Of a stretch of 64,000 nt of DNA, positions 1 to 64,000 are shown in pieces. This DNA comes from Lactiplantibacillus mudanjiangensis. GTDB taxonomy: Bacteria > Bacillota > Bacilli > Lactobacillales > Lactobacillaceae. Below the pieces are notes generated by a model. It was not told the origin of the DNA. It searched no databases and saw only the letters and a program-made list of their open reading frames with translations. Position numbers and translations under genes: made by a program. The stretch lies in assembly GCF_005405385.1 (NCBI RefSeq), contig NZ_BJDY01000002.1, forward strand, positions 372,001 through 436,000, read 5' to 3'. Numbering within the stretch: position 1 is the first letter of the stretch; each line of letters opens with the position of its first letter.

Positions 1-2
1 AT

Positions 3-3000
3 GCTAATGTGACGGTTACTATCACAAAAAATGGTGTCGCTTATAGTGGCACAACGATTGATTTAACTAACAATGATTCGGCTGGACTTTATGCAATTAC
101 TTATACTTATAATGATCAGGCTATGAATAACCTCATTCACTCCGCAACAGCCCATGTTACCGTAGTTGCAAATCAAGCCGCGCTTACTGTAAAAACCAAT
201 CCAACCTATCTTTATACTGGTAGTGGGTGGACCCCAAGCGCGGGCTTAGATACGGCAACCGATGTGGATGGGTCAAAAGTTACTATCGGATCTGGTACTG
301 ACGATGTTCATGTCACCGTTACGAAGGATGGTCAGTCGGTTGATATAGTCGATACGGCAACTGCTGGCACTTATGATGTGACTTACAGTTTTACGGATAA
401 GCAGGGGAATACCCACACGGCAACGACTACTGTTGTCATTACTGATCGTGATTCAGCGGTCAATGCCGGTGATAATCAAGTGATCTACAATAATGACACT
501 TACACGCCAAATACCGTGACGACAACTGAACCAAATGGGAAAGCCACCACAGCAACCGTGACCACAGTGATTAAGGATGCTGACGGAAATATTGTTGACC
601 GGATTGAGCCATCAACACCAGCCGGAACGTATACGATTACCACTAGTTTTGAGGATATGAATGGTGAGACGCAGACTGGATTATCTAAAGTGACCATTGT
701 CGATGCAACGACGGCTGTTGACGCTGGCCCTGATCAAACGTTATATTCCAATGATCCTTATACAGCCAATACCATTACGGCAAAATACGCTAATGGCACA
801 ACGGTTGATAGTAGCGATCTCACAACGACGTATCAATATATGGATACTGCCGGCAACAAGAGCAGCGTCACTGACGTTGATTTAACCAAGGCTGGGGTAT
901 ACACGATTACGTCAACGTTTAAAGATGCGAGTGGTCAAATGCAAACCGGTACTTCAACGGTCACCGTTGTTGATAAAAGTGTTGCAGTAACGCCTGGTCC
1001 GGATCAGACCTTGTATGTAGATGCGACTTATACACCAAATATCGTAACCACGACTTATGCGGATGGCACTAGTGTCCCATCAGATAAAGTGACAACTAAG
1101 ATCACGTATCAAACTGATGCAACTGCCACATCAACGCCGGTAACACAAGTTGATACGAGTACCGCCGGTATTTATACGATTACGACTAGTTTTACGGATC
1201 AGTCGGGAACCAGCCAATCAGCGTCATCAACGGTCACCGTAAAAACGGCGGAGACGACCATTAATACTGGCACTGATCAAACGTTATACGTTGACGATAC
1301 GTATACGCCAAATACGATTACGGCGAAATATCAAGATGGATCAACCGTGCCAAGCGACCAGCTAACCACGACCATTATTGATAATGAGACAAACGAACCC
1401 GTTGACCAAGTCGATACGACTAAGACTGGTTCTTACACCATTGAAACCAGTTTTACTGACCAAAATGGGAAGACGGTGACTGGCACTTCACAAGTGACGG
1501 TTGTTGCGAAAGATGGCGCAATCACGAGTTCTGATCAAACGATTTACGCCGGTGATGCTTACACATTAAGCGCTGTTACGGCGAAATACGCTGACGGAAC
1601 CGATGTACCGGCGAAAGAATTAACCACGACCTATACGCTTAACGGTGAACCAACAACTAGTGTTGATCCCAATGTTGCTGGGACTTATGAAGTCACCACC
1701 GCTTTTAATGATGGCAATGGTCAAACGATCAGCACGACTTCAACGGTGACCGTGAAGGCCGTCACTGGCGCCATTACCGCTGACGATACCACGATTTATG
1801 TTGGCGATACTGCCTGGACGCCGACGACAAGTTTAATTAGTGCGATTAATTCGGATGGCGATGACGTGATAGGTCAAGTCACGAGTACAATTAAAAACAG
1901 TGCGAGTGAAACGGTCCCAGTCATAGATACAAGCAAGCCGGGTACCTATGAAGTGACTTATCAGTTTACCGATGTCAATCAACAAGTCCAAACGAAGACG
2001 ATTACCTTAACGGTCGTTGCGGATAATGACATGATTGATTTGGCTGATAATACCACCTTTTATGTCGGTGATTCTTGGACGCCATCCGATAATGTGACTA
2101 AAGCTACGGATATTGATGGCAGTGACGTCACTGATCAAGTCACGTACACGGTGACTCAGAATGGACAAACGGTTCCTGATGTTGATATGACTCAGCCAGG
2201 AACTTATGAAGTGACTTATCGTTTTAAAAATCAACAAGGCTCGGATACAACCGCTACGCAAACGATTACCGTTTTACCAAATGACGCGGCGATTAAGTTA
2301 ACCGATCAGACCACAATTACGGCTGGTTCAAGCTGGACGCCAAGTGATAATTTAACTAGTGTGACCGATGTTGATGGGTCAGCGGTTAATTTGGACAAGG
2401 TTACGATTACCGTGACTAAAGACGGGCAAACCGTGTCTGGTGTTGACACTAACCAAGCGGGCACCTATGAAGTCACTTATCGCTTTAAAAATCAATTAGG
2501 CTCGGATACGACGGTGACGCAAACGATTACTGTGACACCTAATGCAGCCACATTGGAAGTGACACCAGCCATTACGGTAACCGCTGGCACGACTTGGGAC
2601 CCAGCAAGCGCGATATTAACGGCTATTAATACTGATGGTGGGACGGTTGACCCAAGCAGTGTGACGGTAACAATTATGCAAAATGGTCAACCAGTAACGA
2701 GTGTTGAGACGACCAAAGCGGGCACTTATCTCGTGACCTATAGTTTTGTTGATACGACTGGTCAAACACACCAAGCACAAACCACAGTAACGGTCGTAGC
2801 TGATTCGACGACAGATAATGGTGGTACAACAACACCCGACAGTGGTGACAATACGAACACGGGCAGTGCGGCGCCAAGTCAAGCGACTTCTGCGGATCGT
2901 TCAGCGGCTACCAGTGCGATCAAGCCAGGTCAGTCAACGGCTAGTCAGGCAGGTAGCGGTGCGTCACAAGCTGGTCAATTAATTGGCAGTGCCGTGTCAC

Positions 3001-3245
3001 AAGGCGTGCCATTAGTACAGGTGACTAAGGCGACAACTGACCATTCCTGTAATGCGGCAGCAGGAGCGACTATCCGGACTACGATGCAAACGACCACCGT
3101 AGCAACTCACGCAACGGCCAAAACGTTACCTCAAACTGATGAAAGTGACGTTAAAACACCCACTTTGATTGGTAGCTTATTGTTAGCATTTAGCGGTTTG
3201 CTAGGTAGTTTAGGGTTAGTTGATCGAAAACGACGTCATCAATAA
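3..3245 (+). CDS. LPXTG-anchored surface protein with tandem Ig-like repeats (5' end outside window)
   Basis: The reading frame is open from the left edge, so the signal peptide and N-terminus are missing. What is visible is about 1,080 residues. It holds one partial and ten complete repeats of roughly 85 residues, each with a 'GTYxVTYxF' strand and ending in 'TVTVV', typical of bacterial Ig-like (DUF5011-type) stalk domains. A Ser/Thr/Gly-rich linker follows. The C-terminus has a sortase signal LPQTD, a hydrophobic segment and a KRRHQ tail, so the protein should be covalently attached to peptidoglycan. The repeats are similar but not identical at DNA level, with two subtypes: 'DQTLYxxDxYTPNT' in the first half and 'SWTPSDNxTxxTDxDG' in the second. 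A role in adhesion is inferred from the architecture; the ligand-binding part, if any, lies upstream. No sortase is in the window. Confidence 0.9.
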   Translation, partial: ANVTVTITKNGVAYSGTTIDLTNNDSAGLYAITYTYNDQAMNNLIHSATAHVTVVANQAALTVKTNPTYLYTGSGWTPSAGLDTATDVDGSKVTIGSGTDDVHVTVTKDGQSVDIVDTATAGTYDVTYSFTDKQGNTHTATTTVVITDRDSAVNAGDNQVIYNNDTYTPNTVTTTEPNGKATTATVTTVIKDADGNIVDRIEPSTPAGTYTITTSFEDMNGETQTGLSKVTIVDATTAVDAGPDQTLYSNDPYTANTITAKYANGTTVDSSDLTTTYQYMDTAGNKSSVTDVDLTKAGVYTITSTFKDASGQMQTGTSTVTVVDKSVAVTPGPDQTLYVDATYTPNIVTTTYADGTSVPSDKVTTKITYQTDATATSTPVTQVDTSTAGIYTITTSFTDQSGTSQSASSTVTVKTAETTINTGTDQTLYVDDTYTPNTITAKYQDGSTVPSDQLTTTIIDNETNEPVDQVDTTKTGSYTIETSFTDQNGKTVTGTSQVTVVAKDGAITSSDQTIYAGDAYTLSAVTAKYADGTDVPAKELTTTYTLNGEPTTSVDPNVAGTYEVTTAFNDGNGQTISTTSTVTVKAVTGAITADDTTIYVGDTAWTPTTSLISAINSDGDDVIGQVTSTIKNSASETVPVIDTSKPGTYEVTYQFTDVNQQVQTKTITLTVVADNDMIDLADNTTFYVGDSWTPSDNVTKATDIDGSDVTDQVTYTVTQNGQTVPDVDMTQPGTYEVTYRFKNQQGSDTTATQTITVLPNDAAIKLTDQTTITAGSSWTPSDNLTSVTDVDGSAVNLDKVTITVTKDGQTVSGVDTNQAGTYEVTYRFKNQLGSDTTVTQTITVTPNAATLEVTPAITVTAGTTWDPASAILTAINTDGGTVDPSSVTVTIMQNGQPVTSVETTKAGTYLVTYSFVDTTGQTHQAQTTVTVVADSTTDNGGTTTPDSGDNTNTGSAAPSQATSADRSAATSAIKPGQSTASQAGSGASQAGQLIGSAVSQGVPLVQVTKATTDHSCNAAAGATIRTTMQTTTVATHATAKTLPQTDESDVKTPTLIGSLLLAFSGLLGSLGLVDRKRRHQ

Positions 3246-3252
3246 AATAAGC

Positions 3253-3295
3253 AAAAGCCACGACTCATCAGATTTCAGATGAATCGTGGCTTTTT
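3253..3295. terminator. Bidirectional intrinsic terminator
   Basis: A hairpin with arms AAGCCACGA and TCGTGGCTT, extended by CTCATC/GATGAA, is flanked by A-rich sequence on the left and a T5 run on the right. It can end both the surface-protein gene and the small leftward ORF at 3299. Confidence 0.85.
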
Positions 3296-3298
3296 CGG

Positions 3299-3469
3299 TT
3301 AGTTGTGATAAGGGGTCAAATCGGTTTCGGCGTAATACAACTGTTGCGTTGCGCTGAAACGAACCAGATACTGTGCCCCTTTTTTATCCAAATAAACGAC
3401 AGTACCAACAAGTGGCAATGTCCCAAGTTTAGCAAAAACCAAATCACCAATTTTATATTTCGTTAACAT
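3299..3469 (-). CDS. Small hypothetical protein (56 aa), SH3-like
   Basis: This 56-residue frame begins with ATG at 3469 behind a strong AAAGGAG ribosome binding site (about 3479-3485) and ends at a TAA next to a terminator. The product starts MLTKYKIGDLVFAKLG and contains an alternating pattern of hydrophobic strands (VGTVVYLD, QYLVRFS, QQLYYAETDL) that resembles a small SH3-like beta barrel with a KOW-like 'IGDLVFAK' opening. It has no signal peptide or membrane segment. Function is unknown. The well-placed ribosome binding site, the terminator and the sensible amino-acid composition argue that it is a real gene. It is divergent from the TetR gene at 3639. Confidence 0.7.
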   Translation of the reverse strand: MLTKYKIGDLVFAKLGTLPLVGTVVYLDKKGAQYLVRFSATQQLYYAETDLTPYHN

Positions 3470-3638
3470 GTTTTATAAAACTCCTTTGATTAGACAGTCA
3501 AGCCTAATTGACTAAGTGCCAGCGACAAGTTATAGTCTAGACGACAGTGGCTAACACGACAATCAACAGTTTAGCTAAAACGATGATTAATCAACGAATT
3601 GATGAAATCGTTGATTATCTTTGAAAGGAGACAACAAG

Positions 3639-4220
3639 ATGACCGCAAATACCCAAGCTGATTTACGGGTCATTAAAACGAAACGCGCCATTAAAGCCGC
3701 GTTTTACACGTTAATTTGTCAAAAACCAGTGAACAAAATAACGGTGGCTGCGCTTGCAAAAACTGCCTTAATCAACAAAGGGACGTTTTATTTACACTAC
3801 CAAGATATCTTCGCTTTATACGATGAGCTGGTTGAAGCAGTCGCGACTGCCAATGCACGGGAGTTTCAAGATTATGATTTGCTAGTAGAAAATCCCAGAG
3901 AATTTGTGCAACGGTTTCTATTTGACGTGCCGGAAACACCAAGTCCAGCGGTATTAGCCTTATTGAAACCAGAAAATTTGAAGTTTGCGACAACTTATCC
4001 TAATAATTTCATCGATGCGATTCGTACTGAAATCTATGCGACCGGCCAATTGACCGCCAATCGAGAGAATGATTTACGATTAGAATTTATGATCACTGGC
4101 ATGATCTCGATTTTGATTCGACCGGGTTTGATCAATCAACAGGATCCACATGATCAAGAATGTGTTGTCGATTTGCTAACGCCAGCAGTTGAACAACTGA
4201 CGAAACCAACGCAATCATAA
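3639..4220 (+). CDS. TetR/AcrR family transcriptional regulator
   Basis: The 193-residue protein has an N-terminal TetR-type helix-turn-helix, roughly residues 10-55, with the recognisable 'ITVAALAKTALINKGTFYLHYQDIFALYDELVE' pattern split over helices 2-4. The C-terminal ligand domain is not recognisable in detail. ATG 3639 is preferred because GAAAGGAG lies 9 bases upstream; an earlier in-frame TTG at 3621 sits in front of that site. The gene stands alone, divergent from the 56-aa ORF and followed by a terminator, so its target may be its own promoter or a distant locus. Confidence 0.85.
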   Translation: MTANTQADLRVIKTKRAIKAAFYTLICQKPVNKITVAALAKTALINKGTFYLHYQDIFALYDELVEAVATANAREFQDYDLLVENPREFVQRFLFDVPETPSPAVLALLKPENLKFATTYPNNFIDAIRTEIYATGQLTANRENDLRLEFMITGMISILIRPGLINQQDPHDQECVVDLLTPAVEQLTKPTQS

Positions 4221-4268
4221 AAAATCAGCCCCCAACAGCTATGCGATTACTGTTGGGAGCTGATTTTT
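4221..4268. terminator. Bidirectional intrinsic terminator
   Basis: Arms AAAATCAGC..CCCAACAG and CTGTTGGG..GCTGATTTTT form a long hairpin between the convergent TetR gene and the leftward gene at 4267. Confidence 0.9.
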
Positions 4269-4797
4269 AATGGTGCCGAATAACAGTTAAACGAGTTGGC
4301 ATTTGCCGTACTTTAGCTTCCGCGTGCTCACGGTTAATTCGGTTGATGATCGTTGTTAGCGAAACTTTTGCTGTCATATCATCCTGAAAGGAATGCACCA
4401 CGAAGCTGTGATAAGTGACGGTTGAGCCTTGTAATTTAAACCAATTAGGTGCTAGCTGTTTGGCTTCATCTTTGATATTTTGATCTGGCCAAACTAAATA
4501 TTTGGATTTTGATGAATAGCTTTCAACTTGCCAACCAAGACTAAAATCAGATAATTCTTGCCAACGTTGAATTTTACCGTACTTAATCGCATAGTAGATG
4601 ATGCTGCTGTAAGCCAGTGTGTCATGCCGTTTTAGCTCAGTTAAGGTTAATGGCTTGGTTGTCTTCTTTTTGTGATGTGTTTGCACTTTAGCGGCGGTTG
4701 GCTGGCTAGTTGTCGTCTTAGTTCGAAACGACCAACCAACAATCAAACAGATAGTCAAAAGTACAACACCGCTACCCCAAAGTAAAAATTTTTTCAT
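4267..4797 (-). CDS. Membrane-anchored extracellular protein, unknown function
   Basis: The product (176 residues from ATG 4797; a GTG two codons earlier is also possible) begins MKKFLLWGSGVVLLTICLIVGW, a single N-terminal membrane anchor with no lipobox cysteine. A Thr/Lys/His-rich spacer (to about residue 50) precedes a compact domain of about 120 residues. That domain contains 'YSSIIYYAIKYGKIQRWQELSDFSLGWQVE', a pattern met in small cell-wall-associated proteins of lactobacilli. I do not recognise a named family. It is monocistronic, with a terminator at 4221-4268. The ribosome binding site is weak. Confidence 0.6.
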   Translation of the reverse strand: MKKFLLWGSGVVLLTICLIVGWSFRTKTTTSQPTAAKVQTHHKKKTTKPLTLTELKRHDTLAYSSIIYYAIKYGKIQRWQELSDFSLGWQVESYSSKSKYLVWPDQNIKDEAKQLAPNWFKLQGSTVTYHSFVVHSFQDDMTAKVSLTTIINRINREHAEAKVRQMPTRLTVIRHH

Positions 4798-4877
4798 AAG
4801 CACCCAACTTTTTCAATTAATGTCAGTTAAGCATGCCACTAACAGTAGTAGGTGTCAATCTCACTTTTTTTAGGTGA

Positions 4878-5795
4878 TTACGCCTGTGGCACCAGCTTAT
4901 GACTCAAGAAGTAATCAGAGAACCAATTACGTGTATAGGTTACGACACTACTATGTTGGACATTCTTTAACGCGCACAACGAGATCTTCCAAGGGAAGAA
5001 GGGGTCAATTTCGCGACTAACAATTTCACCAGTGTTGTAATTCTTACCGATCGGACGCGCTAAGATTCCAACGTTATTCGTCTTTTGACACATGTTCAAG
5101 ATCAAATCCCAAGAATCTGTTTGTAAAAAGAAGTCAGGTTGAATGCTGGCATGCATAAAATGTTGTTTAAGTTGGAAGGTGACCATAAAGCTATTATTCA
5201 GGGTGATGATTTTTTCTTTACCGATTTCAGCTAATGGAATTGGCCCATCAATCTGATTAAAACGATGTTGCCGGTTGAACCAAACGGCAACTGAATCTTG
5301 ATAAATAACCTGCTCACTAATCGAACTAAAGGTGACGGGAGAAACCAAAATAGCTAAATCGAGTTTACCTAGCACCAACATCTCTTGTAATTCATAGGCC
5401 CCTTTTTCAATTAAGGTTAACTTGATGCCGGGGTTATTTTGAATGAATTGAACCAATGCTTCATTAAAAACGGTTGAAATAATAACGGGCGCAATCCCAA
5501 TACGAACAGTGCCTTTCTTTTCGGAAACTGAATCCTGCAATCGATCTAACATGACTTCATATTGACTATAAACTTTACGCGCATCACGAACGAGGCCACT
5601 GCCGATATGAGTTAGCCCAATGATCCGACCTTTTTTACGATTGAAAATTGTGACGCCCTGACGAAACTCCAATTCAGCAATTGATTTGCTCAATGCCGGT
5701 TGTGAAACATGTAACACCTTGGCACTACGAGTTAAATTGAAACCGTTATCAACAATCGTTAATAAATAATATAATTGATTAAATTCAATCATCAT
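4878..5795 (-). CDS. LysR family transcriptional regulator
   Basis: The 305-residue protein has a LysR winged helix at its start (MMIEFNQLYYLLTIVDNGFN, then 'SAKVLHVSQPALSKSIAELE') and a periplasmic-binding-like effector domain from about residue 90 ('KKGTVRIGIAPVI'). ATG 5795 is chosen because GAAGGAG stands 6-9 bases upstream and because it gives the normal LysR length; the frame stays open upstream to 5912 but would add an atypical hydrophobic leader. It is divergent from the FabK-like flavoprotein at 6382 and separated from it by 586 bp, the usual layout of a LysR regulator with its target. Confidence 0.9.
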   Translation of the reverse strand: MMIEFNQLYYLLTIVDNGFNLTRSAKVLHVSQPALSKSIAELEFRQGVTIFNRKKGRIIGLTHIGSGLVRDARKVYSQYEVMLDRLQDSVSEKKGTVRIGIAPVIISTVFNEALVQFIQNNPGIKLTLIEKGAYELQEMLVLGKLDLAILVSPVTFSSISEQVIYQDSVAVWFNRQHRFNQIDGPIPLAEIGKEKIITLNNSFMVTFQLKQHFMHASIQPDFFLQTDSWDLILNMCQKTNNVGILARPIGKNYNTGEIVSREIDPFFPWKISLCALKNVQHSSVVTYTRNWFSDYFLSHKLVPQA

Positions 5796-5836
5796 GGTGA
5801 GCTCCTTCATGGTAACTAAAATGACTATCAAAACGA

Positions 5837-5850
5837 GAAAAACGCTTTCA
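5837..5850. promoter_or_regulatory. Candidate cre (CcpA) site
   Basis: GAAAAACGCTTTCA matches the catabolite-response consensus (TGWAANCGNTNWCA) except for the first two bases. It lies 42 bp upstream of the LysR start codon. Function is inferred from the match only. Confidence 0.35.
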
Positions 5851-6087
5851 AAATAAATAGCAATAATAATACTTACATTTACCAATAGCATAACGCCAAC
5901 GTTTCGCAACAACCAATACTATTTCTTTATGTGGGGTATAAACAGGGGTTATGCTAATTAGGTAGAATTAAGGCAATCCCTTGAGCGACATGGGATCAGG
6001 ACGAACAATCATGTTAATTGGCAAGATCAAGCTAAAGAAAACCCTTTCATGTTATTCATTTTGGCTATGCCTGTAAGTTATGAACTA

Positions 6088-6102
6088 TGACAAAGCCTGT
6101 CA
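6088..6102. promoter_or_regulatory. Inverted repeat, possible LysR operator
   Basis: TGACAAAGCCTGTCA has perfect 5-bp arms around a 5-bp centre. It resembles the T-Nx-A dyads bound by LysR proteins and lies between the divergent LysR and flavoprotein genes. Confidence 0.3.
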
Positions 6103-6168
6103 CGCTTGCTTTTACTGTTGGTGAAATAATGTTTTTTTCACAAACTTTAGTTATTGCAAGTGAAAATT

Positions 6169-6185
6169 GCCTGATGACGTCAGGC
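6169..6185. promoter_or_regulatory. Inverted repeat upstream of the flavoprotein gene
   Basis: GCCTGATGACGTCAGGC has 6-bp arms around TGACG. It could be an operator or a small hairpin in the leader. Confidence 0.3.
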
Positions 6186-6381
6186 TGAAAAACATTGATG
6201 TAGCAAGATTGCTAACAAATCAAAAATAAAAGTTTAGGTAATCCAAAAATTGCTAAAACTTTTTTTCCAGTTATGATAGGGAGTGTCAAAAGCAAGCACG
6301 AAGTTAGTCATCGTCATCCCCAGGTAAGCCATAAGTTACTAACTTCCAAATCTTGCAAAAAATATTTAGGAGATGCTCAGT

Positions 6382-7320
6382 ATGAATCGTGTAACGAAAT
6401 TATTAGGAATCCAATATCCAGTTGTTCAAGGTGCTATGCAAGAAGTTGCAACCGCAGAATTAGCAGCCGCCGTTTCCAATGGTGGTGGTTTGGGTATTAT
6501 CGCCGCTGGTGGCAAGACCGGTGAAGAAGTTCGTGCCGAAATTAAACGGGCTAAAACTTTAACAACGAATCCATTTGCCGTTAACTTGATGTTAATGGAC
6601 CCTAATACTCCTGATGTCGTTAAAGTGGTGATTGAAGAAGCTGTTCCAATCGTCACAACTGGTGCTGGAACCCCTAAAAACTACATGGCTGATTTAAAAG
6701 GTGCCGGGATTAAAGTGGTGCCAGTTGTACCTAATGTCAAAATTGCCAAAAAGATGGAAGACATGGGTTGTGACGCCGTGATCGCCGAAGGTATGGAAGG
6801 CGGGGGCCATATTGGGACCTTAACGTCTCAAGTCCTTTGGCCACAAATTGCCGATGCCATTTCAATTCCATTAATTGCAGCCGGTGGGATCGCCGATGGT
6901 CGTGGGGTCATTAGTGCCTTTATCGCTGGGGCTGAAGGGGTTCAATGTGGGACCATCTTCTCAATTGCCAAAGAAAGCCCTGTTGGCGACAACTGGCGTC
7001 AAGCGGTTATTAATGCCACGGATTCTTCAACGGTTGTCGTTGGTGCGACAATTCGTGATGCCAGTCGGGCCATCATTAACAAGAAGACAGAACAATTGTT
7101 AGAATTAGAAGCCCAAAAAGTGTCACGGGATGAATTCAATACCTCAATGAATGTTGGTTTACGTAATGCGGTTCGTAAGGATAATGCCGAAACCGGGGTT
7201 TTATTCAGTGGTGAAATCTCAGGATTAATCAAAGAATCCTTACCAGCAGCTGAAATCGTTAAGAAATTAGTCACCGAAGCACAACATGTTATTGATAATC
7301 AAAAGATCGAATTAGCCTAA
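6382..7320 (+). CDS. FabK-like / nitronate monooxygenase family FMN flavoprotein
   Basis: The 312-residue protein is a TIM-barrel flavoprotein of the NMO/FabK family. Visible family features are 'GIQYPVVQGAMQEVATAELAAA' at the N-terminus, 'GGLGIIAAGG', 'VTTGAGTP', 'VPVVPNVKIAKKMEDMGCDA', the FMN-phosphate loop 'EGGGHIG', and 'IPLIAAGGIADGRG'. It could be an enoyl-ACP reductase of the FabK type or a nitroalkane oxidase. It stands outside any fatty-acid synthesis cluster, which makes the detoxification or a specialised role at least as likely. ATG 6382 fits the TTAGGAG site (6366-6372) better than ATG 6373, which abuts it. Control by the divergent LysR gene is inferred. Confidence 0.85.
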   Translation: MNRVTKLLGIQYPVVQGAMQEVATAELAAAVSNGGGLGIIAAGGKTGEEVRAEIKRAKTLTTNPFAVNLMLMDPNTPDVVKVVIEEAVPIVTTGAGTPKNYMADLKGAGIKVVPVVPNVKIAKKMEDMGCDAVIAEGMEGGGHIGTLTSQVLWPQIADAISIPLIAAGGIADGRGVISAFIAGAEGVQCGTIFSIAKESPVGDNWRQAVINATDSSTVVVGATIRDASRAIINKKTEQLLELEAQKVSRDEFNTSMNVGLRNAVRKDNAETGVLFSGEISGLIKESLPAAEIVKKLVTEAQHVIDNQKIELA

Positions 7321-7389
7321 TTAATGACGAAGCACCAGGACTAATAATTAAGCAATTAGTTATCAATTTTAAGTCATTGATTAGTAAGT

Positions 7390-7470
7390 AGCGGCTTGTT
7401 AATGCGTTAAGCCTGGCCGGTTTAAATGGGTTTAGCACTAGCAAGTCGCTTTTTTGATACCCATTTAAAC
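7390..7470 (+). promoter_or_regulatory. Terminator with an interlocking competing stem ahead of glpF
   Basis: One stem pairs 7390-7401 (AGCGGCTTGTTA) with 7439-7450 (TAGCAAGTCGCT), with two G-U pairs, and ends in a T6 run: a standard terminator. A perfect 12-bp arm inside its loop, GTTTAAATGGGT (7420-7431), is complementary to ACCCATTTAAAC at 7459-7470, just after the T run. The two stems interlock. It is either the terminator of the upstream gene or an attenuator for glpF. In Bacillus subtilis the GlpP antiterminator acts on such glp leaders; no GlpP gene is in this window. Confidence 0.55.
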
Positions 7471-7520
7471 GACACTTGTGGCATAGCGTAACAAAAACCA
7501 CCACAAAGGAGTCGGTTAAA

Positions 7521-8228
7521 TTGAACGGTTTTCTTGGAGAACTATTTGGAACGATGATACTTATTATTATTGGGGTTGGCTGCGGTGCCACAATCAATTT
7601 GAATCAGTCTTATGGCAAAACCCACGATTGGTTTTATGTGAGTGTGGCGTGGGGCTTAGCGGTGACGTTTGGCGTTTATGTTGCCGGGCAATTCGGTGCT
7701 GATGGTCACTTAAATCCCGCGGTCACGTTAAGCTTTGCCTTATTCGGATTATTCCCGTGGTCAGCGGTTGGGCCGTATTTATTAGGGCAATTTGTCGGGG
7801 CCTTTATTGGGGCAGCGATCGTCCTTTTACATTATTACCCGCACTTTAAAGCCACTGAAACCGCGGCTGAAGGGAATTCGGTTGGTATTTTTGCAACGAT
7901 GCCCAGCATCGATAATCCCATTTTTAATGTTTTAAGTGAAATTATTGCAACATTTACCTTTATTTTTATCCTATTAAATTTGGGAAACTTTACGCAGGGC
8001 TTGAAACCTCTGATTGTCGGTGCTTTGATTACGACGATCGGTTTAACTTTAGGCGGAACCACCGGGTTTGCTTTAAATCCGGCTCGTGATTTGGGCCCAC
8101 GCTTAGCCTATACGTTGTTACCCGTGCCACATAAAGATTCAGCGCATTGGCACTATGCTTGGGTGCCCATGATTGGCCCATTAGTTGGCGGCGTGCTCGC
8201 CGCAGCATTACAGGTAAGTTTGCATTAA
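7521..8228 (+). CDS. glpF: Glycerol uptake facilitator (aquaglyceroporin)
   Basis: This 235-residue MIP-family channel lets glycerol diffuse into the cell. Both pore motifs are present: 'HLNPAVT' near residue 70 and 'ALNPARDLGPR' near residue 190, within six hydrophobic segments. TTG 7521 is taken as the start because AAAGGAG lies at 7505-7511 and the product then begins with the family's 'LNGFLGELFGTMILIIIG' segment. It is the first gene of glpF-glpK-glpD, with glpK 45 bp downstream. The interlocking stems at 7390-7470 may control it. Confidence 0.93.
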   Translation: MNGFLGELFGTMILIIIGVGCGATINLNQSYGKTHDWFYVSVAWGLAVTFGVYVAGQFGADGHLNPAVTLSFALFGLFPWSAVGPYLLGQFVGAFIGAAIVLLHYYPHFKATETAAEGNSVGIFATMPSIDNPIFNVLSEIIATFTFIFILLNLGNFTQGLKPLIVGALITTIGLTLGGTTGFALNPARDLGPRLAYTLLPVPHKDSAHWHYAWVPMIGPLVGGVLAAALQVSLH

Positions 8229-8273
8229 TAATAATTGAAAGCGGTTAAACCGCGGTATCGGAGTGTGTTTAAA

Positions 8274-9788
8274 ATGACAGAAAACTATATTATGGCAATT
8301 GACGAAGGCACCACGAGTTCACGAGCGATCATTTTTGATCATGATGGCCATCAAGTAGCTGATTCACAAAAAGAATTTCGGCAATACTTTCCACAACCAG
8401 GTTGGGTTGAACATGACGCTAATGAAATTTGGAGTGCCGTTTTATCCACGATCGCCAATGTCTTTATTGAATCCGGCATCAAACCGGCCCAAATCAGTGG
8501 GATAGGGATTACAAATCAACGTGAAACCACGATTATTTGGGATAAACAAACTGGCTTACCCATTTATCATGCAGTAGTTTGGCAATCACGGCAAAGTGCG
8601 CCGATTGCGGAACAACTCGTTGAAGATGGTTATGGTGAGATGATTCACCAAAAGACCGGTTTAATCGTTGATGCCTATTTCTCAGCAACGAAGATTCGTT
8701 GGATCTTAGATCAGGTGCCCGGTGCTCAGGAAAAAGCGGAGCGTGGTGACTTATTGTTCGGCACGATTGATACTTGGATTTTGTGGAAGCTAACCGGCGG
8801 CAAAGTTCATGTCACCGACTATTCTAATGCTAGTCGAACGATGCTCTTTAATATTCAGGACTTAACTTGGGATCAAGATATTTTAGACCTTTTAAATATC
8901 CCAACGGCTTTATTACCAACGGTTAAGTCGAACTCCGAAGTTTATGGACAAACGGCCGATTACCATTTCTATGGTAGCCAAGTCCCCGTTTCCGGGATGG
9001 CCGGTGATCAGCAAGCCGCGTTATTCGGCCAATTCGCCTTTGAACCGGGCATGGTAAAAAATACGTATGGTACCGGGGCCTTTACTGTGATGAACACTGG
9101 TGACACGCCACAGTTATCAGAACACAATCTGTTAACAACGATTGCCTATGGTCTCAACGGTAAAATCAATTACGCGTTAGAGGGTAGTGTCTATGTTGCC
9201 GGTTCCGCTGTTCAATGGTTACGGGATGGCATGAAGTTAGTCAAAAAGGCCCCTGAATCAGAAGCTGCCGCAGTATCATCTACTAATCACAACGAAGTCT
9301 ATATGGTCCCAGCGTTTACTGGTCTGGGCGCGCCATATTGGGATTCGGATGTGCGCGGCGCGGTCTTTGGCCTAACGCGCGGCACTACCCGCGACGACTT
9401 TATCAAAGCGACACTACAGTCACTGGCTTATCAAAGTAAAGATGTCATCGACACGATGAAACGTGATGCTGAGATCGAGATTCCAAAGTTAAAAGTCGAT
9501 GGCGGGGCGGCTAAAAATGATTATTTAATGCAATTCCAAGCTGATCTATTAGACACTGAAATTGATCGAGCCGCTGATCTAGAAACAACCGCATTAGGCG
9601 CCGCCTTTCTAGCTGGACTTAGCGTTGGCTTCTGGCAAGACACCGATGAATTACAAGCCATTCACGCTGAAGGGCAGATTTTCCAACCAAAGATGGGCGC
9701 CGCTGAACGTGATAATCTGTACGCGGGGTGGCAAGCTGCCGTCAGTGCGGCCCAAAGTTTTGTTCATGACCCATACCAAGCAAATTAA
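8274..9788 (+). CDS. glpK: Glycerol kinase
   Basis: The 504-residue enzyme phosphorylates glycerol to sn-glycerol 3-phosphate with ATP. FGGY-kinase signatures are clear: '[15 protein letters not shown]' (phosphate 1 loop) at the N-terminus, '[13 protein letters not shown]', '[13 protein letters not shown]', and '[16 protein letters not shown]' near the C-terminus. Length matches the family. ATG 8274 follows a GGAG at 8260-8263. In many Firmicutes the enzyme is activated by HPr-dependent phosphorylation of a histidine; I did not establish that residue here. It is the middle gene of the glp operon. Confidence 0.96.
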
Positions 9789-9809
9789 ACAAGCATAGGA
9801 GCGATAAAA

Positions 9810-11564
9810 ATGAGCTTTTCAATAACTAGTCGTCAAGACGACATTCAACAATTAAAAACCAAAGAATTAGATCTATTGATCGTCGGTGGGGGAATTACTG
9901 GTGCCGGTGTTGCTTTACAAGCTAGTGTGGCCGGGATGCAAACCGGACTAATCGATATGCAAGATTTTGGTGGGGGGACCTCTTCACGGTCAACCCGACT
10001 TGTTCATGGCGGAATTCGCTATTTAAAAACATTTGACGTGGAAGTGGTCTCTGATACGGTTAAGGAACGGGCTGTCGTGCAACATATTGCGCCACATATG
10101 ACCCAACCAGATCCAATGTTATTGCCAATTTATGACGAACCTGGGACGACATTTAGCATGTTCTCAGTGAAGGTTGCGATGGATCTATACGATCGTCTGG
10201 CAGGTGTTGACAAGAATCCAAGCTTACAAAAATACAGTAACTACGTCTTAACTAAAGCCCAGGTCTTAGAACGTGAACCACAATTAAATCCTGATAAATT
10301 AGTTGGCGCTGGGATTTACTTGGACTATCAAAATAATGATTCGCGGTTAGTCGTTGAAAATATCAAACGAGCCCATGCGGCTGGTGGACTGATGGTTAGC
10401 CGGATAAAAGCCATTGGTGCCTTACATGACAAGTTTGGCGATATTAACGGTATGCATGTCCAAGATGTCTTGACTGGCGAGAAATTTGATATTCATGCTA
10501 AATTGGTTATCAACACGAGTGGTCCTTGGTCTGATGAAGTTCGTCATTTGGACCAAGCTGCTGATCCAGATTCACATATGCGGCCAACTAAAGGGGTCCA
10601 TCTAGTTGTTGATCAATCACGGTTGAAAGTGCCAAATCCAACATACTTTGGTTCTGGAACGAATGATGGTCGGATGATCTTTACCATCCCACGCGAAGGT
10701 AAAACTTATTTTGGGACGACTGATACTGACTTTGAAGGCGACTATGAAAATCCGCAAGTTGATCAAAAAGATGTTGATTACTTATTGGCCATTATTAATA
10801 AGAAATATCCAACGGCCCATTTGACAATTGACGATGTTGAGGCTAGTTGGGCGGGAATTCGGCCGCTCGTTCGTAACGATGCACCAGCGGATGCAGATAA
10901 TGACGCCGTGACTGGGGCCAGTGCTGCAGCAAGTTTACAACCTTCCGCCGTGTCACGGGGCAGCTCTTTAGTTACCGCTGCTGATGGCATGATTACGTTA
11001 GCCGGTGGGAAACTGACCGATTATCGCTTGATGGCAAACGGGGCGCTCAAACAGATTCGGCAAACCTTACGTGACGAATACTTGGAAGACTTTAAAGCAG
11101 TTGATTCTGCTGAAATCAAGGTTTCCGGTGGTGACTTCGACGCCGACAATGTTGAAGCTGCCATGGATGATTTCACCAAGCAAGGGGTTGCTAAGGGCTT
11201 GACCGAGGACGAAGCTCGTGAAATCGCGACTCTATATGGCTCAAATGCGCCGGCCATTTTCGCACAAGCTGATCAAGTCACGGCCGCGCCAGGCTTAAGT
11301 TTGGCTGAAACGTTGTCGTTGCATTACTCAATGACCGAAGAAATGGCGTTGACACCAGTGGATTACCTCTTACGGCGGACTTATAATGTCTTGTTCCATA
11401 ACGAGACGATTGATCAAGTCAAGGTCGGTGTCATTGATGAAATGGCCCGCGTTTATGGCTGGGATACAACGACCAAAGCACGTTATACCGCTGAAATCGA
11501 TCATGAAATTGAATCATCACGACTGATCGATCTCAAATTACAAGCACCAGTATCGGCTAAATAA
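9810..11564 (+). CDS. glpD: FAD-dependent glycerol-3-phosphate dehydrogenase / oxidase
   Basis: The 584-residue flavoenzyme oxidises glycerol 3-phosphate to dihydroxyacetone phosphate. The dinucleotide-binding motif 'DLLIVGGGITGAGVA' lies at residues 20-35, followed by the family signatures 'GTSSRSTRLVHGGIRYL' and 'GGKLTDYRLMA' near residue 400. In lactobacilli such enzymes are often GlpO-type oxidases that pass electrons to oxygen and give hydrogen peroxide; oxidase and dehydrogenase cannot be told apart from sequence inspection. It lies 21 bp behind glpK with its own AGGAG site. A short Ala/Ser-rich insertion around residues 360-385 is unlike the rest of the protein. Confidence 0.93.
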   Translation: MSFSITSRQDDIQQLKTKELDLLIVGGGITGAGVALQASVAGMQTGLIDMQDFGGGTSSRSTRLVHGGIRYLKTFDVEVVSDTVKERAVVQHIAPHMTQPDPMLLPIYDEPGTTFSMFSVKVAMDLYDRLAGVDKNPSLQKYSNYVLTKAQVLEREPQLNPDKLVGAGIYLDYQNNDSRLVVENIKRAHAAGGLMVSRIKAIGALHDKFGDINGMHVQDVLTGEKFDIHAKLVINTSGPWSDEVRHLDQAADPDSHMRPTKGVHLVVDQSRLKVPNPTYFGSGTNDGRMIFTIPREGKTYFGTTDTDFEGDYENPQVDQKDVDYLLAIINKKYPTAHLTIDDVEASWAGIRPLVRNDAPADADNDAVTGASAAASLQPSAVSRGSSLVTAADGMITLAGGKLTDYRLMANGALKQIRQTLRDEYLEDFKAVDSAEIKVSGGDFDADNVEAAMDDFTKQGVAKGLTEDEAREIATLYGSNAPAIFAQADQVTAAPGLSLAETLSLHYSMTEEMALTPVDYLLRRTYNVLFHNETIDQVKVGVIDEMARVYGWDTTTKARYTAEIDHEIESSRLIDLKLQAPVSAK

Positions 11565-11668
11565 GCCGTACTGGCCCAAGTCTCTAGACTTGTTAAACTT
11601 GGTTTCGACATTTTAAATTGCACCATCATCCATATCAGGATTGCCGTTTTGAAGTGGATGACTTTGAG

Positions 11669-11716
11669 AACAAGTGTGACCTTGGCTGAAATTTAGTCTC
11701 GGGCGCGCTTGTTTTC
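11669..11716 (+). terminator. Possible glp operon terminator
   Basis: AACAAGTGTG can pair with CGCGCTTGTT using two G-U pairs, with TTTTC following. The loop is long (25 nt) and the T run short, so it is a weak candidate. A TATAAT hexamer (11720-11725) just downstream may be the -10 box of the thioesterase gene; no good -35 is seen. Confidence 0.35.
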
Positions 11717-11757
11717 TAGTATAATAATGATAATTAAGAATTTATGGAGGTAGACTT

Positions 11758-12264
11758 ATGGCGCCGATTAATGTCTCACAGACTCTGTCTGTCAGTAATC
11801 ATCGAATTTTTTCATCCGATTTAAATGAACATAATACGGTTTTTGGCGGCAAAATTTTATCCATTATTGATGATAATTCGTCAATTCCTGCAGCCCGGAT
11901 TGCCCGGATCGAAACGGTGACCGCTTCGGTTGATCAAGTGAACTTCATTTTGCCATTCCGGTTACAAGATTCAATGTGTACGGAATCATATGTGTCTGGC
12001 GTGGGGCATCGGTCAATTGAAGTATTTACCAAAATTATTGGGGAACATCTAAATACTGGGGAACGTTTCTTAGGGCTAACCTGTTTTTCGTTATTTGTGG
12101 TGACTGAACACGATATTGTGTTACCACAAGTGATTCCAGATAAACCGGAATATGAGTTTGTTTGTCAAGGCTATGCGGCCCGCCAAGCCGAACGTGCCGC
12201 TAAACGGCAACAACATGCGGCGTTTAATGAACATATTAGCTTGGAATTTCCTTGGAACCAGTAA
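11758..12264 (+). CDS. Hotdog-fold acyl-CoA thioesterase
   Basis: The 168-residue protein is a single hotdog-fold domain of the YkhA/BACH type that hydrolyses acyl-CoA thioesters. The hallmark 'DLNEHNTVFGGKILSIIDD' helix, with the conserved N and G residues, is at residues 22-40, and 'VDQVNFILPFRLQDSM' and 'GHRSIEVFTKI' form the following strands. ATG 11758 follows TGGAGG at 11745-11750. It is monocistronic with a terminator at 12268. The substrate in this organism is unknown. Confidence 0.88.
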   Translation: MAPINVSQTLSVSNHRIFSSDLNEHNTVFGGKILSIIDDNSSIPAARIARIETVTASVDQVNFILPFRLQDSMCTESYVSGVGHRSIEVFTKIIGEHLNTGERFLGLTCFSLFVVTEHDIVLPQVIPDKPEYEFVCQGYAARQAERAAKRQQHAAFNEHISLEFPWNQ

Positions 12265-12267
12265 ACT

Positions 12268-12320
12268 AAAAGATCAGTGTTGATCACCGTTCAAAACGGT
12301 TGGTCAGCACTGATCTTTTT
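12268..12320. terminator. Bidirectional intrinsic terminator
   Basis: AAAAGATCAGTG and CACTGATCTTTTT form the outer stem, with an inner ACCGTT/ACGGT stem, between two convergent genes. Confidence 0.9.
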
Positions 12321-12322
12321 AA

Positions 12323-12574
12323 TTACATTGGCTTAATTGGCGTTGATTCATCGGGACGAAATTCCCAACCATCCTTAACTTGCTCGTAAGCCATTTCAAT
12401 GACTTTACCGGTGCGCATGTTCGTAAATAAGAACTTGATCTCACCAGCATTACGAGTGGCATAGCGAACGGTCAAGCCGTTGCTAGCATCCAAACGAATT
12501 TTATCGACCGCAGCGCCAAGCGATTCACCATCAGGATAAAAACTTTCTAAGTCAAAATTACGCTTATTACTCAT
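12323..12574 (-). CDS. Small conserved-looking hypothetical protein (83 aa)
   Basis: The 83-residue product has no membrane segment or signal peptide. It is mixed alpha/beta in appearance, with 'LDASNGLTVRYATRNAGEIKFLFTNMRTGKVIEMAYEQ' suggesting a small beta sheet, and a C-terminal 'GWEFRPDEST'. An ATG start is preceded by TGAGGA, and a bidirectional terminator follows. I do not recognise a family. The MITE-like element at 12635 begins about 60 bp upstream of its start and may have inserted in its promoter region. Confidence 0.65.
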   Translation of the reverse strand: MSNKRNFDLESFYPDGESLGAAVDKIRLDASNGLTVRYATRNAGEIKFLFTNMRTGKVIEMAYEQVKDGWEFRPDESTPIKPM

Positions 12575-12634
12575 TACTGTTAATCCTCATTTCGTTAAGT
12601 TCAATTTTAACTTTAAAGGAAAAGGGTAGCCGAG

Positions 12635-13154
12635 TAAAGGTTGAATGTCATTTTTAGCAATAATCGGTGATATGACAAGTATATTCACCGATTAAAAATA
12701 GATCGGCTTGCCACCTACCGTTCGCCCACCTTGAGCCGGAACGCTGTGGGCGGACCGGTTCAGCCAAAAGGCGGTCTGAACCATCGTTTTGAACCGCCTA
12801 ACCCGCGTTTCAAAAGCGCCGGTCTCTAAGCGATAAATCGCTAAGAGACCCCACGGCTGGGCTCAATTTGGACTCACTCTCGGTTATGTTAGTGATTACT
12901 ATTCGTATTCGCGATATAACCGGAGCCAGCCCAGTGATGGCGCCGGCCGTGAAAACAGCGTTAGTCCGGATGATTTTCCCGGGCTTACGCTGTGGACGAC
13001 TTTTGAGACTAGCGGTTTGGGCTAGGCTTAAAAGCGAGGTGAAAGCCCGCATTTTGGCTGGAGCCGTTCCCACAGCTGGCAGAATCACTGGCTGGCGTAG
13101 GTGACCAATTTAGTCACACTCTACAGTAAGGCATATTTATCTTTCAATCTTTAG
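12635..13154 (+). mobile_element. MITE-like structured intergenic element, copy A (full length)
   Basis: This 520-bp element starts TAAAGGTTGAATG and ends CTTTCAATCTTTAG, an imperfect terminal inverted repeat. It shares long near-identical stretches with copy D (44781-45318), including 'CTACCGTTCGCCCA', 'AACGCTGTGGGCGGACCGGT' and 'GCGAGGTG', and with copy C in reverse. It is rich in hairpins, such as 12821-12850 and 12957-12993. Open frames inside it (for example 12868-13104 on plus and 12810-13088 on minus) are not shared with the other copies and look accidental, so I treat it as non-coding. It ends about 135 bp before the EIIA-like gene. Confidence 0.75.
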
Positions 13155-13289
13155 TTGCTAACAAAAAGATTTAGAAAACGCTTGACTTAAAACCCGTTCG
13201 ATAATTTACAGTATAGGTGAATCAAAAAGTAACGACGTTATCATCAACTGGTGGCCACTGGTTATTACATTTTATGGAGGAATTTAATC

Positions 13290-13751
13290 ATGATGAAATT
13301 ATTTCAACGTAAACATCAATTACAATTAGTTGCGCCAGTTGGTGGTTTAGTGGTCGATATCAGGAAAAGCCCCGTCAAAACTGATGCCGTGGGTTTGGGG
13401 ATTGAGCCAATGGTTGGTGAAATTCAAGCACCGTTGGCTGGCACCGTCACACAATTATCGCCGCAAAACGTGACTATTAGGGGCACACATAATTGCGAAG
13501 TGACCGTCCAACTTGGTCAACCTGAAGCCAATGTCGCCTTCAACGCGTTTAGCTGGAACGTCGCCGTTGGAGACCATGTGGACGACTCAACCTTATTAGC
13601 CAATATGGACTTAAACGCCCTACATGAAGCTAATCAAGCTACCACGATCACTTGTATCATTACGAATCAACAGCCTAGTGACTTTGAAATTGAAAAAAGG
13701 GGTCTAGTGAGTCAAGGTGGTGTGATCGAAAGGTGCAAGATTAGAGCCTAA
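13290..13751 (+). CDS. Degenerate PTS EIIA (glucose-type) domain protein
   Basis: The 153-residue protein has the single-domain EIIA-Glc fold pattern: 'LVAPVGGLVVDI', 'VGLGIEPMVGEIQAPLAGTVTQLSPQ' and 'NVAVGDHVDDSTLLANMDLNAL'. Active members carry two histidines, one in a 'TNHAF'-like segment and the phosphoryl-accepting one in 'HxGIDTV'. Here the aligned segments read 'SPQNVTI' and 'VTVQLGQPEANV', so both histidines appear to be replaced (by about N60 and Q74). It is probably not phosphorylated by HPr and may be regulatory or decaying. ATG 13290 follows TGGAGGA. No other PTS component is nearby. Confidence 0.75.
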   Translation: MMKLFQRKHQLQLVAPVGGLVVDIRKSPVKTDAVGLGIEPMVGEIQAPLAGTVTQLSPQNVTIRGTHNCEVTVQLGQPEANVAFNAFSWNVAVGDHVDDSTLLANMDLNALHEANQATTITCIITNQQPSDFEIEKRGLVSQGGVIERCKIRA

Positions 13752-13865
13752 TATTAGACCATTCTGAGAAAAGTTCAGATTTACTTCACCGTCTATAGGT
13801 AGTTAGATACTCAGACTTCGACTAAACTAATGGCATTAAGTCAAACAGTGAAAGAAGTCTTTTAA

Positions 13866-14810
13866 ATGCCTAAAATTTCAATTATTGTCCCTTGCTATAA
13901 TGAACAAGAATCGATTCCTTTATTTTATGCTGCTGTTCAAAAAATCTATCAAGATCAAATCCAAGTGACTTGGCCACAATACCAGCTTGAATACTGGTTC
14001 ATTGATGATGGTTCTACTGATCAAACATTGTCGGCGATGCAAACACTCGCGCATACTGATTCAGAACATAGTCATTTTGTGTCCTTTTCACGTAACTTTG
14101 GTAAAGAAGCGGCCTTATATGCGGGCTTACAACACGCCACTGGTGATTTGATTGTGGTGATGGATGTCGATTTACAAGATCCACCGGAATTACTGCCACA
14201 AATGATGTCTGGCATTCTAGAAGAAAAATATGACATCATTGGGACCAAGCGTCTTGATCGTCAGGGGGAACCAGTTATTCGGTCTTGGTTGGCCAATGGG
14301 TTTTACCGCCTAATCAATCATGTCTCACAAACTAAGCTTGAACGCGGGGCCCGTGATTATCGCATGATGACTCGGCAAGTTGTCGATACCATTTTGGACT
14401 TACCAGAATATAATCGTTTTTCTAAAGGTATTTTTAGTTGGGTAGGGTTTAAAACCAAATATCTAGGCTATGAAAACCATGATCGAGTTGCCGGAACAAC
14501 CCACTGGTCAACTGGCGACTTAATCAATTACGCGATTGATGGGATCATTAACTTTTCAGATAAACCGTTAGCCATCGCTGCCTTTTTAGGACTAACAGCT
14601 TGTGGCGTCTCGTTACTGGCAATGGTCTTCATCGTCGGTCGGGCCTTGATTTTTGGTAATCCAACGACTGGCTGGTCGTCAATCGTGGCGATTATTTTGA
14701 TGCTCGGTGGGCTCCAATTATTCTGCCTCGGCATTGTCGGTAAATATATTGGCAAACAATATTTAGAAACGAAACATCGGCCGATTTATATTACGAAACA
14801 AGAACATTAA
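13866..14810 (+). CDS. GtrB-type polyprenyl-phosphate glycosyltransferase (GT2)
   Basis: The 314-residue protein has a GT2 domain beginning 'ISIIVPCYNEQESIPLFY', with 'FIDDGSTDQT' and the metal-binding 'DVDLQDPPELL' motif, followed by two C-terminal membrane helices (about 235-255 and 270-290) and a cytosolic 'KYIGKQYLETKHRPIY' tail. This is the architecture of enzymes that load a sugar from a nucleotide donor onto undecaprenyl phosphate (GtrB, CsbB, GtlA). The sugar is not predictable. Inferred role: making lipid-linked sugar for a YfhO-type or GT-C transferase, with the 17230 and 21823 proteins as nearby candidates. It is monocistronic, ending in a strong terminator. Confidence 0.88.
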   Translation: MPKISIIVPCYNEQESIPLFYAAVQKIYQDQIQVTWPQYQLEYWFIDDGSTDQTLSAMQTLAHTDSEHSHFVSFSRNFGKEAALYAGLQHATGDLIVVMDVDLQDPPELLPQMMSGILEEKYDIIGTKRLDRQGEPVIRSWLANGFYRLINHVSQTKLERGARDYRMMTRQVVDTILDLPEYNRFSKGIFSWVGFKTKYLGYENHDRVAGTTHWSTGDLINYAIDGIINFSDKPLAIAAFLGLTACGVSLLAMVFIVGRALIFGNPTTGWSSIVAIILMLGGLQLFCLGIVGKYIGKQYLETKHRPIYITKQEH

Positions 14811-14812
14811 AC

Positions 14813-14861
14813 AAAAAGATGGCGAAGTGAAATTTTCGAATTTCACTTCGCCATCTTTTTT
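14813..14861 (+). terminator. Intrinsic terminator
   Basis: AAAAAGATGGCGAAGTGAAA pairs with its complement at 14842-14860 around a TTTTCGAAT-like loop, followed by a T run. Confidence 0.93.
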
Positions 14862-14870
14862 AGTGTCTAA

Positions 14871-15071
14871 CTAAAGGTTGAAAGCTGAATTTTAGACTTA
14901 ACCATTGATGGGATAGGCATTTAACGGTCAAAAATAGTGAAACTTGCCGCCTACCGTTCGCCCAATTCGGGCCCAGATTAGACTCACTGACAGCCGGAGG
15001 TGACTAATTTAAGGATATTCAAGTCAGCTCTAGCAAGGTCCTACTAATGATGAGTAAGTTTCAACCTTTAG
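14871..15071 (+). mobile_element. MITE-like element, copy B (internally deleted, about 200 bp)
   Basis: It begins CTAAAGGTTGAAAG and ends TTTCAACCTTTAG, near-perfect terminal inverted repeats. It keeps the family's left segment ('CTTGCCGCCTACCGTTCGCCCA') and right segment ('AGGTGACTAATTTA') but lacks about 320 bp of the middle. Flanks TAGTGTCTAA (14861-14870) and TAGTGTTTAA (15069-15078) match at 9 of 10 positions, compatible with a target duplication. The right end overlaps the TAA stop codon of the histidine kinase gene at 15068-15070. Confidence 0.75.
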
Positions 15072-16438
15072 TGTTTAATTTTAAATGTTAATGTAAAAAT
15101 TGTTCCAGTTGGTTGATGATCGCTTACCGTAACTTTGATCTGATTCAAATCAGCTAATCGACTCACAATTGCAAGACCTAAACCAGTACCAGGAATTTCT
15201 TGTGATCGTGCTTGATCAACTCGATAAAAACGTTCAAAAATGTGCGTTTTATCAGCATCATCAATACCGGCGCCGTTATCTGTAATCGTGATGGTGGGTT
15301 GATCTTGAATCAGCTGTGCGGCCACTTGAATCGGTTGATCGGTTGGCGAATACTTGCTGGCGTTATTAAGTAGGGCAATCAACATTTGTTGTAAACTGTC
15401 CGCGTTAACAGTTGTCATTAACGGTGTCGCTGATACGTCAACTTGCACGGATTGTACGATACTAGGTTGATAATTTTCAACAGTTTCCTGAACTAATTGA
15501 TTGATATCCAATAATTGTTGATCAATGGTCACATGATCCATACGTGACAAGCGTAATAAGCTTTCAACTAACGTCTGCATGCGTGCGGATTCATCATCAA
15601 TAAACTTTAATGATTTGGGAATGATTTCTGGATGTTGATCGCCGCGTCGTTTGATTAAACTAATATGACCACGAATAGCTGTTAATGGCGTTCGTAGCTC
15701 GTGAGACGCATCTGAAACAAATTGATGGTCACGTAGCACTTGGTCGTTTAATGACTTTAGTAGTTGATTAATTTCCATCCCCAGTGCATGAACTTCGTCA
15801 GGACTAGTGGGGACTGGTAGTGCTTCATGATAAGAAACGTTGTCACTGTGATTAATTTTGTTGGCCGCACTGGTTAAATTGGCCAGCGGTTTATTTAATC
15901 GTCGGGCCAACCAAGCAATGACAAAGTAACCTAGCACACCACACAAGATCAGCACAATGACCATCATTTCTAAGATAAGTCGAAAGATATGCAGGACATC
16001 GTGGAAACTTGTCCAGGTTTCATAATAAATATGCCCGGAATCCATAGCCGCACGATAAAAGAGGCCGTGACCGCTAATGTACCAGACGGAATGAAAGAGT
16101 GGCATCTCAGTCGCGCGCGATTTGAGAAATTTAGCGGTACCTTTTGAGTAAAACGTTTGTTGTTTGCGTTTAGGCATTTTGGTATGGACTTTGACAAAGG
16201 TATTCTTGGTATTGATCGGGCTATTAATCGCCCAGCGATTCCAATCGGGTTCATCATCAATGATTGAACGATCTAAGCTCTTAGTTAGGGCCCGCGCATC
16301 GTCGATTCGGTCACGAGTTAACCGGTAACCAACCACCAATGAAATAGATGCGCCAGTAATAAAGACGATCAAGATCATCATTAGCGTAAACGATCGTGTG
16401 ATCTGGGCAGCATTTGATTTACCTCTAAAATTAAACAT
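15068..16438 (-). CDS. Two-component sensor histidine kinase
   Basis: The protein (456 residues from ATG 16438; ATG 16447 is an alternative) has a first membrane helix near residues 17-37, an extracellular sensor of about 110 residues, a second helix, a HAMP linker ('RRLNKPLANLTSAANKIN'), the H-box 'DASHELRTPLTAIRGH', N-box 'LLNNASKYSP', G1 'ITDNGAGID', F-box 'IFERFYRVD' and G2 'GTGLGLAIV'. All catalytic motifs are intact. It overlaps the 3' end of the response-regulator gene, so the two are translationally coupled. The signal is unknown; its position inside a group of envelope-glycosylation genes suggests an envelope cue. Its stop codon lies in the terminal repeat of element B, so the native C-terminus may have been altered. 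Confidence 0.93.
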   Translation of the reverse strand: MFNFRGKSNAAQITRSFTLMMILIVFITGASISLVVGYRLTRDRIDDARALTKSLDRSIIDDEPDWNRWAINSPINTKNTFVKVHTKMPKRKQQTFYSKGTAKFLKSRATEMPLFHSVWYISGHGLFYRAAMDSGHIYYETWTSFHDVLHIFRLILEMMVIVLILCGVLGYFVIAWLARRLNKPLANLTSAANKINHSDNVSYHEALPVPTSPDEVHALGMEINQLLKSLNDQVLRDHQFVSDASHELRTPLTAIRGHISLIKRRGDQHPEIIPKSLKFIDDESARMQTLVESLLRLSRMDHVTIDQQLLDINQLVQETVENYQPSIVQSVQVDVSATPLMTTVNADSLQQMLIALLNNASKYSPTDQPIQVAAQLIQDQPTITITDNGAGIDDADKTHIFERFYRVDQARSQEIPGTGLGLAIVSRLADLNQIKVTVSDHQPTGTIFTLTFKIKH

Positions 16439-17123
16439 GAGTCTCATCTCGCAAACAATATCCAACGCCACGAACTGTATGAATTAACTTACGATTGGCT
16501 TCGGTATCAATTTTGTGGCGCAAATAACGGACATAAACATCAACGATATTAGGTTGGCCTTCGAAATCAACACCCCATACTTGATCCAACAACTCATCAC
16601 GTGTCAACGTATCTTCGGCGTGTTGCATCAGCGTTAATAGTAATTCATATTCCCGTTGCGTTAATTGTACAAGCTTTTGATGGCGATGAACTTGGCGAGC
16701 TTTAGTATCTAGTTCGAGGTCGGCATATTGATAGACCGCCTGGGTATCGTTGGCTTGTGATTGATGGCGAAGAACCACGCGAATTCGAGCTAGTAATTCT
16801 TCAGTATCAAAAGGCTTCGTGATATAGTCATCGGCACCGCCATCTAAGCCGGCCACTTTATCGCCCACATAATCACGAGCAGTCATCATAATCACAGGGA
16901 TCGTATCATGTTTTCGAATGCGACGGAGCACTTCGAGACCATCCATTTTTGGCAACATCCAATCTAAAATCACTAGATCTAATTGGTCCTTTTTTTCTTG
17001 GTATAGCGTATAGGCTTGTTGTCCATCAGCCGCTGTAATCACGTCGTAATCTTCAAAAGCGAGTTCTTGCTGTAAAAAGTCAACCACGCTGGCTTCATCA
17101 TCCACTAGTAAAATTGTTGCCAT
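16431..17123 (-). CDS. OmpR/PhoB-family response regulator
   Basis: The 230-residue protein has a receiver domain with 'ILLVDDEASVVDFL', phospho-acceptor motif 'DLVILDWMLPKMDG', 'MMTARD' and the 'TKPFD' lysine loop. A winged-helix DNA-binding domain follows ('QLTQREYELLLTLMQHAEDTLTRDELLDQVWG', 'VDVYVRYLRHKID', 'IHTVRGVGYCLR'). ATG 17123 follows GAGGAG. It is the upstream partner of the kinase that overlaps its 3' end. The targets are unknown; the divergent and neighbouring membrane glycosylation genes are candidates. Confidence 0.95.
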   Translation of the reverse strand: MATILLVDDEASVVDFLQQELAFEDYDVITAADGQQAYTLYQEKKDQLDLVILDWMLPKMDGLEVLRRIRKHDTIPVIMMTARDYVGDKVAGLDGGADDYITKPFDTEELLARIRVVLRHQSQANDTQAVYQYADLELDTKARQVHRHQKLVQLTQREYELLLTLMQHAEDTLTRDELLDQVWGVDFEGQPNIVDVYVRYLRHKIDTEANRKLIHTVRGVGYCLRDETHV

Positions 17124-17194
17124 ATTTGAACACTCCTCAAAAACGATTTAAGTTTAGTATACCGATAATTAGTTAAACTGACGCAAATTACAAC

Positions 17195-17224
17195 AAAAAA
17201 TCCAGGATGATTCCCGGATTTTTT
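17195..17224 (-). terminator. Intrinsic terminator of the YfhO-type gene
   Basis: AAAAAATCC and GGATTTTTT form a hairpin just beyond the stop codon at 17230; T runs stand on the minus strand. Confidence 0.8.
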
Positions 17225-17229
17225 AGTGA

Positions 17230-19788
17230 TCATTTTTTTGATTTCGACTTCAACTGGCGTCGGCGCCAATTGTCACCAGCGAAACCAAGTAGACCGATTA
17301 AACTGAGGCCACTGCCCAATAATAACCCAGGGGCATGGTACTGCAGAATAACCGTGTTTTTCCCACTGGTAATTGGAATGGCGGTTAACCCACCTAACGT
17401 TTTTTGTAACGTCACCGATTTCCCATTAACTTGTGCCTGCCAACCACGATCATATGGCAGGGCGACGTAAAGCCAATGTGCACCAGTAGGGTTAGTCATG
17501 GACCCCGTAAGCTTCGTGGTCAACCCGCGAGCACTATATTGTGGGACCCATTGTGTTGACTTTAAGGCTTGATAAACTTGTTGGAACTGTGCCGAGTTTA
17601 AACTGGCTAAGCGAACTTTAGGTTGTAATTGTCGATGTTTTGTCTTGAAGCTTAACGTTACCGTCGATCCTTTGCTAAAGGTGCCAAGATTTAACAGGAG
17701 CCGATGATGATTGGCTTCGACACTAGGGGCAATGCGCTTACCATTGACAGTGAATGTTGAATATTTGGTAACGCCACTCGTATCATCATAGTAGAGCGGG
17801 CCCGTCGTATTTACTTTTAGTTGTACGGTGTGATAGTACCGATAAACTTTAGCTTGCGGTGCCGGTGTGACTTGATCATGTTGCACGGTAGCATCTTGAT
17901 AGTAAGCGGTTGTTGATAGCCGCAACCGTTGTAAGATAGTTTCTTGATTCGTTAGGGCATGCGTAGCGGATAACTTAACTTGATTGAGCTGCGCATTAAC
18001 GGCAAATCCCATGCCTAAATAAGTCGGATTACGGCGTGTTTTTGCTTGACCGTTGGCATTTAGGACAATATCATATTTGATTCCTAGTAACATTGCACTA
18101 ACCGGTGTTAAGCCTTGCGAACTAATCCGCCGAGCGTTTTTGCTGTAAAGTCCTAATGATTTTAAGGTGACACGCGTTTGTTCAGTCAATGTCGAGCTAT
18201 AATCGTTAATGTCGTGAAAGTTAAACAACAGGGGATCGTTGTAATTATTGTACTTTTCTTGATAAGCCCGATTAATCAGCGTGTTGGCGTTATCGACGCG
18301 ATAGAGTTGACCATCCGGATCATTAACTGATTGCATTTGTTTTGCTTCAGTTTGATAGGCAGATTGATAAGTCCGTTGACTGCCAAATGGAGTCGTCCGC
18401 ATACTGAGCAGCAAATTAGCCGCCACTTCACTGGCAACTAAACAGGTGATTAAGATTGGCCGTAGCCGCCAAGTCAGAAATAAGACCAAGGCACTAATCA
18501 CCACGTAGGCTTGGCTTGATAGGAACACATGCGGGGTGACCGCCGTTTTAAGGACGCGATTCGCCATCCAACCAATGATAAGCAGACCGATCAATCCAAT
18601 CGGTAATCCGACTTGCCAGCGTTTAGCCACTTGATGGGGATCAGCTTGCCAACCTGCAAATGCGATCATGATCATGACAAAGCTAAAGAAGAAGGCGTCA
18701 CGGAACGGAAAACCGGCGGGTTGTTGAAACATGTGCCAAACCGTATCGAGCAACCGAACGCCCATACTAAGTAGTAAGGCCACTAGTAATCCTGCCGCGG
18801 CCCATTTTTGTGAGCGTTTGATTAGAGGGTGAACGAAGTAAGTGCCGACTAATAAGACGACCACCGTGGTGCTGAAAAGTGTTGGCGCGTGACTCAAACG
18901 ATCACTGTAATTGCTAGCGCCCACAGCCAGTTGACTTAAAACATTGAGCCGATACTGAGCTGCTAACAAAAAGTTCTGTTGACTGTTGGTGGTTTTAGCG
19001 GTTTCGAGCATCCCTAAAGCCGTTGGTAACAATAAGAATAACGTACTGAGACCGCTCAAGCCGGCTGTTAAAATAATTTGTCCAAGCCGATGGCGGCGTT
19101 CATATAGACTGGTCCAAAAGGTCTGGTCAGGAGCTTTAGTCATCATTAATTGATAAACTAAGTAATAAATGATGAATAGACAGGTCATGTAGCCTAAATA
19201 AAAATCAGTCACAATGCTGACCCATAACCAACCAAAGAAGGCCCCGCCATGTCCAGTAGCAAGTAAGTGGTCGAGACCTTTTAAGATCAAGGGTAACCAG
19301 ATTAACGCGTCTAACCACATCAGGTCAAAATAGTTCATGGCGACAAAGCCACAGAGACTGAATGCTAATCCGAAGATACTAGCTTCCCAGCGAGTCGTGT
19401 GAAAATGCGCTTGTAAAAAGATCGTCATTGTCACAGCAATCGCAACAATCTTAGCCATTAAAACGACCGTAATGCCTGTCGGTAGTTGTGCCGGCTGAAA
19501 TAGTAAGATGATGAGATTAAATGGACTCATCAGGTAATAAGCGATCGTTGGAATTGCTGTACTACCAAGTGACTGTGAGAACGAAAATAATTGAAAGTTA
19601 TGCGCTAAAATGGCATGTCGATAAGCCGTAAAAAACGATAAATATTGTGTGCCCATATCACTGATTAAAAAGTTACGATCACCAAATGGAGTGAGCTGTT
19701 TTTGCCATAAAACGGCACTGATGACTAATAAGGCTAAGCCACCAGCTATGAGTGGTCCTAACCACCGCTGTTGTCCCTTGACTTCCAT
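17230..19788 (-). CDS. YfhO-family polytopic membrane glycosyltransferase-like protein
   Basis: The 852-residue protein has about 12-13 hydrophobic segments in its first 470 residues, a large extracellular region (about 490-820) and a last helix with an 'NWRRRQLKSKSKK' tail. The N-terminal 'FGDRNFLISDMGTQYLSFF' carries the acidic loop residue expected of GT-C folds. This is the YfhO (DUF/PF09586) family. In Bacillus subtilis (CsbB/YfhO) and Listeria (GtlA/GtlB) such proteins pair with a GtrB-type enzyme to put sugars on lipoteichoic acid. The role here is inferred from family and neighbourhood. It is followed closely (31 bp upstream) by the PAP2 gene, which probably leads the operon. Confidence 0.88.
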   Translation of the reverse strand: MEVKGQQRWLGPLIAGGLALLVISAVLWQKQLTPFGDRNFLISDMGTQYLSFFTAYRHAILAHNFQLFSFSQSLGSTAIPTIAYYLMSPFNLIILLFQPAQLPTGITVVLMAKIVAIAVTMTIFLQAHFHTTRWEASIFGLAFSLCGFVAMNYFDLMWLDALIWLPLILKGLDHLLATGHGGAFFGWLWVSIVTDFYLGYMTCLFIIYYLVYQLMMTKAPDQTFWTSLYERRHRLGQIILTAGLSGLSTLFLLLPTALGMLETAKTTNSQQNFLLAAQYRLNVLSQLAVGASNYSDRLSHAPTLFSTTVVVLLVGTYFVHPLIKRSQKWAAAGLLVALLLSMGVRLLDTVWHMFQQPAGFPFRDAFFFSFVMIMIAFAGWQADPHQVAKRWQVGLPIGLIGLLIIGWMANRVLKTAVTPHVFLSSQAYVVISALVLFLTWRLRPILITCLVASEVAANLLLSMRTTPFGSQRTYQSAYQTEAKQMQSVNDPDGQLYRVDNANTLINRAYQEKYNNYNDPLLFNFHDINDYSSTLTEQTRVTLKSLGLYSKNARRISSQGLTPVSAMLLGIKYDIVLNANGQAKTRRNPTYLGMGFAVNAQLNQVKLSATHALTNQETILQRLRLSTTAYYQDATVQHDQVTPAPQAKVYRYYHTVQLKVNTTGPLYYDDTSGVTKYSTFTVNGKRIAPSVEANHHRLLLNLGTFSKGSTVTLSFKTKHRQLQPKVRLASLNSAQFQQVYQALKSTQWVPQYSARGLTTKLTGSMTNPTGAHWLYVALPYDRGWQAQVNGKSVTLQKTLGGLTAIPITSGKNTVILQYHAPGLLLGSGLSLIGLLGFAGDNWRRRQLKSKSKK

Positions 19789-19819
19789 GATTGTTCAACC
19801 CCAATTCTCTTCTAGCTGA

Positions 19820-20491
19820 TTATTTTAAAGGTTGCTTTTGCCGCCGTTGTAAAAACGCGAGTACTGGTGATGACCAGTGCCAGAACCAAGTTTGGGCAAG
19901 TTGCCAGCAACCACTGGCTAAACACACGCTGCCAATCGTGTCAGTCGCGTAGTGATCACGTAAATAAACGCGCGCCACCATGACGATTACGATCCAACCA
20001 AGTCCCAAAACGCCTAATCCCAGTTGTAACGGCCAAGTCTTGAGATAGGCATGGCTCAACGTTAATAGGATACTAAAGAGTAGCACCGTCCCAAAAACGT
20101 GACCACTTGGAAAACTGTAGCCGGAATCGGCAAGTAGTTGCTGAGTGGGGCGCGAACGTTTGAATAGTTCTTTGCAGATAAAGGCGACACCATCACCACC
20201 TACCATTGTGGTGATGACCAATAACCCAACTAAACGCTGATGTTGCCAATAAAGCGCAACCGCAACTAAGAGGGCGATCAATAACGTCACCAATGGACTG
20301 GCTAAGGTCGTGACAATTGTGAAAAAGTGGGTCATTGAATCAGTGTTTAAAGTGGCGATGGCTTGAAAAGCATTTTGGTCAACGGTCTGTAGAATTCCCG
20401 CATTGACTTGAACCAGAATCGCCAAGATGGCGAAAAGACCAAACCATGACCAAGCTAACGATGTCGAATTGACTGACTTTCTTATTACCAT
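19820..20491 (-). CDS. PAP2-family membrane phosphatase
   Basis: The 223-residue protein has about six membrane helices and the three phosphatase motifs: 'KELFKRSRP', 'PSGHV' and 'ARVYLRDHYATD'. It belongs to the group that dephosphorylates undecaprenyl pyrophosphate or phosphatidylglycerol phosphate on the outer face of the membrane. ATG 20491 has GGGAGG 7-12 bases upstream; a longer start at 20515 is possible but has no comparable site. It lies just upstream of and in line with the YfhO-type gene. A link to undecaprenyl carrier recycling is likely but not proven. Confidence 0.87.
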   Translation of the reverse strand: MVIRKSVNSTSLAWSWFGLFAILAILVQVNAGILQTVDQNAFQAIATLNTDSMTHFFTIVTTLASPLVTLLIALLVAVALYWQHQRLVGLLVITTMVGGDGVAFICKELFKRSRPTQQLLADSGYSFPSGHVFGTVLLFSILLTLSHAYLKTWPLQLGLGVLGLGWIVIVMVARVYLRDHYATDTIGSVCLASGCWQLAQTWFWHWSSPVLAFLQRRQKQPLK

Positions 20492-20607
20492 AATTTTCCT
20501 CCCATAAATAAACAACCATTTGCAAACGTTTTGTTAAGCTAATTTTTTTTGACGCAAATTGAATCTGGTTTACTTTTTTTCTCAACTGACTTGCGGTTAT
20601 AATCAAA

Positions 20608-20624
20608 CTCAAGTTTAACTTGAG
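20608..20624. promoter_or_regulatory. Perfect 17-bp palindrome between divergent operons
   Basis: CTCAAGTTTAACTTGAG is a perfect dyad with 8-bp arms and a single central base. It lies between the PAP2 gene (leftward) and the GT2 gene at 20826 (rightward), a position suited to an operator controlling one or both. Confidence 0.5.
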
Positions 20625-20686
20625 TGACCCTCAGTGCTAACCGGTTGATAACGAACAATTGCTATTATAGGAAAACCCAGTTAAGA

Positions 20687-20755
20687 CAACTACTCAGAAA
20701 AAAGAAATGTTTTCTGAAAATTTCTCAGATGCGTTTCAGGCAAACTGAGTAGTTG
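20687..20755 (+). promoter_or_regulatory. Long-range inverted repeat in the 5' region of the GT2 gene
   Basis: CAACTACTCAG (20687-20697) is perfectly complementary to CTGAGTAGTTG (20745-20755); the 47-nt interval contains further pairings such as TCAGAAAA/TTTTCTGA. There is no T run, so it is not a terminator. It could be a structured leader or an operator pair. Confidence 0.45.
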
Positions 20756-20825
20756 CATGGAGTGAAGATGCGTATATTAATGATCGTACTTTGAGTTAGG
20801 TTCAAAATCATAAGGGGGCTTATTA

Positions 20826-21821
20826 ATGCCAGCACTACGGTTAACAGTCATTGTGCCATGCTATAACGAAGCTGACGTTTTACCAAAATCAGCGGCTGTT
20901 TTAGGTGAGGTCTTACGACACTTAATGAAAACAGAACAGATTAGTCGTCAAAGCAAATTGTTATTTGTCGATGATGGGAGCAGCGACCAAACATGGCGCT
21001 TGATCCAACGGCTTGAAACGCAAGATTCGATGTATACCGGTTTGAAGTTTAGTCGGAATTTTGGCCATCAAAATGCCTTGATGGCGGGAATGAAAGTGGC
21101 TGGACCAGTATCCGATGCCATTATTACCATTGATGCAGACTTACAAGATGATCCCGCCTTAATTGCTAAAATGGTGGTTCGATTTAAATCCGGCAGTGAT
21201 ATCGTCTTGGGGGTTCGTAACGATCGTCAAAGTGATTCGTTTTTCAAACGTTGGACGGCCGAAACTTTTTATCGGGGAATGCGTAGAATTGGGGTACAGT
21301 TAGTACCAGATCATGCGGATTATCGGTTGTTAAGTCGCCGAGCAGTAGCGGCGTTAATGCAATATTCAGAAACCAATTTATTCTTGCGCGGGATCATTCC
21401 GCAATTAGGGTTGCCGACCAGTAAACTGTACTATCAACGTCAGCCACGATTTGCCGGTGAATCAAAGTATCCTTTTAAAAAGATGGTCGCGTTTGCGATG
21501 GACGGTATTACCTCATTCTCGATTGCCCCGATTAAAGCCATCATGTCAGCCGGCATCATCGTGATTGCGATCAGCCTAGGCATGTTAGTGTACGCCGGTG
21601 TGCGTTTTTTAACCGGCGATGTCTTGAATGGGTGGACGTCATTAATGATGAGTGTTTGGTTTTTAGGTGGCGTTCAATTGATTGGTATTAGCATTATTGG
21701 TGAATATTTAGGTAAGGTCTTTGCGGAAGTCAAGCATCGACCACGTTATATTATTGAAACTGATGACTACTCGCGGGACCAGCAACCGCTACTAGTCGCA
21801 ATTGCGGCTGGGCAAAAGTAG
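20826..21821 (+). CDS. GtrB-type polyprenyl-phosphate glycosyltransferase (GT2), second copy
   Basis: The 331-residue protein has the same architecture as the 13866 product: GT2 opening 'LTVIVPCYNEADVLPKS', 'FVDDGSSDQTW', metal motif 'DADLQDDPALI', two C-terminal membrane helices (about 235-260 and 275-295) and 'GEYLGKVFAEVKHRPRYI'. It should attach a sugar to undecaprenyl phosphate. The next gene begins one base after its stop codon, so the membrane protein at 21823 is its probable partner. The two GtrB proteins differ enough to be distinct enzymes, perhaps with different sugars. Confidence 0.88.
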   Translation: MPALRLTVIVPCYNEADVLPKSAAVLGEVLRHLMKTEQISRQSKLLFVDDGSSDQTWRLIQRLETQDSMYTGLKFSRNFGHQNALMAGMKVAGPVSDAIITIDADLQDDPALIAKMVVRFKSGSDIVLGVRNDRQSDSFFKRWTAETFYRGMRRIGVQLVPDHADYRLLSRRAVAALMQYSETNLFLRGIIPQLGLPTSKLYYQRQPRFAGESKYPFKKMVAFAMDGITSFSIAPIKAIMSAGIIVIAISLGMLVYAGVRFLTGDVLNGWTSLMMSVWFLGGVQLIGISIIGEYLGKVFAEVKHRPRYIIETDDYSRDQQPLLVAIAAGQK

Positions 21822-21822
21822 G

Positions 21823-23859
21823 ATGCAACGGGGCTTTAAAGGATTTAACTGGTTGGCTGCTGGCATTTTATGCTGGGCGTTGATTGTTGCCAGTACGCGA
21901 CCAGTGACGTTCTTTGCCGATCGAAATTGGGTCAAACCGGGCGTGATGTTAATTCTGGCTGGCGGTCTATTACTCGCTTGGCATGGTGGACGTCAATGGA
22001 TACGGTCATGGTCAGCACGCACGTATCGACGCGTATTAGTAGGGTTATTCATCTTGATCCTTTTGGTTCAAGGATTAGTCGCGTGGCAATTTGTAGATGT
22101 TGGTCGTGCTGATAGCTACTTTGTTCGTAATCAGGCGATCGCGATCGCTCATGGACAAACAACGTGGCCTCATTATTTTGCCGTTTACCCGAACAACGTC
22201 AATTACACGTTAGTTGCGAGCTTAAGCCTAAAAGGATTGTTAAGTCTGGGCATTAATCCACCATGGCTGATACTAAACTTAGGCCGCTTTTTATGGGTAG
22301 ATTTAGCACTGGTTGCTGGGTGTTATTTATTATGGACGTGGCATCACTGGCAACCAGGGGCATTAAGTTTCATGCTGATTTGGTTGGGTAGTGTGCCCAT
22401 CTACGCTTATGCGTTATTTGCCTATACTGATGCGATCGTCCTACCAATACCACTTTTAAGCCTAGCACTAGGGGTCTGGACTAAACGACATACTGGTTGG
22501 CAACGTTGGATCGGCGGGTTAAGCGGGCTATTGTTATTTAGCTTTGGTGTTTGGCTTAAAAGTAATTTAATTGTGGTCTGGATCGCGGTGATGCTGATTT
22601 TATTAATTGCTGTGATTCGGCACCACTGGCATTGGGCTTGGCCAGTACTTGCTATTTTAACGCTAAGTGGCTGGTGGTTGGGCTTTCATTTGTGGGCGCA
22701 GGCTAGTGGCTATCACCGTCAAACTCAGGACGCTTTACCGGCAACCAGCTGGATTGCAATGAGTTTGAATCCACAATTAGCTGGGCAATATAACTATACT
22801 GATTTTAATCAAGTCAATCGCCAACCAACCGCAACTGCGAAAAAGGCCACAACTCAAGCAATGATTAAACAACGCCTGCAACAGTTGGGGATTAGTGGTG
22901 GATTACAACATTTGCTACAAAAATTTCGTGTTTTTTGGGCAACTGGTGATTTTGATAGCTTTAGATTAACGACACAATGGATTCGGGCACCGCAATGGTT
23001 CTTAAATCATCAACGTGCGATTCAATTCTGGTTAGTAACCTGGACCCAGGCAATCTTTCTATGCTTATTAATAGGCAGTCTGTGGACATGGTTTTCAGCC
23101 AAGCAGCATCAGTTAAGTTTGGGATACTTGGCTTTAATCGTCATCGGCTTAACCGTTTTTCACGTTGTCTTTTGGGAAGTTGAGGCCCGTTATGCGGTAC
23201 CGTTACTGCCGATTTTAATGTTACTAGCCAGTGATGCTACCGCGACTGTGCCAACATGGTCGTGGTTACGTGAGGGCAATCATCGTTGGTTAGTCAGTTG
23301 GTTGATGGTCTTAGGTGTTAGTTTCAGTGGCATCAGCATTTTAAAGACGACGCAAACAACGTCTACCGTAGCTTCAGTTGTTGCCCGTCAAGGTAACGGT
23401 GCCTATTTCAAAGTCACCACGGCCACGTTACCGGCGCATCAAACCGTCACCTTGAAACTTCCGATTAACCATCGTCATAATCAGCTTGAATTAGTACCAG
23501 CATCCCATCAGGGTAAGGTCCAACTCACTTTGCAACAAGCTGGTCAGGTCATTAAACGAGTCACTGGTACCCCGAAGCAAGTGGCTAAGATCGCTTACCA
23601 GACTTGTCCGGCCGGAACATTGGTCGTGACCATTAAGAACTTAGGGCATAAGGCCATTCACTATCAAGCGGCGACCACTAATTATAATCAACGCACGGGA
23701 CACGTATTGACGCGTTCACAACTGGCTTGGCGTTATTTTGTCCTTGATCATCGTCCAGCTCAAGCCTTGACACGATTACGTACCATAGGGTTGAATTTGT
23801 TACTTTGGTTAGTCATTGTTTTAATCAGTTTGTGGTGGCAACCGCGACAATTAGATTGA
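21823..23859 (+). CDS. Polytopic GT-C-like membrane glycosyltransferase
   Basis: The 678-residue protein has about 12 hydrophobic segments and an extracytoplasmic C-terminal region (about 530-640) before a last helix. After the second helix it has 'DVGRADSYFVRNQAIAIAHG', which resembles the acidic first loop of PMT/ArnT-like GT-C enzymes using polyprenyl-phosphate sugars. I could not name a precise family. ATG 21823 is one base past the upstream stop, indicating translational coupling; a TTG at 21802 inside the upstream gene is an alternative start. Inferred role: transfer of the sugar made by the 20826 enzyme to a wall or membrane polymer. Confidence 0.75.
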   Translation: MQRGFKGFNWLAAGILCWALIVASTRPVTFFADRNWVKPGVMLILAGGLLLAWHGGRQWIRSWSARTYRRVLVGLFILILLVQGLVAWQFVDVGRADSYFVRNQAIAIAHGQTTWPHYFAVYPNNVNYTLVASLSLKGLLSLGINPPWLILNLGRFLWVDLALVAGCYLLWTWHHWQPGALSFMLIWLGSVPIYAYALFAYTDAIVLPIPLLSLALGVWTKRHTGWQRWIGGLSGLLLFSFGVWLKSNLIVVWIAVMLILLIAVIRHHWHWAWPVLAILTLSGWWLGFHLWAQASGYHRQTQDALPATSWIAMSLNPQLAGQYNYTDFNQVNRQPTATAKKATTQAMIKQRLQQLGISGGLQHLLQKFRVFWATGDFDSFRLTTQWIRAPQWFLNHQRAIQFWLVTWTQAIFLCLLIGSLWTWFSAKQHQLSLGYLALIVIGLTVFHVVFWEVEARYAVPLLPILMLLASDATATVPTWSWLREGNHRWLVSWLMVLGVSFSGISILKTTQTTSTVASVVARQGNGAYFKVTTATLPAHQTVTLKLPINHRHNQLELVPASHQGKVQLTLQQAGQVIKRVTGTPKQVAKIAYQTCPAGTLVVTIKNLGHKAIHYQAATTNYNQRTGHVLTRSQLAWRYFVLDHRPAQALTRLRTIGLNLLLWLVIVLISLWWQPRQLD

Positions 23860-23872
23860 TAAGTCAAAAAGA

Positions 23873-23901
23873 GTGGGGCAAAAGACGGTCCTTTGCCCCA
23901 C
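23873..23901 (+). repeat. Hairpin without T run
   Basis: GTGGGGCAAA and TTTGCCCCAC form a perfect 10-bp stem 13 bp after the stop of the GT-C gene. The right arm joins directly to a short sequence repeated at 49633. Confidence 0.6.
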
Positions 23902-23926
23902 GTTTCGACTATAAATATTCAGAGAT

Positions 23927-23962
23927 AAAAAAAGGTTTGGGCTAAATGTCCAAACCTTTTTT
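23927..23962. terminator. Bidirectional intrinsic terminator
   Basis: AAAAAAGGTTTGG and CCAAACCTTTTTT form a perfect stem between the convergent genes ending at 23859 and 24016. Confidence 0.9.
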
Positions 23963-24015
23963 CTGACTTACAAGGAATAATCGAGTTACAAAATTTTGAC
24001 TTAGTTGGCTTTTAA

Positions 24016-24285
24016 TTAGGCCGGTTTATGTTGAGATAACTTGCGGTAACCGAAGTAGCATTGAGTAGCGGTCAAAATGACGTTAAGCCAATTTAACGCT
24101 TGGAACCAGCCGCTTAAGTTTGCAACTGAAGTCCCACCGTAAAAGACGCCGAAGCCCCAAACTAGTGCCACAACATTGATCCAAACAAACGTTTTCTGTA
24201 GTTGTTGATTGTCTAAATCAAACCACATCCAAATCGCATTAACCACAAACCAAACAGCTAAAATCCAAAAACTCCAAGTAAACAT
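24016..24285 (-). CDS. Small three-helix membrane protein, unknown function
   Basis: The 89-residue protein is almost entirely hydrophobic, with three predicted helices ('FWILAVWFVVNAIWMWF', 'TFVWINVVALVWGFGVFYGG', 'ALNWLNVILTATQCYFGY') and a short basic tail. ATG 24285 follows GAGGT; an upstream start at 24306 is possible. It is divergent from the TetR gene at 24513, with a long perfect inverted repeat between them, so it is a likely target of that regulator. No family is recognised with confidence. Confidence 0.7.
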   Translation of the reverse strand: MFTWSFWILAVWFVVNAIWMWFDLDNQQLQKTFVWINVVALVWGFGVFYGGTSVANLSGWFQALNWLNVILTATQCYFGYRKLSQHKPA

Positions 24286-24392
24286 CGCGATGACCTCGAT
24301 TCTCACTTAAATTTGAAAGGAACTTTGCCCCTTCAACAATTACATCATAGCGCGGTCTAATTGATGTGGACACTAGTAAAAAGTAAGAAACT

Positions 24393-24436
24393 GTTGGTTT
24401 TCGAACAGTTAACGGGGGCAGTGTTCGAAAACCAAC
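24393..24436. promoter_or_regulatory. Perfect 15-bp inverted repeat, candidate TetR operator
   Basis: GTTGGTTTTCGAACA (24393-24407) and TGTTCGAAAACCAAC (24422-24436) are exact reverse complements separated by 14 bp. They lie between a divergent membrane-protein gene and a TetR gene and have no T run. Confidence 0.6.
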
Positions 24437-24449
24437 ATAAACTTATGAA

Positions 24450-24477
24450 TTGGGTTTATTTTTATCGTGAGTATGCT
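24450..24477 (+). promoter_or_regulatory. Candidate promoter of the TetR gene
   Basis: TTGGGT, 16 bp, TATGCT; 35 bp upstream of the start codon and 13 bp beyond the inverted repeat. Confidence 0.4.
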
Positions 24478-24512
24478 ACGATGACATCAAGATAGAATAA
24501 GGGGTTTAAAAA

Positions 24513-25076
24513 ATGACAAAAGATGTCCGCAAGCTTAAAACGGAACGGGATATTCAACGCGCCATGTTACAACTATTGACGACTAAAAACTTTCGTCAAA
24601 TGACAGTCGCGGATATTTGCCAAGCATCATTAACTAGTCGTTCAACGTTTTATGCGCATTACTTAGATAAATATGACTTATTAGATCAACTGGTTGCTAA
24701 GTATCAGTTGATTTTCACTCAGAAAGTCCATCTACGATTTGAACAAATGATTGCCGGTGAGATCGATGCTTTGGTCAAAGGCTTATTGGCGGATATGGCG
24801 GATAATCGGGAGGCCATTCGGATTTTATTTACGGTTCATGAACCAGCGGCTGACTTAGAAGCCGGGTTCCATGATCAATTGTTAGCTGAATGGCAACGCT
24901 TTATTCAAGAAAAAAGCCCAACAATGACCGCCCCAGCTGAGCTAATTGCTGCTATGGGGACGAATGTTCAAATGACCGTCATTGAATGGGCCTTAACGCA
25001 TGGCGACACATCGATTGATGTTGTGGCTGATGCAGTTAATACAATTCGTGGTGCAGTGTTACGCCAAATTAATTGA
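24513..25076 (+). CDS. TetR/AcrR family transcriptional regulator
   Basis: The 187-residue protein has the TetR helix-turn-helix at residues 8-55 ('FRQMTVADICQASLTSRSTFYAHYLDKYDLLDQ'), and a C-terminal helical domain of the type common in lactobacillar TetR proteins. The start ATG 24513 follows AAGGGG. It is divergent from the small membrane protein at 24016, and the perfect inverted repeat between them is a good operator candidate. A hairpin terminator follows. The inducer is unknown. Confidence 0.88.
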   Translation: MTKDVRKLKTERDIQRAMLQLLTTKNFRQMTVADICQASLTSRSTFYAHYLDKYDLLDQLVAKYQLIFTQKVHLRFEQMIAGEIDALVKGLLADMADNREAIRILFTVHEPAADLEAGFHDQLLAEWQRFIQEKSPTMTAPAELIAAMGTNVQMTVIEWALTHGDTSIDVVADAVNTIRGAVLRQIN

Positions 25077-25084
25077 GTGCAAAC

Positions 25085-25112
25085 AAAAAAGCGTTTGGTT
25101 AAACGCTTTTTT
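25085..25112 (+). terminator. Intrinsic terminator
   Basis: AAAAAAGCGTTT, GGTT loop, AAACGCTTTTTTT. Confidence 0.9.
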
Positions 25113-25130
25113 TGTCGGTTGCTTTAAAAA

Positions 25131-25495
25131 CTAAAGCTTGAAAGATGATTAGCGTAGTAAAAAATCTACTAGTATTGGCCTGAGTCATGCTAAATTAGTC
25201 ACCTACGTCAGCCAGTGATTCTGCCGGCTGTGGAGACCGGCTCCAGCCAAAGTGCGGGCTTCCACCTCGCTTTTAAGCCTAGCCAAAGCCGCTAGTCTCA
25301 AAAGTCGTCCACATCGTAAAGTCCGGGAAAACCATTCGAACTAACGATGTCGTCACGGCCGGCGCCATCACTGGCTGACTCCGGTTATATCGTGCACACA
25401 AATTGAATTAGAAATCGTTATTATAACCGAGAGTGAGACCATCTTGAGCCTGAACGTTAGGTGGCAAGTCGGTCTATTTTTGATCAGTGTCCCGT
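25131..25495 (-). mobile_element. MITE-like element, copy C (inverted, one end missing)
   Basis: Read on the minus strand, this 365-bp stretch matches copies A and D, including the 'CTTGCCACCTA' segment, the GGTTATA region, the covarying hairpin (25311-25350) and the final 'CTTTCAAGCTTTAG'. In window orientation it starts CTAAAGCTTGAAAG at 25131. The other terminal repeat is absent: similarity fades about 70 bp short, at the stop codon of gtrA. It is therefore truncated, and internally shorter than A and D. Confidence 0.7.
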
Positions 25496-25499
25496 CACA

Positions 25500-25913
25500 T
25501 TAGTGATTGTTGTTAAAAATAAGATATTTACTGAAAAACCAATTAATCATAACGATCAAGATTTGATCAATCAATTTGACGATTAAAGGTGATCTTGCTA
25601 ATAGGCTAATCCCGATTAACATAATCAATTCATCTAATCCTAAACTTAGTAGGCGATACCAAAGAAATTGAAGACTTTCTTTCAAACGAGCTGACCAACT
25701 TTGAGCACTTGTTTCAAAGACCCATTGTCGGTTGGTAAAATAAGCAAAAATTACTGACCCTAACCATGCCAAAGCATTACTAAACAAATAGGGGACACTC
25801 AATTTGGTTAAACCGGCAAATAACGCTAGGTTAATGAGTGTCGTTAGCCCACCAAAAACTAAATAAGCCAAGACACGCTGATAGCGACGCCAGTAATTTG
25901 TTAATCGTTGCAT
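25500..25913 (-). CDS. GtrA-family small membrane protein (polyprenyl-linked sugar flippase)
   Basis: The 137-residue protein has four membrane helices and the GtrA family look: 'VLAYLVFGGLTTLINLALF', 'NALAWLGSVIFAYFTNRQWVFE' and a C-terminal 'INWFFSKYLIFN'. GtrA proteins are thought to flip undecaprenyl-phosphate-linked sugars across the membrane. It lies 15 bp behind the DedA gene and probably shares its mRNA. Together with the two GtrB-type enzymes and two GT-C-like proteins in the same 13 kb it would complete a GtrA/GtrB/transferase route. The stop codon abuts the broken end of element C. Confidence 0.88.
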   Translation of the reverse strand: MQRLTNYWRRYQRVLAYLVFGGLTTLINLALFAGLTKLSVPYLFSNALAWLGSVIFAYFTNRQWVFETSAQSWSARLKESLQFLWYRLLSLGLDELIMLIGISLLARSPLIVKLIDQILIVMINWFFSKYLIFNNNH

Positions 25914-25928
25914 TCGTTAGTCACCACC

Positions 25929-26570
25929 TTAATCATCAAGGGTTGACCGGTGTTTCAACATCGTCAACCCGACTGGAATCAAAGAAATCAAGACAATCGC
26001 TAACATGATTAATTCAAAGTGTTGTTTAACAATCGTAATATTGCCAAATAAATATCCGGCACTAATCGCGACAATAATCCAAGTTAACCCACCTAAAATG
26101 TTATAGCGTGCAAACGTTGGATAGTGCATGGCGCTCATTCCGGCAGTAAAAGGGACCAACGTTCGAATGATTGGTACGAAACGACCTAAGAAGATCGCTA
26201 AGCTACCATGCCGGTCAAAGAAAGTTTGTGACTCACTTAAATATTTTGGCTTGATTAACCGACTTAGCCGGGGACTATTTAAGACGTGATGACCAAATCG
26301 TTTGCCGATTTCAAAGTTGACTAGATCACCCAAAATTGCGGCGATACTTAGTAGAACAACTAAAACACCAACGTTCAAGTCCGCCGTCATCGCAGCTAAT
26401 GAGCCACATAGGAATAGAATGGAATCACCAGGGAGGAATGGTAGGACCACCAAACCAGTTTCGACAAAGATTAAGATAAATAGACCAACATAGATCCAAT
26501 TGCCATAACTGGCGATCAACTGTGGTAATAAGGTGGTTAGATGAAACAAACTAGCAAGCAATACGCTCAT
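25929..26570 (-). CDS. DedA-family membrane protein
   Basis: The 213-residue protein has the DedA (SNARE-associated) family features: 'VETGLVVLPFLPGDSILFLCG' near residue 35, 'GDLVNFEIGKRFG' and 'FLGRFVPIIRTLVPFTAGMSAM'. Some members (UptA) return undecaprenyl phosphate to the inner face of the membrane. ATG 26570 follows GAGGT and gives the usual length; an extended start at 26690 adds a region without hydrophobic character. It leads a two-gene unit with gtrA. Confidence 0.88.
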   Translation of the reverse strand: MSVLLASLFHLTTLLPQLIASYGNWIYVGLFILIFVETGLVVLPFLPGDSILFLCGSLAAMTADLNVGVLVVLLSIAAILGDLVNFEIGKRFGHHVLNSPRLSRLIKPKYLSESQTFFDRHGSLAIFLGRFVPIIRTLVPFTAGMSAMHYPTFARYNILGGLTWIIVAISAGYLFGNITIVKQHFELIMLAIVLISLIPVGLTMLKHRSTLDD

Positions 26571-26721
26571 ATTAAAGACCTCACTTTTTGATTTAAGCAT
26601 ACAAATTTTGACTGGTTGCTGCCCCTTATAAATTTTGAAGTCATCCTGAGAAATTATCAGAATCATCTCAGCTAACTTAACTTTTAACAATGTTGATCAT
26701 TTAGTAAACTGTGACTATGGT

Positions 26722-26846
26722 TGAAACACCACTTCTTCCTCGATTTCCGCTTCTTTTACTGTGACTGATGTTTTCAACCAACCCGTTAATAAACTTAAAG
26801 CGTGCGTGTCAAATCCACCGTTGGAAATTTGACACGCACGCTTTTT
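26722..26846 (+). ncRNA. Candidate small RNA with strong terminator
   Basis: TTGATC (26693-26698), 17 bp, TATGGT (26716-26721) could start a transcript that ends at a perfect 15-bp hairpin (26800-26814 with 26827-26841) followed by T5. No plus-strand gene lies upstream, so the rightward terminator has no obvious protein-coding client. A 15-codon frame (MVETPLLPRFPLLLL) starts at 26717 but has no ribosome binding site. Evidence is sequence pattern only. Confidence 0.35.
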
Positions 26847-26982
26847 GTCGGTTTTGCAAGTAAACGAATAATCCTGGAATAGACCGTTATAACAGGAATT
26901 ATATTTATTTATCAGGTTATCACTCACATTAACTAGTTGGCAGTAGCGATGATTAACACCTGTTTGCAGTAGAATTAAAGTT

Positions 26983-27000
26983 GATAATGAGAATCAATTC
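26983..27000. promoter_or_regulatory. Candidate Fur box
   Basis: GATAATGAGAATCAATTC closely follows the Fur consensus (GATAATGATAATCATTATC); read as a 7-1-7 dyad, TGATAATGAGAATCA matches 13 of 15 positions. It precedes two NEAT-domain genes, which are commonly iron-regulated. Confidence 0.6.
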
Positions 27001-27026
27001 AACAATTACTTTAGGCTAATAATTAT

Positions 27027-27084
27027 ATTGAATCTAATTAAAATTAATTATTATATTAAATTCAATTCATTATTGTGGTAATAT
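27027..27084 (+). promoter_or_regulatory. A/T-rich dyad and extended -10 promoter of the NEAT genes
   Basis: ATTGAATCTAAT (27027-27038) and ATTAAATTCAAT (27055-27066) are reverse complements at 11 of 12 positions. Just after them TGGTAATAT (27076-27084) forms an extended -10 box. The dyad may be a second operator. Confidence 0.45.
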
Positions 27085-27123
27085 TAGGTCGATAAAGTTA
27101 ACAAATAATCAGGAGGGGTTTTT

Positions 27124-28368
27124 ATGCATAAGCAGTGGATCAAGATAGGGGTCGGGGGATTAATGGCCATTATTTTTTTATTAATAAATGTAAGCGCTTC
27201 GCGATCAGTTCAAGCCGCAACATTGGCAGATGGCACTTATTCAGTACCAACATCGTTTGTTAAAGATGCAAATGGCAGCGCTAGTAGTACACCATCGTCA
27301 GCGGCGGGCTACTTCGGAAGTAGCGCCACAGTCATCATTAAAGATGGTCACTATCAGGCTACTTTGCCGATTACCACAATTGGGCAAAAATATATCACTG
27401 GCACCACGGTTAATGGCGCTTCAGCGTTAAGTGGGGCGAGTTTAGCCTTTACGTTGACTGAGCCAGCAACAACGGTTCCGGTTACTTTTGATTTAACGAC
27501 ACCGATGGGCAAAATGACCCAGAGTGCGTGGATGACTTTAGATTGGAGCGGTGTTCCGGCGGCAACTGTACCAGAGACTGGATCAAGTAGTGATCAAACG
27601 AGCAGTTCATCATCAAGTACGATTACTGCCAATCATGATAGTGCGAACAGTAACCGTGATGACAGCAACAGCAGCAGTACTGTAAATTCAACAACAAGTT
27701 CTAGCAGTAGTTCTTCTGCTGTGACCAAACCAACCACGAGCACCACGGCGACCACTAAAGCAGCCACGACCACTAGCGCTGATCCACTAACTGGCTGGAC
27801 GTACGAAGTTTTACAAGCAGATAAAAATGTGGCTTCAGCTGCCAATAAGTTTTACACGCACGTCGCCCAAATTACTAAAAGTGGCACGGGCTATCAAGTC
27901 TTATTAACTGTTAAATATAGTAAGACTTCGGGCATGACGGAACATGGTTTTACGCCGTTAACGATCAATGGGCAAACGGCGCAAAACATTCATTACAGCA
28001 CTAATGGTGACTACTATGTTGCAACATATACCTTCACAATCAAATCACTCAGCGACTTAGCCTCATTAATCAACGGTACGGTCCACGTGACCGTGCCCAC
28101 CGCTGGCGTTGATCAAACCTTTACCGTTCGTTTCAAATTTAGCCACACAGCTGGTAACACTACTAATGATGCAGCGGATACGGCCACGGCTAAACCCACG
28201 ACTAGTCGTCATGGCAGTACAACGAGTCAGACCGCTAAAATCAGGTCATCGAAGTCCCGTTTGCCACAAACCAACGAAACAAAAAAGTCATTACACCTTA
28301 TTTTAGCTGGTGTGGTAGGGCTTTTAGGTTTAGGCAGTGGCGTCATCATCATGAAGAAGGTGTGGTAA
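27124..28368 (+). CDS. LPXTG-anchored surface protein with two NEAT-like domains
   Basis: The 414-residue protein has a signal peptide (cleavage near 'VQA-AT', residue 32). A first NEAT-like domain follows (about 33-148), then a Ser/Thr-rich linker (150-220), a second NEAT-like domain (about 222-345), another linker and a sortase signal LPQTN near residue 380 with membrane segment and 'MKKVW' tail. NEAT domains of Isd systems bind haem, but the Tyr-x3-Tyr haem ligand pair is not visible: the second domain has 'FTVRFKF' in that place. Haem or haemoprotein binding is therefore uncertain. ATG follows AGGAGGGG. A Fur-like box upstream suggests iron repression. The next NEAT gene overlaps its stop codon (TAATG). 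Confidence 0.85.
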   Translation: MHKQWIKIGVGGLMAIIFLLINVSASRSVQAATLADGTYSVPTSFVKDANGSASSTPSSAAGYFGSSATVIIKDGHYQATLPITTIGQKYITGTTVNGASALSGASLAFTLTEPATTVPVTFDLTTPMGKMTQSAWMTLDWSGVPAATVPETGSSSDQTSSSSSSTITANHDSANSNRDDSNSSSTVNSTTSSSSSSSAVTKPTTSTTATTKAATTTSADPLTGWTYEVLQADKNVASAANKFYTHVAQITKSGTGYQVLLTVKYSKTSGMTEHGFTPLTINGQTAQNIHYSTNGDYYVATYTFTIKSLSDLASLINGTVHVTVPTAGVDQTFTVRFKFSHTAGNTTNDAADTATAKPTTSRHGSTTSQTAKIRSSKSRLPQTNETKKSLHLILAGVVGLLGLGSGVIIMKKVW

Positions 28369-28919
28369 TGAAATTGAAACGATTAATGACCAGTTTAGTA
28401 TTTGGTGTGGGCGCGTTAAGCATGGTAACTGTTGCTCACGCCAAGTCGGTGAGTTACAGTGCCTTAACGTACGGGACTAACAAAACGTCAATGGCCAGTA
28501 AATATTTTGTTAAACCCGCTAAAGTCACGGTTAAAAACAAGAAATATGTTGTGACCATGCATTTGAAAACATCAAGTGCATTGGGCAAGTATCCGGTCCA
28601 AGTATTAAAGGTTAATGGTGCCAAGCCACAGCATGTGTGCAAAGTTCGTGATAAGTCCGGAAATTCTAATATTTACTATTCTTTTACAACTAAGAATTTA
28701 AACCACAAGATTACAGCAAAGCTTTCAATTAACGTCTTACACGTTTATAAAGCCACACACAATGTATCGTTTAAGTTTAAGACGACGCAATTGCCAAAAC
28801 TAAAGGCCCATCTTAAAGTGGCCACCGCAAGAACTAAAGCGTCGAGGACTAGTCAAACGGTGACGCCAACAAAAAAAGGCCCAGCACGACTGCTAAAGTC
28901 AGTACCAGTAGTCGTGTAA
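28368..28919 (+). CDS. NEAT-like secreted protein, frame broken at a poly-A tract
   Basis: The 183-residue product has a signal peptide ('LVFGVGALSMVTVAHA') and one NEAT-like domain (about 28-145) similar in strand order to those of the upstream protein. It then runs through an A7 tract (28871-28877) and stops 14 codons later at 28919. The -1 frame continues from the tract for 85 codons as a Ser/Thr-rich linker, a membrane segment and an RHY tail, so the ancestral protein was probably membrane-anchored. As written the product would be secreted. It is translationally coupled (TAATG) to the upstream NEAT gene. No Tyr-x3-Tyr motif is seen. Confidence 0.75.
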   Translation: MKLKRLMTSLVFGVGALSMVTVAHAKSVSYSALTYGTNKTSMASKYFVKPAKVTVKNKKYVVTMHLKTSSALGKYPVQVLKVNGAKPQHVCKVRDKSGNSNIYYSFTTKNLNHKITAKLSINVLHVYKATHNVSFKFKTTQLPKLKAHLKVATARTKASRTSQTVTPTKKGPARLLKSVPVVV

Positions 28920-29134
28920 GTGGAAGCTCAACTAAACCGGCCAAGCAATCAACCAGCAGTGCGGCCGGTGATCGGATTGCGCCGGCTAACCATCAAAGCC
29001 AGGCGACATTAGCTACCACGCCAAATACTGACAATCAGTCAACTGGTCAGGCTAAACCGATTTTGATCAGTTCATTCACTGGTCTATTAGCCGTAATTGG
29101 TGGAATAGGCTGGATAGCCAGTCGGCACTATTAA
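28871..29134 (+). other. Out-of-frame continuation of the NEAT protein (linker and membrane anchor)
   Basis: Reading AGG at 28877 onward in the -1 frame gives no stop until TAA at 29132-29134. It encodes 'STTAKVSTSSRVSG...' followed by 'ILISSFTGLLAVIGGIGWIA' and 'SRHY'. The zero-frame codons at the junction are ACA AAA AAA GGC, i.e. an A_AAA_AAA slippery heptamer. Confidence 0.75.
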
Positions 29135-29182
29135 AAAAGATTGCCCCCAAAAATCAACCTTGATTTGGGGGCAATCTTTTTT
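29134..29182 (+). terminator. Intrinsic terminator of the NEAT operon
   Basis: AAAGATTGCCCCCAAA and TTTGGGGGCAATCTTT with a T6 run. Its position right after the -1-frame stop supports 29134 as the original gene end. Confidence 0.93.
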
Positions 29183-29226
29183 AGTCGTGCTTTTAGGCCT
29201 AGTTACGAAAAAAATACGACCCAAAC

Positions 29227-29532
29227 TCATTTGGCAATTAACTGTTTGATCCCTATAAAAAGGGCGTGAATGATGATCACAAAGCTAAGTAAATAAAGTA
29301 CGCTGACTGCGACCATTTGCCCTGTCGAAAAGTCTAGTAAATAACTGATTCGCAGCATGACAATCGTGAAAAGCACCGTGATCCCTGGAATGAGATGGAA
29401 AACCAAGGCACTTTTGGCGTTAGCTTTAACGGTCGGGTCTTTAGCCACAATCCAGACAATGCCTGGAAAAATAACTGGTGCAAAAATAACTGAAAAATAA
29501 GCGAATCCATTTAATATCCGATGGTCTTTCAT
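29227..29532 (-). CDS. DUF4870-like small membrane protein
   Basis: The 101-residue protein has three hydrophobic segments with the order seen in DUF4870 proteins: 'FAYFSVIFAPVIFPGIVWIV', 'NAKSALVFHLIPGI' and a final 'VLYLLSFVIIIHALFIGIKQLIAK'. ATG 29532 follows GGGAGG, so the apparent longer frame to 29583 is not used. Function is unknown. It is a single gene between the NEAT operon and the acetyltransferase operon. Confidence 0.7.
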   Translation of the reverse strand: MKDHRILNGFAYFSVIFAPVIFPGIVWIVAKDPTVKANAKSALVFHLIPGITVLFTIVMLRISYLLDFSTGQMVAVSVLYLLSFVIIIHALFIGIKQLIAK

Positions 29533-29679
29533 GTTAACGGCCTCCCTATGCTCTAACTTACGATACGGGGCCTTCAATTGCAATACTATTAGCGGTAACT
29601 AGTTTTGAGAGTTAATAATAAGCGTGGGACTAACTGAAAATCGCCACTAATCTGATTGATAGTTTGATTCATACTGAAT

Positions 29680-29723
29680 AAAAAGCTTGCTGCCAAATCA
29701 GCTAATGATCTGGTAGCAAGCTT
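29680..29723 (-). terminator. Intrinsic terminator of the acetyltransferase operon
   Basis: AAAGCTTGCTGCCA and TGGTAGCAAGCTTT form a long stem just beyond the stop at 29736, with T4 on the minus strand. Confidence 0.85.
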
Positions 29724-29735
29724 TGTTAGTATTCA

Positions 29736-30401
29736 TTAATTCAAAAGTTGTTCTGGTTGATTAAAGTCGGCTTGTAGGTCGTTAAATAACGTGCTGACAT
29801 GATACCCATCCGCGACCGCATGATGAATGGTAATCGATAAGGGCATGATAGTCTGCGAACCAGTCACTGTAAACTTGCCAGCCTGAAAGATGGGTTGAAA
29901 AGTTTGTAGTGGCGTAAATGGTAATGGGGTATACGCCGTAAAGTTTACCCATGGCAAGCTGCCAATCGTGAATAGATTAGGCGACTGTGGGGCCTTTGGC
30001 ATCGGCCCCGGTTGTTGACCATATTGTGCTAAATCAGCTAAGTAATTTTGATTAAACGTTGCAAAGTCAGCGGTATATGCAGTCCATAGATTAGACATTG
30101 AATGGTCATCATGAATGATCGTGTAAGACGGATGGACAACATCGAAAGTGACCAATTGTTCATCCACGCGACCCACGCGCATTTCAGGATGGTTTGTCAG
30201 ACAATGGCTCACTAAATAAAGATAGGCAGCGTTAAATTTAACGCCATGTTCTCGGGTCCAAGCTAGTAATTTCGTAATATCTAAATTAACGGTTAATGAA
30301 AAACCAGTTGGCATCATTTTAGTGAAGTAATAAAAATATTCACGCCGCGCCCAGGTTGCTTGATCAATAGGCGTAAAGGCAGTGTTTAAAGGTTCAGTCA
30401 T
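29736..30401 (-). CDS. Chloramphenicol acetyltransferase-like protein
   Basis: The 221-residue protein is full length for type A CAT enzymes. It shows 'RREYFYYFTKMMPTGFSLTVNLDIT' near the N-terminus, 'NLFTIGSLPWVNFTAY' in the middle and the active-site motif 'HHAVADGYH' near residue 195, with the catalytic histidine. It could acetylate chloramphenicol or another small acceptor; chromosomal CAT-like genes in lactobacilli do not always give resistance. ATG 30401 overlaps the stop of the upstream gene (TAATG) behind GGGAGG. Last gene of a three-gene coupled operon. Confidence 0.85.
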   Translation of the reverse strand: MTEPLNTAFTPIDQATWARREYFYYFTKMMPTGFSLTVNLDITKLLAWTREHGVKFNAAYLYLVSHCLTNHPEMRVGRVDEQLVTFDVVHPSYTIIHDDHSMSNLWTAYTADFATFNQNYLADLAQYGQQPGPMPKAPQSPNLFTIGSLPWVNFTAYTPLPFTPLQTFQPIFQAGKFTVTGSQTIMPLSITIHHAVADGYHVSTLFNDLQADFNQPEQLLN

Positions 30402-30772
30402 TAGTTTTCCTCCCAATCTTTAGGACGACGATTATAACCACGGTCATCAAATGGTTGCAGTTTTTTGAACCATTTAACTTTTAAATCCTTAAGTGTTTGT
30501 CGCATGTTGACCACATCGACCGTTTCTTCTTTCCATAAAACAGTATAAACAAAATCCTCACCATTCTGAGCATCCCAATCGGCTTGTAGTGGTGTATTGC
30601 GATAAAAGTCCTTGTTTAAATTCAACTGATAAAAGGCCCACCGATTGTGAATGTTGGGTACGGTGTCGAGCCAGATTTTATGATTACGCGTGTTTTCAAT
30701 TTGAATCACGCCGTAATAGGTTGTCGCCAGCTTGTAGGCTTGGCGTAGTTCTTCTTTGCGATTTGAGTCCAT
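30401..30772 (-). CDS. GIY-YIG domain protein
   Basis: The 123-residue protein carries a GIY-YIG-like fold: 'YYGVIQIENTRNHKIWLDTVPNIHNRWAFYQLNL', in which YYG and IWLD stand for the GIY and YIG strands and the arginine of 'HNRW' is the expected catalytic residue. The C-terminal half is basic and aromatic ('VKWFKKLQPF'). Stand-alone members of this kind are frequent in Firmicutes and have no settled function. It overlaps both neighbours by TAATG junctions, so it is made together with the DUF2087 regulator and the CAT-like enzyme. Confidence 0.75.
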   Translation of the reverse strand: MDSNRKEELRQAYKLATTYYGVIQIENTRNHKIWLDTVPNIHNRWAFYQLNLNKDFYRNTPLQADWDAQNGEDFVYTVLWKEETVDVVNMRQTLKDLKVKWFKKLQPFDDRGYNRRPKDWEEN

Positions 30773-31524
30773 TAGTTTTCCTTTCGATTGTTGGCTGGTC
30801 GCCAGTATTGTGAGCCGTCCGCACGACGACTTAAGAAACCATATTCGATTAAGTATCGACGGACGGTCACGTAATCAAAATAGATTGGCTTTAGTAGTTC
30901 ATTGAGTGCTGGTTCCGTTAGTGGCTGATTGACCGGGATTTCATCAATAATTCGAGTCAAGACGATAATGATACTTTTTTGCTTTTTAGGTAAGCGAATA
31001 AGTCGTAATGGGTCAGTTGTGAAATCAAAATAATGTTGTAGCGTTTGGGCTGCTTCTGACTCGGTAATTAACCAGCGATCATCCGGTTGACGTGGTTGTT
31101 CCGGGATGTCAATCAACGGATCACTAACGAGTTGTTGAGCCGATTCACCAAAAACTTGTTCGTAAATGGCTAAATAGAGCTTAGCCTGTTTAGCCTTTTC
31201 ACGAAATGTAAATTTTTGATGGCGAATTGTAGCGGCCGCCACCTGTAACTGTTTGGCCAAATCTTGATCTTTAATCCCAGTTGCAAAAGCCGTCAATAGA
31301 TCTTGTTGTTTAGCCGTCAATGTATTGTAGCGACTATTCAAATGAATCAACTGATTTAAATTACCGCCATGTACGGTTTGCAAGTGTTGCTCAATCTCGC
31401 TAACGGGGGTTTCCGCAACCCAGTTAGCGGCGCAATAATTGCACTGTCGTTCGTTAGCCTGCATCTGCCAACCACGTTGTAGGTCGGTGAGACTTAATTT
31501 AGCTAGGTCCAATGTCCGGATCAC
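30772..31524 (-). CDS. DUF2087-containing helix-turn-helix regulator with N-terminal zinc-finger-like motif
   Basis: The 250-residue protein starts with a 'CNYC ... H ... VH' motif (about residues 28-51) that could bind zinc. A LuxR-like helix-turn-helix follows ('LTAKQQDLLTAFATGIKDQDLAKQLQVAAATIRHQKF', about 68-105). The C-terminus is a DUF2087 domain ('RLPKKQKSIIIVLTRIIDEIP', 'FDYVTVRRYLIEYGFLSR'). It is probably a transcription factor and leads the coupled GIY-YIG/CAT-like operon. The GTG at 31524 lies directly on a GAGAGG sequence, so the true start may be the TTG at 31512. Confidence 0.78.
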   Translation of the reverse strand: MIRTLDLAKLSLTDLQRGWQMQANERQCNYCAANWVAETPVSEIEQHLQTVHGGNLNQLIHLNSRYNTLTAKQQDLLTAFATGIKDQDLAKQLQVAAATIRHQKFTFREKAKQAKLYLAIYEQVFGESAQQLVSDPLIDIPEQPRQPDDRWLITESEAAQTLQHYFDFTTDPLRLIRLPKKQKSIIIVLTRIIDEIPVNQPLTEPALNELLKPIYFDYVTVRRYLIEYGFLSRRADGSQYWRPANNRKEN

Positions 31525-31711
31525 CTCTCAATAGGCTTAAAGTTACACTTGTTTACTGAAAGTGTCAACAGCAAAATGTTTATCAAATTAGTAAACATCA
31601 TTTTTATACAAATTAATTTTAAATAAATATGCAAGATTCTGTATGAAAGAGGTATACTGAATATAGTGGTTTTACAAAACCCATAGGGGTATCAGTGAGG
31701 AGGGACCAGCA

Positions 31712-32209
31712 GTGACAAAATATCATCGTGCCTTTGGTGTTTATGGCATCATTGGCGATCAACAAAACTTAGTCGTAACGAAAAAATACGGTGGCCCGTA
31801 TACCAATCGGTTTGATTTACCAGGTGGCAGTTTAGAGGACGGGGAGCCGTTAGCTAATGCTATTCGGCGTGAAGTTCAAGAAGAGACTGGATTGGTACCG
31901 ACCGTGTTAACTCAATTAGGGACTACTAGTTTTCGTTATCCGTGGCAATTTGAAGGCTGGGCCTTCAATCAGCATATTGGTGTTTTTTATCGAATCACCG
32001 AAGTTAGTGGAGACTTAGCCGCCAGCGTTGCGAGTTTCGATGGGCAAGATTCACATGGCGCGGTGAAAGTGCCATTAACCGAACTTACAATCAAAAACGC
32101 TTCGCCGCTGGTTTTAAAAGCGAAAGCTTATCTATTAAATAGTGAAAAGTTTGATGCGACAGATACAACGTATGAAACTTGGAAAGTGCTAAGTCAGCCA
32201 GTTTACTAA
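31712..32209 (+). CDS. NUDIX hydrolase
   Basis: The 165-residue protein contains a complete Nudix box, G-x5-E-x7-REVQEETGL, within 'GGSLEDGEPLANAIRREVQEETGL' (residues 37-60). Such enzymes cleave nucleoside diphosphates linked to another group; the substrate cannot be read from the sequence. GTG 31712 is used, behind GAGGAGGG. TATACT at 31653-31658 may be its -10 box. It is divergent from the DUF2087 operon and monocistronic. Confidence 0.88.
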   Translation: MTKYHRAFGVYGIIGDQQNLVVTKKYGGPYTNRFDLPGGSLEDGEPLANAIRREVQEETGLVPTVLTQLGTTSFRYPWQFEGWAFNQHIGVFYRITEVSGDLAASVASFDGQDSHGAVKVPLTELTIKNASPLVLKAKAYLLNSEKFDATDTTYETWKVLSQPVY

Positions 32210-32314
32210 TAAATAGAAGTTGTATCTTCTTACTTTAACTAAAAAATATAAAAAAACCAAAACCCAGCCACCAGCTTAATCATTAGCAGCTAAAATTCAA
32301 GTATCATTAACAAA

Positions 32315-32360
32315 AAAGGACCCTATACCAACGTCATTCTCAGTTGATATAGGGTCCTTT
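32315..32360 (-). terminator. Intrinsic terminator of rqcH
   Basis: AAAGGACCCTATACCAAC and GTTGATATAGGGTCCTTT form a long stem ending 3 bp from the stop codon, with T6 on the minus strand. Confidence 0.92.
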
Positions 32361-32362
32361 AC

Positions 32363-34069
32363 TTACTTTTGTGGTGTTAATTGTTCGACTAGCGCTGCAT
32401 CCGGTGACACATAAAGTGTTTTTTGACCCTCATAGATCACCAACCCAGGTTTGGCACCATTTGGTTTCCGAATCTTGCGAACTTGCACATAATCCACTGG
32501 AACAGTTGCCGATTCACGAGCCTTAGAGAAATAGGCCGCAAGATTGGCCGCTTCGGTTAACGTTTGCTCGCTCGGATCGTCAGAGTGAATAATCACGTGA
32601 GACCCTGGAATCTTTTGCGTATGCAACCAATAATCAGACTTACGAGCTGTCTTTAAGGTTAGTTGATCATTTTGCCGATTATTCTTACCAACCGAAATTT
32701 CCGTGCCGTCAGTTGCAAAGAATTGCTGTGGTTGACTAGTCTTGCGTGACGCACGTTGCTTTTTCTTGGTTTTCTTCTGTTTCAGATAACCTTGTTGCAT
32801 GAGTTCTTCACGAATTTCAGCGATATCAGCTGGGGCGGCTAACTCAATTTGAGTTTGAATATTGTCTAAATAATCAATTTCGCCTTGCGTTAAATCAATT
32901 TGCTCACCAACATAAGCGACTGCGTTCTTTTGTTTCTGATAACGCGAGAAATATTTTTGCGCGTTGCGTGAAGGTGAGAGCTGATTTGATAATTCAATTT
33001 TTAACGGTTGATTATCATGGTAATAATCGGTTAGGGTAATTTCCGTCATACCACGCTTTACTTCATGCAAGTAAGTCGTCAGAATTTCACCTTTTAAACG
33101 CAACTCATCCGCTTGCTTGGTATTTGCCAATGTCTGTTGCAACTTCTTCATCTTTTTGCGGTTCTTTTTCAAATCATTACGGACCACACGAATAAGATTA
33201 CCAGCTTGTTGTTGAACCCGTTCACGTTGTGCCGCATCTTGGTAATAGAAATCCAATAGGGTACTTAATGAATCAAACTGCCGCGACTGGTCCCCAAACG
33301 CCGCATAATTGCTAGCCGCAAACATTGTTTTATGATTGCTTAACGTAATCAACGTTGGTGTGGGGTGCGTGAAGTTAGCTAAAAACGCATCATAGTGCGT
33401 CGCTAAATCGCCTGGTTGGTGAAGTTCGTAGGCTAATTGTTGCGCACTGTCACGACCAAGCCCTTGATAATGTTGTTGCAAGGCTTTGGCTAAAACATCT
33501 TCATTAGGGAATTGTTTAACCAAGTCTAAATAATCATCATTCGGGGTAAAAGGATTCAATTTTTCTTGCTTCGGTGGCTCAATATACGTTGCCCCCGGCA
33601 ATAAAAGTCGATAGCGGTTTTGATCGGCGCCAACGTGTTTAATGACATCTAAAATACGACTGGTCTTCTTATCAATGAGAATGACATTACTGTGACGCGC
33701 CATAATTTCAATAATTAAAGTTAATTGTTCCGCATCACCTAATTCGTTACGGGTTGTAATGGTGAAATGAACAACCCGATCATTAGCCATTTGCTGTACA
33801 TCCGCAATAATTGCCCCTTGCAAATACTTCCGCATCATCATCGCAAAGTTGGTTGGTACTACTGGATTCACATATGGAATCTGAGTCACTTGCACTCGTG
33901 GATACGTAGGATCAGCTGATAAAAGGACTGGCAAATTCTTGCCATTCGCGCGAATCGTTAAAATCAATTCATTTTGGTAGGGCTGATGAATTTTTGTAAT
34001 TCGCCCATTAACTAAATTTTCGTGTAATTCGGTGACCATGGCATGGGTAAATAGTCCATCAAAAGACAT
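32363..34069 (-). CDS. rqcH: RqcH-like ribosome quality control / fibronectin-binding (NFACT) protein
   Basis: The 568-residue protein has an NFACT-N domain ('MSFDGLFTHAMVTELHENLVNGRITKIHQPYQNEL'), a helical coiled-coil middle (about 270-400) and the C-terminal NFACT-R domain with 'DYWLHTQKIPGSHVIIHS'. RqcH binds stalled 50S subunits and adds alanine tails; older annotations call the family FbpA/fibronectin-binding. There is no signal peptide, which favours the ribosomal role. It is a single gene read toward a strong terminator. Confidence 0.92.
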   Translation of the reverse strand: MSFDGLFTHAMVTELHENLVNGRITKIHQPYQNELILTIRANGKNLPVLLSADPTYPRVQVTQIPYVNPVVPTNFAMMMRKYLQGAIIADVQQMANDRVVHFTITTRNELGDAEQLTLIIEIMARHSNVILIDKKTSRILDVIKHVGADQNRYRLLLPGATYIEPPKQEKLNPFTPNDDYLDLVKQFPNEDVLAKALQQHYQGLGRDSAQQLAYELHQPGDLATHYDAFLANFTHPTPTLITLSNHKTMFAASNYAAFGDQSRQFDSLSTLLDFYYQDAAQRERVQQQAGNLIRVVRNDLKKNRKKMKKLQQTLANTKQADELRLKGEILTTYLHEVKRGMTEITLTDYYHDNQPLKIELSNQLSPSRNAQKYFSRYQKQKNAVAYVGEQIDLTQGEIDYLDNIQTQIELAAPADIAEIREELMQQGYLKQKKTKKKQRASRKTSQPQQFFATDGTEISVGKNNRQNDQLTLKTARKSDYWLHTQKIPGSHVIIHSDDPSEQTLTEAANLAAYFSKARESATVPVDYVQVRKIRKPNGAKPGLVIYEGQKTLYVSPDAALVEQLTPQK

Positions 34070-34251
34070 GTGATCACTCGCTTTCGTCTAAATTTCTGCA
34101 ATGCCGACAAGCTGTCGGCCAACTTATATAGTATACATGGCGATGAAGCGTTTAAACAAGTTATAAGTCGCACCGTGACACGATAATCATGACCATTCTT
34201 AAAGATTGCTATAGTCAATAACCTAAATTGTTAAGTTTTGATTGAAATCAG

Positions 34252-34284
34252 TTCACAATAACTAGTTTCATATTGTATAATACA
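34252..34284 (+). promoter_or_regulatory. MarR gene promoter overlapped by a palindrome
   Basis: TTCACA (34252-34257), 18 bp, TATAAT (34276-34281). The 11-bp palindrome TGTATAATACA (34274-34284) contains the -10 box, a likely site for autoregulation by the MarR protein. Confidence 0.6.
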
Positions 34285-34313
34285 TTTATTGTTTAAATGA
34301 GGGGGTCATCAGA

Positions 34314-34736
34314 ATGAAATCTAGTTTAGCTGCCTTGGCCGATACTGCCAAGCAACAAACCACTATGTTAAAAAAGATCGCCAAAGCGCAAGGGGTTACC
34401 GTTGCGGAGTGGCAATTATTGTTAAAATTACAGGCGGGGTTCGACACTCAAGAAAAACTCGCCACTGAAATGCAACTTGATACGTCGACACTTAGTCGGC
34501 AATTAGCGAGTTTAGTCAAGAAAGAAAAGCTAAGTAAAGAAGCGGTTGGACGTGACCGGCGACAATTAATTTACACCGTCACACCCTTGGGTGAAAATGC
34601 CGCGGCCGTTATTAATGCTGACTATGAAAAATTTGAAGCTAGCATTTTTGACAAATGGCCCCAAGATGAACAAAACTTATTACGAATCTTATTAAATCGG
34701 CTAAATAAATCTGTCGAACGCACGCTGAGTGAGTAA
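34314..34736 (+). CDS. MarR family transcriptional regulator
   Basis: The 140-residue protein has a MarR winged helix: 'EWQLLLKLQAGFDTQEKLATEMQLDTSTLSRQLASLVKKEKL' and wing 'VGRDRRQLIYTVTPLGENA'. ATG follows AGGGGGTCATCAGA. It sits about 70 bp upstream of the DegV gene in the same direction, possibly co-transcribed, and its promoter carries a palindrome over the -10 box. Target genes are unknown. Confidence 0.88.
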   Translation: MKSSLAALADTAKQQTTMLKKIAKAQGVTVAEWQLLLKLQAGFDTQEKLATEMQLDTSTLSRQLASLVKKEKLSKEAVGRDRRQLIYTVTPLGENAAAVINADYEKFEASIFDKWPQDEQNLLRILLNRLNKSVERTLSE

Positions 34737-34815
34737 AGGGCGGGTAAGCTGGTTTCAAGGGCAGATTTATGCTAATATATTGGATATTAATCCGATAAAG
34801 AAGTAGGTGTGTGTG

Positions 34816-35682
34816 ATGAAGATTGCTGTTGTTACTGACAGCACTAGCTATTTGACACCGCAAGAGGTCGCCGACAATGATATTCATGTGGTGCCGATTC
34901 CGGTTATTATAGATGGAAAAGTGTATCAAGAAGGCGTCGATATTACGACGAAAGACTTCTATGCCAATATGAAATCATTCAAATCATTTCCCAGCACGTC
35001 GCAACCACCCGTGGGTGAAATGATTGAGTTTTACAACAGACTAGGTGATCAAGGCTACGACGCGGTTATCAGTATTCATCTCGCTAGCACGATTTCTGGT
35101 TTTTATAATAGTCTCGAAAATATGCGTGATGCCGTTGACAAGATTAAGCTCTATCCGTACGATTCTCAAATTACTGTACGTTTAATGGGATACTTAGCAA
35201 TCGAAGCAGCACGCATGGCTAAAGCTGGCGCAACAGTTGAAGCTATTTTGGCCCGCTTAGATGACTTACGCGCATCAATGGGTGAATATTTTATCGTTGA
35301 TGATTTACAAAACTTAGTTCGTGGGGGCCGTTTATCTAACGCTTCAGCTTTTATTGGTAGCGTCTTACGTATTAAACCAATTCTAACTTTTGATGAAAAA
35401 CACGAAATTGTCGCTTTTGAAAAAGTTCGGTCAACTAAGAAGGCCTTAGCCCGCGTTGAGCATTTATTCGCAGAAGCTCAAGCCAACCTTGACTATCCCT
35501 TACGCGCCATTATCGTGCAAGGGAATAATCTAGAAGCAGCCGAAGCTTGGAAACAAAAATTACAGCAAGACTATCCAGACATGCCAATTGACATCACATA
35601 CTTTGGTCCCGTGATTGGGGCTCACTTAGGTGACAAGTCATTAGCCTTAGCCTGGTTAAAAGATATCGACAAGGCTTATTAA
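34816..35682 (+). CDS. DegV family fatty-acid-binding protein
   Basis: The 288-residue protein begins 'KIAVVTDSTSYLTPQEV', with the DegV signatures 'TTKDFYANMKSFKSFPSTSQPP', 'ISIHLASTISGFYNS' and 'VDDLQNLVRGGRLSNASAFIGSVLRIKPIL'. DegV/FakB proteins hold fatty acids for the FakA kinase. Whether this copy works with FakA is not shown; no fakA is in the window. ATG 34816 is chosen behind AGTAGGTG rather than the ATG-like start 9 bases earlier. The GNAT gene begins immediately after its stop. Confidence 0.9.
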   Translation: MKIAVVTDSTSYLTPQEVADNDIHVVPIPVIIDGKVYQEGVDITTKDFYANMKSFKSFPSTSQPPVGEMIEFYNRLGDQGYDAVISIHLASTISGFYNSLENMRDAVDKIKLYPYDSQITVRLMGYLAIEAARMAKAGATVEAILARLDDLRASMGEYFIVDDLQNLVRGGRLSNASAFIGSVLRIKPILTFDEKHEIVAFEKVRSTKKALARVEHLFAEAQANLDYPLRAIIVQGNNLEAAEAWKQKLQQDYPDMPIDITYFGPVIGAHLGDKSLALAWLKDIDKAY

Positions 35683-35683
35683 G

Positions 35684-36118
35684 ATGCGTTTTCTAATTTC
35701 AAACGTGGCTTATAACCGGGCAGCGGCCTACGCCTTACGTCAAGCAGTCTTTGTTGAAGAACGCGGTATTCCTGCCGACGTTGAATTTGATCAAAAAGAT
35801 GATGATGAACGTCTTTACGTTGTCGCTTATGAAACACCTGATTTACCATTAGCGACTTTACGCTTGGAACCTGCTGATGACGGTCGTGTGATGCGTTTTG
35901 GTCGCGTTTGTACCCGTAAAAGTCGTCGTGGTCAGGGCCTTGGCAAACAATTATTATTAAAGGCCGAGGCTTGGGCGCAAAATCATGGATATACTGAAGG
36001 GTTAATTCATGGTGAGATCACCGCGCAGGCTTTCTATGAGCATTGTGGCTATGTCGTTTTTGGTGGGCCTTACGATGAAGATGGGGCACCCGTTGTCGTC
36101 ATGCGTAAAACATTTTAG
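35684..36118 (+). CDS. GNAT family N-acetyltransferase
   Basis: The 144-residue protein is a single GNAT domain with the acetyl-CoA loop 'RVCTRKSRRGQGLGKQLLLKAEAWA' (about 70-95) and 'AQAFYEHCGYVVFG' near the end. It is close to the ElaA/YjcF type. It starts one base after the DegV stop, so they form an operon. The substrate is unknown. Confidence 0.87.
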   Translation: MRFLISNVAYNRAAAYALRQAVFVEERGIPADVEFDQKDDDERLYVVAYETPDLPLATLRLEPADDGRVMRFGRVCTRKSRRGQGLGKQLLLKAEAWAQNHGYTEGLIHGEITAQAFYEHCGYVVFGGPYDEDGAPVVVMRKTF

Positions 36119-36128
36119 CTATTATTCA

Positions 36129-36156
36129 AGCACTGGAAATTTTCAGTGCTTTTTTG
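36129..36156 (+). terminator. Intrinsic terminator
   Basis: AGCACTG, GAAATTTT loop, CAGTGCTTTTTT. Confidence 0.88.
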
Positions 36157-36173
36157 TTTATTTTCATTATAGT

Positions 36174-36201
36174 TTGCACACCAGACAACTCATGGTATGA
36201 T
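36174..36201 (+). promoter_or_regulatory. Candidate promoter of the DUF975 gene
   Basis: TTGCAC, 16 bp, TATGAT, with TGG directly before the -10 box (extended -10). Confidence 0.5.
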
Positions 36202-36232
36202 GGGATTAAATTAATAAAGGGAGGACACTAAT

Positions 36233-36985
36233 GTGAAAACTCGGGCTGAATTAAAAACATCCGTTAAGCAATTATTTAAAGGGCGCTGGAAAGATGCTAT
36301 CTTGCTATGTATCGTCGTCAGTTTACTTTCCGTCTTTAGCGTGGCAGTACAGACTAACAATAGCGCCCACCATTCCACATCAACCAGTGTCACCGATACA
36401 GCGACAATCAGTGGCGCCGCTCAAACATTGTCTAACATCTCATGGCAAACATGGGCTGCGATTACTGGTGTCTTAGCGGCTGGCGGCTTAATTGCCCTTA
36501 TCTACTACTGTGTGGTTCGTATCTTCATGGTCGGTACCTCATATTCAATGTTAGACTGGTTCCGGCAACCTGATCGAGAAATTCATCCAGTCAGCGATTC
36601 AACGGTTGGCTTTACTCGTCGTTATGCGTTACCAACGATTGGGTTAATCTTATTGCAATGGCTTTGGATCACGTTATGGAGTCTGTTACTGATCGTTCCT
36701 GGGATCATTAAATACTTTGCCTATTCACAAACTTATTTTGTCTACAAAGATATGTTGGCCAATACGCCGGCTGGACAGCCAAAACCACGTTTACGTGATG
36801 CGGTAACCCGTAGTCGTCAGTTAATGGTCGGCCACAAGATGGAATTTTTCATCTTACAACTTAGTTTCATCGGTTGGGCAATCGTTTGTGGACTGACCGC
36901 TGGGATTGGATTAATCTGGTTAGTCCCATACCGTTATGGCACTGCCGCAGCTTATTATCAAAACTTGATCGAGAGTCACCACTAA
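36233..36985 (+). CDS. DUF975 family integral membrane protein
   Basis: The 250-residue protein starts 'KTRAELKTSVKQLFKGRWKDAILLCIVVSLLSVF', the opening of DUF975 proteins. It has about five membrane helices, with 'GTSYSMLDWFRQPDREI' and 'LLLIVPGIIKYFAYSQTYFVYKD' between them. GTG 36233 is used behind AGGGAGGAC. It has its own promoter-like sequence and a terminator. Function of the family is not established. Confidence 0.82.
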   Translation: MKTRAELKTSVKQLFKGRWKDAILLCIVVSLLSVFSVAVQTNNSAHHSTSTSVTDTATISGAAQTLSNISWQTWAAITGVLAAGGLIALIYYCVVRIFMVGTSYSMLDWFRQPDREIHPVSDSTVGFTRRYALPTIGLILLQWLWITLWSLLLIVPGIIKYFAYSQTYFVYKDMLANTPAGQPKPRLRDAVTRSRQLMVGHKMEFFILQLSFIGWAIVCGLTAGIGLIWLVPYRYGTAAAYYQNLIESHH

Positions 36986-37003
36986 AAATTTAATAGAGCA
37001 GTC

Positions 37004-37029
37004 AAAACGCCGATAAGCGGCGTTTTTTT
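37004..37029 (+). terminator. Intrinsic terminator
   Basis: AAAACGCCG, ATAA loop, CGGCGTTTTTTT. Confidence 0.88.
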
Positions 37030-37138
37030 ATGAATAAATTTATATTTAAGATGACTAATCCAAGTCATTATTGCAAGCGCATTACAAATCATTAACCACT
37101 TTAGTTTTTACTGGTATTCGTTGGATGAAGTCCTTATG

Positions 37139-38215
37139 ATGAGACTTAGCAAACTCAACAGGAGGGTCCTCATTATTTCAATCAAATTAATTAAGCAAGT
37201 TAGCTTACTAAGTTTAAGTCTCACGTTATTCGCCACGGCCATAAATGTGGTAAAGATGCCAGATGCTCAGGCTAGCAGTGTGACTAGCCAGGCGAAAGTC
37301 CTCGCCAAGAAGTACCATTTCAAAGGCCAGATTATGTTAACCAAAAACTATGCTGGCAAGGCCGAAACCATTTATGTCGGCGATGCTAACCACAAAAAGG
37401 GCCTTAAAAACAATAAAAACACCATTTATCCCACAGCATCGCTTCAAAAAGCCATTACAGGCGCGATGATCGAACAACTTGTTGCCAAGCACAAACTATC
37501 AATGACGACAAAACTGTCCAAATATTATCCGCAGGTCAAAAACAGCCAATCCATCACCATCCGTCAATTACTTGACCATACGTCTGGCATTTACATGGCT
37601 GAAACTGCTCCCAGCAGTGTACTAACCGAGCAACAGGCGTATCGATATACCTTAACTCATTTAACCTCAACCGGTAATCACGCTTATCACTATACGAATG
37701 CGAACTATACTTTGCTTGCTGGCATCATCACGAAAATCACCAAGAAATCCTATGCCCACAATATTCAGACCCGAATTGTGAAGCCACTGAAATTAACCCA
37801 TACGACCGATAAATATCAGGCTAGTGACAACTTAGTGGCGGCGGTCTCTTATCGCGCGGGAACAACTTATCAAGCCCGTGCCTATGAAAAGCGGCTATTT
37901 TCCAGTTTAGTTGGTGCCGGTAACTTATATACCAATGCTCATGACTACTACAAAATCATTTGTGGCATGCGTAATGGTAAGGTATTGACGCGCAGCCAGT
38001 ACACTCAACTGCGGCATAACTATCAAGTGAGCTACGCCGGGGGCATGTATCGATATGCAGATGGTACTAAGTCTAATCATGGCGCTGACAATGGTTATGA
38101 CAGCTATATGTACGCTACTGAAGGCAATCAACATGCCATGGTCTATTTTGCGAACCAGCGTAGCACGATTGATGCGAACACGTTTGCGGCCAAATTATAC
38201 GCGTTGGTTCGCTAA
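37139..38215 (+). CDS. Secreted serine beta-lactamase-like / penicillin-binding-protein-like hydrolase
   Basis: The protein has an N-terminal signal sequence ('LSLSLTLFATAINVVKMPDAQA') and a beta-lactamase-fold domain with 'TASLQKAITG' (SxxK nucleophile motif), 'HYTNANYTLLAGIITKIT' (YxN motif) and 'LLDHTSGIY'. It resembles class C/DD-peptidase-like esterases that act on cell-wall or other substrates. The start is unclear. ATGs at 37136/37139 have only weak ribosome binding sites, while a perfect ACAGGAGGG lies at 37158-37166, 5-6 bases before an in-frame ATT at 37172, which could be a rare ATT start. Either choice leaves a functional signal peptide. Confidence 0.82.
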   Translation: MRLSKLNRRVLIISIKLIKQVSLLSLSLTLFATAINVVKMPDAQASSVTSQAKVLAKKYHFKGQIMLTKNYAGKAETIYVGDANHKKGLKNNKNTIYPTASLQKAITGAMIEQLVAKHKLSMTTKLSKYYPQVKNSQSITIRQLLDHTSGIYMAETAPSSVLTEQQAYRYTLTHLTSTGNHAYHYTNANYTLLAGIITKITKKSYAHNIQTRIVKPLKLTHTTDKYQASDNLVAAVSYRAGTTYQARAYEKRLFSSLVGAGNLYTNAHDYYKIICGMRNGKVLTRSQYTQLRHNYQVSYAGGMYRYADGTKSNHGADNGYDSYMYATEGNQHAMVYFANQRSTIDANTFAAKLYALVR

Positions 38216-38281
38216 GAATAGACGACAAGTTGCGTAAAATATGGTAAACTGGCGGAAGCAAGAAAGGAAGTGCGATAGTTA

Positions 38282-39010
38282 ATGCCTGAACAACAGCAGC
38301 CGACGCGGATGTCACGTTTAAAAGCGCGGGAAACATCATCTAGCCGCAAACGGTCGCAACCGACATCCCCTAAGTCACCAAAAGGGCCGCAAAAACCACA
38401 AGGACCTAAAGGACCAAAGAAAAAACGGCACTTTTCATTGTGGCTATTAGCGCTAATCGTGATTGCACTAGGTGGAACCATCGTTTATTTCGTCAAAGCT
38501 TCAACCAGTGAAGATCTCGTTCAAACCACTGCCAGTTCATCTAGCTCCAGTAGCGAGTCTTCTTCGTCCTCATCATCAAAGAAGAAGGCTAAGTCAAAAT
38601 CTAGTAGTGATAGTGACAGCGATAGTACTGACGATAATAGTAGTGATTCAACGGATAGTGATGACTCTGCTACAACGGCCGCCGATACCACGACGACCAC
38701 TGACAGCAACTCGCAATCCACGACCCAACAAACGCAACAACCAGCAAGTTCGACAACAACGCACCATGCTACTAGCAGTAGTAGTCATAGTACCGCCGCA
38801 GCTAGTTCAAGTCATGCTAGCAGCAGTGCCGCTAGTTCAACGACCACTAACAGTAGTAGTGCAGCCAGTTCCAGCAGCACCACGGATTCATCAACGAAGA
38901 CTTTTAGCAGTAAGTCATCAGCCATTAAGTATGGTGAAACCCATAGTGGCAACTATACCGTTACAAATGGCGACAACAATGGGACTTACTACAAAGTGAC
39001 GACCGAATAG
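38282..39010 (+). CDS. Ser/Thr-rich single-pass membrane protein
   Basis: The 242-residue protein has a basic Pro/Lys-rich cytoplasmic segment with 'GPQKPQGPKGPKKKRH' (to residue 50), one helix ('FSLWLLALIVIALGGTIVYFV'), and about 140 residues dominated by Ser, Thr and Asp. The last 30 or so residues ('AIKYGETHSGNYTVTNGDNNGTYYKVTTE') look like a small folded domain. The low-complexity stalk should project into the wall. No sortase signal. Unknown function; similar designs present a short C-terminal domain outside the cell. ATG is behind AAAGGAAG. Confidence 0.75.
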   Translation: MPEQQQPTRMSRLKARETSSSRKRSQPTSPKSPKGPQKPQGPKGPKKKRHFSLWLLALIVIALGGTIVYFVKASTSEDLVQTTASSSSSSSESSSSSSSKKKAKSKSSSDSDSDSTDDNSSDSTDSDDSATTAADTTTTTDSNSQSTTQQTQQPASSTTTHHATSSSSHSTAAASSSHASSSAASSTTTNSSSAASSSSTTDSSTKTFSSKSSAIKYGETHSGNYTVTNGDNNGTYYKVTTE

Positions 39011-39102
39011 TTTACAAAAAATTTAAGATTTTAAGCCAATCGCTACTTTTAGCTACCGCTTCGGTATGCTAGAAGTAACTTTCAAGAATCGGAGTGGTGG
39101 CA

Positions 39103-39390
39103 TTGAAACACAATATTGAAGTCAAATATCCGGCCATTTTTCGCGATGAGGGCACCTATTGGGGCGTTCGTTTTCCCGATGTGCCTGATGCGCAAACTTT
39201 TGGTAATAGCGTCCAGGCGGCGGCCGATAATGCGGCTAATGCCTTGGCAGTCACGCTATTTGATCAGGAACCGCCACGCGCCTCTGATCCACGATTTTGG
39301 AAATTAGCTTCAACTGAATTTGTTGTTTGGATTACCATGGCTGAGCCACAATTTGGGGCCGGGACAACCACCCCAGCATCATCCAACTAG
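39103..39390 (+). CDS. Orphan HicB-like protein
   Basis: The 95-residue protein shows the HicB N-terminal partial-RNase-H-like fold: 'KYPAIFRDEGTYWGVRFPDVPDAQTFGNSVQAAADNAANALAVTLFD'. Type II antitoxins of this family normally carry a DNA-binding C-terminus and sit next to a hicA toxin gene; neither is present here, and no HicA-sized frame is adjacent. TTG 39103 is chosen behind GGAG (39091-39094). It may be a stand-alone regulator or a remnant. Confidence 0.7.
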   Translation: MKHNIEVKYPAIFRDEGTYWGVRFPDVPDAQTFGNSVQAAADNAANALAVTLFDQEPPRASDPRFWKLASTEFVVWITMAEPQFGAGTTTPASSN

Positions 39391-39395
39391 TTATC

Positions 39396-39428
39396 AAAAC
39401 GGTTTGTCAATCTGACAAACCGTTTTTT
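39396..39428 (+). terminator. Intrinsic terminator
   Basis: AAAACGGTTTGTCA, ATC loop, TGACAAACCGTTTTTT. Confidence 0.92.
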
Positions 39429-39451
39429 CATTGCCTTAAGGAGGAAAACAC

Positions 39452-40222
39452 GTGCAAGCACATCCTTTAATTTTTGATACTAACATTGCCAAAGACAAAC
39501 CCGAAAACATCCGGCAACCACACAATGCTTGCCCATTTTGTGACCCGGCATCCTTAACGGATATCTTGGATCAAGATGATGATCGGATTTGGCTCATGAA
39601 CAAATTTCCGACGTTACAAGCAACCTGGCAAACCATCATTATTGAAACCGCCGACCATCTAGGCGACATCGCCACTTATTCACGTGATCAGAATCGGGCG
39701 ATTTTTGCATTTGCCTTAACTCATTGGCAAGCAACCATTGCCAGTGACCATTTTGCGTCAACCTTACTCTATAAAAACTTCGGCCCACATTCTGGGGGAA
39801 GCTTGCGTCATCCACACATGCAAATTGTCGGCTTAACGGATGTTGACGGCTACGCCAATATTGCGCCCACTCATTTAACTGGCTATCCGGTGCTGACGAC
39901 CAGCCACGTTCAAGTGACGATCTCCGATCAACCGGTGATGGGCTTTGTTGAATTTAATGTCACCGCTGCTTGGGACGATCATGATGAATTAGCCGATGCC
40001 GTGCAAACGATTGTGCAATATACGTTAAATGATTATTTTCATGGTCGCTGTGACAGCTATAACTTGTTCTTTTATCCAGTAGGCGATCAAGTTATCTGCA
40101 AAATTGATCCATTATTTAACGTTTCACCATACTATATCGGCTACCGATTATCACAAGCGGATACGCCTGAACGAATGCGTGAAATTGCGGCGGAAGTCCG
40201 GCAAAAATTACAAAATCAGTAA
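39452..40222 (+). CDS. DUF4931 / HIT-like (GalT-related) protein
   Basis: The 256-residue protein has a zinc-type 'CPFC' near residue 27 and a HIT-superfamily motif 'PHSGGSLRHPHMQI' near residue 115, related to the HPHxQ active site of galactose-1-phosphate uridylyltransferase. This matches the DUF4931 family, which is conserved in lactobacilli but unassigned; a nucleotidyl-transfer or hydrolysis reaction is the natural guess. GTG 39452 follows AAGGAGGAAA. Confidence 0.75.
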   Translation: MQAHPLIFDTNIAKDKPENIRQPHNACPFCDPASLTDILDQDDDRIWLMNKFPTLQATWQTIIIETADHLGDIATYSRDQNRAIFAFALTHWQATIASDHFASTLLYKNFGPHSGGSLRHPHMQIVGLTDVDGYANIAPTHLTGYPVLTTSHVQVTISDQPVMGFVEFNVTAAWDDHDELADAVQTIVQYTLNDYFHGRCDSYNLFFYPVGDQVICKIDPLFNVSPYYIGYRLSQADTPERMREIAAEVRQKLQNQ

Positions 40223-40323
40223 TCACCAGACAAATTCTTAGCTGAATAACGTCAGTATGGTATGATTGTGAGTAAAAGTAGCGTGACCTTAAAACGCTGG
40301 CAAGTAGAGTGGAGGAATACACC

Positions 40324-40656
40324 GTGCAAAATTTAATTCCCGGTGATATGTTAGAAGTTAACCAAAAATTGAAGTGGGCCCTCGATAACGGGATGACCGC
40401 TGATGAAACTAGTGTCATTAATGATGCCGTTTTAGCTGGCACCCAGTACTATACTGACGAAGCCTTAGAAGGTAGTTATTGGACCGTTAAATGGAACGAT
40501 GCACATGATGGCATTGATTTGTATGGGACAACTGGGACCGTTGTTGGGACCATCAAACCAACTGGGAGCAGTTTAGAAGCAGATTTCCGACAAGATGCGC
40601 AAGGCTTATTCCTACGCATTGAACAGACGGTCGCTAAAATCGTCCGCGATAACTAA
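40324..40656 (+). CDS. Hypothetical protein (110 aa)
   Basis: The 110-residue soluble protein starts with GTG 40324 behind TGGAGGAA. It has an N-terminal helical part ('LEVNQKLKWALDNGMTADETSVINDAV') and a C-terminal strand-rich part ('SYWTVKWNDAHDGIDLYGTTGTVVGTI'). No family recognised. It is 25 bp upstream of the DUF960 gene and probably in the same operon. Confidence 0.7.
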   Translation: MQNLIPGDMLEVNQKLKWALDNGMTADETSVINDAVLAGTQYYTDEALEGSYWTVKWNDAHDGIDLYGTTGTVVGTIKPTGSSLEADFRQDAQGLFLRIEQTVAKIVRDN

Positions 40657-40681
40657 AGTAACTAAAAGCGAGGTGGGAACG

Positions 40682-40996
40682 ATGTTTAATCAAAATCAAG
40701 AGGTGGCACGTTACGCCACGTTTGGGCTAGTAGCTCAACTACCAAGTGAAATCATTGACGCCATCTGGGCAATTATCGATGATAACTTACAAGGTGTCGT
40801 CCCATTATCAAAGGTGTTGCAGTTCGCTTTAATTGAACGCAGTGGTGCCGTCACGGTGGTGTTTGATACACAACATGACGCCATTCTTGAGTTTGATCTA
40901 CCAAACGATTACGATCGCCGCTTTCCTGAAACTGTGGCGATTTACGACAATGGTGATCGCCAAACGATGATGCTAGTTGATGAACTGCCATTTTAA
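40682..40996 (+). CDS. DUF960 family protein
   Basis: The 104-residue protein begins 'MFNQNQEVARYATFGLVAQLPSEIIDAIWAIIDDNL', the opening of DUF960 proteins, and ends with 'VAIYDNGDRQTMMLVDELPF'. ATG 40682 follows GAGGTGGG. Function of the family is not known. A very long inverted repeat starts directly at its stop codon. Confidence 0.75.
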   Translation: MFNQNQEVARYATFGLVAQLPSEIIDAIWAIIDDNLQGVVPLSKVLQFALIERSGAVTVVFDTQHDAILEFDLPNDYDRRFPETVAIYDNGDRQTMMLVDELPF

Positions 40997-41067
40997 AACT
41001 AAACTAAATTAAGCGTCTTGCAAGTTAGCCTGAATTGGCCTTGCAAGGCGCTTAATTTAGTTTAGTT
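40997..41067. terminator. Unusually long 28-bp inverted repeat after DUF960
   Basis: Bases 40997-41024 pair with 41040-41067 along 28 positions with one G-U pair (centre CTTGCAAG on both sides; outer part AACTAAACTAAATTAAGCG). There is no T run after the right arm, so it is a poor classical terminator but may block transcription or protect the 3' end. Confidence 0.55.
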
Positions 41068-41137
41068 ACCAAGCCAGTGCAAACAACCATCACTTATCCC
41101 AATAACCGTTATACTTGAGTTCAAGGAGATGAGTACC

Positions 41138-41701
41138 ATGAGTAAACATTATCGTATTCCTTGTTTGGTAGATCACCAGCTGGTTGACGCCACGACCAGC
41201 TTAACTTTAGCTGAACTCGACCCACAAATTCAGGCCACCATTTTAGCTGACTATCCTCAAGCCACCGGACAAGATTTTATCTGTAATGAACATCTGATAC
41301 ATTACCGACTTGCCAAGCTTGACGATTTAATGGCGAAAGATCAACAAGCCAATCGCAAACTAAGTCATCGATTGACACAAGTCTTTAAACAAGATGATTA
41401 TCAGGTGATTGATGTCAATCAACAACTCGAACAGTCTCTGACGTTTGGCCAACGTATCGCCGATGCGGTGGCTCGATTTGGTGGTAGTTGGCCCTTTATT
41501 ATTTTATTTGTGACCATTATGTTGGCCTGGATGATCATCAACGTGATACCGATTTTTAGCCATCATTTTGATCCGTATCCCTTTATTTTATTAAATTTAT
41601 TTCTAAGTATGGTCGCGGCAATTCAAGCCCCATTAATTATGATGAGTCAAAAAAGGCGGCCGATTACGACCGCCTACAAGCTAAAAATGATTTTCGGGTG
41701 A
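41138..41701 (+). CDS. DUF1003 family membrane protein, frame broken near its end
   Basis: The reading frame gives 187 residues, with two membrane helices ('WPFIILFVTIMLAWMIINVI', 'PFILLNLFLSMVAAIQAPLIM') preceded by a long cytoplasmic part, as in DUF1003. After 'MMSQK' the frame goes through an A6 tract (41649-41654) and stops at 41701. The -1 frame from 41653 reads KAADYDRLQAKNDFRVNSKS and continues to TAA at 41862, which is the normal DUF1003 C-terminus. One A is missing relative to an intact gene. ATG 41138 follows AAGGAG. Confidence 0.75.
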   Translation: MSKHYRIPCLVDHQLVDATTSLTLAELDPQIQATILADYPQATGQDFICNEHLIHYRLAKLDDLMAKDQQANRKLSHRLTQVFKQDDYQVIDVNQQLEQSLTFGQRIADAVARFGGSWPFIILFVTIMLAWMIINVIPIFSHHFDPYPFILLNLFLSMVAAIQAPLIMMSQKRRPITTAYKLKMIFG

Positions 41702-41862
41702 ATTCGAAATCCGAAGCCGAAATTCGCGTTTTACACGCTAAAATCGACCATTTAATCCAGCAAGATGAACCCAATATACTTGCTATCCAAAAAATCCAAA
41801 CCCAGATACTCGGTGAGTTGCAAGTGCAACTTGCTGATTTAAAACGCCAACATTCACATTAA
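41653..41862 (+). other. Out-of-frame C-terminal part of the DUF1003 protein
   Basis: This open -1 frame of 69 codons continues the family pattern with 'SEAEIRVLHAKIDHLIQQDE' and ends 'LADLKRQHSH'. It has no start signal of its own. Confidence 0.75.
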
Positions 41863-41863
41863 T

Positions 41864-42718
41864 CTATTTGTATTTGGCTTCCAGCTGGCTCATCCAATAC
41901 CCTAGAATACCCCCAGCAACACAGGCCAGCAAGCTCCAGACTAAGGTCATCAATGTCACCCCAGTATACACGATACTTTCAGCCGCATTCGGATTAGGGA
42001 CTAAAATTAAAATCGTACTGGCCGTCACGATCCCCAAAATAAAATGGTAAACCCGTGAGTGAAAATGCTGCAAAAGGTGATCCATCGCTTTAGAGAAAAT
42101 CACCATGGCCAAGATCCCACCAATCGCAATCGGTAAATAAACGCCAATAATATCGAACCGCTTAAACCCATTCAACATCGGTGTGAATAATCCGAGAATT
42201 AATAACAAGTTAGAAGGACTTAATCCCGGCACCAAGACGCCTAAGGCAATTAAAGCCCCCGCAACGACGAAACCACCAAAATTGGCCGGCAACGTACCGA
42301 ATAGGTCACTCATAAAGTAAAGCAAGCCCCCACTAATCAATAACGTACCGAAAAACCAACCATAGTCAGCGGCATCACGCGGACCATGTGCCGTTGCCGT
42401 TTTCATTAACGCTGGCAACGTACCGATAATCGCACCCGCAAAACCCCAAAGTACAATCACTTGAGCGCGTTCGAGTAGGAATTCTAGCGGAGCCGACAGG
42501 AGGGCAATCCCAACTAGGCCACCCAGACCAACCGGCACGAAGTACCAAAAGTCTTGTTTAAAACGTTGACGGAAATGAGCCATAAACCCAAGTAACCGTT
42601 CATAAATACCTAAAATGGCCGCCAAAACTCCGCCGGAAACACCAGGTAAAATGAAACCTAATGCAATGACAACGCCTTTAAAGAAACGGCTCAACCAATG
42701 ATCATTTTGCTTAGTCAT
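41864..42718 (-). CDS. DUF368 (PopT-like) polyprenyl-phosphate transporter
   Basis: The 284-residue protein has about eight hydrophobic segments and the DUF368 signatures 'FFKGVVIALGFILPGVSGGVLAAILGIYERLL' and, in the second half, 'ALGVLVPGLSPSNLLLILGLFTPML', an inverted-repeat pair. Recent work identified DUF368 and DedA proteins as undecaprenyl-phosphate translocases. Both families occur in this window. ATG 42718 follows AAAGGAG. It ends two bases from the DUF1003 tail. Confidence 0.88.
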   Translation of the reverse strand: MTKQNDHWLSRFFKGVVIALGFILPGVSGGVLAAILGIYERLLGFMAHFRQRFKQDFWYFVPVGLGGLVGIALLSAPLEFLLERAQVIVLWGFAGAIIGTLPALMKTATAHGPRDAADYGWFFGTLLISGGLLYFMSDLFGTLPANFGGFVVAGALIALGVLVPGLSPSNLLLILGLFTPMLNGFKRFDIIGVYLPIAIGGILAMVIFSKAMDHLLQHFHSRVYHFILGIVTASTILILVPNPNAAESIVYTGVTLMTLVWSLLACVAGGILGYWMSQLEAKYK

Positions 42719-42943
42719 AAAATAACTCCTTTTTGTGGCTAATGGTCATACTAGTTTTAAAATAGCAGATTTTTCTAATCGTTGCAATTAAAATTTTCTT
42801 TAAACTACGGTGTTAAATGGCTAACACAATAAATTAATTCAGTGAATTTATTTGCTCCCATCAATGTTTTATCATAAAATGGACTAACATGAAAATATTC
42901 ATTAATTTATGAAAATGATTAGCAAAAGGAAAGTTGAGACAAT

Positions 42944-44293
42944 ATGGAAAATCAACAACTGGCCCGCAAGTTAAAACGTCGCCACGTTCAAATGATCGCG
43001 CTCGGCGGGGCGATTGGGACGGGTCTCTTTCTTGGTTCCGGGTCTGCCATCAAACAGGCCGGACCATCAATCTTACTAGCTTATGCCATCGGGGGCCTTT
43101 TTTGCTACTTGATGATGCGTGCTTTAGGAGAGTTATTGCTCTCCAATACCAAGCTACATTCGTTCCTTGAATTTATTAATCTATACTTAGGTAAAAAGTT
43201 TGAATTCGCCATTGGCTGGACGTATTGGTTATGCTGGATTAGTCTAGCAATGGCTGACTTAACCGCTAGTGGGATCTACATTCGTTATTGGTTTCCTTGG
43301 ATTCCACAATGGGTGACACCACTAGTGATCATCTTGATCCTACTGGTTTTCAACCTCTTATCCGTTAGTGCATTCGGGGAACTTGAATATTGGTTTTCGA
43401 TGATTAAAGTGGTCGCAATTATCGCGTTAATTGTCACCGGGGCCATTCTTATCGGCTCATCGGCCCACGTTGGCGGTCACGCCGTTACGGTAACTAACCT
43501 CGTCAACCATGGCGGATTCTTTCCAAAGGGCTTAGGCGGCTTTTTAGCGTCCTTCTCATTGGTCATCTTCGCCTTTACCGGGATTGAAATGGTGGGGATT
43601 ACCGCCGGAGAAGCGGAAAATCCTGAAAAAGAATTGCCACGTGCTATTAACAGCTTGCCCATTCGAATTTCATTTTTCTATGTGGGTGCCTTATTCGTGA
43701 TCATGTCGATCTATCCTTGGGACCAAATCGCCACCAGTCAATCGCCATTCGTACAGGTCTTTAGTGATATCGGGATTAAAGCCGCAGCTAGCATTATTAA
43801 TTTCGTAGTCTTAACCGCAGCATTATCAGCCTGCAACAGTGCCATCTTTAGTACGAGTCGAACTTTATTCACCTTGTCGCACGGTCAGAATGCACCAAAG
43901 TGGATGGGGAAGGTCAATCGTTACAATGTCCCAGCACGCTCACTGGGCTTCTCATCGTTGATCTTACTTGTCATCGTCGTCTTAAACTACGTAATGCCTA
44001 GCACAGTCTTTACATTGATTTCTAATGTCGCTACAACGAACTTCATCATCGTCTGGTGTTCATTACTGGTTTGTCACTACGTTTACAAGAAAAACACTGA
44101 CAGTAGTCAAAATCCATTTAAACTACCGTTATTCCCACTGTCAAATATTGCCACATTAGTCTTCTTTGTGGCTGTAACCGTGATTTTATGTTTTGATACG
44201 GTTAACCGTTGGGCCGTGATTGGGTCGATCCTGTGGTTCATTGCACTCTTAGTCGTTGAACAGTTAATGCACCACCAAACTAATTTAGATTAA
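42944..44293 (+). CDS. Amino acid permease (APC superfamily)
   Basis: The 449-residue transporter has 12 membrane helices and opens with 'RRHVQMIALGGAIGTGLFLGSGSAIKQAGPSILLAY', the substrate-binding helix 1 of the AAT family; 'FAFTGIEMVGITAGEAENPEKELPRAIN' in helix 6-7 is also typical. Members take up amino acids with protons (CycA, AroP, GabP-like). The specificity cannot be assigned. ATG 42944 follows AAGGAAAG. Single gene with a terminator. Confidence 0.93.
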   Translation: MENQQLARKLKRRHVQMIALGGAIGTGLFLGSGSAIKQAGPSILLAYAIGGLFCYLMMRALGELLLSNTKLHSFLEFINLYLGKKFEFAIGWTYWLCWISLAMADLTASGIYIRYWFPWIPQWVTPLVIILILLVFNLLSVSAFGELEYWFSMIKVVAIIALIVTGAILIGSSAHVGGHAVTVTNLVNHGGFFPKGLGGFLASFSLVIFAFTGIEMVGITAGEAENPEKELPRAINSLPIRISFFYVGALFVIMSIYPWDQIATSQSPFVQVFSDIGIKAAASIINFVVLTAALSACNSAIFSTSRTLFTLSHGQNAPKWMGKVNRYNVPARSLGFSSLILLVIVVLNYVMPSTVFTLISNVATTNFIIVWCSLLVCHYVYKKNTDSSQNPFKLPLFPLSNIATLVFFVAVTVILCFDTVNRWAVIGSILWFIALLVVEQLMHHQTNLD

Positions 44294-44336
44294 AAAAATG
44301 GTCACCAGCAAATTAATTGTTGGTGGCCATTTTTTA
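44293..44336. terminator. Intrinsic terminator
   Basis: AAAAAATGGTCACCA and TGGTGGCCATTTTTT around a GCAAATTAATTGT loop, between convergent genes. Confidence 0.9.
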
Positions 44337-44678
44337 TGGTGTCGCGGTTGGCTTTAATTGGCTTAAGACTAGTTGCGTGTCCTTAAGCACAACGGCTTGA
44401 TCCGGCAAACTGATAATCCGATGATGGGCTAAAATATCAGTAGTCAACGTTTGAAACGCCGCTTCGGACAAGACCCAACAACTTTCAGTATCATAATCAG
44501 TGGCATTCAAAAGATCATAACCTTCACTTTGATCAATGTGAACTTGAAACCCAATCCCTAATTGGGCTTGTAATCGACCAGCATACCGCTGAAATAAAGC
44601 TTGATTGGCAGCTGGGTCTTCCGTTGGACCAACAACACGTTTTGCCAACCGAATGCTTGGAACTAGTAAGACTTGCAT
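44334..44678 (-). CDS. Hypothetical cytoplasmic protein (114 aa)
   Basis: The 114-residue protein has no membrane segment or signal. 'PSIRLAKRVVGPTEDPAANQALFQRYAGRLQAQLGIGFQVHIDQS' suggests a ferredoxin-like alpha/beta layout. ATG 44678 follows GAAGGTG, and a TATAAG-type -10 lies about 50 bp upstream on the minus strand. No family recognised. Confidence 0.65.
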   Translation of the reverse strand: MQVLLVPSIRLAKRVVGPTEDPAANQALFQRYAGRLQAQLGIGFQVHIDQSEGYDLLNATDYDTESCWVLSEAAFQTLTTDILAHHRIISLPDQAVVLKDTQLVLSQLKPTATP

Positions 44679-44780
44679 ACAAGCACCTTCGATCTTCTGT
44701 TAATAAAAGTAACTATTATCTTATAGTTTAGCCGAAATCAACTTTTTTTGCAGGTTTCAACCTCATCATTAGCTGTTTTA

Positions 44781-45318
44781 CTAAAGGTTGAAAGCTACTT
44801 TTTAGCAATAATCGTTGATATGATAAGCATTCATCGATCAAAGGTAGTCATACTTGCCACCTACCGTTCGCCCACATTGAGCCGGAACGCTGTGGGCGGA
44901 CCGGTTCAGCCCAAAAGCGGTCTGAACCGTCGTTTTGAACCACTAAACCCGTGTTTCAAAAACGCCAGTCTCTAAGCGATAAATCGCTAAGAGACTCCCA
45001 CGGCTGGGCTCAGTGTGGACTCACTCTCGGCTATGTTAGTGACTACAAACTTGATTAACTTCTAAGCGAAGCCAGCCAGTGATGGCGCCGGCCGTGAAAA
45101 TATCGTTAGTCCGGATGTTTTTCCCGGACTTTACGATATGGACGACTTTTGAGAATAGTGGTTTTTGCTAGTCTCAAAAGCGAGGTGGAAGCCCGCACTT
45201 TGGCTGGAACCGGTCCCCACAACCGGCAGAATCGCTGGCTGGCGTAGGTGGCAATTTAATCCAACTTAAGTCAATGTTGGTAAGGTTTCGACCAATACAT
45301 TTAACTTTCAACCTTTAG
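44781..45318 (+). mobile_element. MITE-like structured intergenic element, copy D (full length, 538 bp)
   Basis: Terminal repeats CTAAAGGTTGAAAG and CTTTCAACCTTTAG are nearly perfect. The body matches copy A in the same orientation over most of its length. Hairpins at 44967-44996 and about 45094-45132 correspond to those in A with compensating base changes. The flanks GCTGTTTTA (left) and GCTGTTTCA (right) match at 8 of 9. A TTTCAACCT sequence at 44755-44764, just outside the left end, looks like the remnant of another terminal repeat, so the flanking similarity may come from a tandem copy rather than a target duplication. Confidence 0.78.
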
Positions 45319-45328
45319 CTGTTTCATC

Positions 45329-45377
45329 AAAAATAACGTTAGTCGCCAGATTACTATGGCTAAACTAACGTTATTTT
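45329..45377 (-). terminator. Intrinsic terminator of the lactate permease operon
   Basis: AAAATAACGTTAGT and ACTAACGTTATTTT form a 14-bp stem just beyond the stop at 45380. Confidence 0.85.
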
Positions 45378-45379
45378 AC

Positions 45380-46975
45380 TTAAACAAATTGACTTAAGAC
45401 TAAACCGGCAACCCCAATCAAGGCCGCATAGGCGAGACCTGGTAAGATTGTTTGCCGCAAAATTGGGCCTTCTTGACCCTCTAAACCAACCACCGAACTA
45501 ACGGCAACGATATTATGCACACAAATCATATTGCCGGCCGCCGCACCAATTAATTGTGCCGCCAAGACAACTGGTTCATTTAAATGAGCATTGGCCGCAA
45601 TATCCGCTTGAATCTGACCAAACGTCAGCGTTGAAACAGTCGTACTACCAGTGACAAACGCGCCAAGTTGACCTAAGAAAGGGGCCATGAAGAGCCAAAT
45701 TCCAGCTAAATACGTCGCCACGAATTTGGCAATGTACATTGGCATACTTGGTAACTGTCCCTGGTTAAGCCCAGAGTTCGTAAAGACTTGGACTAAGATT
45801 AACGTCACCACTAACGCGATGGCCGTGTTACCCATCGACGCCCCGACTTTTTTAGCGGTGGGCCACGCTTGTTTCAATGAACGGGCTTGAATAAGTAAAC
45901 CAATCAAGGCTGCTACCGTGAGCAAGGTTCCTGGTGAATACAAGAATTCCCAATCTGAATTAATCGTTTGATAGCCCAAAATATTGAGCCACGAGAAATT
46001 CACATGACTCGTTAGCCACAATTTAAGTGGCTGATAGACCCGTGAGGCCAACAGCAACACCACAACAATTAAATAGGGCAGCCAAGCGGTGATTAACGAC
46101 ATTTTCACTGGCGTGGTGGTGGCTGGTTTGGCCGCAACAGTTGGTAATTGCCATGGTTCTTGTTGGATTGAAGCCGGCAGTAACCAATGATAACGCAGAC
46201 TTACAATCGCTACGACCAATGTCACAAACGGCGCAATAATCGAAACAAACTCATAACTGATTACCATGGCTGTCATCAAGGCAACACTCGTATAAACAAG
46301 TCCGATGACTAATGCCCATGGTAAAACCGCCAGCCATTGTTGAAAACGGCGTTGCTTCGGTCCAAAGCCCCAAATCAAAATAAAGATCAGTAGGGCCGGC
46401 ATCAAAGCACCCACTAGCAAATCCAATTGGGTAATGCGTTGTCCAATCAAATTCAACATGGCCGATTTTTCGGTCACATTGCTTAATCCAACCGTTAACG
46501 GCGTCCCAACAGCACCAAAAGCTGCCGGAGTTGAATCGGCAACCAAAGCTAAAACAACCGCCGCCATCGGTGTAAACCCTAAGGCAATGAGTAAGGGGGC
46601 CGTTACCATCGCCGGCGTACCAAAGCCCGAGACCCCTTCAATGAGACCACCAAACAAATAAGCGACCACAATCACTTGTAACCGCATATCCGCTGATAAC
46701 GCCTGAAAGCCTTGATTAATTCGTTCAATGGCACCAGTGGCTCGTAAACTATTTAACATCAATAGAGCGCCGAACAGAATCCACAAAATTGGTAACGCCT
46801 TATGCAAAGATTGTAAGATTGACGCACCAATAACGGCCGGTGGTAGTTGCCAAAAGACATAGCTTAGAACAACCACAACCGCTGCACTGATGCTCATTCC
46901 TTTGATAGCCGATAAATTTAATCCACCTAACAAAATTAACGGTAAAATAATTGCCGCGGCGGCCACAATAATCAT
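45380..46975 (-). CDS. lctP: L-lactate permease (LctP family)
   Basis: The 531-residue protein has about 13 membrane helices and family segments 'LFGGLIEGVSGFGTPAMVTAPLLIALGF', 'ALVADSTPAAFGAVGTPL' and 'GQLGAFVTGSTTVSTLTFG', close to LldP/LctP proton-coupled lactate/glycolate carriers. ATG 46975 follows AAAGGAGG with 8 bases of spacing. It lies 25 bp behind the MFS-like gene and ends at a terminator. In a lactic acid bacterium it could export or re-import lactate. Confidence 0.93.
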   Translation of the reverse strand: MIIVAAAAIILPLILLGGLNLSAIKGMSISAAVVVVLSYVFWQLPPAVIGASILQSLHKALPILWILFGALLMLNSLRATGAIERINQGFQALSADMRLQVIVVAYLFGGLIEGVSGFGTPAMVTAPLLIALGFTPMAAVVLALVADSTPAAFGAVGTPLTVGLSNVTEKSAMLNLIGQRITQLDLLVGALMPALLIFILIWGFGPKQRRFQQWLAVLPWALVIGLVYTSVALMTAMVISYEFVSIIAPFVTLVVAIVSLRYHWLLPASIQQEPWQLPTVAAKPATTTPVKMSLITAWLPYLIVVVLLLASRVYQPLKLWLTSHVNFSWLNILGYQTINSDWEFLYSPGTLLTVAALIGLLIQARSLKQAWPTAKKVGASMGNTAIALVVTLILVQVFTNSGLNQGQLPSMPMYIAKFVATYLAGIWLFMAPFLGQLGAFVTGSTTVSTLTFGQIQADIAANAHLNEPVVLAAQLIGAAAGNMICVHNIVAVSSVVGLEGQEGPILRQTILPGLAYAALIGVAGLVLSQFV

Positions 46976-47000
46976 CAATCAAACCTCCTTTTAAACGATA

Positions 47001-48353
47001 CTAAACCGACTTCGATGCATGATCATGACGATTCTGACTGTAAATGGCCACCATTGATACGACAAATGAGAGTCCCGTCACTGGCCAAGCTAAGCCGTGT
47101 AAATAAAGGCTAGCCGACGTGGTCGCTGTTGGATTGAAGAAGGCCATGAGTTTCAATTGGTTCAAACCACTAACCGTCACTAATAGGCCAAAGAAGAGCA
47201 ATTGACATAATAACCCACCATACGTTGAGAACCGATACTTATTAATGATTGCCAAGTCTGGATCATTCTCATCAGCGGTGTAAACACTCGTATTAATCGC
47301 TGGATTTTCATAACCGACATATAATGCAATTAGGATTAAGCCAAGACTATAGAGTACTGGTTGCGTCGTCAAAATCAAGATATGACCAACAACCAAGCCA
47401 ATTTCGGCATACCGTTTGGCCCGATCAGATTGTTGATGAGCCAACGCTGAATACAGTGGGTGACCACCTTCAAAGCCAATCAAATAATAGCCAAAGACCA
47501 TGTACATGCCCAGCTTACCAAGAACGAAATACGCGAAGAAACTGCTGAACAAGAGCACCACACAAATTAAGAAGCCTCGATTAACAATCCGCAGTTTATT
47601 GGCTGGCATGGCTTTCCAGTCGGCCGCTAATTCGATATTTAAAATCACAATTGCCACGACAATTGCGGCTAATACCCATGGTAAAGCGATGCTAAGCGAT
47701 GTTTTGCGTAAGAGGGTCAATAATGCCATCACACTGAAGAAAATGACGAAGAGAGCAATGCGCCACCATTTCAATGGCTGCTTTGCTGGCTGTTCCTGAT
47801 CGTTGTAAAAGGCCAGTGAGAATTGATCGAGTAATCGCCCCGCTGGTAACGCTAAGATAAAAAGTACCGCTAATAAAACAAAGGCAAGCTTGTATTGCAG
47901 ATCAAACATAAAATCAACCGCAAATAACAAGCCTAGTACAAGAAAGATCAGCCAGTAAAGCCGTTTTAACTTAAAATCTGTCTTGGCCGTCAGATGTAAC
48001 TTAATCGTTAAGAAGTAAGGCCAGATATTCGCTGACGTATAACCTAAGCACAGGGCCCCAGCAACTAGCCATCCGAGCGTACTCGTCAGACTAAAAATGA
48101 CACTGCCAATCATGCCCAGCCACAAACAAATCATCAAGTACGTGCTTGACTTCAAATTCCAACGTTTCGTTGAAAATACACTCGCGGCCCGAGCCACATA
48201 AAAGACCACAATCGCTACTAAATAATTGATGCTTTGCGTTTCTTTATACTTAAACAAAATCAATACATAAGGTAGCATAATGCCCACGTTAGCTAAAAAG
48301 TTTAACGTGGCAATCGAAAAATCTAAAAAGGGGGGACGTAATTTCTTTAACAC
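47001..48353 (-). CDS. Polytopic membrane protein, MFS-like transporter
   Basis: The 450-residue protein has 12 predicted helices with a longer central cytoplasmic loop ('QFSLAFYNDQEQPAKQPLKWW', about residue 190), as in the major facilitator superfamily. No substrate motif was recognised, and the sequence is not typical of drug exporters. It starts with GTG 48353 and probably shares an mRNA with lctP, so a role in organic-acid transport is a reasonable guess. Confidence 0.75.
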   Translation of the reverse strand: MLKKLRPPFLDFSIATLNFLANVGIMLPYVLILFKYKETQSINYLVAIVVFYVARAASVFSTKRWNLKSSTYLMICLWLGMIGSVIFSLTSTLGWLVAGALCLGYTSANIWPYFLTIKLHLTAKTDFKLKRLYWLIFLVLGLLFAVDFMFDLQYKLAFVLLAVLFILALPAGRLLDQFSLAFYNDQEQPAKQPLKWWRIALFVIFFSVMALLTLLRKTSLSIALPWVLAAIVVAIVILNIELAADWKAMPANKLRIVNRGFLICVVLLFSSFFAYFVLGKLGMYMVFGYYLIGFEGGHPLYSALAHQQSDRAKRYAEIGLVVGHILILTTQPVLYSLGLILIALYVGYENPAINTSVYTADENDPDLAIINKYRFSTYGGLLCQLLFFGLLVTVSGLNQLKLMAFFNPTATTSASLYLHGLAWPVTGLSFVVSMVAIYSQNRHDHASKSV

Positions 48354-48470
48354 ACTCTCACAACCATTCTGTTAAATTCCTTAACTATTAGTATAGCAAT
48401 TTCAACGGGGAGATGCTGTGAAAACGACTAAATTACTTCATCCAATGACTAATGATAACTGATGGTCACT

Positions 48471-48549
48471 ATCAACTAATTGTTAACTACAATTAGTTGA
48501 TAAATTAGCTGATAAGCATCTTTAAAATCAAACACAGATGATGCTTATC
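48471..48549. promoter_or_regulatory. Two consecutive perfect inverted repeats upstream of the lactate permease operon
   Basis: ATCAACTAATTG (48471-48482) with CAATTAGTTGAT (48490-48501), and GATAAGCATC (48511-48520) with GATGCTTATC (48540-48549). They lie 120-200 bp upstream of the MFS-like start codon and after the unrelated gene at 48635, so they could be operators or a tandem hairpin leader. Confidence 0.5.
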
Positions 48550-48634
48550 GATGGTCAATTAGGGAAAAATGCCTATACCAAAAAGTATTAAATCAACGTT
48601 TAGTCGTTATTTTGAGGCGATGTCATTTGATATT

Positions 48635-49552
48635 TTAGAAAAAACTGCAGCTTACCGGTACTTCAGAAACCAATTTTTTTGCTTTTGCTTGAACAGCGTA
48701 GGATTCTGGGTGCGCATAAAATGCTAGATGAGTGCCACCTTTTAACAGTATCAATTGACTATTTGTATCATGAGCAATCCGACTATATTTTGGTAGTACG
48801 TCTGTATCGGCATCACCATGTATTAGCAAAACTGGGCAGCGTACTTTTTCTAGCTCGAGGGTGTCAATCTGACCATAATTAGTCACATCATTGTTCCAAC
48901 CACGTCGACGTCGACCAGCCCAACTCATCGTTTTGGTAATGGCTAACACAAATTGACGTTGCGTTTCATCGGCCAAGACATCTGCAGTAAATCGCTTTAA
49001 TTCAAGACCTCGAATAGCGCCTTCGCTAGCGAGCGCACTTTCAATAAGCCGGTTTAGTGCAACGTGTGCGAACAATCGAATTAACCCATTACCCAAAACT
49101 GATCTAAACAAGAATCGACTATCAAGTGGGTAATTAGGTTTCTCCCAACGTGAGCTAAGCGCTGCAAGTTGAACTAGTGAGGTCACTCGCTCTGGATAGT
49201 TAACCGCAAATCGATAGGCAACCGGGCCACCTCCAGACCATGCCAGTATGGCAATTCGGGTTATCCCTAATTCATCCAAAACTGCAACCAATTGGGCGAC
49301 TTCATGATCAATTGAAGCATTAGTACCCAACGGCGTTCTCAAATAGCCTGGACGTGAAACTGAAATCGAACGGAATTGGTTCACCGGCAAAAAACCGGCC
49401 ATTAACTTGGCAGCGTCAACACCGCCAGGACTACCATGGATAACAAGAACTGGTAAGCCGGTGCCAGAAATACTGACCTGAACTTTTCCTAGGGCAATAT
49501 TAATCAGCTGAACCGAATCTGTCTCGATTCGATTATTCTTAGCTTGTTTCAT
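48635..49552 (-). CDS. Alpha/beta hydrolase
   Basis: The 305-residue protein is an alpha/beta-hydrolase fold with oxyanion segment 'VLVIHGSPGG', nucleophile elbow 'LAWSGGG' near residue 106, an acidic 'IHGDADTDV' and histidine 'GGTHLAFYAHP'. A variable cap of about 90 residues stands between. There is no signal peptide; the substrate is unknown. ATG 49552 has only a weak AAGAAG site. Single gene. Confidence 0.85.
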   Translation of the reverse strand: MKQAKNNRIETDSVQLINIALGKVQVSISGTGLPVLVIHGSPGGVDAAKLMAGFLPVNQFRSISVSRPGYLRTPLGTNASIDHEVAQLVAVLDELGITRIAILAWSGGGPVAYRFAVNYPERVTSLVQLAALSSRWEKPNYPLDSRFLFRSVLGNGLIRLFAHVALNRLIESALASEGAIRGLELKRFTADVLADETQRQFVLAITKTMSWAGRRRRGWNNDVTNYGQIDTLELEKVRCPVLLIHGDADTDVLPKYSRIAHDTNSQLILLKGGTHLAFYAHPESYAVQAKAKKLVSEVPVSCSFF

Positions 49553-49632
49553 ATTGACAGACTTCTTTCTGACTGATGTAAGTAATAGGGTCTCACCATA
49601 GGCTACTCGGTTGCATCATTAATCTTTTGTCG

Positions 49633-49675
49633 CACGTTTCAACTATAAATCTTCGGAGATGCAAAAAAGAGTTTG
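49633..49675. repeat. Short repeat shared with 23900-23942
   Basis: CACGTTTCAACTATAAATCT and the following TCGGAGAT..AAAAAAGAGTTTGGG match, with a few substitutions, the sequence after the hairpin at 23873-23901. In both places it leads into a terminator whose stem differs but starts with the same A-run and GTTTGGG. Confidence 0.6.
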
Positions 49676-49694
49676 GGTTTTGTCCCAAACTCTT
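49664..49694 (-). terminator. Intrinsic terminator of the PNAG-type operon
   Basis: AAGAGTTTGGG and CCCAAACTCTT around TTTTGT; T6 follows on the minus strand. Confidence 0.85.
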
Positions 49695-49715
49695 ACGGTT
49701 ACTAGCAGAGTACCA

Positions 49716-51044
49716 TTATTTTTTATTTTGTAAGGATTTCCGAGTGGGGCTGACCCAAGTACCAGAACCAAAACCAAGAATCGTTTTTAACGCTGGGATA
49801 AAGGTCGTTACCACGGTTATCGGATTAATCATCCAATAAAACAACATATACAATGGCGCAAAGAACCAATATTTCAGCTTAGCTCCATGATGATCAAGCA
49901 ATAGCGCTGCCAACAGTTGCATAAACCCAGCAAATAGTTCAAACGTGACGAAAGTGAAAGAAATCATAAATCCATGAAAAACCCGTTCATAATTTCCAGT
50001 AATCAAGAAATAACCCATTAAGATCAGAAACATCACCGTCGTAATGACGAAAAAGAACGACCAGATAATCGATAGGGTTGAATCTACAAACATCGATAAC
50101 TGGTACCGACGTTGAATCGGATGAAACAAGAATTTTTTAATATTGGTTAACCAGACTTCCGTACCACCTTGAGCCCAACGTTTCCGTTGCTTATAAAGAT
50201 CACGAATGGTTTCTGGCACATTCATATGAAAGACAATATTGGGCGCAAAGCGCGGGACCGCCCCGACCATTTGATGATCCCAGGCAATGCTGATATCTTC
50301 AGTGGCCCGATTCTGTCGAAAACCACCAACATCGATTAGAAAAGACTTTTTATATAACGTGTTGGCACCACTATAGGCGTACATCGAGTCATTAACCGAG
50401 GTCTGACTTCGTTTGATCACGCCAACAATACTTGAGAATTCCACCGTTTGTGATTTGCCTAATAATTTAGTTCGGTTTTGAACGTCCATATTCGCCGTCA
50501 CTGCCGAGGTATTCATATCACGATCATGAATGAAAAAGTTCATATATTTCATCAGTGCATCTTGTTCCGGAATCGTATCGGCATCATTACTCAAAATGTA
50601 CTCGCCCTTAGCAAAATACATCCCGATATTAAAAGCATGCGCTTTACCTTTATTTTTTACAATTTCAACCGTCCGTAACCGTGGATACTTGTCCTGCAGG
50701 CGATGGATGATCGCCGCAGTATCATCCGTTGACCCATCATTCATCACCAATACCTCAAAATTAGTGTAATTCAATTGGTCAAAAAGGTAAGTGATCGTTT
50801 CTTCGATCATGACTTCTTCATTGTGTGCAGGAATCATGATCGTAATTAATGGCTGCTGATCAACTGGAATCATTTCCCAATTGTCATCACGTTTGTTGGT
50901 TTTAAGAAACCGATATGATAGTGATCCCGCAAACCAAAAAAAGGACCCCACAACGGGGTATAAGCACAAGATTAGTAAGAAAATATTGAGCAAAGTTTGC
51001 GACCAAGTCGCTTCTAAGATATGGTCAATAAAAATGTTTGTCAT
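49716..51044 (-). CDS. PgaC/IcaA-like processive GT2 (poly-N-acetylglucosamine synthase type)
   Basis: The 442-residue membrane enzyme has one N-terminal helix, a GT2 domain with 'ITIMIPAHNEEVMIEETITYL', 'MNDGSTDDT', 'SNDADTIPE' and 'TEDISIAWD', and the processive-synthase motif 'KQRKRWAQGG' (QxxRW). Three C-terminal helices follow. This is the PgaC/IcaA/NodC arrangement that makes and exports beta-linked hexosamine chains. It is the last gene of a three-gene operon with a PgaD-like protein and an EAL protein. The polymer itself is not proven. Confidence 0.9.
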   Translation of the reverse strand: MTNIFIDHILEATWSQTLLNIFLLILCLYPVVGSFFWFAGSLSYRFLKTNKRDDNWEMIPVDQQPLITIMIPAHNEEVMIEETITYLFDQLNYTNFEVLVMNDGSTDDTAAIIHRLQDKYPRLRTVEIVKNKGKAHAFNIGMYFAKGEYILSNDADTIPEQDALMKYMNFFIHDRDMNTSAVTANMDVQNRTKLLGKSQTVEFSSIVGVIKRSQTSVNDSMYAYSGANTLYKKSFLIDVGGFRQNRATEDISIAWDHQMVGAVPRFAPNIVFHMNVPETIRDLYKQRKRWAQGGTEVWLTNIKKFLFHPIQRRYQLSMFVDSTLSIIWSFFFVITTVMFLILMGYFLITGNYERVFHGFMISFTFVTFELFAGFMQLLAALLLDHHGAKLKYWFFAPLYMLFYWMINPITVVTTFIPALKTILGFGSGTWVSPTRKSLQNKK

Positions 51045-51056
51045 CGTTTATCCTCA

Positions 51057-51572
51057 CTAATCTAAATCATTAATATCATCTTTATCGTATAACTGTTGGA
51101 TCTCATCAGTATCCAAATTTTGTTCTGGCTGCACTTTATAGTAACGCACATTTTCACGTGTTTCAGCGGGGCCGAAACGATCATCCATGAATTTTGCCAG
51201 TGCATTTTGGCGTTTCTTTTGATTAATGGGATTATACGTAGGCCACTGTTCAACGAGCCGATCACGCTTCCGATTTTGAATAATGGTCATCGTAACCGCA
51301 AAGAGCGAGGTAAACGCGAATGCAAATAATAGGAGAATTCCGATAAATTTGATCTCAAAAATACCTTCTTGATAAGCCCAGATGCGGGGGACTCGACGAT
51401 CATATATCGACCAAAATGACAAAACAGTTGTCGTAATGGGAATAATCACGGCTATCCAGCCAATTAATCCAATTAACGTTTGCCAGATTTTGAGTAACCA
51501 ATGTCCGCGTGAAAAATAATTATCAGTATATAATTGTTGCCGTTCATCAACTTTCGACTTCTTTTTTGCCAT
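51057..51572 (-). CDS. PgaD-like small membrane subunit
   Basis: The 171-residue protein has two membrane helices ('IWQTLIGLIGWIAVIIPITTTVLSFWSI' and 'FIGILLLFAFAFTSLFAVTMTII') and a basic then acidic cytoplasmic tail, the layout of PgaD/IcaD partners. In Escherichia coli PgaD helps PgaC sense cyclic di-GMP. It lies between the EAL gene (5 bp upstream) and the synthase gene (12 bp downstream). Confidence 0.78.
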   Translation of the reverse strand: MAKKKSKVDERQQLYTDNYFSRGHWLLKIWQTLIGLIGWIAVIIPITTTVLSFWSIYDRRVPRIWAYQEGIFEIKFIGILLLFAFAFTSLFAVTMTIIQNRKRDRLVEQWPTYNPINQKKRQNALAKFMDDRFGPAETRENVRYYKVQPEQNLDTDEIQQLYDKDDINDLD

Positions 51573-51577
51573 TCATC

Positions 51578-52399
51578 TCAGTCCTTACTATTAAGTGTGG
51601 CATGTTGTTCTGGGTCCACCGGCCGACCAAAGCGATAGCCCTGACGTACCCGAATATTTAATTGTTCCGCTAACTTGGCATCGGCGTCATTTTCAATTCC
51701 CATTAAAATAAGCTCAATATGATGATCTTGAGAGAGTTTATTCCAGAACTGCAGGTTTAAGTCCAACCAAACGGCTGGATCATCTTTACGAAAACTGCGC
51801 ATCGAGCACTTCAATGAATCTACATCTGACAATAGCCATTCAATTTGTTTTAAATCGGCTAAATCAGAACCCACGTTATCGATACTAAAACTCATGCCAT
51901 ATTGTTTGGCTTCGCGAATCCGCCGACGTAATAAGGGCTTATTGATATGTTTCGGTTGATATTTCGGTGTGTATTCGATTGCCAATTGCATCGGTTCAAT
52001 CCGAGAAATCGCCCAACGAACAAAGTAACGAAAATCCGGGCTAATAATCTGATCGTATTCCAAATTAATCGACAACGTAATTGGCTCCGTTGGTAAGGAC
52101 TTGAATGTATCATCTAACAAAAAAATGACCCGTTGCAAGGGGAGAGAATCAAGCGCCTTAGGTAGCGACCACGATCTGTCGGCATTATGTTGCCGCAATA
52201 AGCATTCGTAACCCGTGATCTGTTCATGATAATCAACTTGTTTTTGAATAAAGTAACGCAATTCAATGGCATCATTTTCTAGGTAATTGTTGGAATTCTT
52301 ACGAGAATACCAATAGTAAACAATGATCGTCACGATAAAAACAATTGCAATAACTAACGTGGCCCATAACAGCACCGTTTCTAGTTGGGCTAGACTCAT
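51578..52399 (-). CDS. Membrane-anchored EAL-domain protein (degenerate cyclic di-GMP phosphodiesterase)
   Basis: The 273-residue protein has one N-terminal helix and an EAL domain. Expected residues are present in 'GYECLLR' (EAL position reads ECL), 'SINLEY', 'AIEYTP', 'LKCSMRSF', 'LMGIEND' and 'RQGYRFGRPVD'. The metal-binding DDFG motif reads 'IDNVGS', with the second aspartate changed to asparagine. It may therefore bind cyclic di-GMP without cleaving it, acting as a receptor for the synthase encoded downstream. It leads the operon. No GGDEF cyclase is in the window. Confidence 0.83.
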   Translation of the reverse strand: MSLAQLETVLLWATLVIAIVFIVTIIVYYWYSRKNSNNYLENDAIELRYFIQKQVDYHEQITGYECLLRQHNADRSWSLPKALDSLPLQRVIFLLDDTFKSLPTEPITLSINLEYDQIISPDFRYFVRWAISRIEPMQLAIEYTPKYQPKHINKPLLRRRIREAKQYGMSFSIDNVGSDLADLKQIEWLLSDVDSLKCSMRSFRKDDPAVWLDLNLQFWNKLSQDHHIELILMGIENDADAKLAEQLNIRVRQGYRFGRPVDPEQHATLNSKD

Positions 52400-52621
52400 C
52401 ACATCAAATCCTTATCTTATAATGTAAAAGTAACACACATTAAATTAGTTAAATAGTCCAATCATCATTAAAGTATAATCTTTCCATATGGATAATTCAA
52501 TTGATAAAGAGACTTAAAAATGCACATGTTAGCACAACAATGATTAGTATATACATTGTACATACATATTTTTAAGCGGTTGAAAAAATGCTTTGCTTGC
52601 TCTCCAACATGAAATTAAGCC

Positions 52622-52650
52622 TTTAAAAAGAACACACGTTCGTGTATAAT
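52622..52650 (+). promoter_or_regulatory. SOS-type promoter with LexA-like box
   Basis: TTTAAA (52622-52627), 17 bp, TATAAT (52645-52650). The spacer contains AGAACACACGTTCG (52629-52642), which fits the Gram-positive LexA/DinR consensus CGAACRNRYGTTYG except for its first base. Confidence 0.75.
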
Positions 52651-52683
52651 GAAATCATCTTAATGAAATGGGAGGTGACGCCG

Positions 52684-53994
52684 ATGCCAAGTTTGGACTA
52701 TCATCGCGAGCCGCACGGCGTTTACTTTTTAATTGATAATAAGTCCTTTTACGCGAGTGTTGAGTGCATTGAGCGTGGCTTCAATCCCTTGAAGGCCCCA
52801 CTGGTTGTGATGTCCGAAGCTGATAACACTAATGGCGGCCTAGTACTAGCAACGTCACCTGAAGCCAAGCTTTTATATCATTTGCAAGCCAATGTTTCTC
52901 GACAACGAGATTTACCTGCCGATCCACGTTTAGTGGTGGTCCCGCCAAGGATGACGTTATACATTCAACGTAATCTGCAAATTAACGCCATTTTCAATCG
53001 TTTTGTGGCCGACTGTGATTTATTGCCCTATTCAATTGATGAATCTATTTTAGACTTAACGCATTCATGGCATCTCTTCGGTGAGACGCCACGGGCAGTT
53101 GCACAGCGCATTCAACATACCATTCGCCACGAACTTGGCCTTTATACGACAGTCGGAATCGGTGACAACCCGGTCCAGGCTAAGTTAGCATTGGACCTTT
53201 ACGCGAAGCACACTCAAGATTTAATCGGCGAGATTCATTATGACACTGTCCAAGAAACCATTTGGCCCATTAAAGACCTAACGTCAATTTGGGGGATTGG
53301 TCATCGCACCGCTAAGCATTTACAGCGGCTCGGTATTCACACGATGGCCGACTTAGCCCATGCTAACCCATATTTATTAAAACAAGAATTAGGCCTGATT
53401 GGTACGCAATTATTTGCAGTAGCTTGGGGGATTGATCGCTCTCAGGTTGCCAAACCTAGCTTGCCGCAATCGACAAGTCTCGGTAATTCGCAAGTCTTAC
53501 CTCGTGATTATCACAATGTGACTGAAATTGAAACGGTGATTAAAGAAGTTGGTGAACAGGTCGCTTCGCGGTTACGTCATCATCATCAATTGGCTGGTGC
53601 GGTCAGTCTATCCATTGGCTTTGCCTATGCAGCTAGTGAAATGACCGGTGAGAGTGGGTTTAGTCAAGTAATGCGCATTGATCCGACCGACCAAGATCGC
53701 GCAATTACTGCGCCATTGATCACTTTATTTAAACAACACTGGCATGGACAAGCGATTCGCAATATTGCCGTTTATACAGCAAAATTACAACCTAAGCAAG
53801 GTCAGCAATTGAGCCTGTTTACAGGAATGGAACAGCAGTTACGTACGGACAGGCTCGCTCAAACGGTGGATCAAATCCGCTCACGTTTTGGCTTTACTAA
53901 GTTGGTCTATTTACGTAGTTTAGTTGCTGGTGGCACCGCCATTCAACGAGCCAGCCTTGTTGGTGGTCACAATGGAGGAAATGCGTATGACTAA
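52684..53994 (+). CDS. Y-family DNA polymerase (UmuC-like)
   Basis: The 436-residue translesion polymerase has the Y-family opening 'VYFLIDNKSFYASVECIERGFNPLKAPLVVMS', the catalytic 'YSIDESILDLT' (D and E), a helix-hairpin-helix ('LTSIWGIGHRTAKHLQRLGI') and a little-finger domain. Near residue 375 is 'QLSLF', a standard beta-clamp-binding motif. It belongs to the UvrX/YqjW-type UmuC group. ATG 52684 follows GGGAGGTG. A LexA-like box covers its promoter, and a YolD-like gene follows two genes down. Confidence 0.92.
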   Translation: MPSLDYHREPHGVYFLIDNKSFYASVECIERGFNPLKAPLVVMSEADNTNGGLVLATSPEAKLLYHLQANVSRQRDLPADPRLVVVPPRMTLYIQRNLQINAIFNRFVADCDLLPYSIDESILDLTHSWHLFGETPRAVAQRIQHTIRHELGLYTTVGIGDNPVQAKLALDLYAKHTQDLIGEIHYDTVQETIWPIKDLTSIWGIGHRTAKHLQRLGIHTMADLAHANPYLLKQELGLIGTQLFAVAWGIDRSQVAKPSLPQSTSLGNSQVLPRDYHNVTEIETVIKEVGEQVASRLRHHHQLAGAVSLSIGFAYAASEMTGESGFSQVMRIDPTDQDRAITAPLITLFKQHWHGQAIRNIAVYTAKLQPKQGQQLSLFTGMEQQLRTDRLAQTVDQIRSRFGFTKLVYLRSLVAGGTAIQRASLVGGHNGGNAYD

Positions 53995-54307
53995 AGATGT
54001 TCAGCTCATCCTCGAGCGGCTACAACCATTTTTTAAGCAGCGCTCCCAAACGCGATACTGGCTACAAATTACTGATAATCACTATGGTCAAACATATAAC
54101 GTCTTTTTTAATTATCAACGTAAATGGCATCGATTAAAATCACAGCCGTTACACACGCTTAACACTTATAATTTAGCGGACTTGGAAGCTATTGTCACTG
54201 AGCTGCAGACGTTGACTAAATTAACGATCGATTATGTCGGATTCGGTGAGCAAGTCTGGCCAAATCGGCAGCAACGAATTCAACGAAAGCCCCATGGTTA
54301 TGAGTAA
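53987..54307 (+). CDS. Small protein of the UmuC operon (106 aa)
   Basis: The 106-residue soluble protein overlaps the UmuC gene by 8 bases, with TGGAGGAAA upstream of ATG 53987 (ATG 53981 is an alternative). 'LERLQPFFKQRSQTRYWLQITDNHYGQTYNVFFNYQRKWHRLKS' suggests a mixed alpha/beta fold. It overlaps the YolD-like gene by 8 bases as well. No family is recognised; its tight packing between two SOS-type genes suggests a role with the polymerase. Confidence 0.72.
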   Translation: MTKDVQLILERLQPFFKQRSQTRYWLQITDNHYGQTYNVFFNYQRKWHRLKSQPLHTLNTYNLADLEAIVTELQTLTKLTIDYVGFGEQVWPNRQQRIQRKPHGYE

Positions 54308-54677
54308 ACCAATCCCACCATTAGACCTTGCGATGGTCCAAGATTTCTTTGATCACGTTTACCAAGATCGCGGGATGGTCAAGTGGCAAGGTTTCTATCT
54401 CTCAGACCATACGAGTGCGTTAAATCAGCAACGTGCGCAACATCAACACATCAATGCCGCTCAGCCACAACAATCATTGACCATGATCACAACGTGGCTG
54501 CAACAAGCGTATCTGACTAATCGACCCATCACCATACAGCTTAATGAACGCGACTCAAATGATCAGTTCTTGCCCAATATTATCGGCAAAGTTACCGGTT
54601 ATTACGACACCGACATCGTGTTAAACGGGCAACAACTGATTCCCTTAACCATGATTCGCCATCTTGATTGGCAGTAA
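54300..54677 (+). CDS. YolD-like protein
   Basis: The 125-residue protein carries the YolD signature 'DRGMVKWQGFYLSDHTSALNQQ' (about 18-40) and a C-terminal 'IGKVTGYYDTDIVLNGQQLIPLTMIRHLDW'. YolD-like genes commonly stand next to Y-family polymerases in Firmicutes and are thought to modulate them. ATG 54300 or 54294 starts within the end of the preceding gene. The operon ends in a long terminator. Confidence 0.82.
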   Translation: MSKPIPPLDLAMVQDFFDHVYQDRGMVKWQGFYLSDHTSALNQQRAQHQHINAAQPQQSLTMITTWLQQAYLTNRPITIQLNERDSNDQFLPNIIGKVTGYYDTDIVLNGQQLIPLTMIRHLDWQ

Positions 54678-54689
54678 ACCAACAAGTTA

Positions 54690-54745
54690 AAGCACAATAA
54701 AAGACAGTCTGTTAGATATCTAACAAGCTGTCTTTTATTGTGCTT
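54690..54745 (+). terminator. Intrinsic terminator with nested stem
   Basis: AAGCACAATAAAAGACAG pairs perfectly with CTGTCTTTTATTGTGCTT; the loop contains a second stem, TGTTAGATATCTAACA. Confidence 0.85.
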
Positions 54746-54806
54746 AAATTAGCGGCCTAACTTAACTATACTAAGGCCATCAAATCAAATAAGGCAGGTT
54801 TTAAAA

Positions 54807-55628
54807 ATGACTGACATTAAAATTCACGTTTTACACACTGGGCTCGTTCAAGTTGATGCTGGATTACCATTCCATGATAAGTTTCGTAACCCATTAGCAT
54901 TCACCGGACTATTTCGCTCGCACGTTCATCAACTCACGTTACCCGTTTCCAGTTATCTCATTGAACATCCCAAAGGGTTGGTCTTAATTGATACCGGCTG
55001 GCACGAACGGGTGCGGCAGAGTCAATGGCAAGAGTTAGGCTTACAAATGCAAATTAATAAAGCTTATTTACCAGCGGGGTGGTCGGTGCGTGAACAACTA
55101 GCGACATTAGGTTACCAACCACAAGATATTGATTACTTGATGCTGAGCCATTTACACAGCGATCATGCCAGTGGCTTGCCACTTGTCAAAGACGCGCAAC
55201 ATATCTTAGTGAGTCAAAACGAATGGGACGCCGCTCAACATGATCACTTACGTTATATTGCTAAAATGTGGCGCGGCGTCGATGTACAGACGTATGACTT
55301 TACCGCCAGTGAGTTAGGGCCATTTCATCAATCTTTTGATCTCTTTGGTGATGGTTCCTTACAGTTCATCTACGTGCCCGGTCACAGTCGCGGCTTAGCG
55401 GCCACCCTCATTCAGGGCACCAGTGGCCAACAGGTCTTACTAGCAAGTGATACCGGTTATGCCCAAACCTCGATCGACCATCTTTACACGCCCGGGATTG
55501 TGGTCAATCGAGCTGAAGCATTACAATCAATCGCCTGGGTTCAACAAAAAGCTAGTGAGCCTCAAGTGATCACGACTTTGACAAATCACGATCCAGACAT
55601 CCGCCCCCAAGTCATTACGTTAACTTAG
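54807..55628 (+). CDS. Metallo-beta-lactamase-fold hydrolase (lactonase-like)
   Basis: The 273-residue protein has the HxHxDH zinc motif in 'LSHLHSDHASGL' (about residues 112-123), a downstream 'PGHSRG' histidine and 'ASDTGYA' aspartate. Its size and layout are those of the AHL-lactonase/MBL group (AttM/AiiA-like), but the substrate in a lactobacillus is unlikely to be an acyl-homoserine lactone. It overlaps the convergent TetR gene by 14 bp at its 3' end. Confidence 0.87.
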   Translation: MTDIKIHVLHTGLVQVDAGLPFHDKFRNPLAFTGLFRSHVHQLTLPVSSYLIEHPKGLVLIDTGWHERVRQSQWQELGLQMQINKAYLPAGWSVREQLATLGYQPQDIDYLMLSHLHSDHASGLPLVKDAQHILVSQNEWDAAQHDHLRYIAKMWRGVDVQTYDFTASELGPFHQSFDLFGDGSLQFIYVPGHSRGLAATLIQGTSGQQVLLASDTGYAQTSIDHLYTPGIVVNRAEALQSIAWVQQKASEPQVITTLTNHDPDIRPQVITLT

Positions 55629-56175
55629 CCTTACCTTGTAAAACAAGTTTAAAGTTTTGATTCATGAAGGCACTAATCTGGGCATCTAACCCGTGCACAA
55701 CCGAGTATTGAATGTAAGTTAAGGCGTTAGTAGCATAAAGCTGCTGCAGGTAGGGTATCGGTACCGATAAACTCAGTTTGGCCTGATGAAGATATTGCGG
55801 TAAGGTCTCCGCCAATATCTGTCGATAGTTTTTAATTAGGTCCGCAGTTGGTAAGTGTAGCTCCCACAAAATAAGCAACTGTGCCCGCGCTGGCAAAAGT
55901 GCTGTCACTAGTTGCGTCAAAGAATCATCTGCCATTAACGTTTGACGTCGTTGCTGCATAATTTGTTCAAATTGAGTGGTATAGTGGTCAACCTGTTGCT
56001 CCAGCCAGTCATATTTATCTAAATAATGCTGATAAAAAGTAGACCGACCCAACTGTGCTTGCTGACAAATTTGGGCTACCGTTAACTTATCAAACGACGT
56101 CGTGGTTAACAACTCGTAACAGGTCGCATCAATTAAGTGCAACGTTTTGGCCACACGAAGATCAATTTTTGACAT
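55615..56175 (-). CDS. TetR/AcrR family transcriptional regulator
   Basis: The 186-residue protein has the TetR helix-turn-helix 'FDKLTVAQICQQAQLGRSTFYQHYLDKYDWLEQQ' at residues 25-58, close in type to the 24513 regulator, and a helical C-terminal domain. The 3' end overlaps that of the MBL hydrolase gene on the other strand. Its target may be its own promoter or the secreted protein gene at 56385, from which it is divergent. Confidence 0.86.
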   Translation of the reverse strand: MSKIDLRVAKTLHLIDATCYELLTTTSFDKLTVAQICQQAQLGRSTFYQHYLDKYDWLEQQVDHYTTQFEQIMQQRRQTLMADDSLTQLVTALLPARAQLLILWELHLPTADLIKNYRQILAETLPQYLHQAKLSLSVPIPYLQQLYATNALTYIQYSVVHGLDAQISAFMNQNFKLVLQGKAKLT

Positions 56176-56384
56176 TTAAAAGGGCTCTCTTTCAAAAAGT
56201 TTTATCCTTATTATAGCCGATTTATCGCTAAGTGCTCAGTAGCTTTTAAAACGTAGGGTTGGGGGGAGCACTTCACCCTTTAGTTAATTAAAAATTCAAT
56301 CTAGATCGAGTCGTCTCAAGCTGACCGCAACCATGTTATACTGTTATTAACTTACCAAGTAGACCATTTACGGGGGCATTGCTA

Positions 56385-57626
56385 ATGCGACGACAACTTT
56401 TAATCATGATGAGTAGTCCCTTAATCCTGAGCATGGGGGTATTAACTGCACAGGCCGCGACACTAACAATTACTAATCCGGCTCCCAAGCAAGCGATTCC
56501 AACCAGCTATGGACAGAATCCTAAAACCGATGCTTATCAAGGAATCCAACACCAACTCGTCGATAGCCAGCAAACGACTTACCAGACAAGCTTCTATTTA
56601 CCCAGTTACTTTTCAACGGCTGATCCACATCGTAACATTTACCAGGGTGGGGTCATCGTTGGACAATCACTGTATTTAGTTGAAAGCTATCATGACGATA
56701 ATACCGGGAACCTAGTTAAACTCAACTTAGCGGCGGCTAAAAAATTAAAGCTGATGACTAGCCAGCGGGGGGCCTTGGCATCGGCTTACCGCTACTTTGA
56801 TTCGAAAACGACCAGTGGCCAACAACACCTGACAACTTATCAAACAGGACAGGCCAAACTAGCTAAGCTCAAAAAACAACTCAAAACTAACCAAACAACA
56901 CTCAAAAAACAAACGACACAATTAAAAAAGACACACAAGAAGGCCACCAAGCAACGATTAACTAAGTTAGTGGCCAAAACAAAAGCCGCTAAAAAGAACC
57001 TAACGGCACAACGGCATACCTTAACCAAACAATTAAAGACCGCGGTCTTTTACAAGAAAGTTCAAGCCATTAGCACGGTCGGGCCAACCATTCAAACCGG
57101 GCATGGACAGGCACTTGGTTATGACACCAAACATAAGCGGTTATTCTTATATAGTAGTCATGCGACCAATCCGCAACTGCAGGCCGTCAACAAGACTAAA
57201 CTCACCACCAAAACGACTTATCATGCCACTGGAACTAAACCCAGCGTTTTAACGTTTGATACGAGCGGCAACGCTTATTGCGGCATCTTTAAAGGCAACA
57301 ACTACTATATCTATCAAGGCAGCTATCAGGGTAAAACGTTAAAGTTCGCCTTAAAACTGATTATCAAAAATCAAATGACTGACCAAAACCAAGGGCTCAG
57401 TTATAACGCTCATAATCAGCGCTTGTATTTGTTAGGCGATGCCGGCTGGACCAGTTTGCCAATAAAGGCCTTGAAACAGAAGACTTTAACTGCGGCTGAT
57501 TTGCAGAATGTGACCATTAAGACAACTAAAGAATTTGAAAATCTTACCTTCGATTCCCAAGGTTACGGTTACTTAACAACTTTATATTCACCAGAACTCA
57601 TGAAAACAACCCGGCCATTACCTTAA
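56385..57626 (+). CDS. Secreted protein with coiled-coil insert and propeller-like repeats
   Basis: The 413-residue protein has a signal peptide (cleavage after 'TAQA', near residue 24). Segments such as 'GGVIVGQSLYLVESYHDDNTGNLVKLNL', 'GHGQALGYDTKHKRLFLYSS', 'KPSVLTFDTSGNAYCGIF' and 'NQGLSYNAHNQRLYLLGD' recur like blades of an extracellular beta-propeller. Residues about 160-230 are a Lys/Thr/Gln-rich stretch with heptad character, probably a coiled coil between blades. There is no anchor, so it should be free in the medium or wall. No named family recognised. ATG 56385 follows GGGGGC. Confidence 0.75.
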   Translation: MRRQLLIMMSSPLILSMGVLTAQAATLTITNPAPKQAIPTSYGQNPKTDAYQGIQHQLVDSQQTTYQTSFYLPSYFSTADPHRNIYQGGVIVGQSLYLVESYHDDNTGNLVKLNLAAAKKLKLMTSQRGALASAYRYFDSKTTSGQQHLTTYQTGQAKLAKLKKQLKTNQTTLKKQTTQLKKTHKKATKQRLTKLVAKTKAAKKNLTAQRHTLTKQLKTAVFYKKVQAISTVGPTIQTGHGQALGYDTKHKRLFLYSSHATNPQLQAVNKTKLTTKTTYHATGTKPSVLTFDTSGNAYCGIFKGNNYYIYQGSYQGKTLKFALKLIIKNQMTDQNQGLSYNAHNQRLYLLGDAGWTSLPIKALKQKTLTAADLQNVTIKTTKEFENLTFDSQGYGYLTTLYSPELMKTTRPLP

Positions 57627-57631
57627 GTCGT

Positions 57632-57671
57632 GATCCTCGTCACCAAGTCCATCGGTGATGAGGATTTTTTT
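57632..57671 (+). terminator. Intrinsic terminator
   Basis: ATCCTCGTCACC and GGTGATGAGGAT with a T7 run. The rest of the 335-bp gap to 57962 shows only the promoter at 57906-57934 and A/T-rich sequence. Confidence 0.88.
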
Positions 57672-57905
57672 ACGTTAAATTTATTAGGCCCTTAGCTCAT
57701 GCTAATCGCGAATCAGTTCAAAAAATGTTATTTTGGTTGTAAAGTCAACGAATATTACGATCACGAGAATGCATATTACGTCAGCGATGAAAGCGTTTTA
57801 TGATAAAATATCTAAAAATAGAAGCGTTATGTCAACTATAACAAACAATTAATTAGTTGAGACATTAACAATTAACCTGAATCAATTTAGTCATTAACAA
57901 TTTGA

Positions 57906-57934
57906 TTGTGTAAAAGTTATTCAGCCGGTATAAT
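57906..57934 (+). promoter_or_regulatory. Promoter of the OhrR-like gene
   Basis: TTGTGT, 17 bp, TATAAT. Upstream the sequence repeats the motif ATTAACAATT, a possible operator. Confidence 0.6.
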
Positions 57935-57961
57935 AGTTACAGCAGAAGGAGGGGTGGCAAT

Positions 57962-58378
57962 ATGCGTAAATTAGAAGATCATTTTTGCTTTTTAATGTAT
58001 GTGACATCGCGCGCCATCCAACGCGCGTACCAACCTGAGTTAGCCGAGCAGGCCATTACGTATCCTCAATATTTAGTGTTAGTTTTATTGAGTGAACAAT
58101 CTCATTTAACGGTTAAAGCAATCGGTCACTGGCTAGATTTAAGCACTGGCACTGTGACACCATTACTTAAACGGATGGATGAAGAAGGGTTAGTCAACCG
58201 GCAACGCAGCCAAACCGATGAACGCCAAGTGGAAGTTTCAATCACGGCGGCGGGACTTGCCAAGCGCGCGGCAATTAGCGATTTACCGGAAACGCTCGTC
58301 ACGCAAGGCAAATTAACTCCGGAAGAATGGACCACACTCACAAAGTTAATTAACAAACTGATGGTTAATTTGAAATAA
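57962..58378 (+). CDS. OhrR-like MarR family regulator
   Basis: The 138-residue protein matches the OhrR subgroup: 'LEDHFCFLMYVTSRAIQRAYQPELAEQAITYPQYLVLVLL', with the single N-terminal cysteine (C9) that senses organic peroxides, and 'LDLSTGTVTPLLKRMDEEGLVNRQRSQTDERQVEVSIT' in the winged helix. Usually it represses ohr; no ohr gene is adjacent, so it may regulate itself and distant targets. ATG follows GAAGGAGGGG, with a consensus promoter upstream. Confidence 0.85.
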   Translation: MRKLEDHFCFLMYVTSRAIQRAYQPELAEQAITYPQYLVLVLLSEQSHLTVKAIGHWLDLSTGTVTPLLKRMDEEGLVNRQRSQTDERQVEVSITAAGLAKRAAISDLPETLVTQGKLTPEEWTTLTKLINKLMVNLK

Positions 58379-58388
58379 CGCTTTGTCT

Positions 58389-58427
58389 AAGCACCGCTAC
58401 AAGCTCAACTTGTAGCGGTGCTTTTTT
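58389..58427 (+). terminator. Intrinsic terminator
   Basis: AAGCACCGCTACAAG, CTCAA loop, CTTGTAGCGGTGCTTTTTT. Confidence 0.93.
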
Positions 58428-58655
58428 GTGAATTTTTATCGATTAATGGCCTTAATTAGTCCAACTAACGTTTATACCAACTCATTAGCCGAAACCAATC
58501 TACCCGGATTATACAAAATCGCGCCAATCAGCCTTCATATTTTCTTCATACCGATACCTCAAGTTCACCGTTTTCTTTGAAAAGCCCCAACATAACTTTC
58601 ACATCTTTTCATTATGATGGCTCTAACAATTAAAAAACGAATGGAGACCTGCGAT

Positions 58656-59357
58656 ATGATTTTTGCTCAGATTTTAGCTGGTGGGAAGGGCACCCGCATG
58701 GGCCACGTCCAGATGCCAAAACAGTTTCTAACTTTGGCTGATAAGCCCATCTTAATTCACACCGTTGAAAAATTTGTGCTGGAAAGCCGGTTTGAAGCCA
58801 TTCTGATCGTGTGCCCACCGGCTTGGTTAGCGCACACACAAGCCATTGTCAAACGGTATTTGCACGATGACCGCGTTAAAGTTGTCACCGGTGGCGCTGA
58901 CCGTAACGATACGTTAATGCACGGTATTGCCTACTTACAAGAAAACTATGACCTAACTGATGACGATGTCGTTATTACCCATGATGCCGTCCGACCATTT
59001 ATTACGCAACGAATCATTGCGGACAATATCACAGCGGTGCTTAATCATTCTGCTGTCGATACGGTTGTTCCAGCCATTGATACGATTGTCGAAGGTGAAG
59101 ATGAAGCTATCCTCAACATTCCAATACGTGAAGCGATGTATCAAGGCCAGACACCACAAAGTTTTAACATCAAAACGTTAGTTAAAGCTTACGATCAACT
59201 CACCACTGCCCAGAAGGCCACATTATCCGATTCATGCAAGATCTGCTTGCTGGCCGGCGAGGATGTCCATCTCGTTCGAGGCGAAAATTTCAATTTTAAA
59301 ATCACCACGCCGTATGACTTAAAAGTTGCCACGGCTTTAGTAGAAACGAGGGATTAA
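58656..59357 (+). CDS. tarI: D-ribitol-5-phosphate cytidylyltransferase
   Basis: The 233-residue enzyme makes CDP-ribitol from CTP and ribitol 5-phosphate for wall teichoic acid. The nucleotide loop 'QILAGGKGTRMGHVQMPKQFL', 'THDAVRPFIT' and 'REAMYQGQTPQSFNI' are those of IspD/TarI enzymes. ATG 58656 follows ATGGAGA and gives the normal length. It leads tarI-tarJ-tarK-tarL; the tarJ start follows one base after its stop. Confidence 0.92.
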   Translation: MIFAQILAGGKGTRMGHVQMPKQFLTLADKPILIHTVEKFVLESRFEAILIVCPPAWLAHTQAIVKRYLHDDRVKVVTGGADRNDTLMHGIAYLQENYDLTDDDVVITHDAVRPFITQRIIADNITAVLNHSAVDTVVPAIDTIVEGEDEAILNIPIREAMYQGQTPQSFNIKTLVKAYDQLTTAQKATLSDSCKICLLAGEDVHLVRGENFNFKITTPYDLKVATALVETRD

Positions 59358-59358
59358 G

Positions 59359-60384
59359 ATGCTAAATCAAGTTTATCGCTTAGTGGCCGCACGCCAATTT
59401 GAAGTCCAAACCGTGGAAGAACTGATGACACCAACTGATATTGTGGTACGACCAACTTATCTCTCACTATGTCACGCTGATCAACGCTACTTTACGGGTA
59501 ATCGGGCTCAAACGGCTTTACGCAAAAAGTTACCGATGGCCTTAATTCATGAAGGCATTGGTACCGTCGTCTCAGATCCACAAGGTGACTTTCAACCGGG
59601 CGATCGGGTAGCAATGGTCCCTAATACGCCAACCACGACCAATCAGATTGTCAAAGAAAATTACTTACCATCTTCAAAATTTCGATCAAGTGGTTATGAC
59701 GGGTTCATGCAAGAATACGTCTGTTTGCAACGTGATCGTGTTTTAAAAATTCCAGCTAATTTCAACTCCGAAATGTCAGCCTTTTTAGAAATGGTCTCAG
59801 TTGGCGTACAAGCTTTAACCCAACTTAAACAAACCATGGATGCTGACCAACGGGTACTTGGCATTTGGGGCGATGGTAACCTCGGTTATATTACGGCGAC
59901 CCTCGCTAAAACCATGTTTGCAGATAGCCAAGTCATCGTCTTGGGCCGTCATCAAGACAAACTCGACTATTTCTCATTTGTCGATGCCACTTACTTAGTC
60001 GATGAGATTCCGGCTGACTTACAAATCAGTCAAGCCGTCGAATGTACGGGCGGGTTAGGGAGTGAACAGGCGATTGCTCAAATCATCGACCATCTTCATC
60101 CAATGGGCACGGCGATCTTAATGGGCGTCTCTGAAGAGCCGATTGATATTAACACCCGGATGGTCTTGGAACGCGGTTTAACCTTACAAGGCTCCAGCCG
60201 TAGCGGTCGTCAAGACTTTGAAACCGCCATTGATTTGTTAAGTCACAGTGATGTGACCCGTGAACGCCTGCAAAATTTGATCGGCGTCACCGGAACCGTG
60301 CAGACGCTAGCCGATGTAACCGCCTTTTTTGAACAAGACTTGGCGAATTACTGGGGCAAGGCGGTGATGCGATGGGCCGTCTAA
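59359..60384 (+). CDS. tarJ: Ribulose-5-phosphate reductase
   Basis: The 341-residue protein is a zinc-type medium-chain dehydrogenase that reduces ribulose 5-phosphate to ribitol 5-phosphate. Zinc and nucleotide features include 'LSLCHADQRYFTGNR', 'LIHEGIGTVV' and 'GIWGDGNLGYITATLAK'. It lies between tarI and the first phosphotransferase and overlaps the latter by 13 bases, which supports the pathway assignment over a generic alcohol dehydrogenase. Confidence 0.92.
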   Translation: MLNQVYRLVAARQFEVQTVEELMTPTDIVVRPTYLSLCHADQRYFTGNRAQTALRKKLPMALIHEGIGTVVSDPQGDFQPGDRVAMVPNTPTTTNQIVKENYLPSSKFRSSGYDGFMQEYVCLQRDRVLKIPANFNSEMSAFLEMVSVGVQALTQLKQTMDADQRVLGIWGDGNLGYITATLAKTMFADSQVIVLGRHQDKLDYFSFVDATYLVDEIPADLQISQAVECTGGLGSEQAIAQIIDHLHPMGTAILMGVSEEPIDINTRMVLERGLTLQGSSRSGRQDFETAIDLLSHSDVTRERLQNLIGVTGTVQTLADVTAFFEQDLANYWGKAVMRWAV

Positions 60385-61481
60385 AAAAACTTAAATTAAC
60401 GATTTTACGGCATGTTTTCAATCAGTTCTATCAACTCTGCTACCATCTGAGAGGGCCACAGCAGAAGCGAGTGGTCTTTGCAACAATGCGTAATACTGAA
60501 CTGGCCGATAATTTAAAAGCCCTTCATCATCAGTTTGAACAAGCCGAGTTTGACTATGATATCCGCGTCTTATGTTTTCACTATGACCGTTCACGATTAA
60601 GTAAGTTGGGATTTGTTTGGGCATCATTGCGATCGCTCTACGACCTAGCCACGGCCGAACTGTTTATTATTGACGACTATTTTTTTCCGTTATACGCGGT
60701 GAACAAACACGCTGACAATCAAGTGATTCAGTTATGGCATGCCATTGGCTCGTTGAAGAAATTCGGGTTAAGTTTGCCAGGCGCGCAGCATAGTGTCATC
60801 AAACCCCATACAAATTATGATTGGGTTTTGATTAACGCTGAAGCTGACAAGCCAGCCTATACGGATGCCTTTGACATTGATGCTAGCCACGTGCTAGCGT
60901 TGGGTTCACCGATGCTAGACCAACTGGCTACACAGTCACTAACGGTCTCACATCGGCCGCAACGCCTGTTATACGCACCAACCTATCGTAAGGGAAACGC
61001 CAAGGCCGTCACCACTTATATTCGTGACTTTTTAAAAGCCAGTCAGGACTTAACCGAACCATGGGAACTTTATGTTTCCGTCCATCCATATTTAAAGTTG
61101 CCAGCACTTCAGGGCAGCTTAGCACCAAATATTCACTTATTTCAAGATCCGGAACAAGTCAAACAACTGTTACCAACGATTGATGTCTTTATTACGGACT
61201 ATTCATCGTTGTCCTTAACGTTTAGTTACTTTGAACGACCGATCTTACTCTTTACACCCGATTACGCGACCTATCGTCTTCATTGTGGGTTTTACGTTGA
61301 TTACTACCATTACCTGGGCGCACCGCACTATGCAAAGGCGACCCAGGTCATTGCGGCCATTAACCAACAGGTCCCAACCTTGGATTTAAGCTATGTCAAA
61401 CAGCTTAAGCAGCGAACCTTCCCACATCAAGATGGTCACAATAGTCAACGCGTTTTCGATTTTCTCACTAATCTTATTTAA
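60372..61481 (+). CDS. tarK: CDP-alditol:polyol phosphotransferase, TarK-like
   Basis: The 369-residue membrane-associated enzyme belongs to the glycerophosphotransferase family (PF04464): 'VIQLWHAIGSLKKFGLS', 'LLYAPTYRKGN', 'VSVHPYL' and 'VFITDYSSLSLTFSYFERPILLF', with the catalytic-type histidines in WHA and HPY. The short form without an N-terminal domain is that expected of a TarK primase or TarB-like enzyme. Its precise step (priming or glycerol-phosphate addition) is not decided by sequence. Confidence 0.85.
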   Translation: MGRLKKLKLTILRHVFNQFYQLCYHLRGPQQKRVVFATMRNTELADNLKALHHQFEQAEFDYDIRVLCFHYDRSRLSKLGFVWASLRSLYDLATAELFIIDDYFFPLYAVNKHADNQVIQLWHAIGSLKKFGLSLPGAQHSVIKPHTNYDWVLINAEADKPAYTDAFDIDASHVLALGSPMLDQLATQSLTVSHRPQRLLYAPTYRKGNAKAVTTYIRDFLKASQDLTEPWELYVSVHPYLKLPALQGSLAPNIHLFQDPEQVKQLLPTIDVFITDYSSLSLTFSYFERPILLFTPDYATYRLHCGFYVDYYHYLGAPHYAKATQVIAAINQQVPTLDLSYVKQLKQRTFPHQDGHNSQRVFDFLTNLI

Positions 61482-61498
61482 GCGGGGGGCTCATTATT

Positions 61499-63409
61499 AT
61501 GTTAACTAGATTAAAACGGCGGGCACGACAAGTTGTCCGTCATTTGCGACGACCAGCACCAGCTGTCGATTCGACTAACGTGATCGACGCTAATGCGGTC
61601 ACCAACCAATTAAACGAACCACATTTAGCCACCGAAGCTGACTCGCTTATCAAGCGTCACGTCACCCAGCTAGACTTTAATGGCGCTTACCTCACGATTC
61701 GCGGTCAGGCTTGGTTCGAACAATTTCCCGAGGATGATCCTGAAAAAATCATTAAAAGCTTAATCTTAATTGATGAGCAGGGCATAGAAATCGCCATTCC
61801 GTTAGTCAATGCCGCAGTGAAGGTCGACAAATTCCCACAAGCCGGCTACCACGGAGCAATTAACTTTGCCAAGCTGAACCACGGCAAGCCACTGGCGCCT
61901 GGACGTTACGAAATGCGGCTTCAGCTGAAGCAATACTTACCACAAGGCTGGTTAATTCGACGAACATCTATCGGACAAATCGGGCAGGCTGCCAAGGATT
62001 TGAATTACACAACTAAAATGACCAGTTACGCCGCCAAAAGTAATCAGACGTTTAGTCTGATTTTTGAATATCAATTGGCTGCCCAAGCGTTCTTTGTCAG
62101 TTCGCATAAGCTAAGCGATATTAATCCGTTGGAAAATGAAGTGGCCGATGCTGGCTACGAACTTGAAAATCCAACGTTACGTGCGCTTAAACGCCGGCTA
62201 CTGAAATGGTGGTATCGTTGGTACTGTCTACGACCCATTAAAGCTGATCAAATTTCGTTTGTGTCAGATAGTCGGACGTCAATTTCTGGGAACTTTGAAT
62301 TTATTTACCAGACGTTACAGCAAGACGCCACGAACTTTAAGACAACGTTCTATTTAAAGCCTAGTATTAAAGCTAAAAAGAGTTTTCGAGAAGTGCGACA
62401 GTTGGCTAAAGCTCTGGCAACCAGTCGCTATATCTTCTTGGACGACTTTTATCCATTGATTTATCCATTGAAGATTCGTGAAAATGCGGATTTAATTCAA
62501 GTTTGGCACGCAGTCGGGGCTTTTAAAACCTTTGGCTACAGTCGAGTTGGGATGCCGGGTGGCCCCAAACCGACATCGCTGAATCACCGCAACTATACTA
62601 AAGTCTTAGTATCGTCACAACAAGTCGTCGATAAATATGCGGAAGGCTTCGGGATTACTGATGACAAAGTCTTACCATTAGGTATTCCACGGACCGATAT
62701 CTTTTTTGATCAGGCTAAACAAGCCGAGATTAAAACGCGTCTCCAAACCGAATTACCATTTATCAATGGTAAAAAAGTCATCTTGTTTGCGCCAACGTTC
62801 CGCGGTAATGGGCAACAATCCGCCAATTATCCGTTTGAAACCTTGAACTTCAAACAGTTGTATGACGGTTTACATGAAGATTATGTCTTCTTATTGAAGA
62901 TTCATCCGTTCGTTCAAAATAAGCCAACGATTCCATACGAGTACACTGATTTCTTCTATGATGTCTCGGATTACCGTGAAATCAATGACCTGTTACTGAT
63001 TGCTGATCAGTTGATTACTGACTATTCATCCGTTTGTTTTGAATACGCGTTGTTAAAGCGGCCAATGGTGTTCTTTGCGCCTGATTTAGCTGATTATATG
63101 CGATCGCGTAGTTTCTATTTTGATTATTTCGACTTCATTCCAGGGCAGCTCGCCGAAAATATGCCTGAGCTACTAGACCAACTGAAACATCCAAAAATTG
63201 ATCAAACGAAAGTCGACCAATTCGTCGACTACTTCTTTGATGATTTGGATGGTCAGGCAAGCCGTCGCTTAGTCGATGCCTTAAACGATGGGTTCGCGGC
63301 TTCAACCGCAGCTGCCGAACAATTGGATGCTGATGGGCAATTACGGACCGATGATGGAAAAGTGATTCCTGATTGGGGCCGAACCACTAAAAAGAATCCA
63401 CCAGCTTAA
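61499..63409 (+). CDS. tarL: Poly(ribitol-phosphate) polymerase, TarL-like
   Basis: The 636-residue protein has an N-terminal extension of about 230 residues, followed by the same phosphotransferase domain as the preceding gene product: 'LIQVWHAVGAFKTFGYS', 'ILFAPTFRGNGQQ', 'LLKIHPFVQNK' and 'QLITDYSSVCFEYALLKRPMVFF'. This two-part design is typical of TarL polymerases. It ends the tar operon, followed by a terminator. L. plantarum strains can hold both ribitol and glycerol teichoic acid gene sets; only the ribitol set is seen here. Confidence 0.9.
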   Translation: MLTRLKRRARQVVRHLRRPAPAVDSTNVIDANAVTNQLNEPHLATEADSLIKRHVTQLDFNGAYLTIRGQAWFEQFPEDDPEKIIKSLILIDEQGIEIAIPLVNAAVKVDKFPQAGYHGAINFAKLNHGKPLAPGRYEMRLQLKQYLPQGWLIRRTSIGQIGQAAKDLNYTTKMTSYAAKSNQTFSLIFEYQLAAQAFFVSSHKLSDINPLENEVADAGYELENPTLRALKRRLLKWWYRWYCLRPIKADQISFVSDSRTSISGNFEFIYQTLQQDATNFKTTFYLKPSIKAKKSFREVRQLAKALATSRYIFLDDFYPLIYPLKIRENADLIQVWHAVGAFKTFGYSRVGMPGGPKPTSLNHRNYTKVLVSSQQVVDKYAEGFGITDDKVLPLGIPRTDIFFDQAKQAEIKTRLQTELPFINGKKVILFAPTFRGNGQQSANYPFETLNFKQLYDGLHEDYVFLLKIHPFVQNKPTIPYEYTDFFYDVSDYREINDLLLIADQLITDYSSVCFEYALLKRPMVFFAPDLADYMRSRSFYFDYFDFIPGQLAENMPELLDQLKHPKIDQTKVDQFVDYFFDDLDGQASRRLVDALNDGFAASTAAAEQLDADGQLRTDDGKVIPDWGRTTKKNPPA

Positions 63410-63413
63410 TCCT

Positions 63414-63450
63414 AAAGAATGCCGTGTTGTGATGACACGGCATTCTTTTA
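63414..63450 (+). terminator. Intrinsic terminator of the tar operon
   Basis: AAAGAATGCCGTGT, TGTGATG loop, ACACGGCATTCTTTTA. Confidence 0.9.
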
Positions 63451-63521
63451 GTTAATGTTTTGTTGTAAATACAGCAAAATAACGTTATACTAGATTTTAA
63501 TTTCTAGCAGGAGGCGATTAA

Positions 63522-63974
63522 ATGCCAGATGTTTTACGACAGATTGGGACGATTGCCCGGGCACTTGACTCGATTAGCAATCGGGAGTTCCAGCAATTAG
63601 CCTTGAGTAAAGGACAATATCTCTATTTAGTCCGTATTTGTGAGCAACCAGGCATTATCGCAGATCGACTCGCGGCTCAACTACAAGTCGATCGCACCAC
63701 GGCAGCCCGGGCCATTCAAAAACTGGTCACTCAAGGACTGGTTGAAAAGCGGGCGGCAATCAATAATCGTAAAAACAAAGCCTTATTTCCAACTGTCTTA
63801 GGACAGCGGCGCGCACAAGTCATTGAACGCGAGAATCAGTACTCTAACCAGGTTGCTTTAACCGACTTAACTGCTACCGAAGCTGAACAATTGACTCATT
63901 TATTGACCAAGGTCAGCCAGCGTGTGACCGCTGATTGGCAAACCGTCAAAGCTGGGCAGTCACGTCCATATTAA
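63522..63974 (+). CDS. MarR family transcriptional regulator
   Basis: The 150-residue protein has a MarR winged helix: 'QYLYLVRICEQPGIIADRLAAQLQVDRTTAARAIQKLVTQGLVEKRAAINNRKNKALFPTVLGQ'. ATG follows CAGGAGG. A further gene starts 20 bases after its stop in the same direction, so it is probably the first gene of an operon, most often with a transporter or acetyltransferase in this arrangement; the neighbour is out of view. Confidence 0.88.
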   Translation: MPDVLRQIGTIARALDSISNREFQQLALSKGQYLYLVRICEQPGIIADRLAAQLQVDRTTAARAIQKLVTQGLVEKRAAINNRKNKALFPTVLGQRRAQVIERENQYSNQVALTDLTATEAEQLTHLLTKVSQRVTADWQTVKAGQSRPY

Positions 63975-63994
63975 TTTAAAGGAGTTTTATCTTA

Positions 63995-64000
63995 ATGGAA
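63995..64000 (+). CDS. Start of next gene (two codons only)
   Basis: AAAGGAG at 63978-63984 is followed by ATG GAA at the window edge. It is probably the second gene of the MarR operon; nothing more can be said. Confidence 0.5.

Follow-up and report, generated by a model that had tools for sequence, protein, structure and literature searches.

We have found that the intact copies of a small repeated element each contain two modules of about 165 nt, inverted relative to one another and with the layout of a four-way junction, a pair of covarying structures in the interior of the element that goes beyond the sequence-only reading which this analysis followed up. The reading that we prefer, by a modest margin, is that the MITE is the vehicle of a conserved cargo, a structured module that probably acts as RNA and would insulate or stabilize the 3' ends of transcripts. 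The function of the cargo is inferred, without expression data.

The window, i.e., the whole stretch of DNA analyzed (64,000 nt, C2:372001-436000 of its own genome, G000, of 3,289,607 bases in 13 contigs), had been described as carrying four MITE-like copies with shared ends and internal similarity. This held: all four (c1 to c4) are present and can be aligned with each other, c3 being 36 bases longer than had been given. The features are listed below with their matches to R1, a covariance model of 137 positions built on 28 modules.

12634..13154, plus strand: MITE copy c1, with two modules, decayed end repeats (2 and 1 mismatches) and no clear target duplication.
12742..12858, minus strand: short structured module of c1 (R1 64.8 bits, E 2.7e-15; outside the R1 training set).
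12940..13082, plus strand: long structured module of c1 (R1 112.4 bits, E 5.4e-28; in the R1 training set).
14871..15071, plus strand: MITE copy c2, 201 bp, internally deleted, end repeats with 0 and 1 mismatch.
25131..~25531, minus strand: MITE copy c3, inverted, left end decayed, short module degraded.
25221..25365, minus strand: long structured module of c3 (R1 110 bits, E 2.3e-27; in the R1 training set).
44781..45318, plus strand: MITE copy c4, 538 bp, the intact reference copy, both end repeats exact.
44781..44794, plus strand: left terminal inverted repeat of c4, CTAAAGGTTGAAAG (end-motif scan).
44888..45005, minus strand: short structured module of c4 (R1 61.7 bits, E 1.9e-14; outside the R1 training set).
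45085..45229, plus strand: long structured module of c4 (R1 110.6 bits, E 1.6e-27; in the R1 training set).
45305..45318, minus strand: right terminal inverted repeat of c4, CTTTCAACCTTTAG (end-motif scan).

R1 finds five modules in the window, including the two short ones that were absent from its training, and the window elements with a module pair have one short and one long module. No module was detected in c2, where they have been deleted, and the only one detected in c3 is the long one. The GC content of c4 is 35% and 33% at its AT-rich ends and 52% in the interior; this copy is flanked by a target duplication of 8 bp with 1 mismatch (ctgtttta/ctgtttca). The sequences adjoining c2 are TGTCTAA/TGTTTAA and those adjoining c3 TTTTTCA/TTTTTAA. 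The copies had been said to share no open frame, which held (there is no ORF of 100 aa or more inside any of the four), and to be intergenic, which mostly held, c3 overlapping the final 32 bases of the ORF 25500-25913. Their location mostly just past terminators held only in part: c2 and c3 sit between convergent genes and c4 between two genes of the same strand, and c1 is upstream of both its neighbors, an 83-aa ORF on the minus strand and a PTS EIIA gene. The absence of a transposase from the window was also borne out in part, in that none was found when 10 ORFs close to the copies were scanned (non-transposase families account for 9, and 1 is unmatched) and that the transposase of the partner insertion sequence (IS) described below is unmatched in G000. 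Elsewhere in the window (1909-2544), direct repeats at a spacing of 258-261 nt were seen within the large ORF 9-3245.

The suspicion of a high-copy family in the genome held. When c4 was compared with G000, 40 out of 40 scored candidates (drawn from 224 first-look candidates) matched over 400 nt or more at 83-100% identity, together with one 30-base match, and the end motif CTAAAGGTTGAAAG (up to 1 mismatch) gave 132 matches as against 0 for its reversed control. The end-paired elements, 41 in number and including a few spurious pairings, span 193-664 bp, 29 of them falling at 500-549 bp. Target duplications of 7-9 bp (up to 1 mismatch) flank 31 of these 41 elements and only 30 of 1640 mispaired flanks; the best-fitting length is eight bases and the target sites are AT-rich. 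The criteria for a MITE regarding terminal inverted repeats, target duplications and short length without a transposase gene are met, and the MITE-like nature proposed before is supported by the end repeats, the duplications, the lack of a long frame, the copy number and the existence of ISs with the same ends.

The proposal would have been refuted had all copies been fixed at the same loci in related species, without empty sites, or had no further copies appeared outside the window. Neither is the case: copies are numerous beyond the window, and of 7 loci inspected in other species 6 have no c2 downstream of their related glycosyltransferase gene (the orthology of these genes is unproven). 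The seventh locus has a different insertion with its own duplication. In G011, a gene related to the glycosyltransferase gene beside c2 has downstream of it a distinct 198-bp element (L197 1261-1458, G011:C7), whose ends are similar and which is flanked by a target duplication of its own; this may be an insertion hot spot. No clean, base-exact empty site was obtained. At the c1 locus in G003 the matching interval lacks the end pair but is larger, which leaves no clear empty site, and five large indels between G004 and G017 inspected for insertion polymorphism showed no new module-bearing copy, one of them falling within an 895/1231-bp element (see below). There was no match of c4 in plasmid and phage collections, and an exact 20-base core found nothing in a collection of genome contigs from which its own genome was possibly left out.

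The earlier suggestion to look for an IS with matching terminal repeats was fruitful in the relatives G001, G004 and G012. The IS of G001 is 1567 bp long, has a frame of 457 codons and 1 mismatch at its left end, and is flanked on both sides by GATAGGAG (7 bp if both outer bases are assigned to the element). Its transposase scored 460.3 bits against NCBIfam NF049925 (IS4 family, cut-off 250) and was likewise above the cut-off for PF13546 and PF01609. Relatives in G004 and G012 have exact 13-base ends and proteins 56% and 57% identical, respectively, to that of G001. No exact repeat was found at the flanks of the G004 IS; 9 bp are repeated beside that of G012, where the transposase is disrupted by a stop codon. 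The transposase query found some match, several of them weak or broken, in 7 of the 21 genomes of the genus and none in G000. The possibility of an autonomous copy in G000 was rejected given this negative query and the lack of duplications, by eye, at pairs longer than 700 bp in 20 stretches around mostly unpaired end motifs; the short pairs in the same stretches have matching duplications. Also rejected was an origin of the MITE as a remnant, i.e., a direct deletion derivative, of the IS, because none of five loci with transposases of the G001 IS group contains the module. The simplest reading, which we consider likely, is that the MITE is an orphaned passenger of this IS4-family group, its movement in trans being inferred.

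A scan of 229 sequences (about 1.71 Mb) found 11 end pairs more than 700 bp apart, the most conspicuous being the IS of G001. An end pair in G017 (895 bp) and the one corresponding to it in G004 (1231 bp) also have similar flanks, but no transposase frame. We observed that this element (L226 6530-7760 in G004, L219 10053-10947 in G017) has similar end repeats (1 and 2 mismatches) between flanks that are A-rich and repeated. The G004 version carries two genes, the first Gp49-like (PF05973) and the second of the helix-turn-helix type, which resemble a toxin-antitoxin pair; that of G017 retains only the second.

The strong folding of c4 (z of about -10.9 on one strand and -10.6 on the other) is due to the two inverted copies of one module inside it. 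The module has an outer stem P1, a hairpin P2 and a short stem P5 that encloses hairpins P3 and P4. Its consensus structure, derived from the 28 modules (the 3 long ones of the window and 25 found in seven further genomes of the genus), has 50 base pairs over P1, P2, P5, P3 and P4. In these modules 91.8% of the cells are paired, as against 31.6-42.6% in slid controls, and two-sided changes affect 38 of the 50 pairs, a number not reached in any of 500 shuffles. The covariation score was 0.538, compared with 0.067-0.097 when partners were slid and 0.183 in shuffles. The structure of the module is conserved through two-sided changes across genera. A larger alignment, with 150 of 152 matches included (145 distinct rows), shows that the P4 cap is strongly conserved, with the consensus AGACCGCnnnTnGGCT in which each capital is present in at least 80% of the 150 modules, and parts of this cap and of the base of P3 have one letter at 90-100%.

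Two-sided changes can also arise without structural selection. The correction of quasi-palindromes is an established mutational process, and by neutral template-switch repair the self-correction of hairpins during replication would produce them. In favor of this, the hairpins P2-P4 are better paired (91.5-97.3% of cells) than the long-range P1 (82.3%). Against it are the nearly invariant parts of the P4 cap and P3 base, the maintenance of the four-helix layout across genera and a wobble asymmetry that tracks the sense strand of the module, this last with the limits described below. We regard this explanation as very unlikely.

The modules are far more widespread than the MITE family of the window. 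All genome counts are lower bounds, with at most 150 candidates scored per genome and 8 to 11 in the wide searches. R1 has matches in 19 of the 21 genomes of the genus, with at least 150 copies each in G000, G005 and G020 and 27 matches at E up to 0.01 in a 400 kb sample of G001; the best matches are weak (42-58 bits) in G006, G008, G010, G012 and G014-G016, and G018 and G019 have none even at E up to 1. Of 301 genomes searched in the family Lactobacillaceae 80 gave matches, and these represent 13 of its 40 genera sampled; a search of the order gave matches in 12 of 295 genomes, 11 of them from the same family, and a thin sample of the class in 1 of 398, which was its own genome. The exception at the order level, G420, belongs to another family of Lactobacillales and has three copies with a similar core and different outer stems. 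Its repeats were seen to be modular, with full and truncated forms of an R1-like core side by side (L244 300-1470, L246 1480-1660) and one set of outer stems with GACTTCT/AGAAGTC. A looser fixed pattern run against genome contigs found 64 stretches, and the named carriers include many Levilactobacillus species (L. brevis CD0817 among them), Lactiplantibacillus herbarum and fabifermentans, Companilactobacillus and two Lactobacillus sp. records. It could be argued that these are chance similarities of unrelated GC-rich palindromes, palindromic repeats being common in bacteria. The full-length matches above 100 bits in several genera, together with the covariation, refute this for the strong matches, and we consider it all but excluded.

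We examined the arrangement and context of the modules in clusters from the 64 named stretches, the G001 sample (omitting the weakest of its 27 matches) and the window. Neighboring modules within 450 nt were oriented '-+' in 55 cases, '--' in 10, '++' in 3 and '+-' in none, so that opposite-strand neighbors are divergent in 55 of 55 cases; 12 further pairs are all '-+'. The two members of a pair often differ in length, one being long and the other short. An alignment of 14 Levilactobacillus elements shows conservation of both modules and, by eye, none of the spacer and flanks; a few of these elements have decayed end repeats. End repeats (at least 11 of 13 bases) were detected at 12 of 175 module flanks in the named genomes (2 of 165 control windows) and at 6 of 34 in G001 (0 of 33). 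The vehicle of the modules outside G000 is uncertain, as most have no recognizable end repeats.

One rival explanation makes the module an independent RNA gene or regulator acting in trans, for which the MITE is merely a vehicle of dispersal. The sequence-specific conserved caps plus the covariation speak for it, as does the low-copy presence in another family with different outer stems. Against it, the spacer between the divergent arms is unconserved by eye and gives no sign of a conserved promoter, and 150 or more copies would be unusual for an RNA gene acting in trans. We find this rival unlikely.

Tandem arrays of modules with a period of about 271 nt also exist, and at the same locus L. 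mulengensis has one unit and two relatives three (L122 has one). We observed the triple arrays, of same-strand modules with a period near 271 nt, at L150 5414-6099 and L165 4100-4787. Elsewhere, a single module (L123 2930-3125) has at the same place of another Levilactobacillus species only a short remnant (L132 3430-3460), a difference resembling the loss of a hairpin. Different left modules and different numbers of modules at one locus in two species (L148 1063-2489 and L159 3745-4737) suggest recombination between repeats.

With genes called by a simple ORF rule, 111 of 113 clusters lie outside predicted ORFs, a figure that favors the intergenic reading, as ORFs of less than 900 bases covering more than half a module had been removed first. 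Thirty clusters sit between convergent and 9 between divergent genes, the background being 91 and 86. Clusters are under-represented in divergent, i.e., promoter-side, intervals. These counts are not fully independent: L131 and L146 come from two records of a single locus, and related species share the loci L111/L144/L149 and L122/L150/L165. Single modules between same-strand genes are in sense with them in 8 cases and antisense in 17, and a simple role in the sense 3'-UTR is not favored because there is no enrichment in the sense of the flanking gene. The module is also probably unlike an intrinsic terminator, as runs of TTTTT within 60 nt downstream were not clearly enriched (17 of 148 modules, 62 of 745 random windows).

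The kind of mismatch tolerated in the stems may bear on the molecule that folds. We aligned 41 elements of G000 and considered only pairs predicted on both strands. The non-Watson-Crick cells of the right module are 101 G.U and 33 A.C, and those of the left module, of opposite orientation, 30 and 59. The wobble may thus favor the sense strand of each module, as would be expected for RNA or single-stranded DNA. There are several reservations. Counted by pair the asymmetry is present in the right module (26 vs. 8 pairs) and absent from the left (16 vs. 17). On the plus strand, G.U outnumbers A.C outside the modules as well (72 vs. 37). The cells are related by descent, and an excess of C-to-T change on a transcribed strand would mimic the effect. 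In 145 distinct modules aligned to the model we counted 285 G.U and 121 A.C; this alignment is biased toward the model, and 78 of the G.U cells come from a single apical pair. The RNA reading gains no support from the left-module and outside-module controls, for which reason we rate both the preferred reading and the bolder one set out below slightly lower.

Evidence of selection after insertion comes from orthologous copies. Among 19 orthologous module pairs (one identical), 10 between Levilactobacillus species, chosen to avoid redundancy, were used and one more distant pair was treated apart; two L150 modules occur twice among the 10. The 10 pairs have 70 substitutions, 25 of them in paired columns, and only 8 broken pairs as against 29.2 (sd 3.2) simulated, with 0 of 1000 simulations as low. 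Two-sided changes that kept pairing were 2 vs. 0.5 simulated (97 of 1000 as high), and since they are so few the signal of selection is one of avoidance of breaks. The distant pair has 11 two-sided and 7 broken (3.0 and 20.3 simulated), and the 18 differing pairs together 30 broken (89.6 simulated). Pairing is preserved at orthologous copies after insertion. Gene conversion among copies is a possible mimic of, or contributor to, this apparent selection.

A purely selfish MITE, in which the modules serve the element alone, for instance by helping transposition or copying as single-stranded or cruciform DNA, with no benefit to the host, remains possible. The high copy number, the mostly intergenic placement, the end repeats and the target duplications fit it, and the pneumococcal repeats BOX, RUP and SPRITE were interpreted as parasitic by their authors (PMC3049150). 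Against it, ISs with the same ends do without the module, modules are conserved where end repeats are unrecognizable, and the stems remain paired in orthologous copies already inserted, for which transposition should have ceased to be relevant.

In the reading that we prefer, that of a MITE with a functional structured cargo, each copy is a non-autonomous transposon, probably moved in trans by an IS4-family IS of about 1.56 kb with matching ends. The cargo is the inverted pair of modules and not a remnant of the IS; its origin is unknown. The module would act as a folded single strand, most likely as RNA from neighboring transcripts that run into the element. Since the two arms have opposite orientations, transcription from either direction would meet one sense copy, and the element would serve as a 3'-end structure, independent of orientation, that insulates or stabilizes the flanking transcripts. 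Such an effect would make insertions tolerable or useful and would explain the large copy number. A bolder reading, to which we give rather less than even credence, is that of an undescribed and exceptionally abundant class of structured nucleic acids that selection keeps where they have inserted and that act at gene ends, in either orientation, at the RNA level, spread through hijacked IS4-family transposases and reaching at least 150 copies in some genomes and many genera of Lactobacillaceae. If the module does act as RNA, the expression of many genes of lactobacilli could be affected. The element also provides an opportunity to test the dispersal of a structured sequence by a DDE transposase.

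Regarding known systems, Rfam gave no match at gathering score in the whole window and only 5 matches in 3 loci below threshold. We found no description of the repeat in lactobacilli in the open-access literature searched, which is consistent with the statement in the sequence-only reading that none was known to it. In the relevant passages of two stem-loop surveys the only lactobacillus named is L. johnsonii, and the term 'lactobac' is absent from a review of MITEs. It is likely that the module is an apparently undescribed structured family and the element a MITE with an IS4-family partner. The closest known kind are the BOX, RUP and SPRITE repeats, which are also small, strongly folded and present in high copy number (PMC3049150). 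BOX is modular (boxA/B/C), with 125 copies in one genome, and mobilization in trans by ISs with similar ends has been proposed for BOX and RUP; the three are almost absent beyond S. pneumoniae and S. mitis, with relatives of BOX in S. suis (PMC3049150). In contrast, the modules described here are covarying four-way junctions in inverted pairs, found in 13 sampled genera of one family and in one genome of another, although no comparison with BOX sequences was made.

The REP/BIME of enterobacteria and pseudomonads are intergenic palindromes, often of alternating orientation (PMC2817692), a likeness to what we find. REPs consist of one short hairpin each and are associated with RAYT transposases. 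The module, of about 165 nt and four helices, does not meet the criterion of a short single hairpin, and lies inside an element with IS4-type ends and target duplications of 7-9 bp. HEARO, GOLLD, ROOL and OLE are large structured bacterial RNAs, partly linked to mobile DNA. Our element differs from them in having no Rfam match at gathering score and in its paired inverted layout, and none of them is known to us with as many copies per genome; if the module acts as RNA, few large structured RNAs known to us would be as abundant in a bacterial genome. The likeness to IS4-family ISs (NF049925) and their MITEs lies in the same ends of 13-14 bp and duplications of 7-9 bp; the difference lies in the interior of the MITE, which is conserved in its own right and to whose modules nothing in the ISs corresponds. 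The interiors of MITEs are usually regarded as leftovers; here the interior is the part that evolution has kept across genera while the remainder changes.
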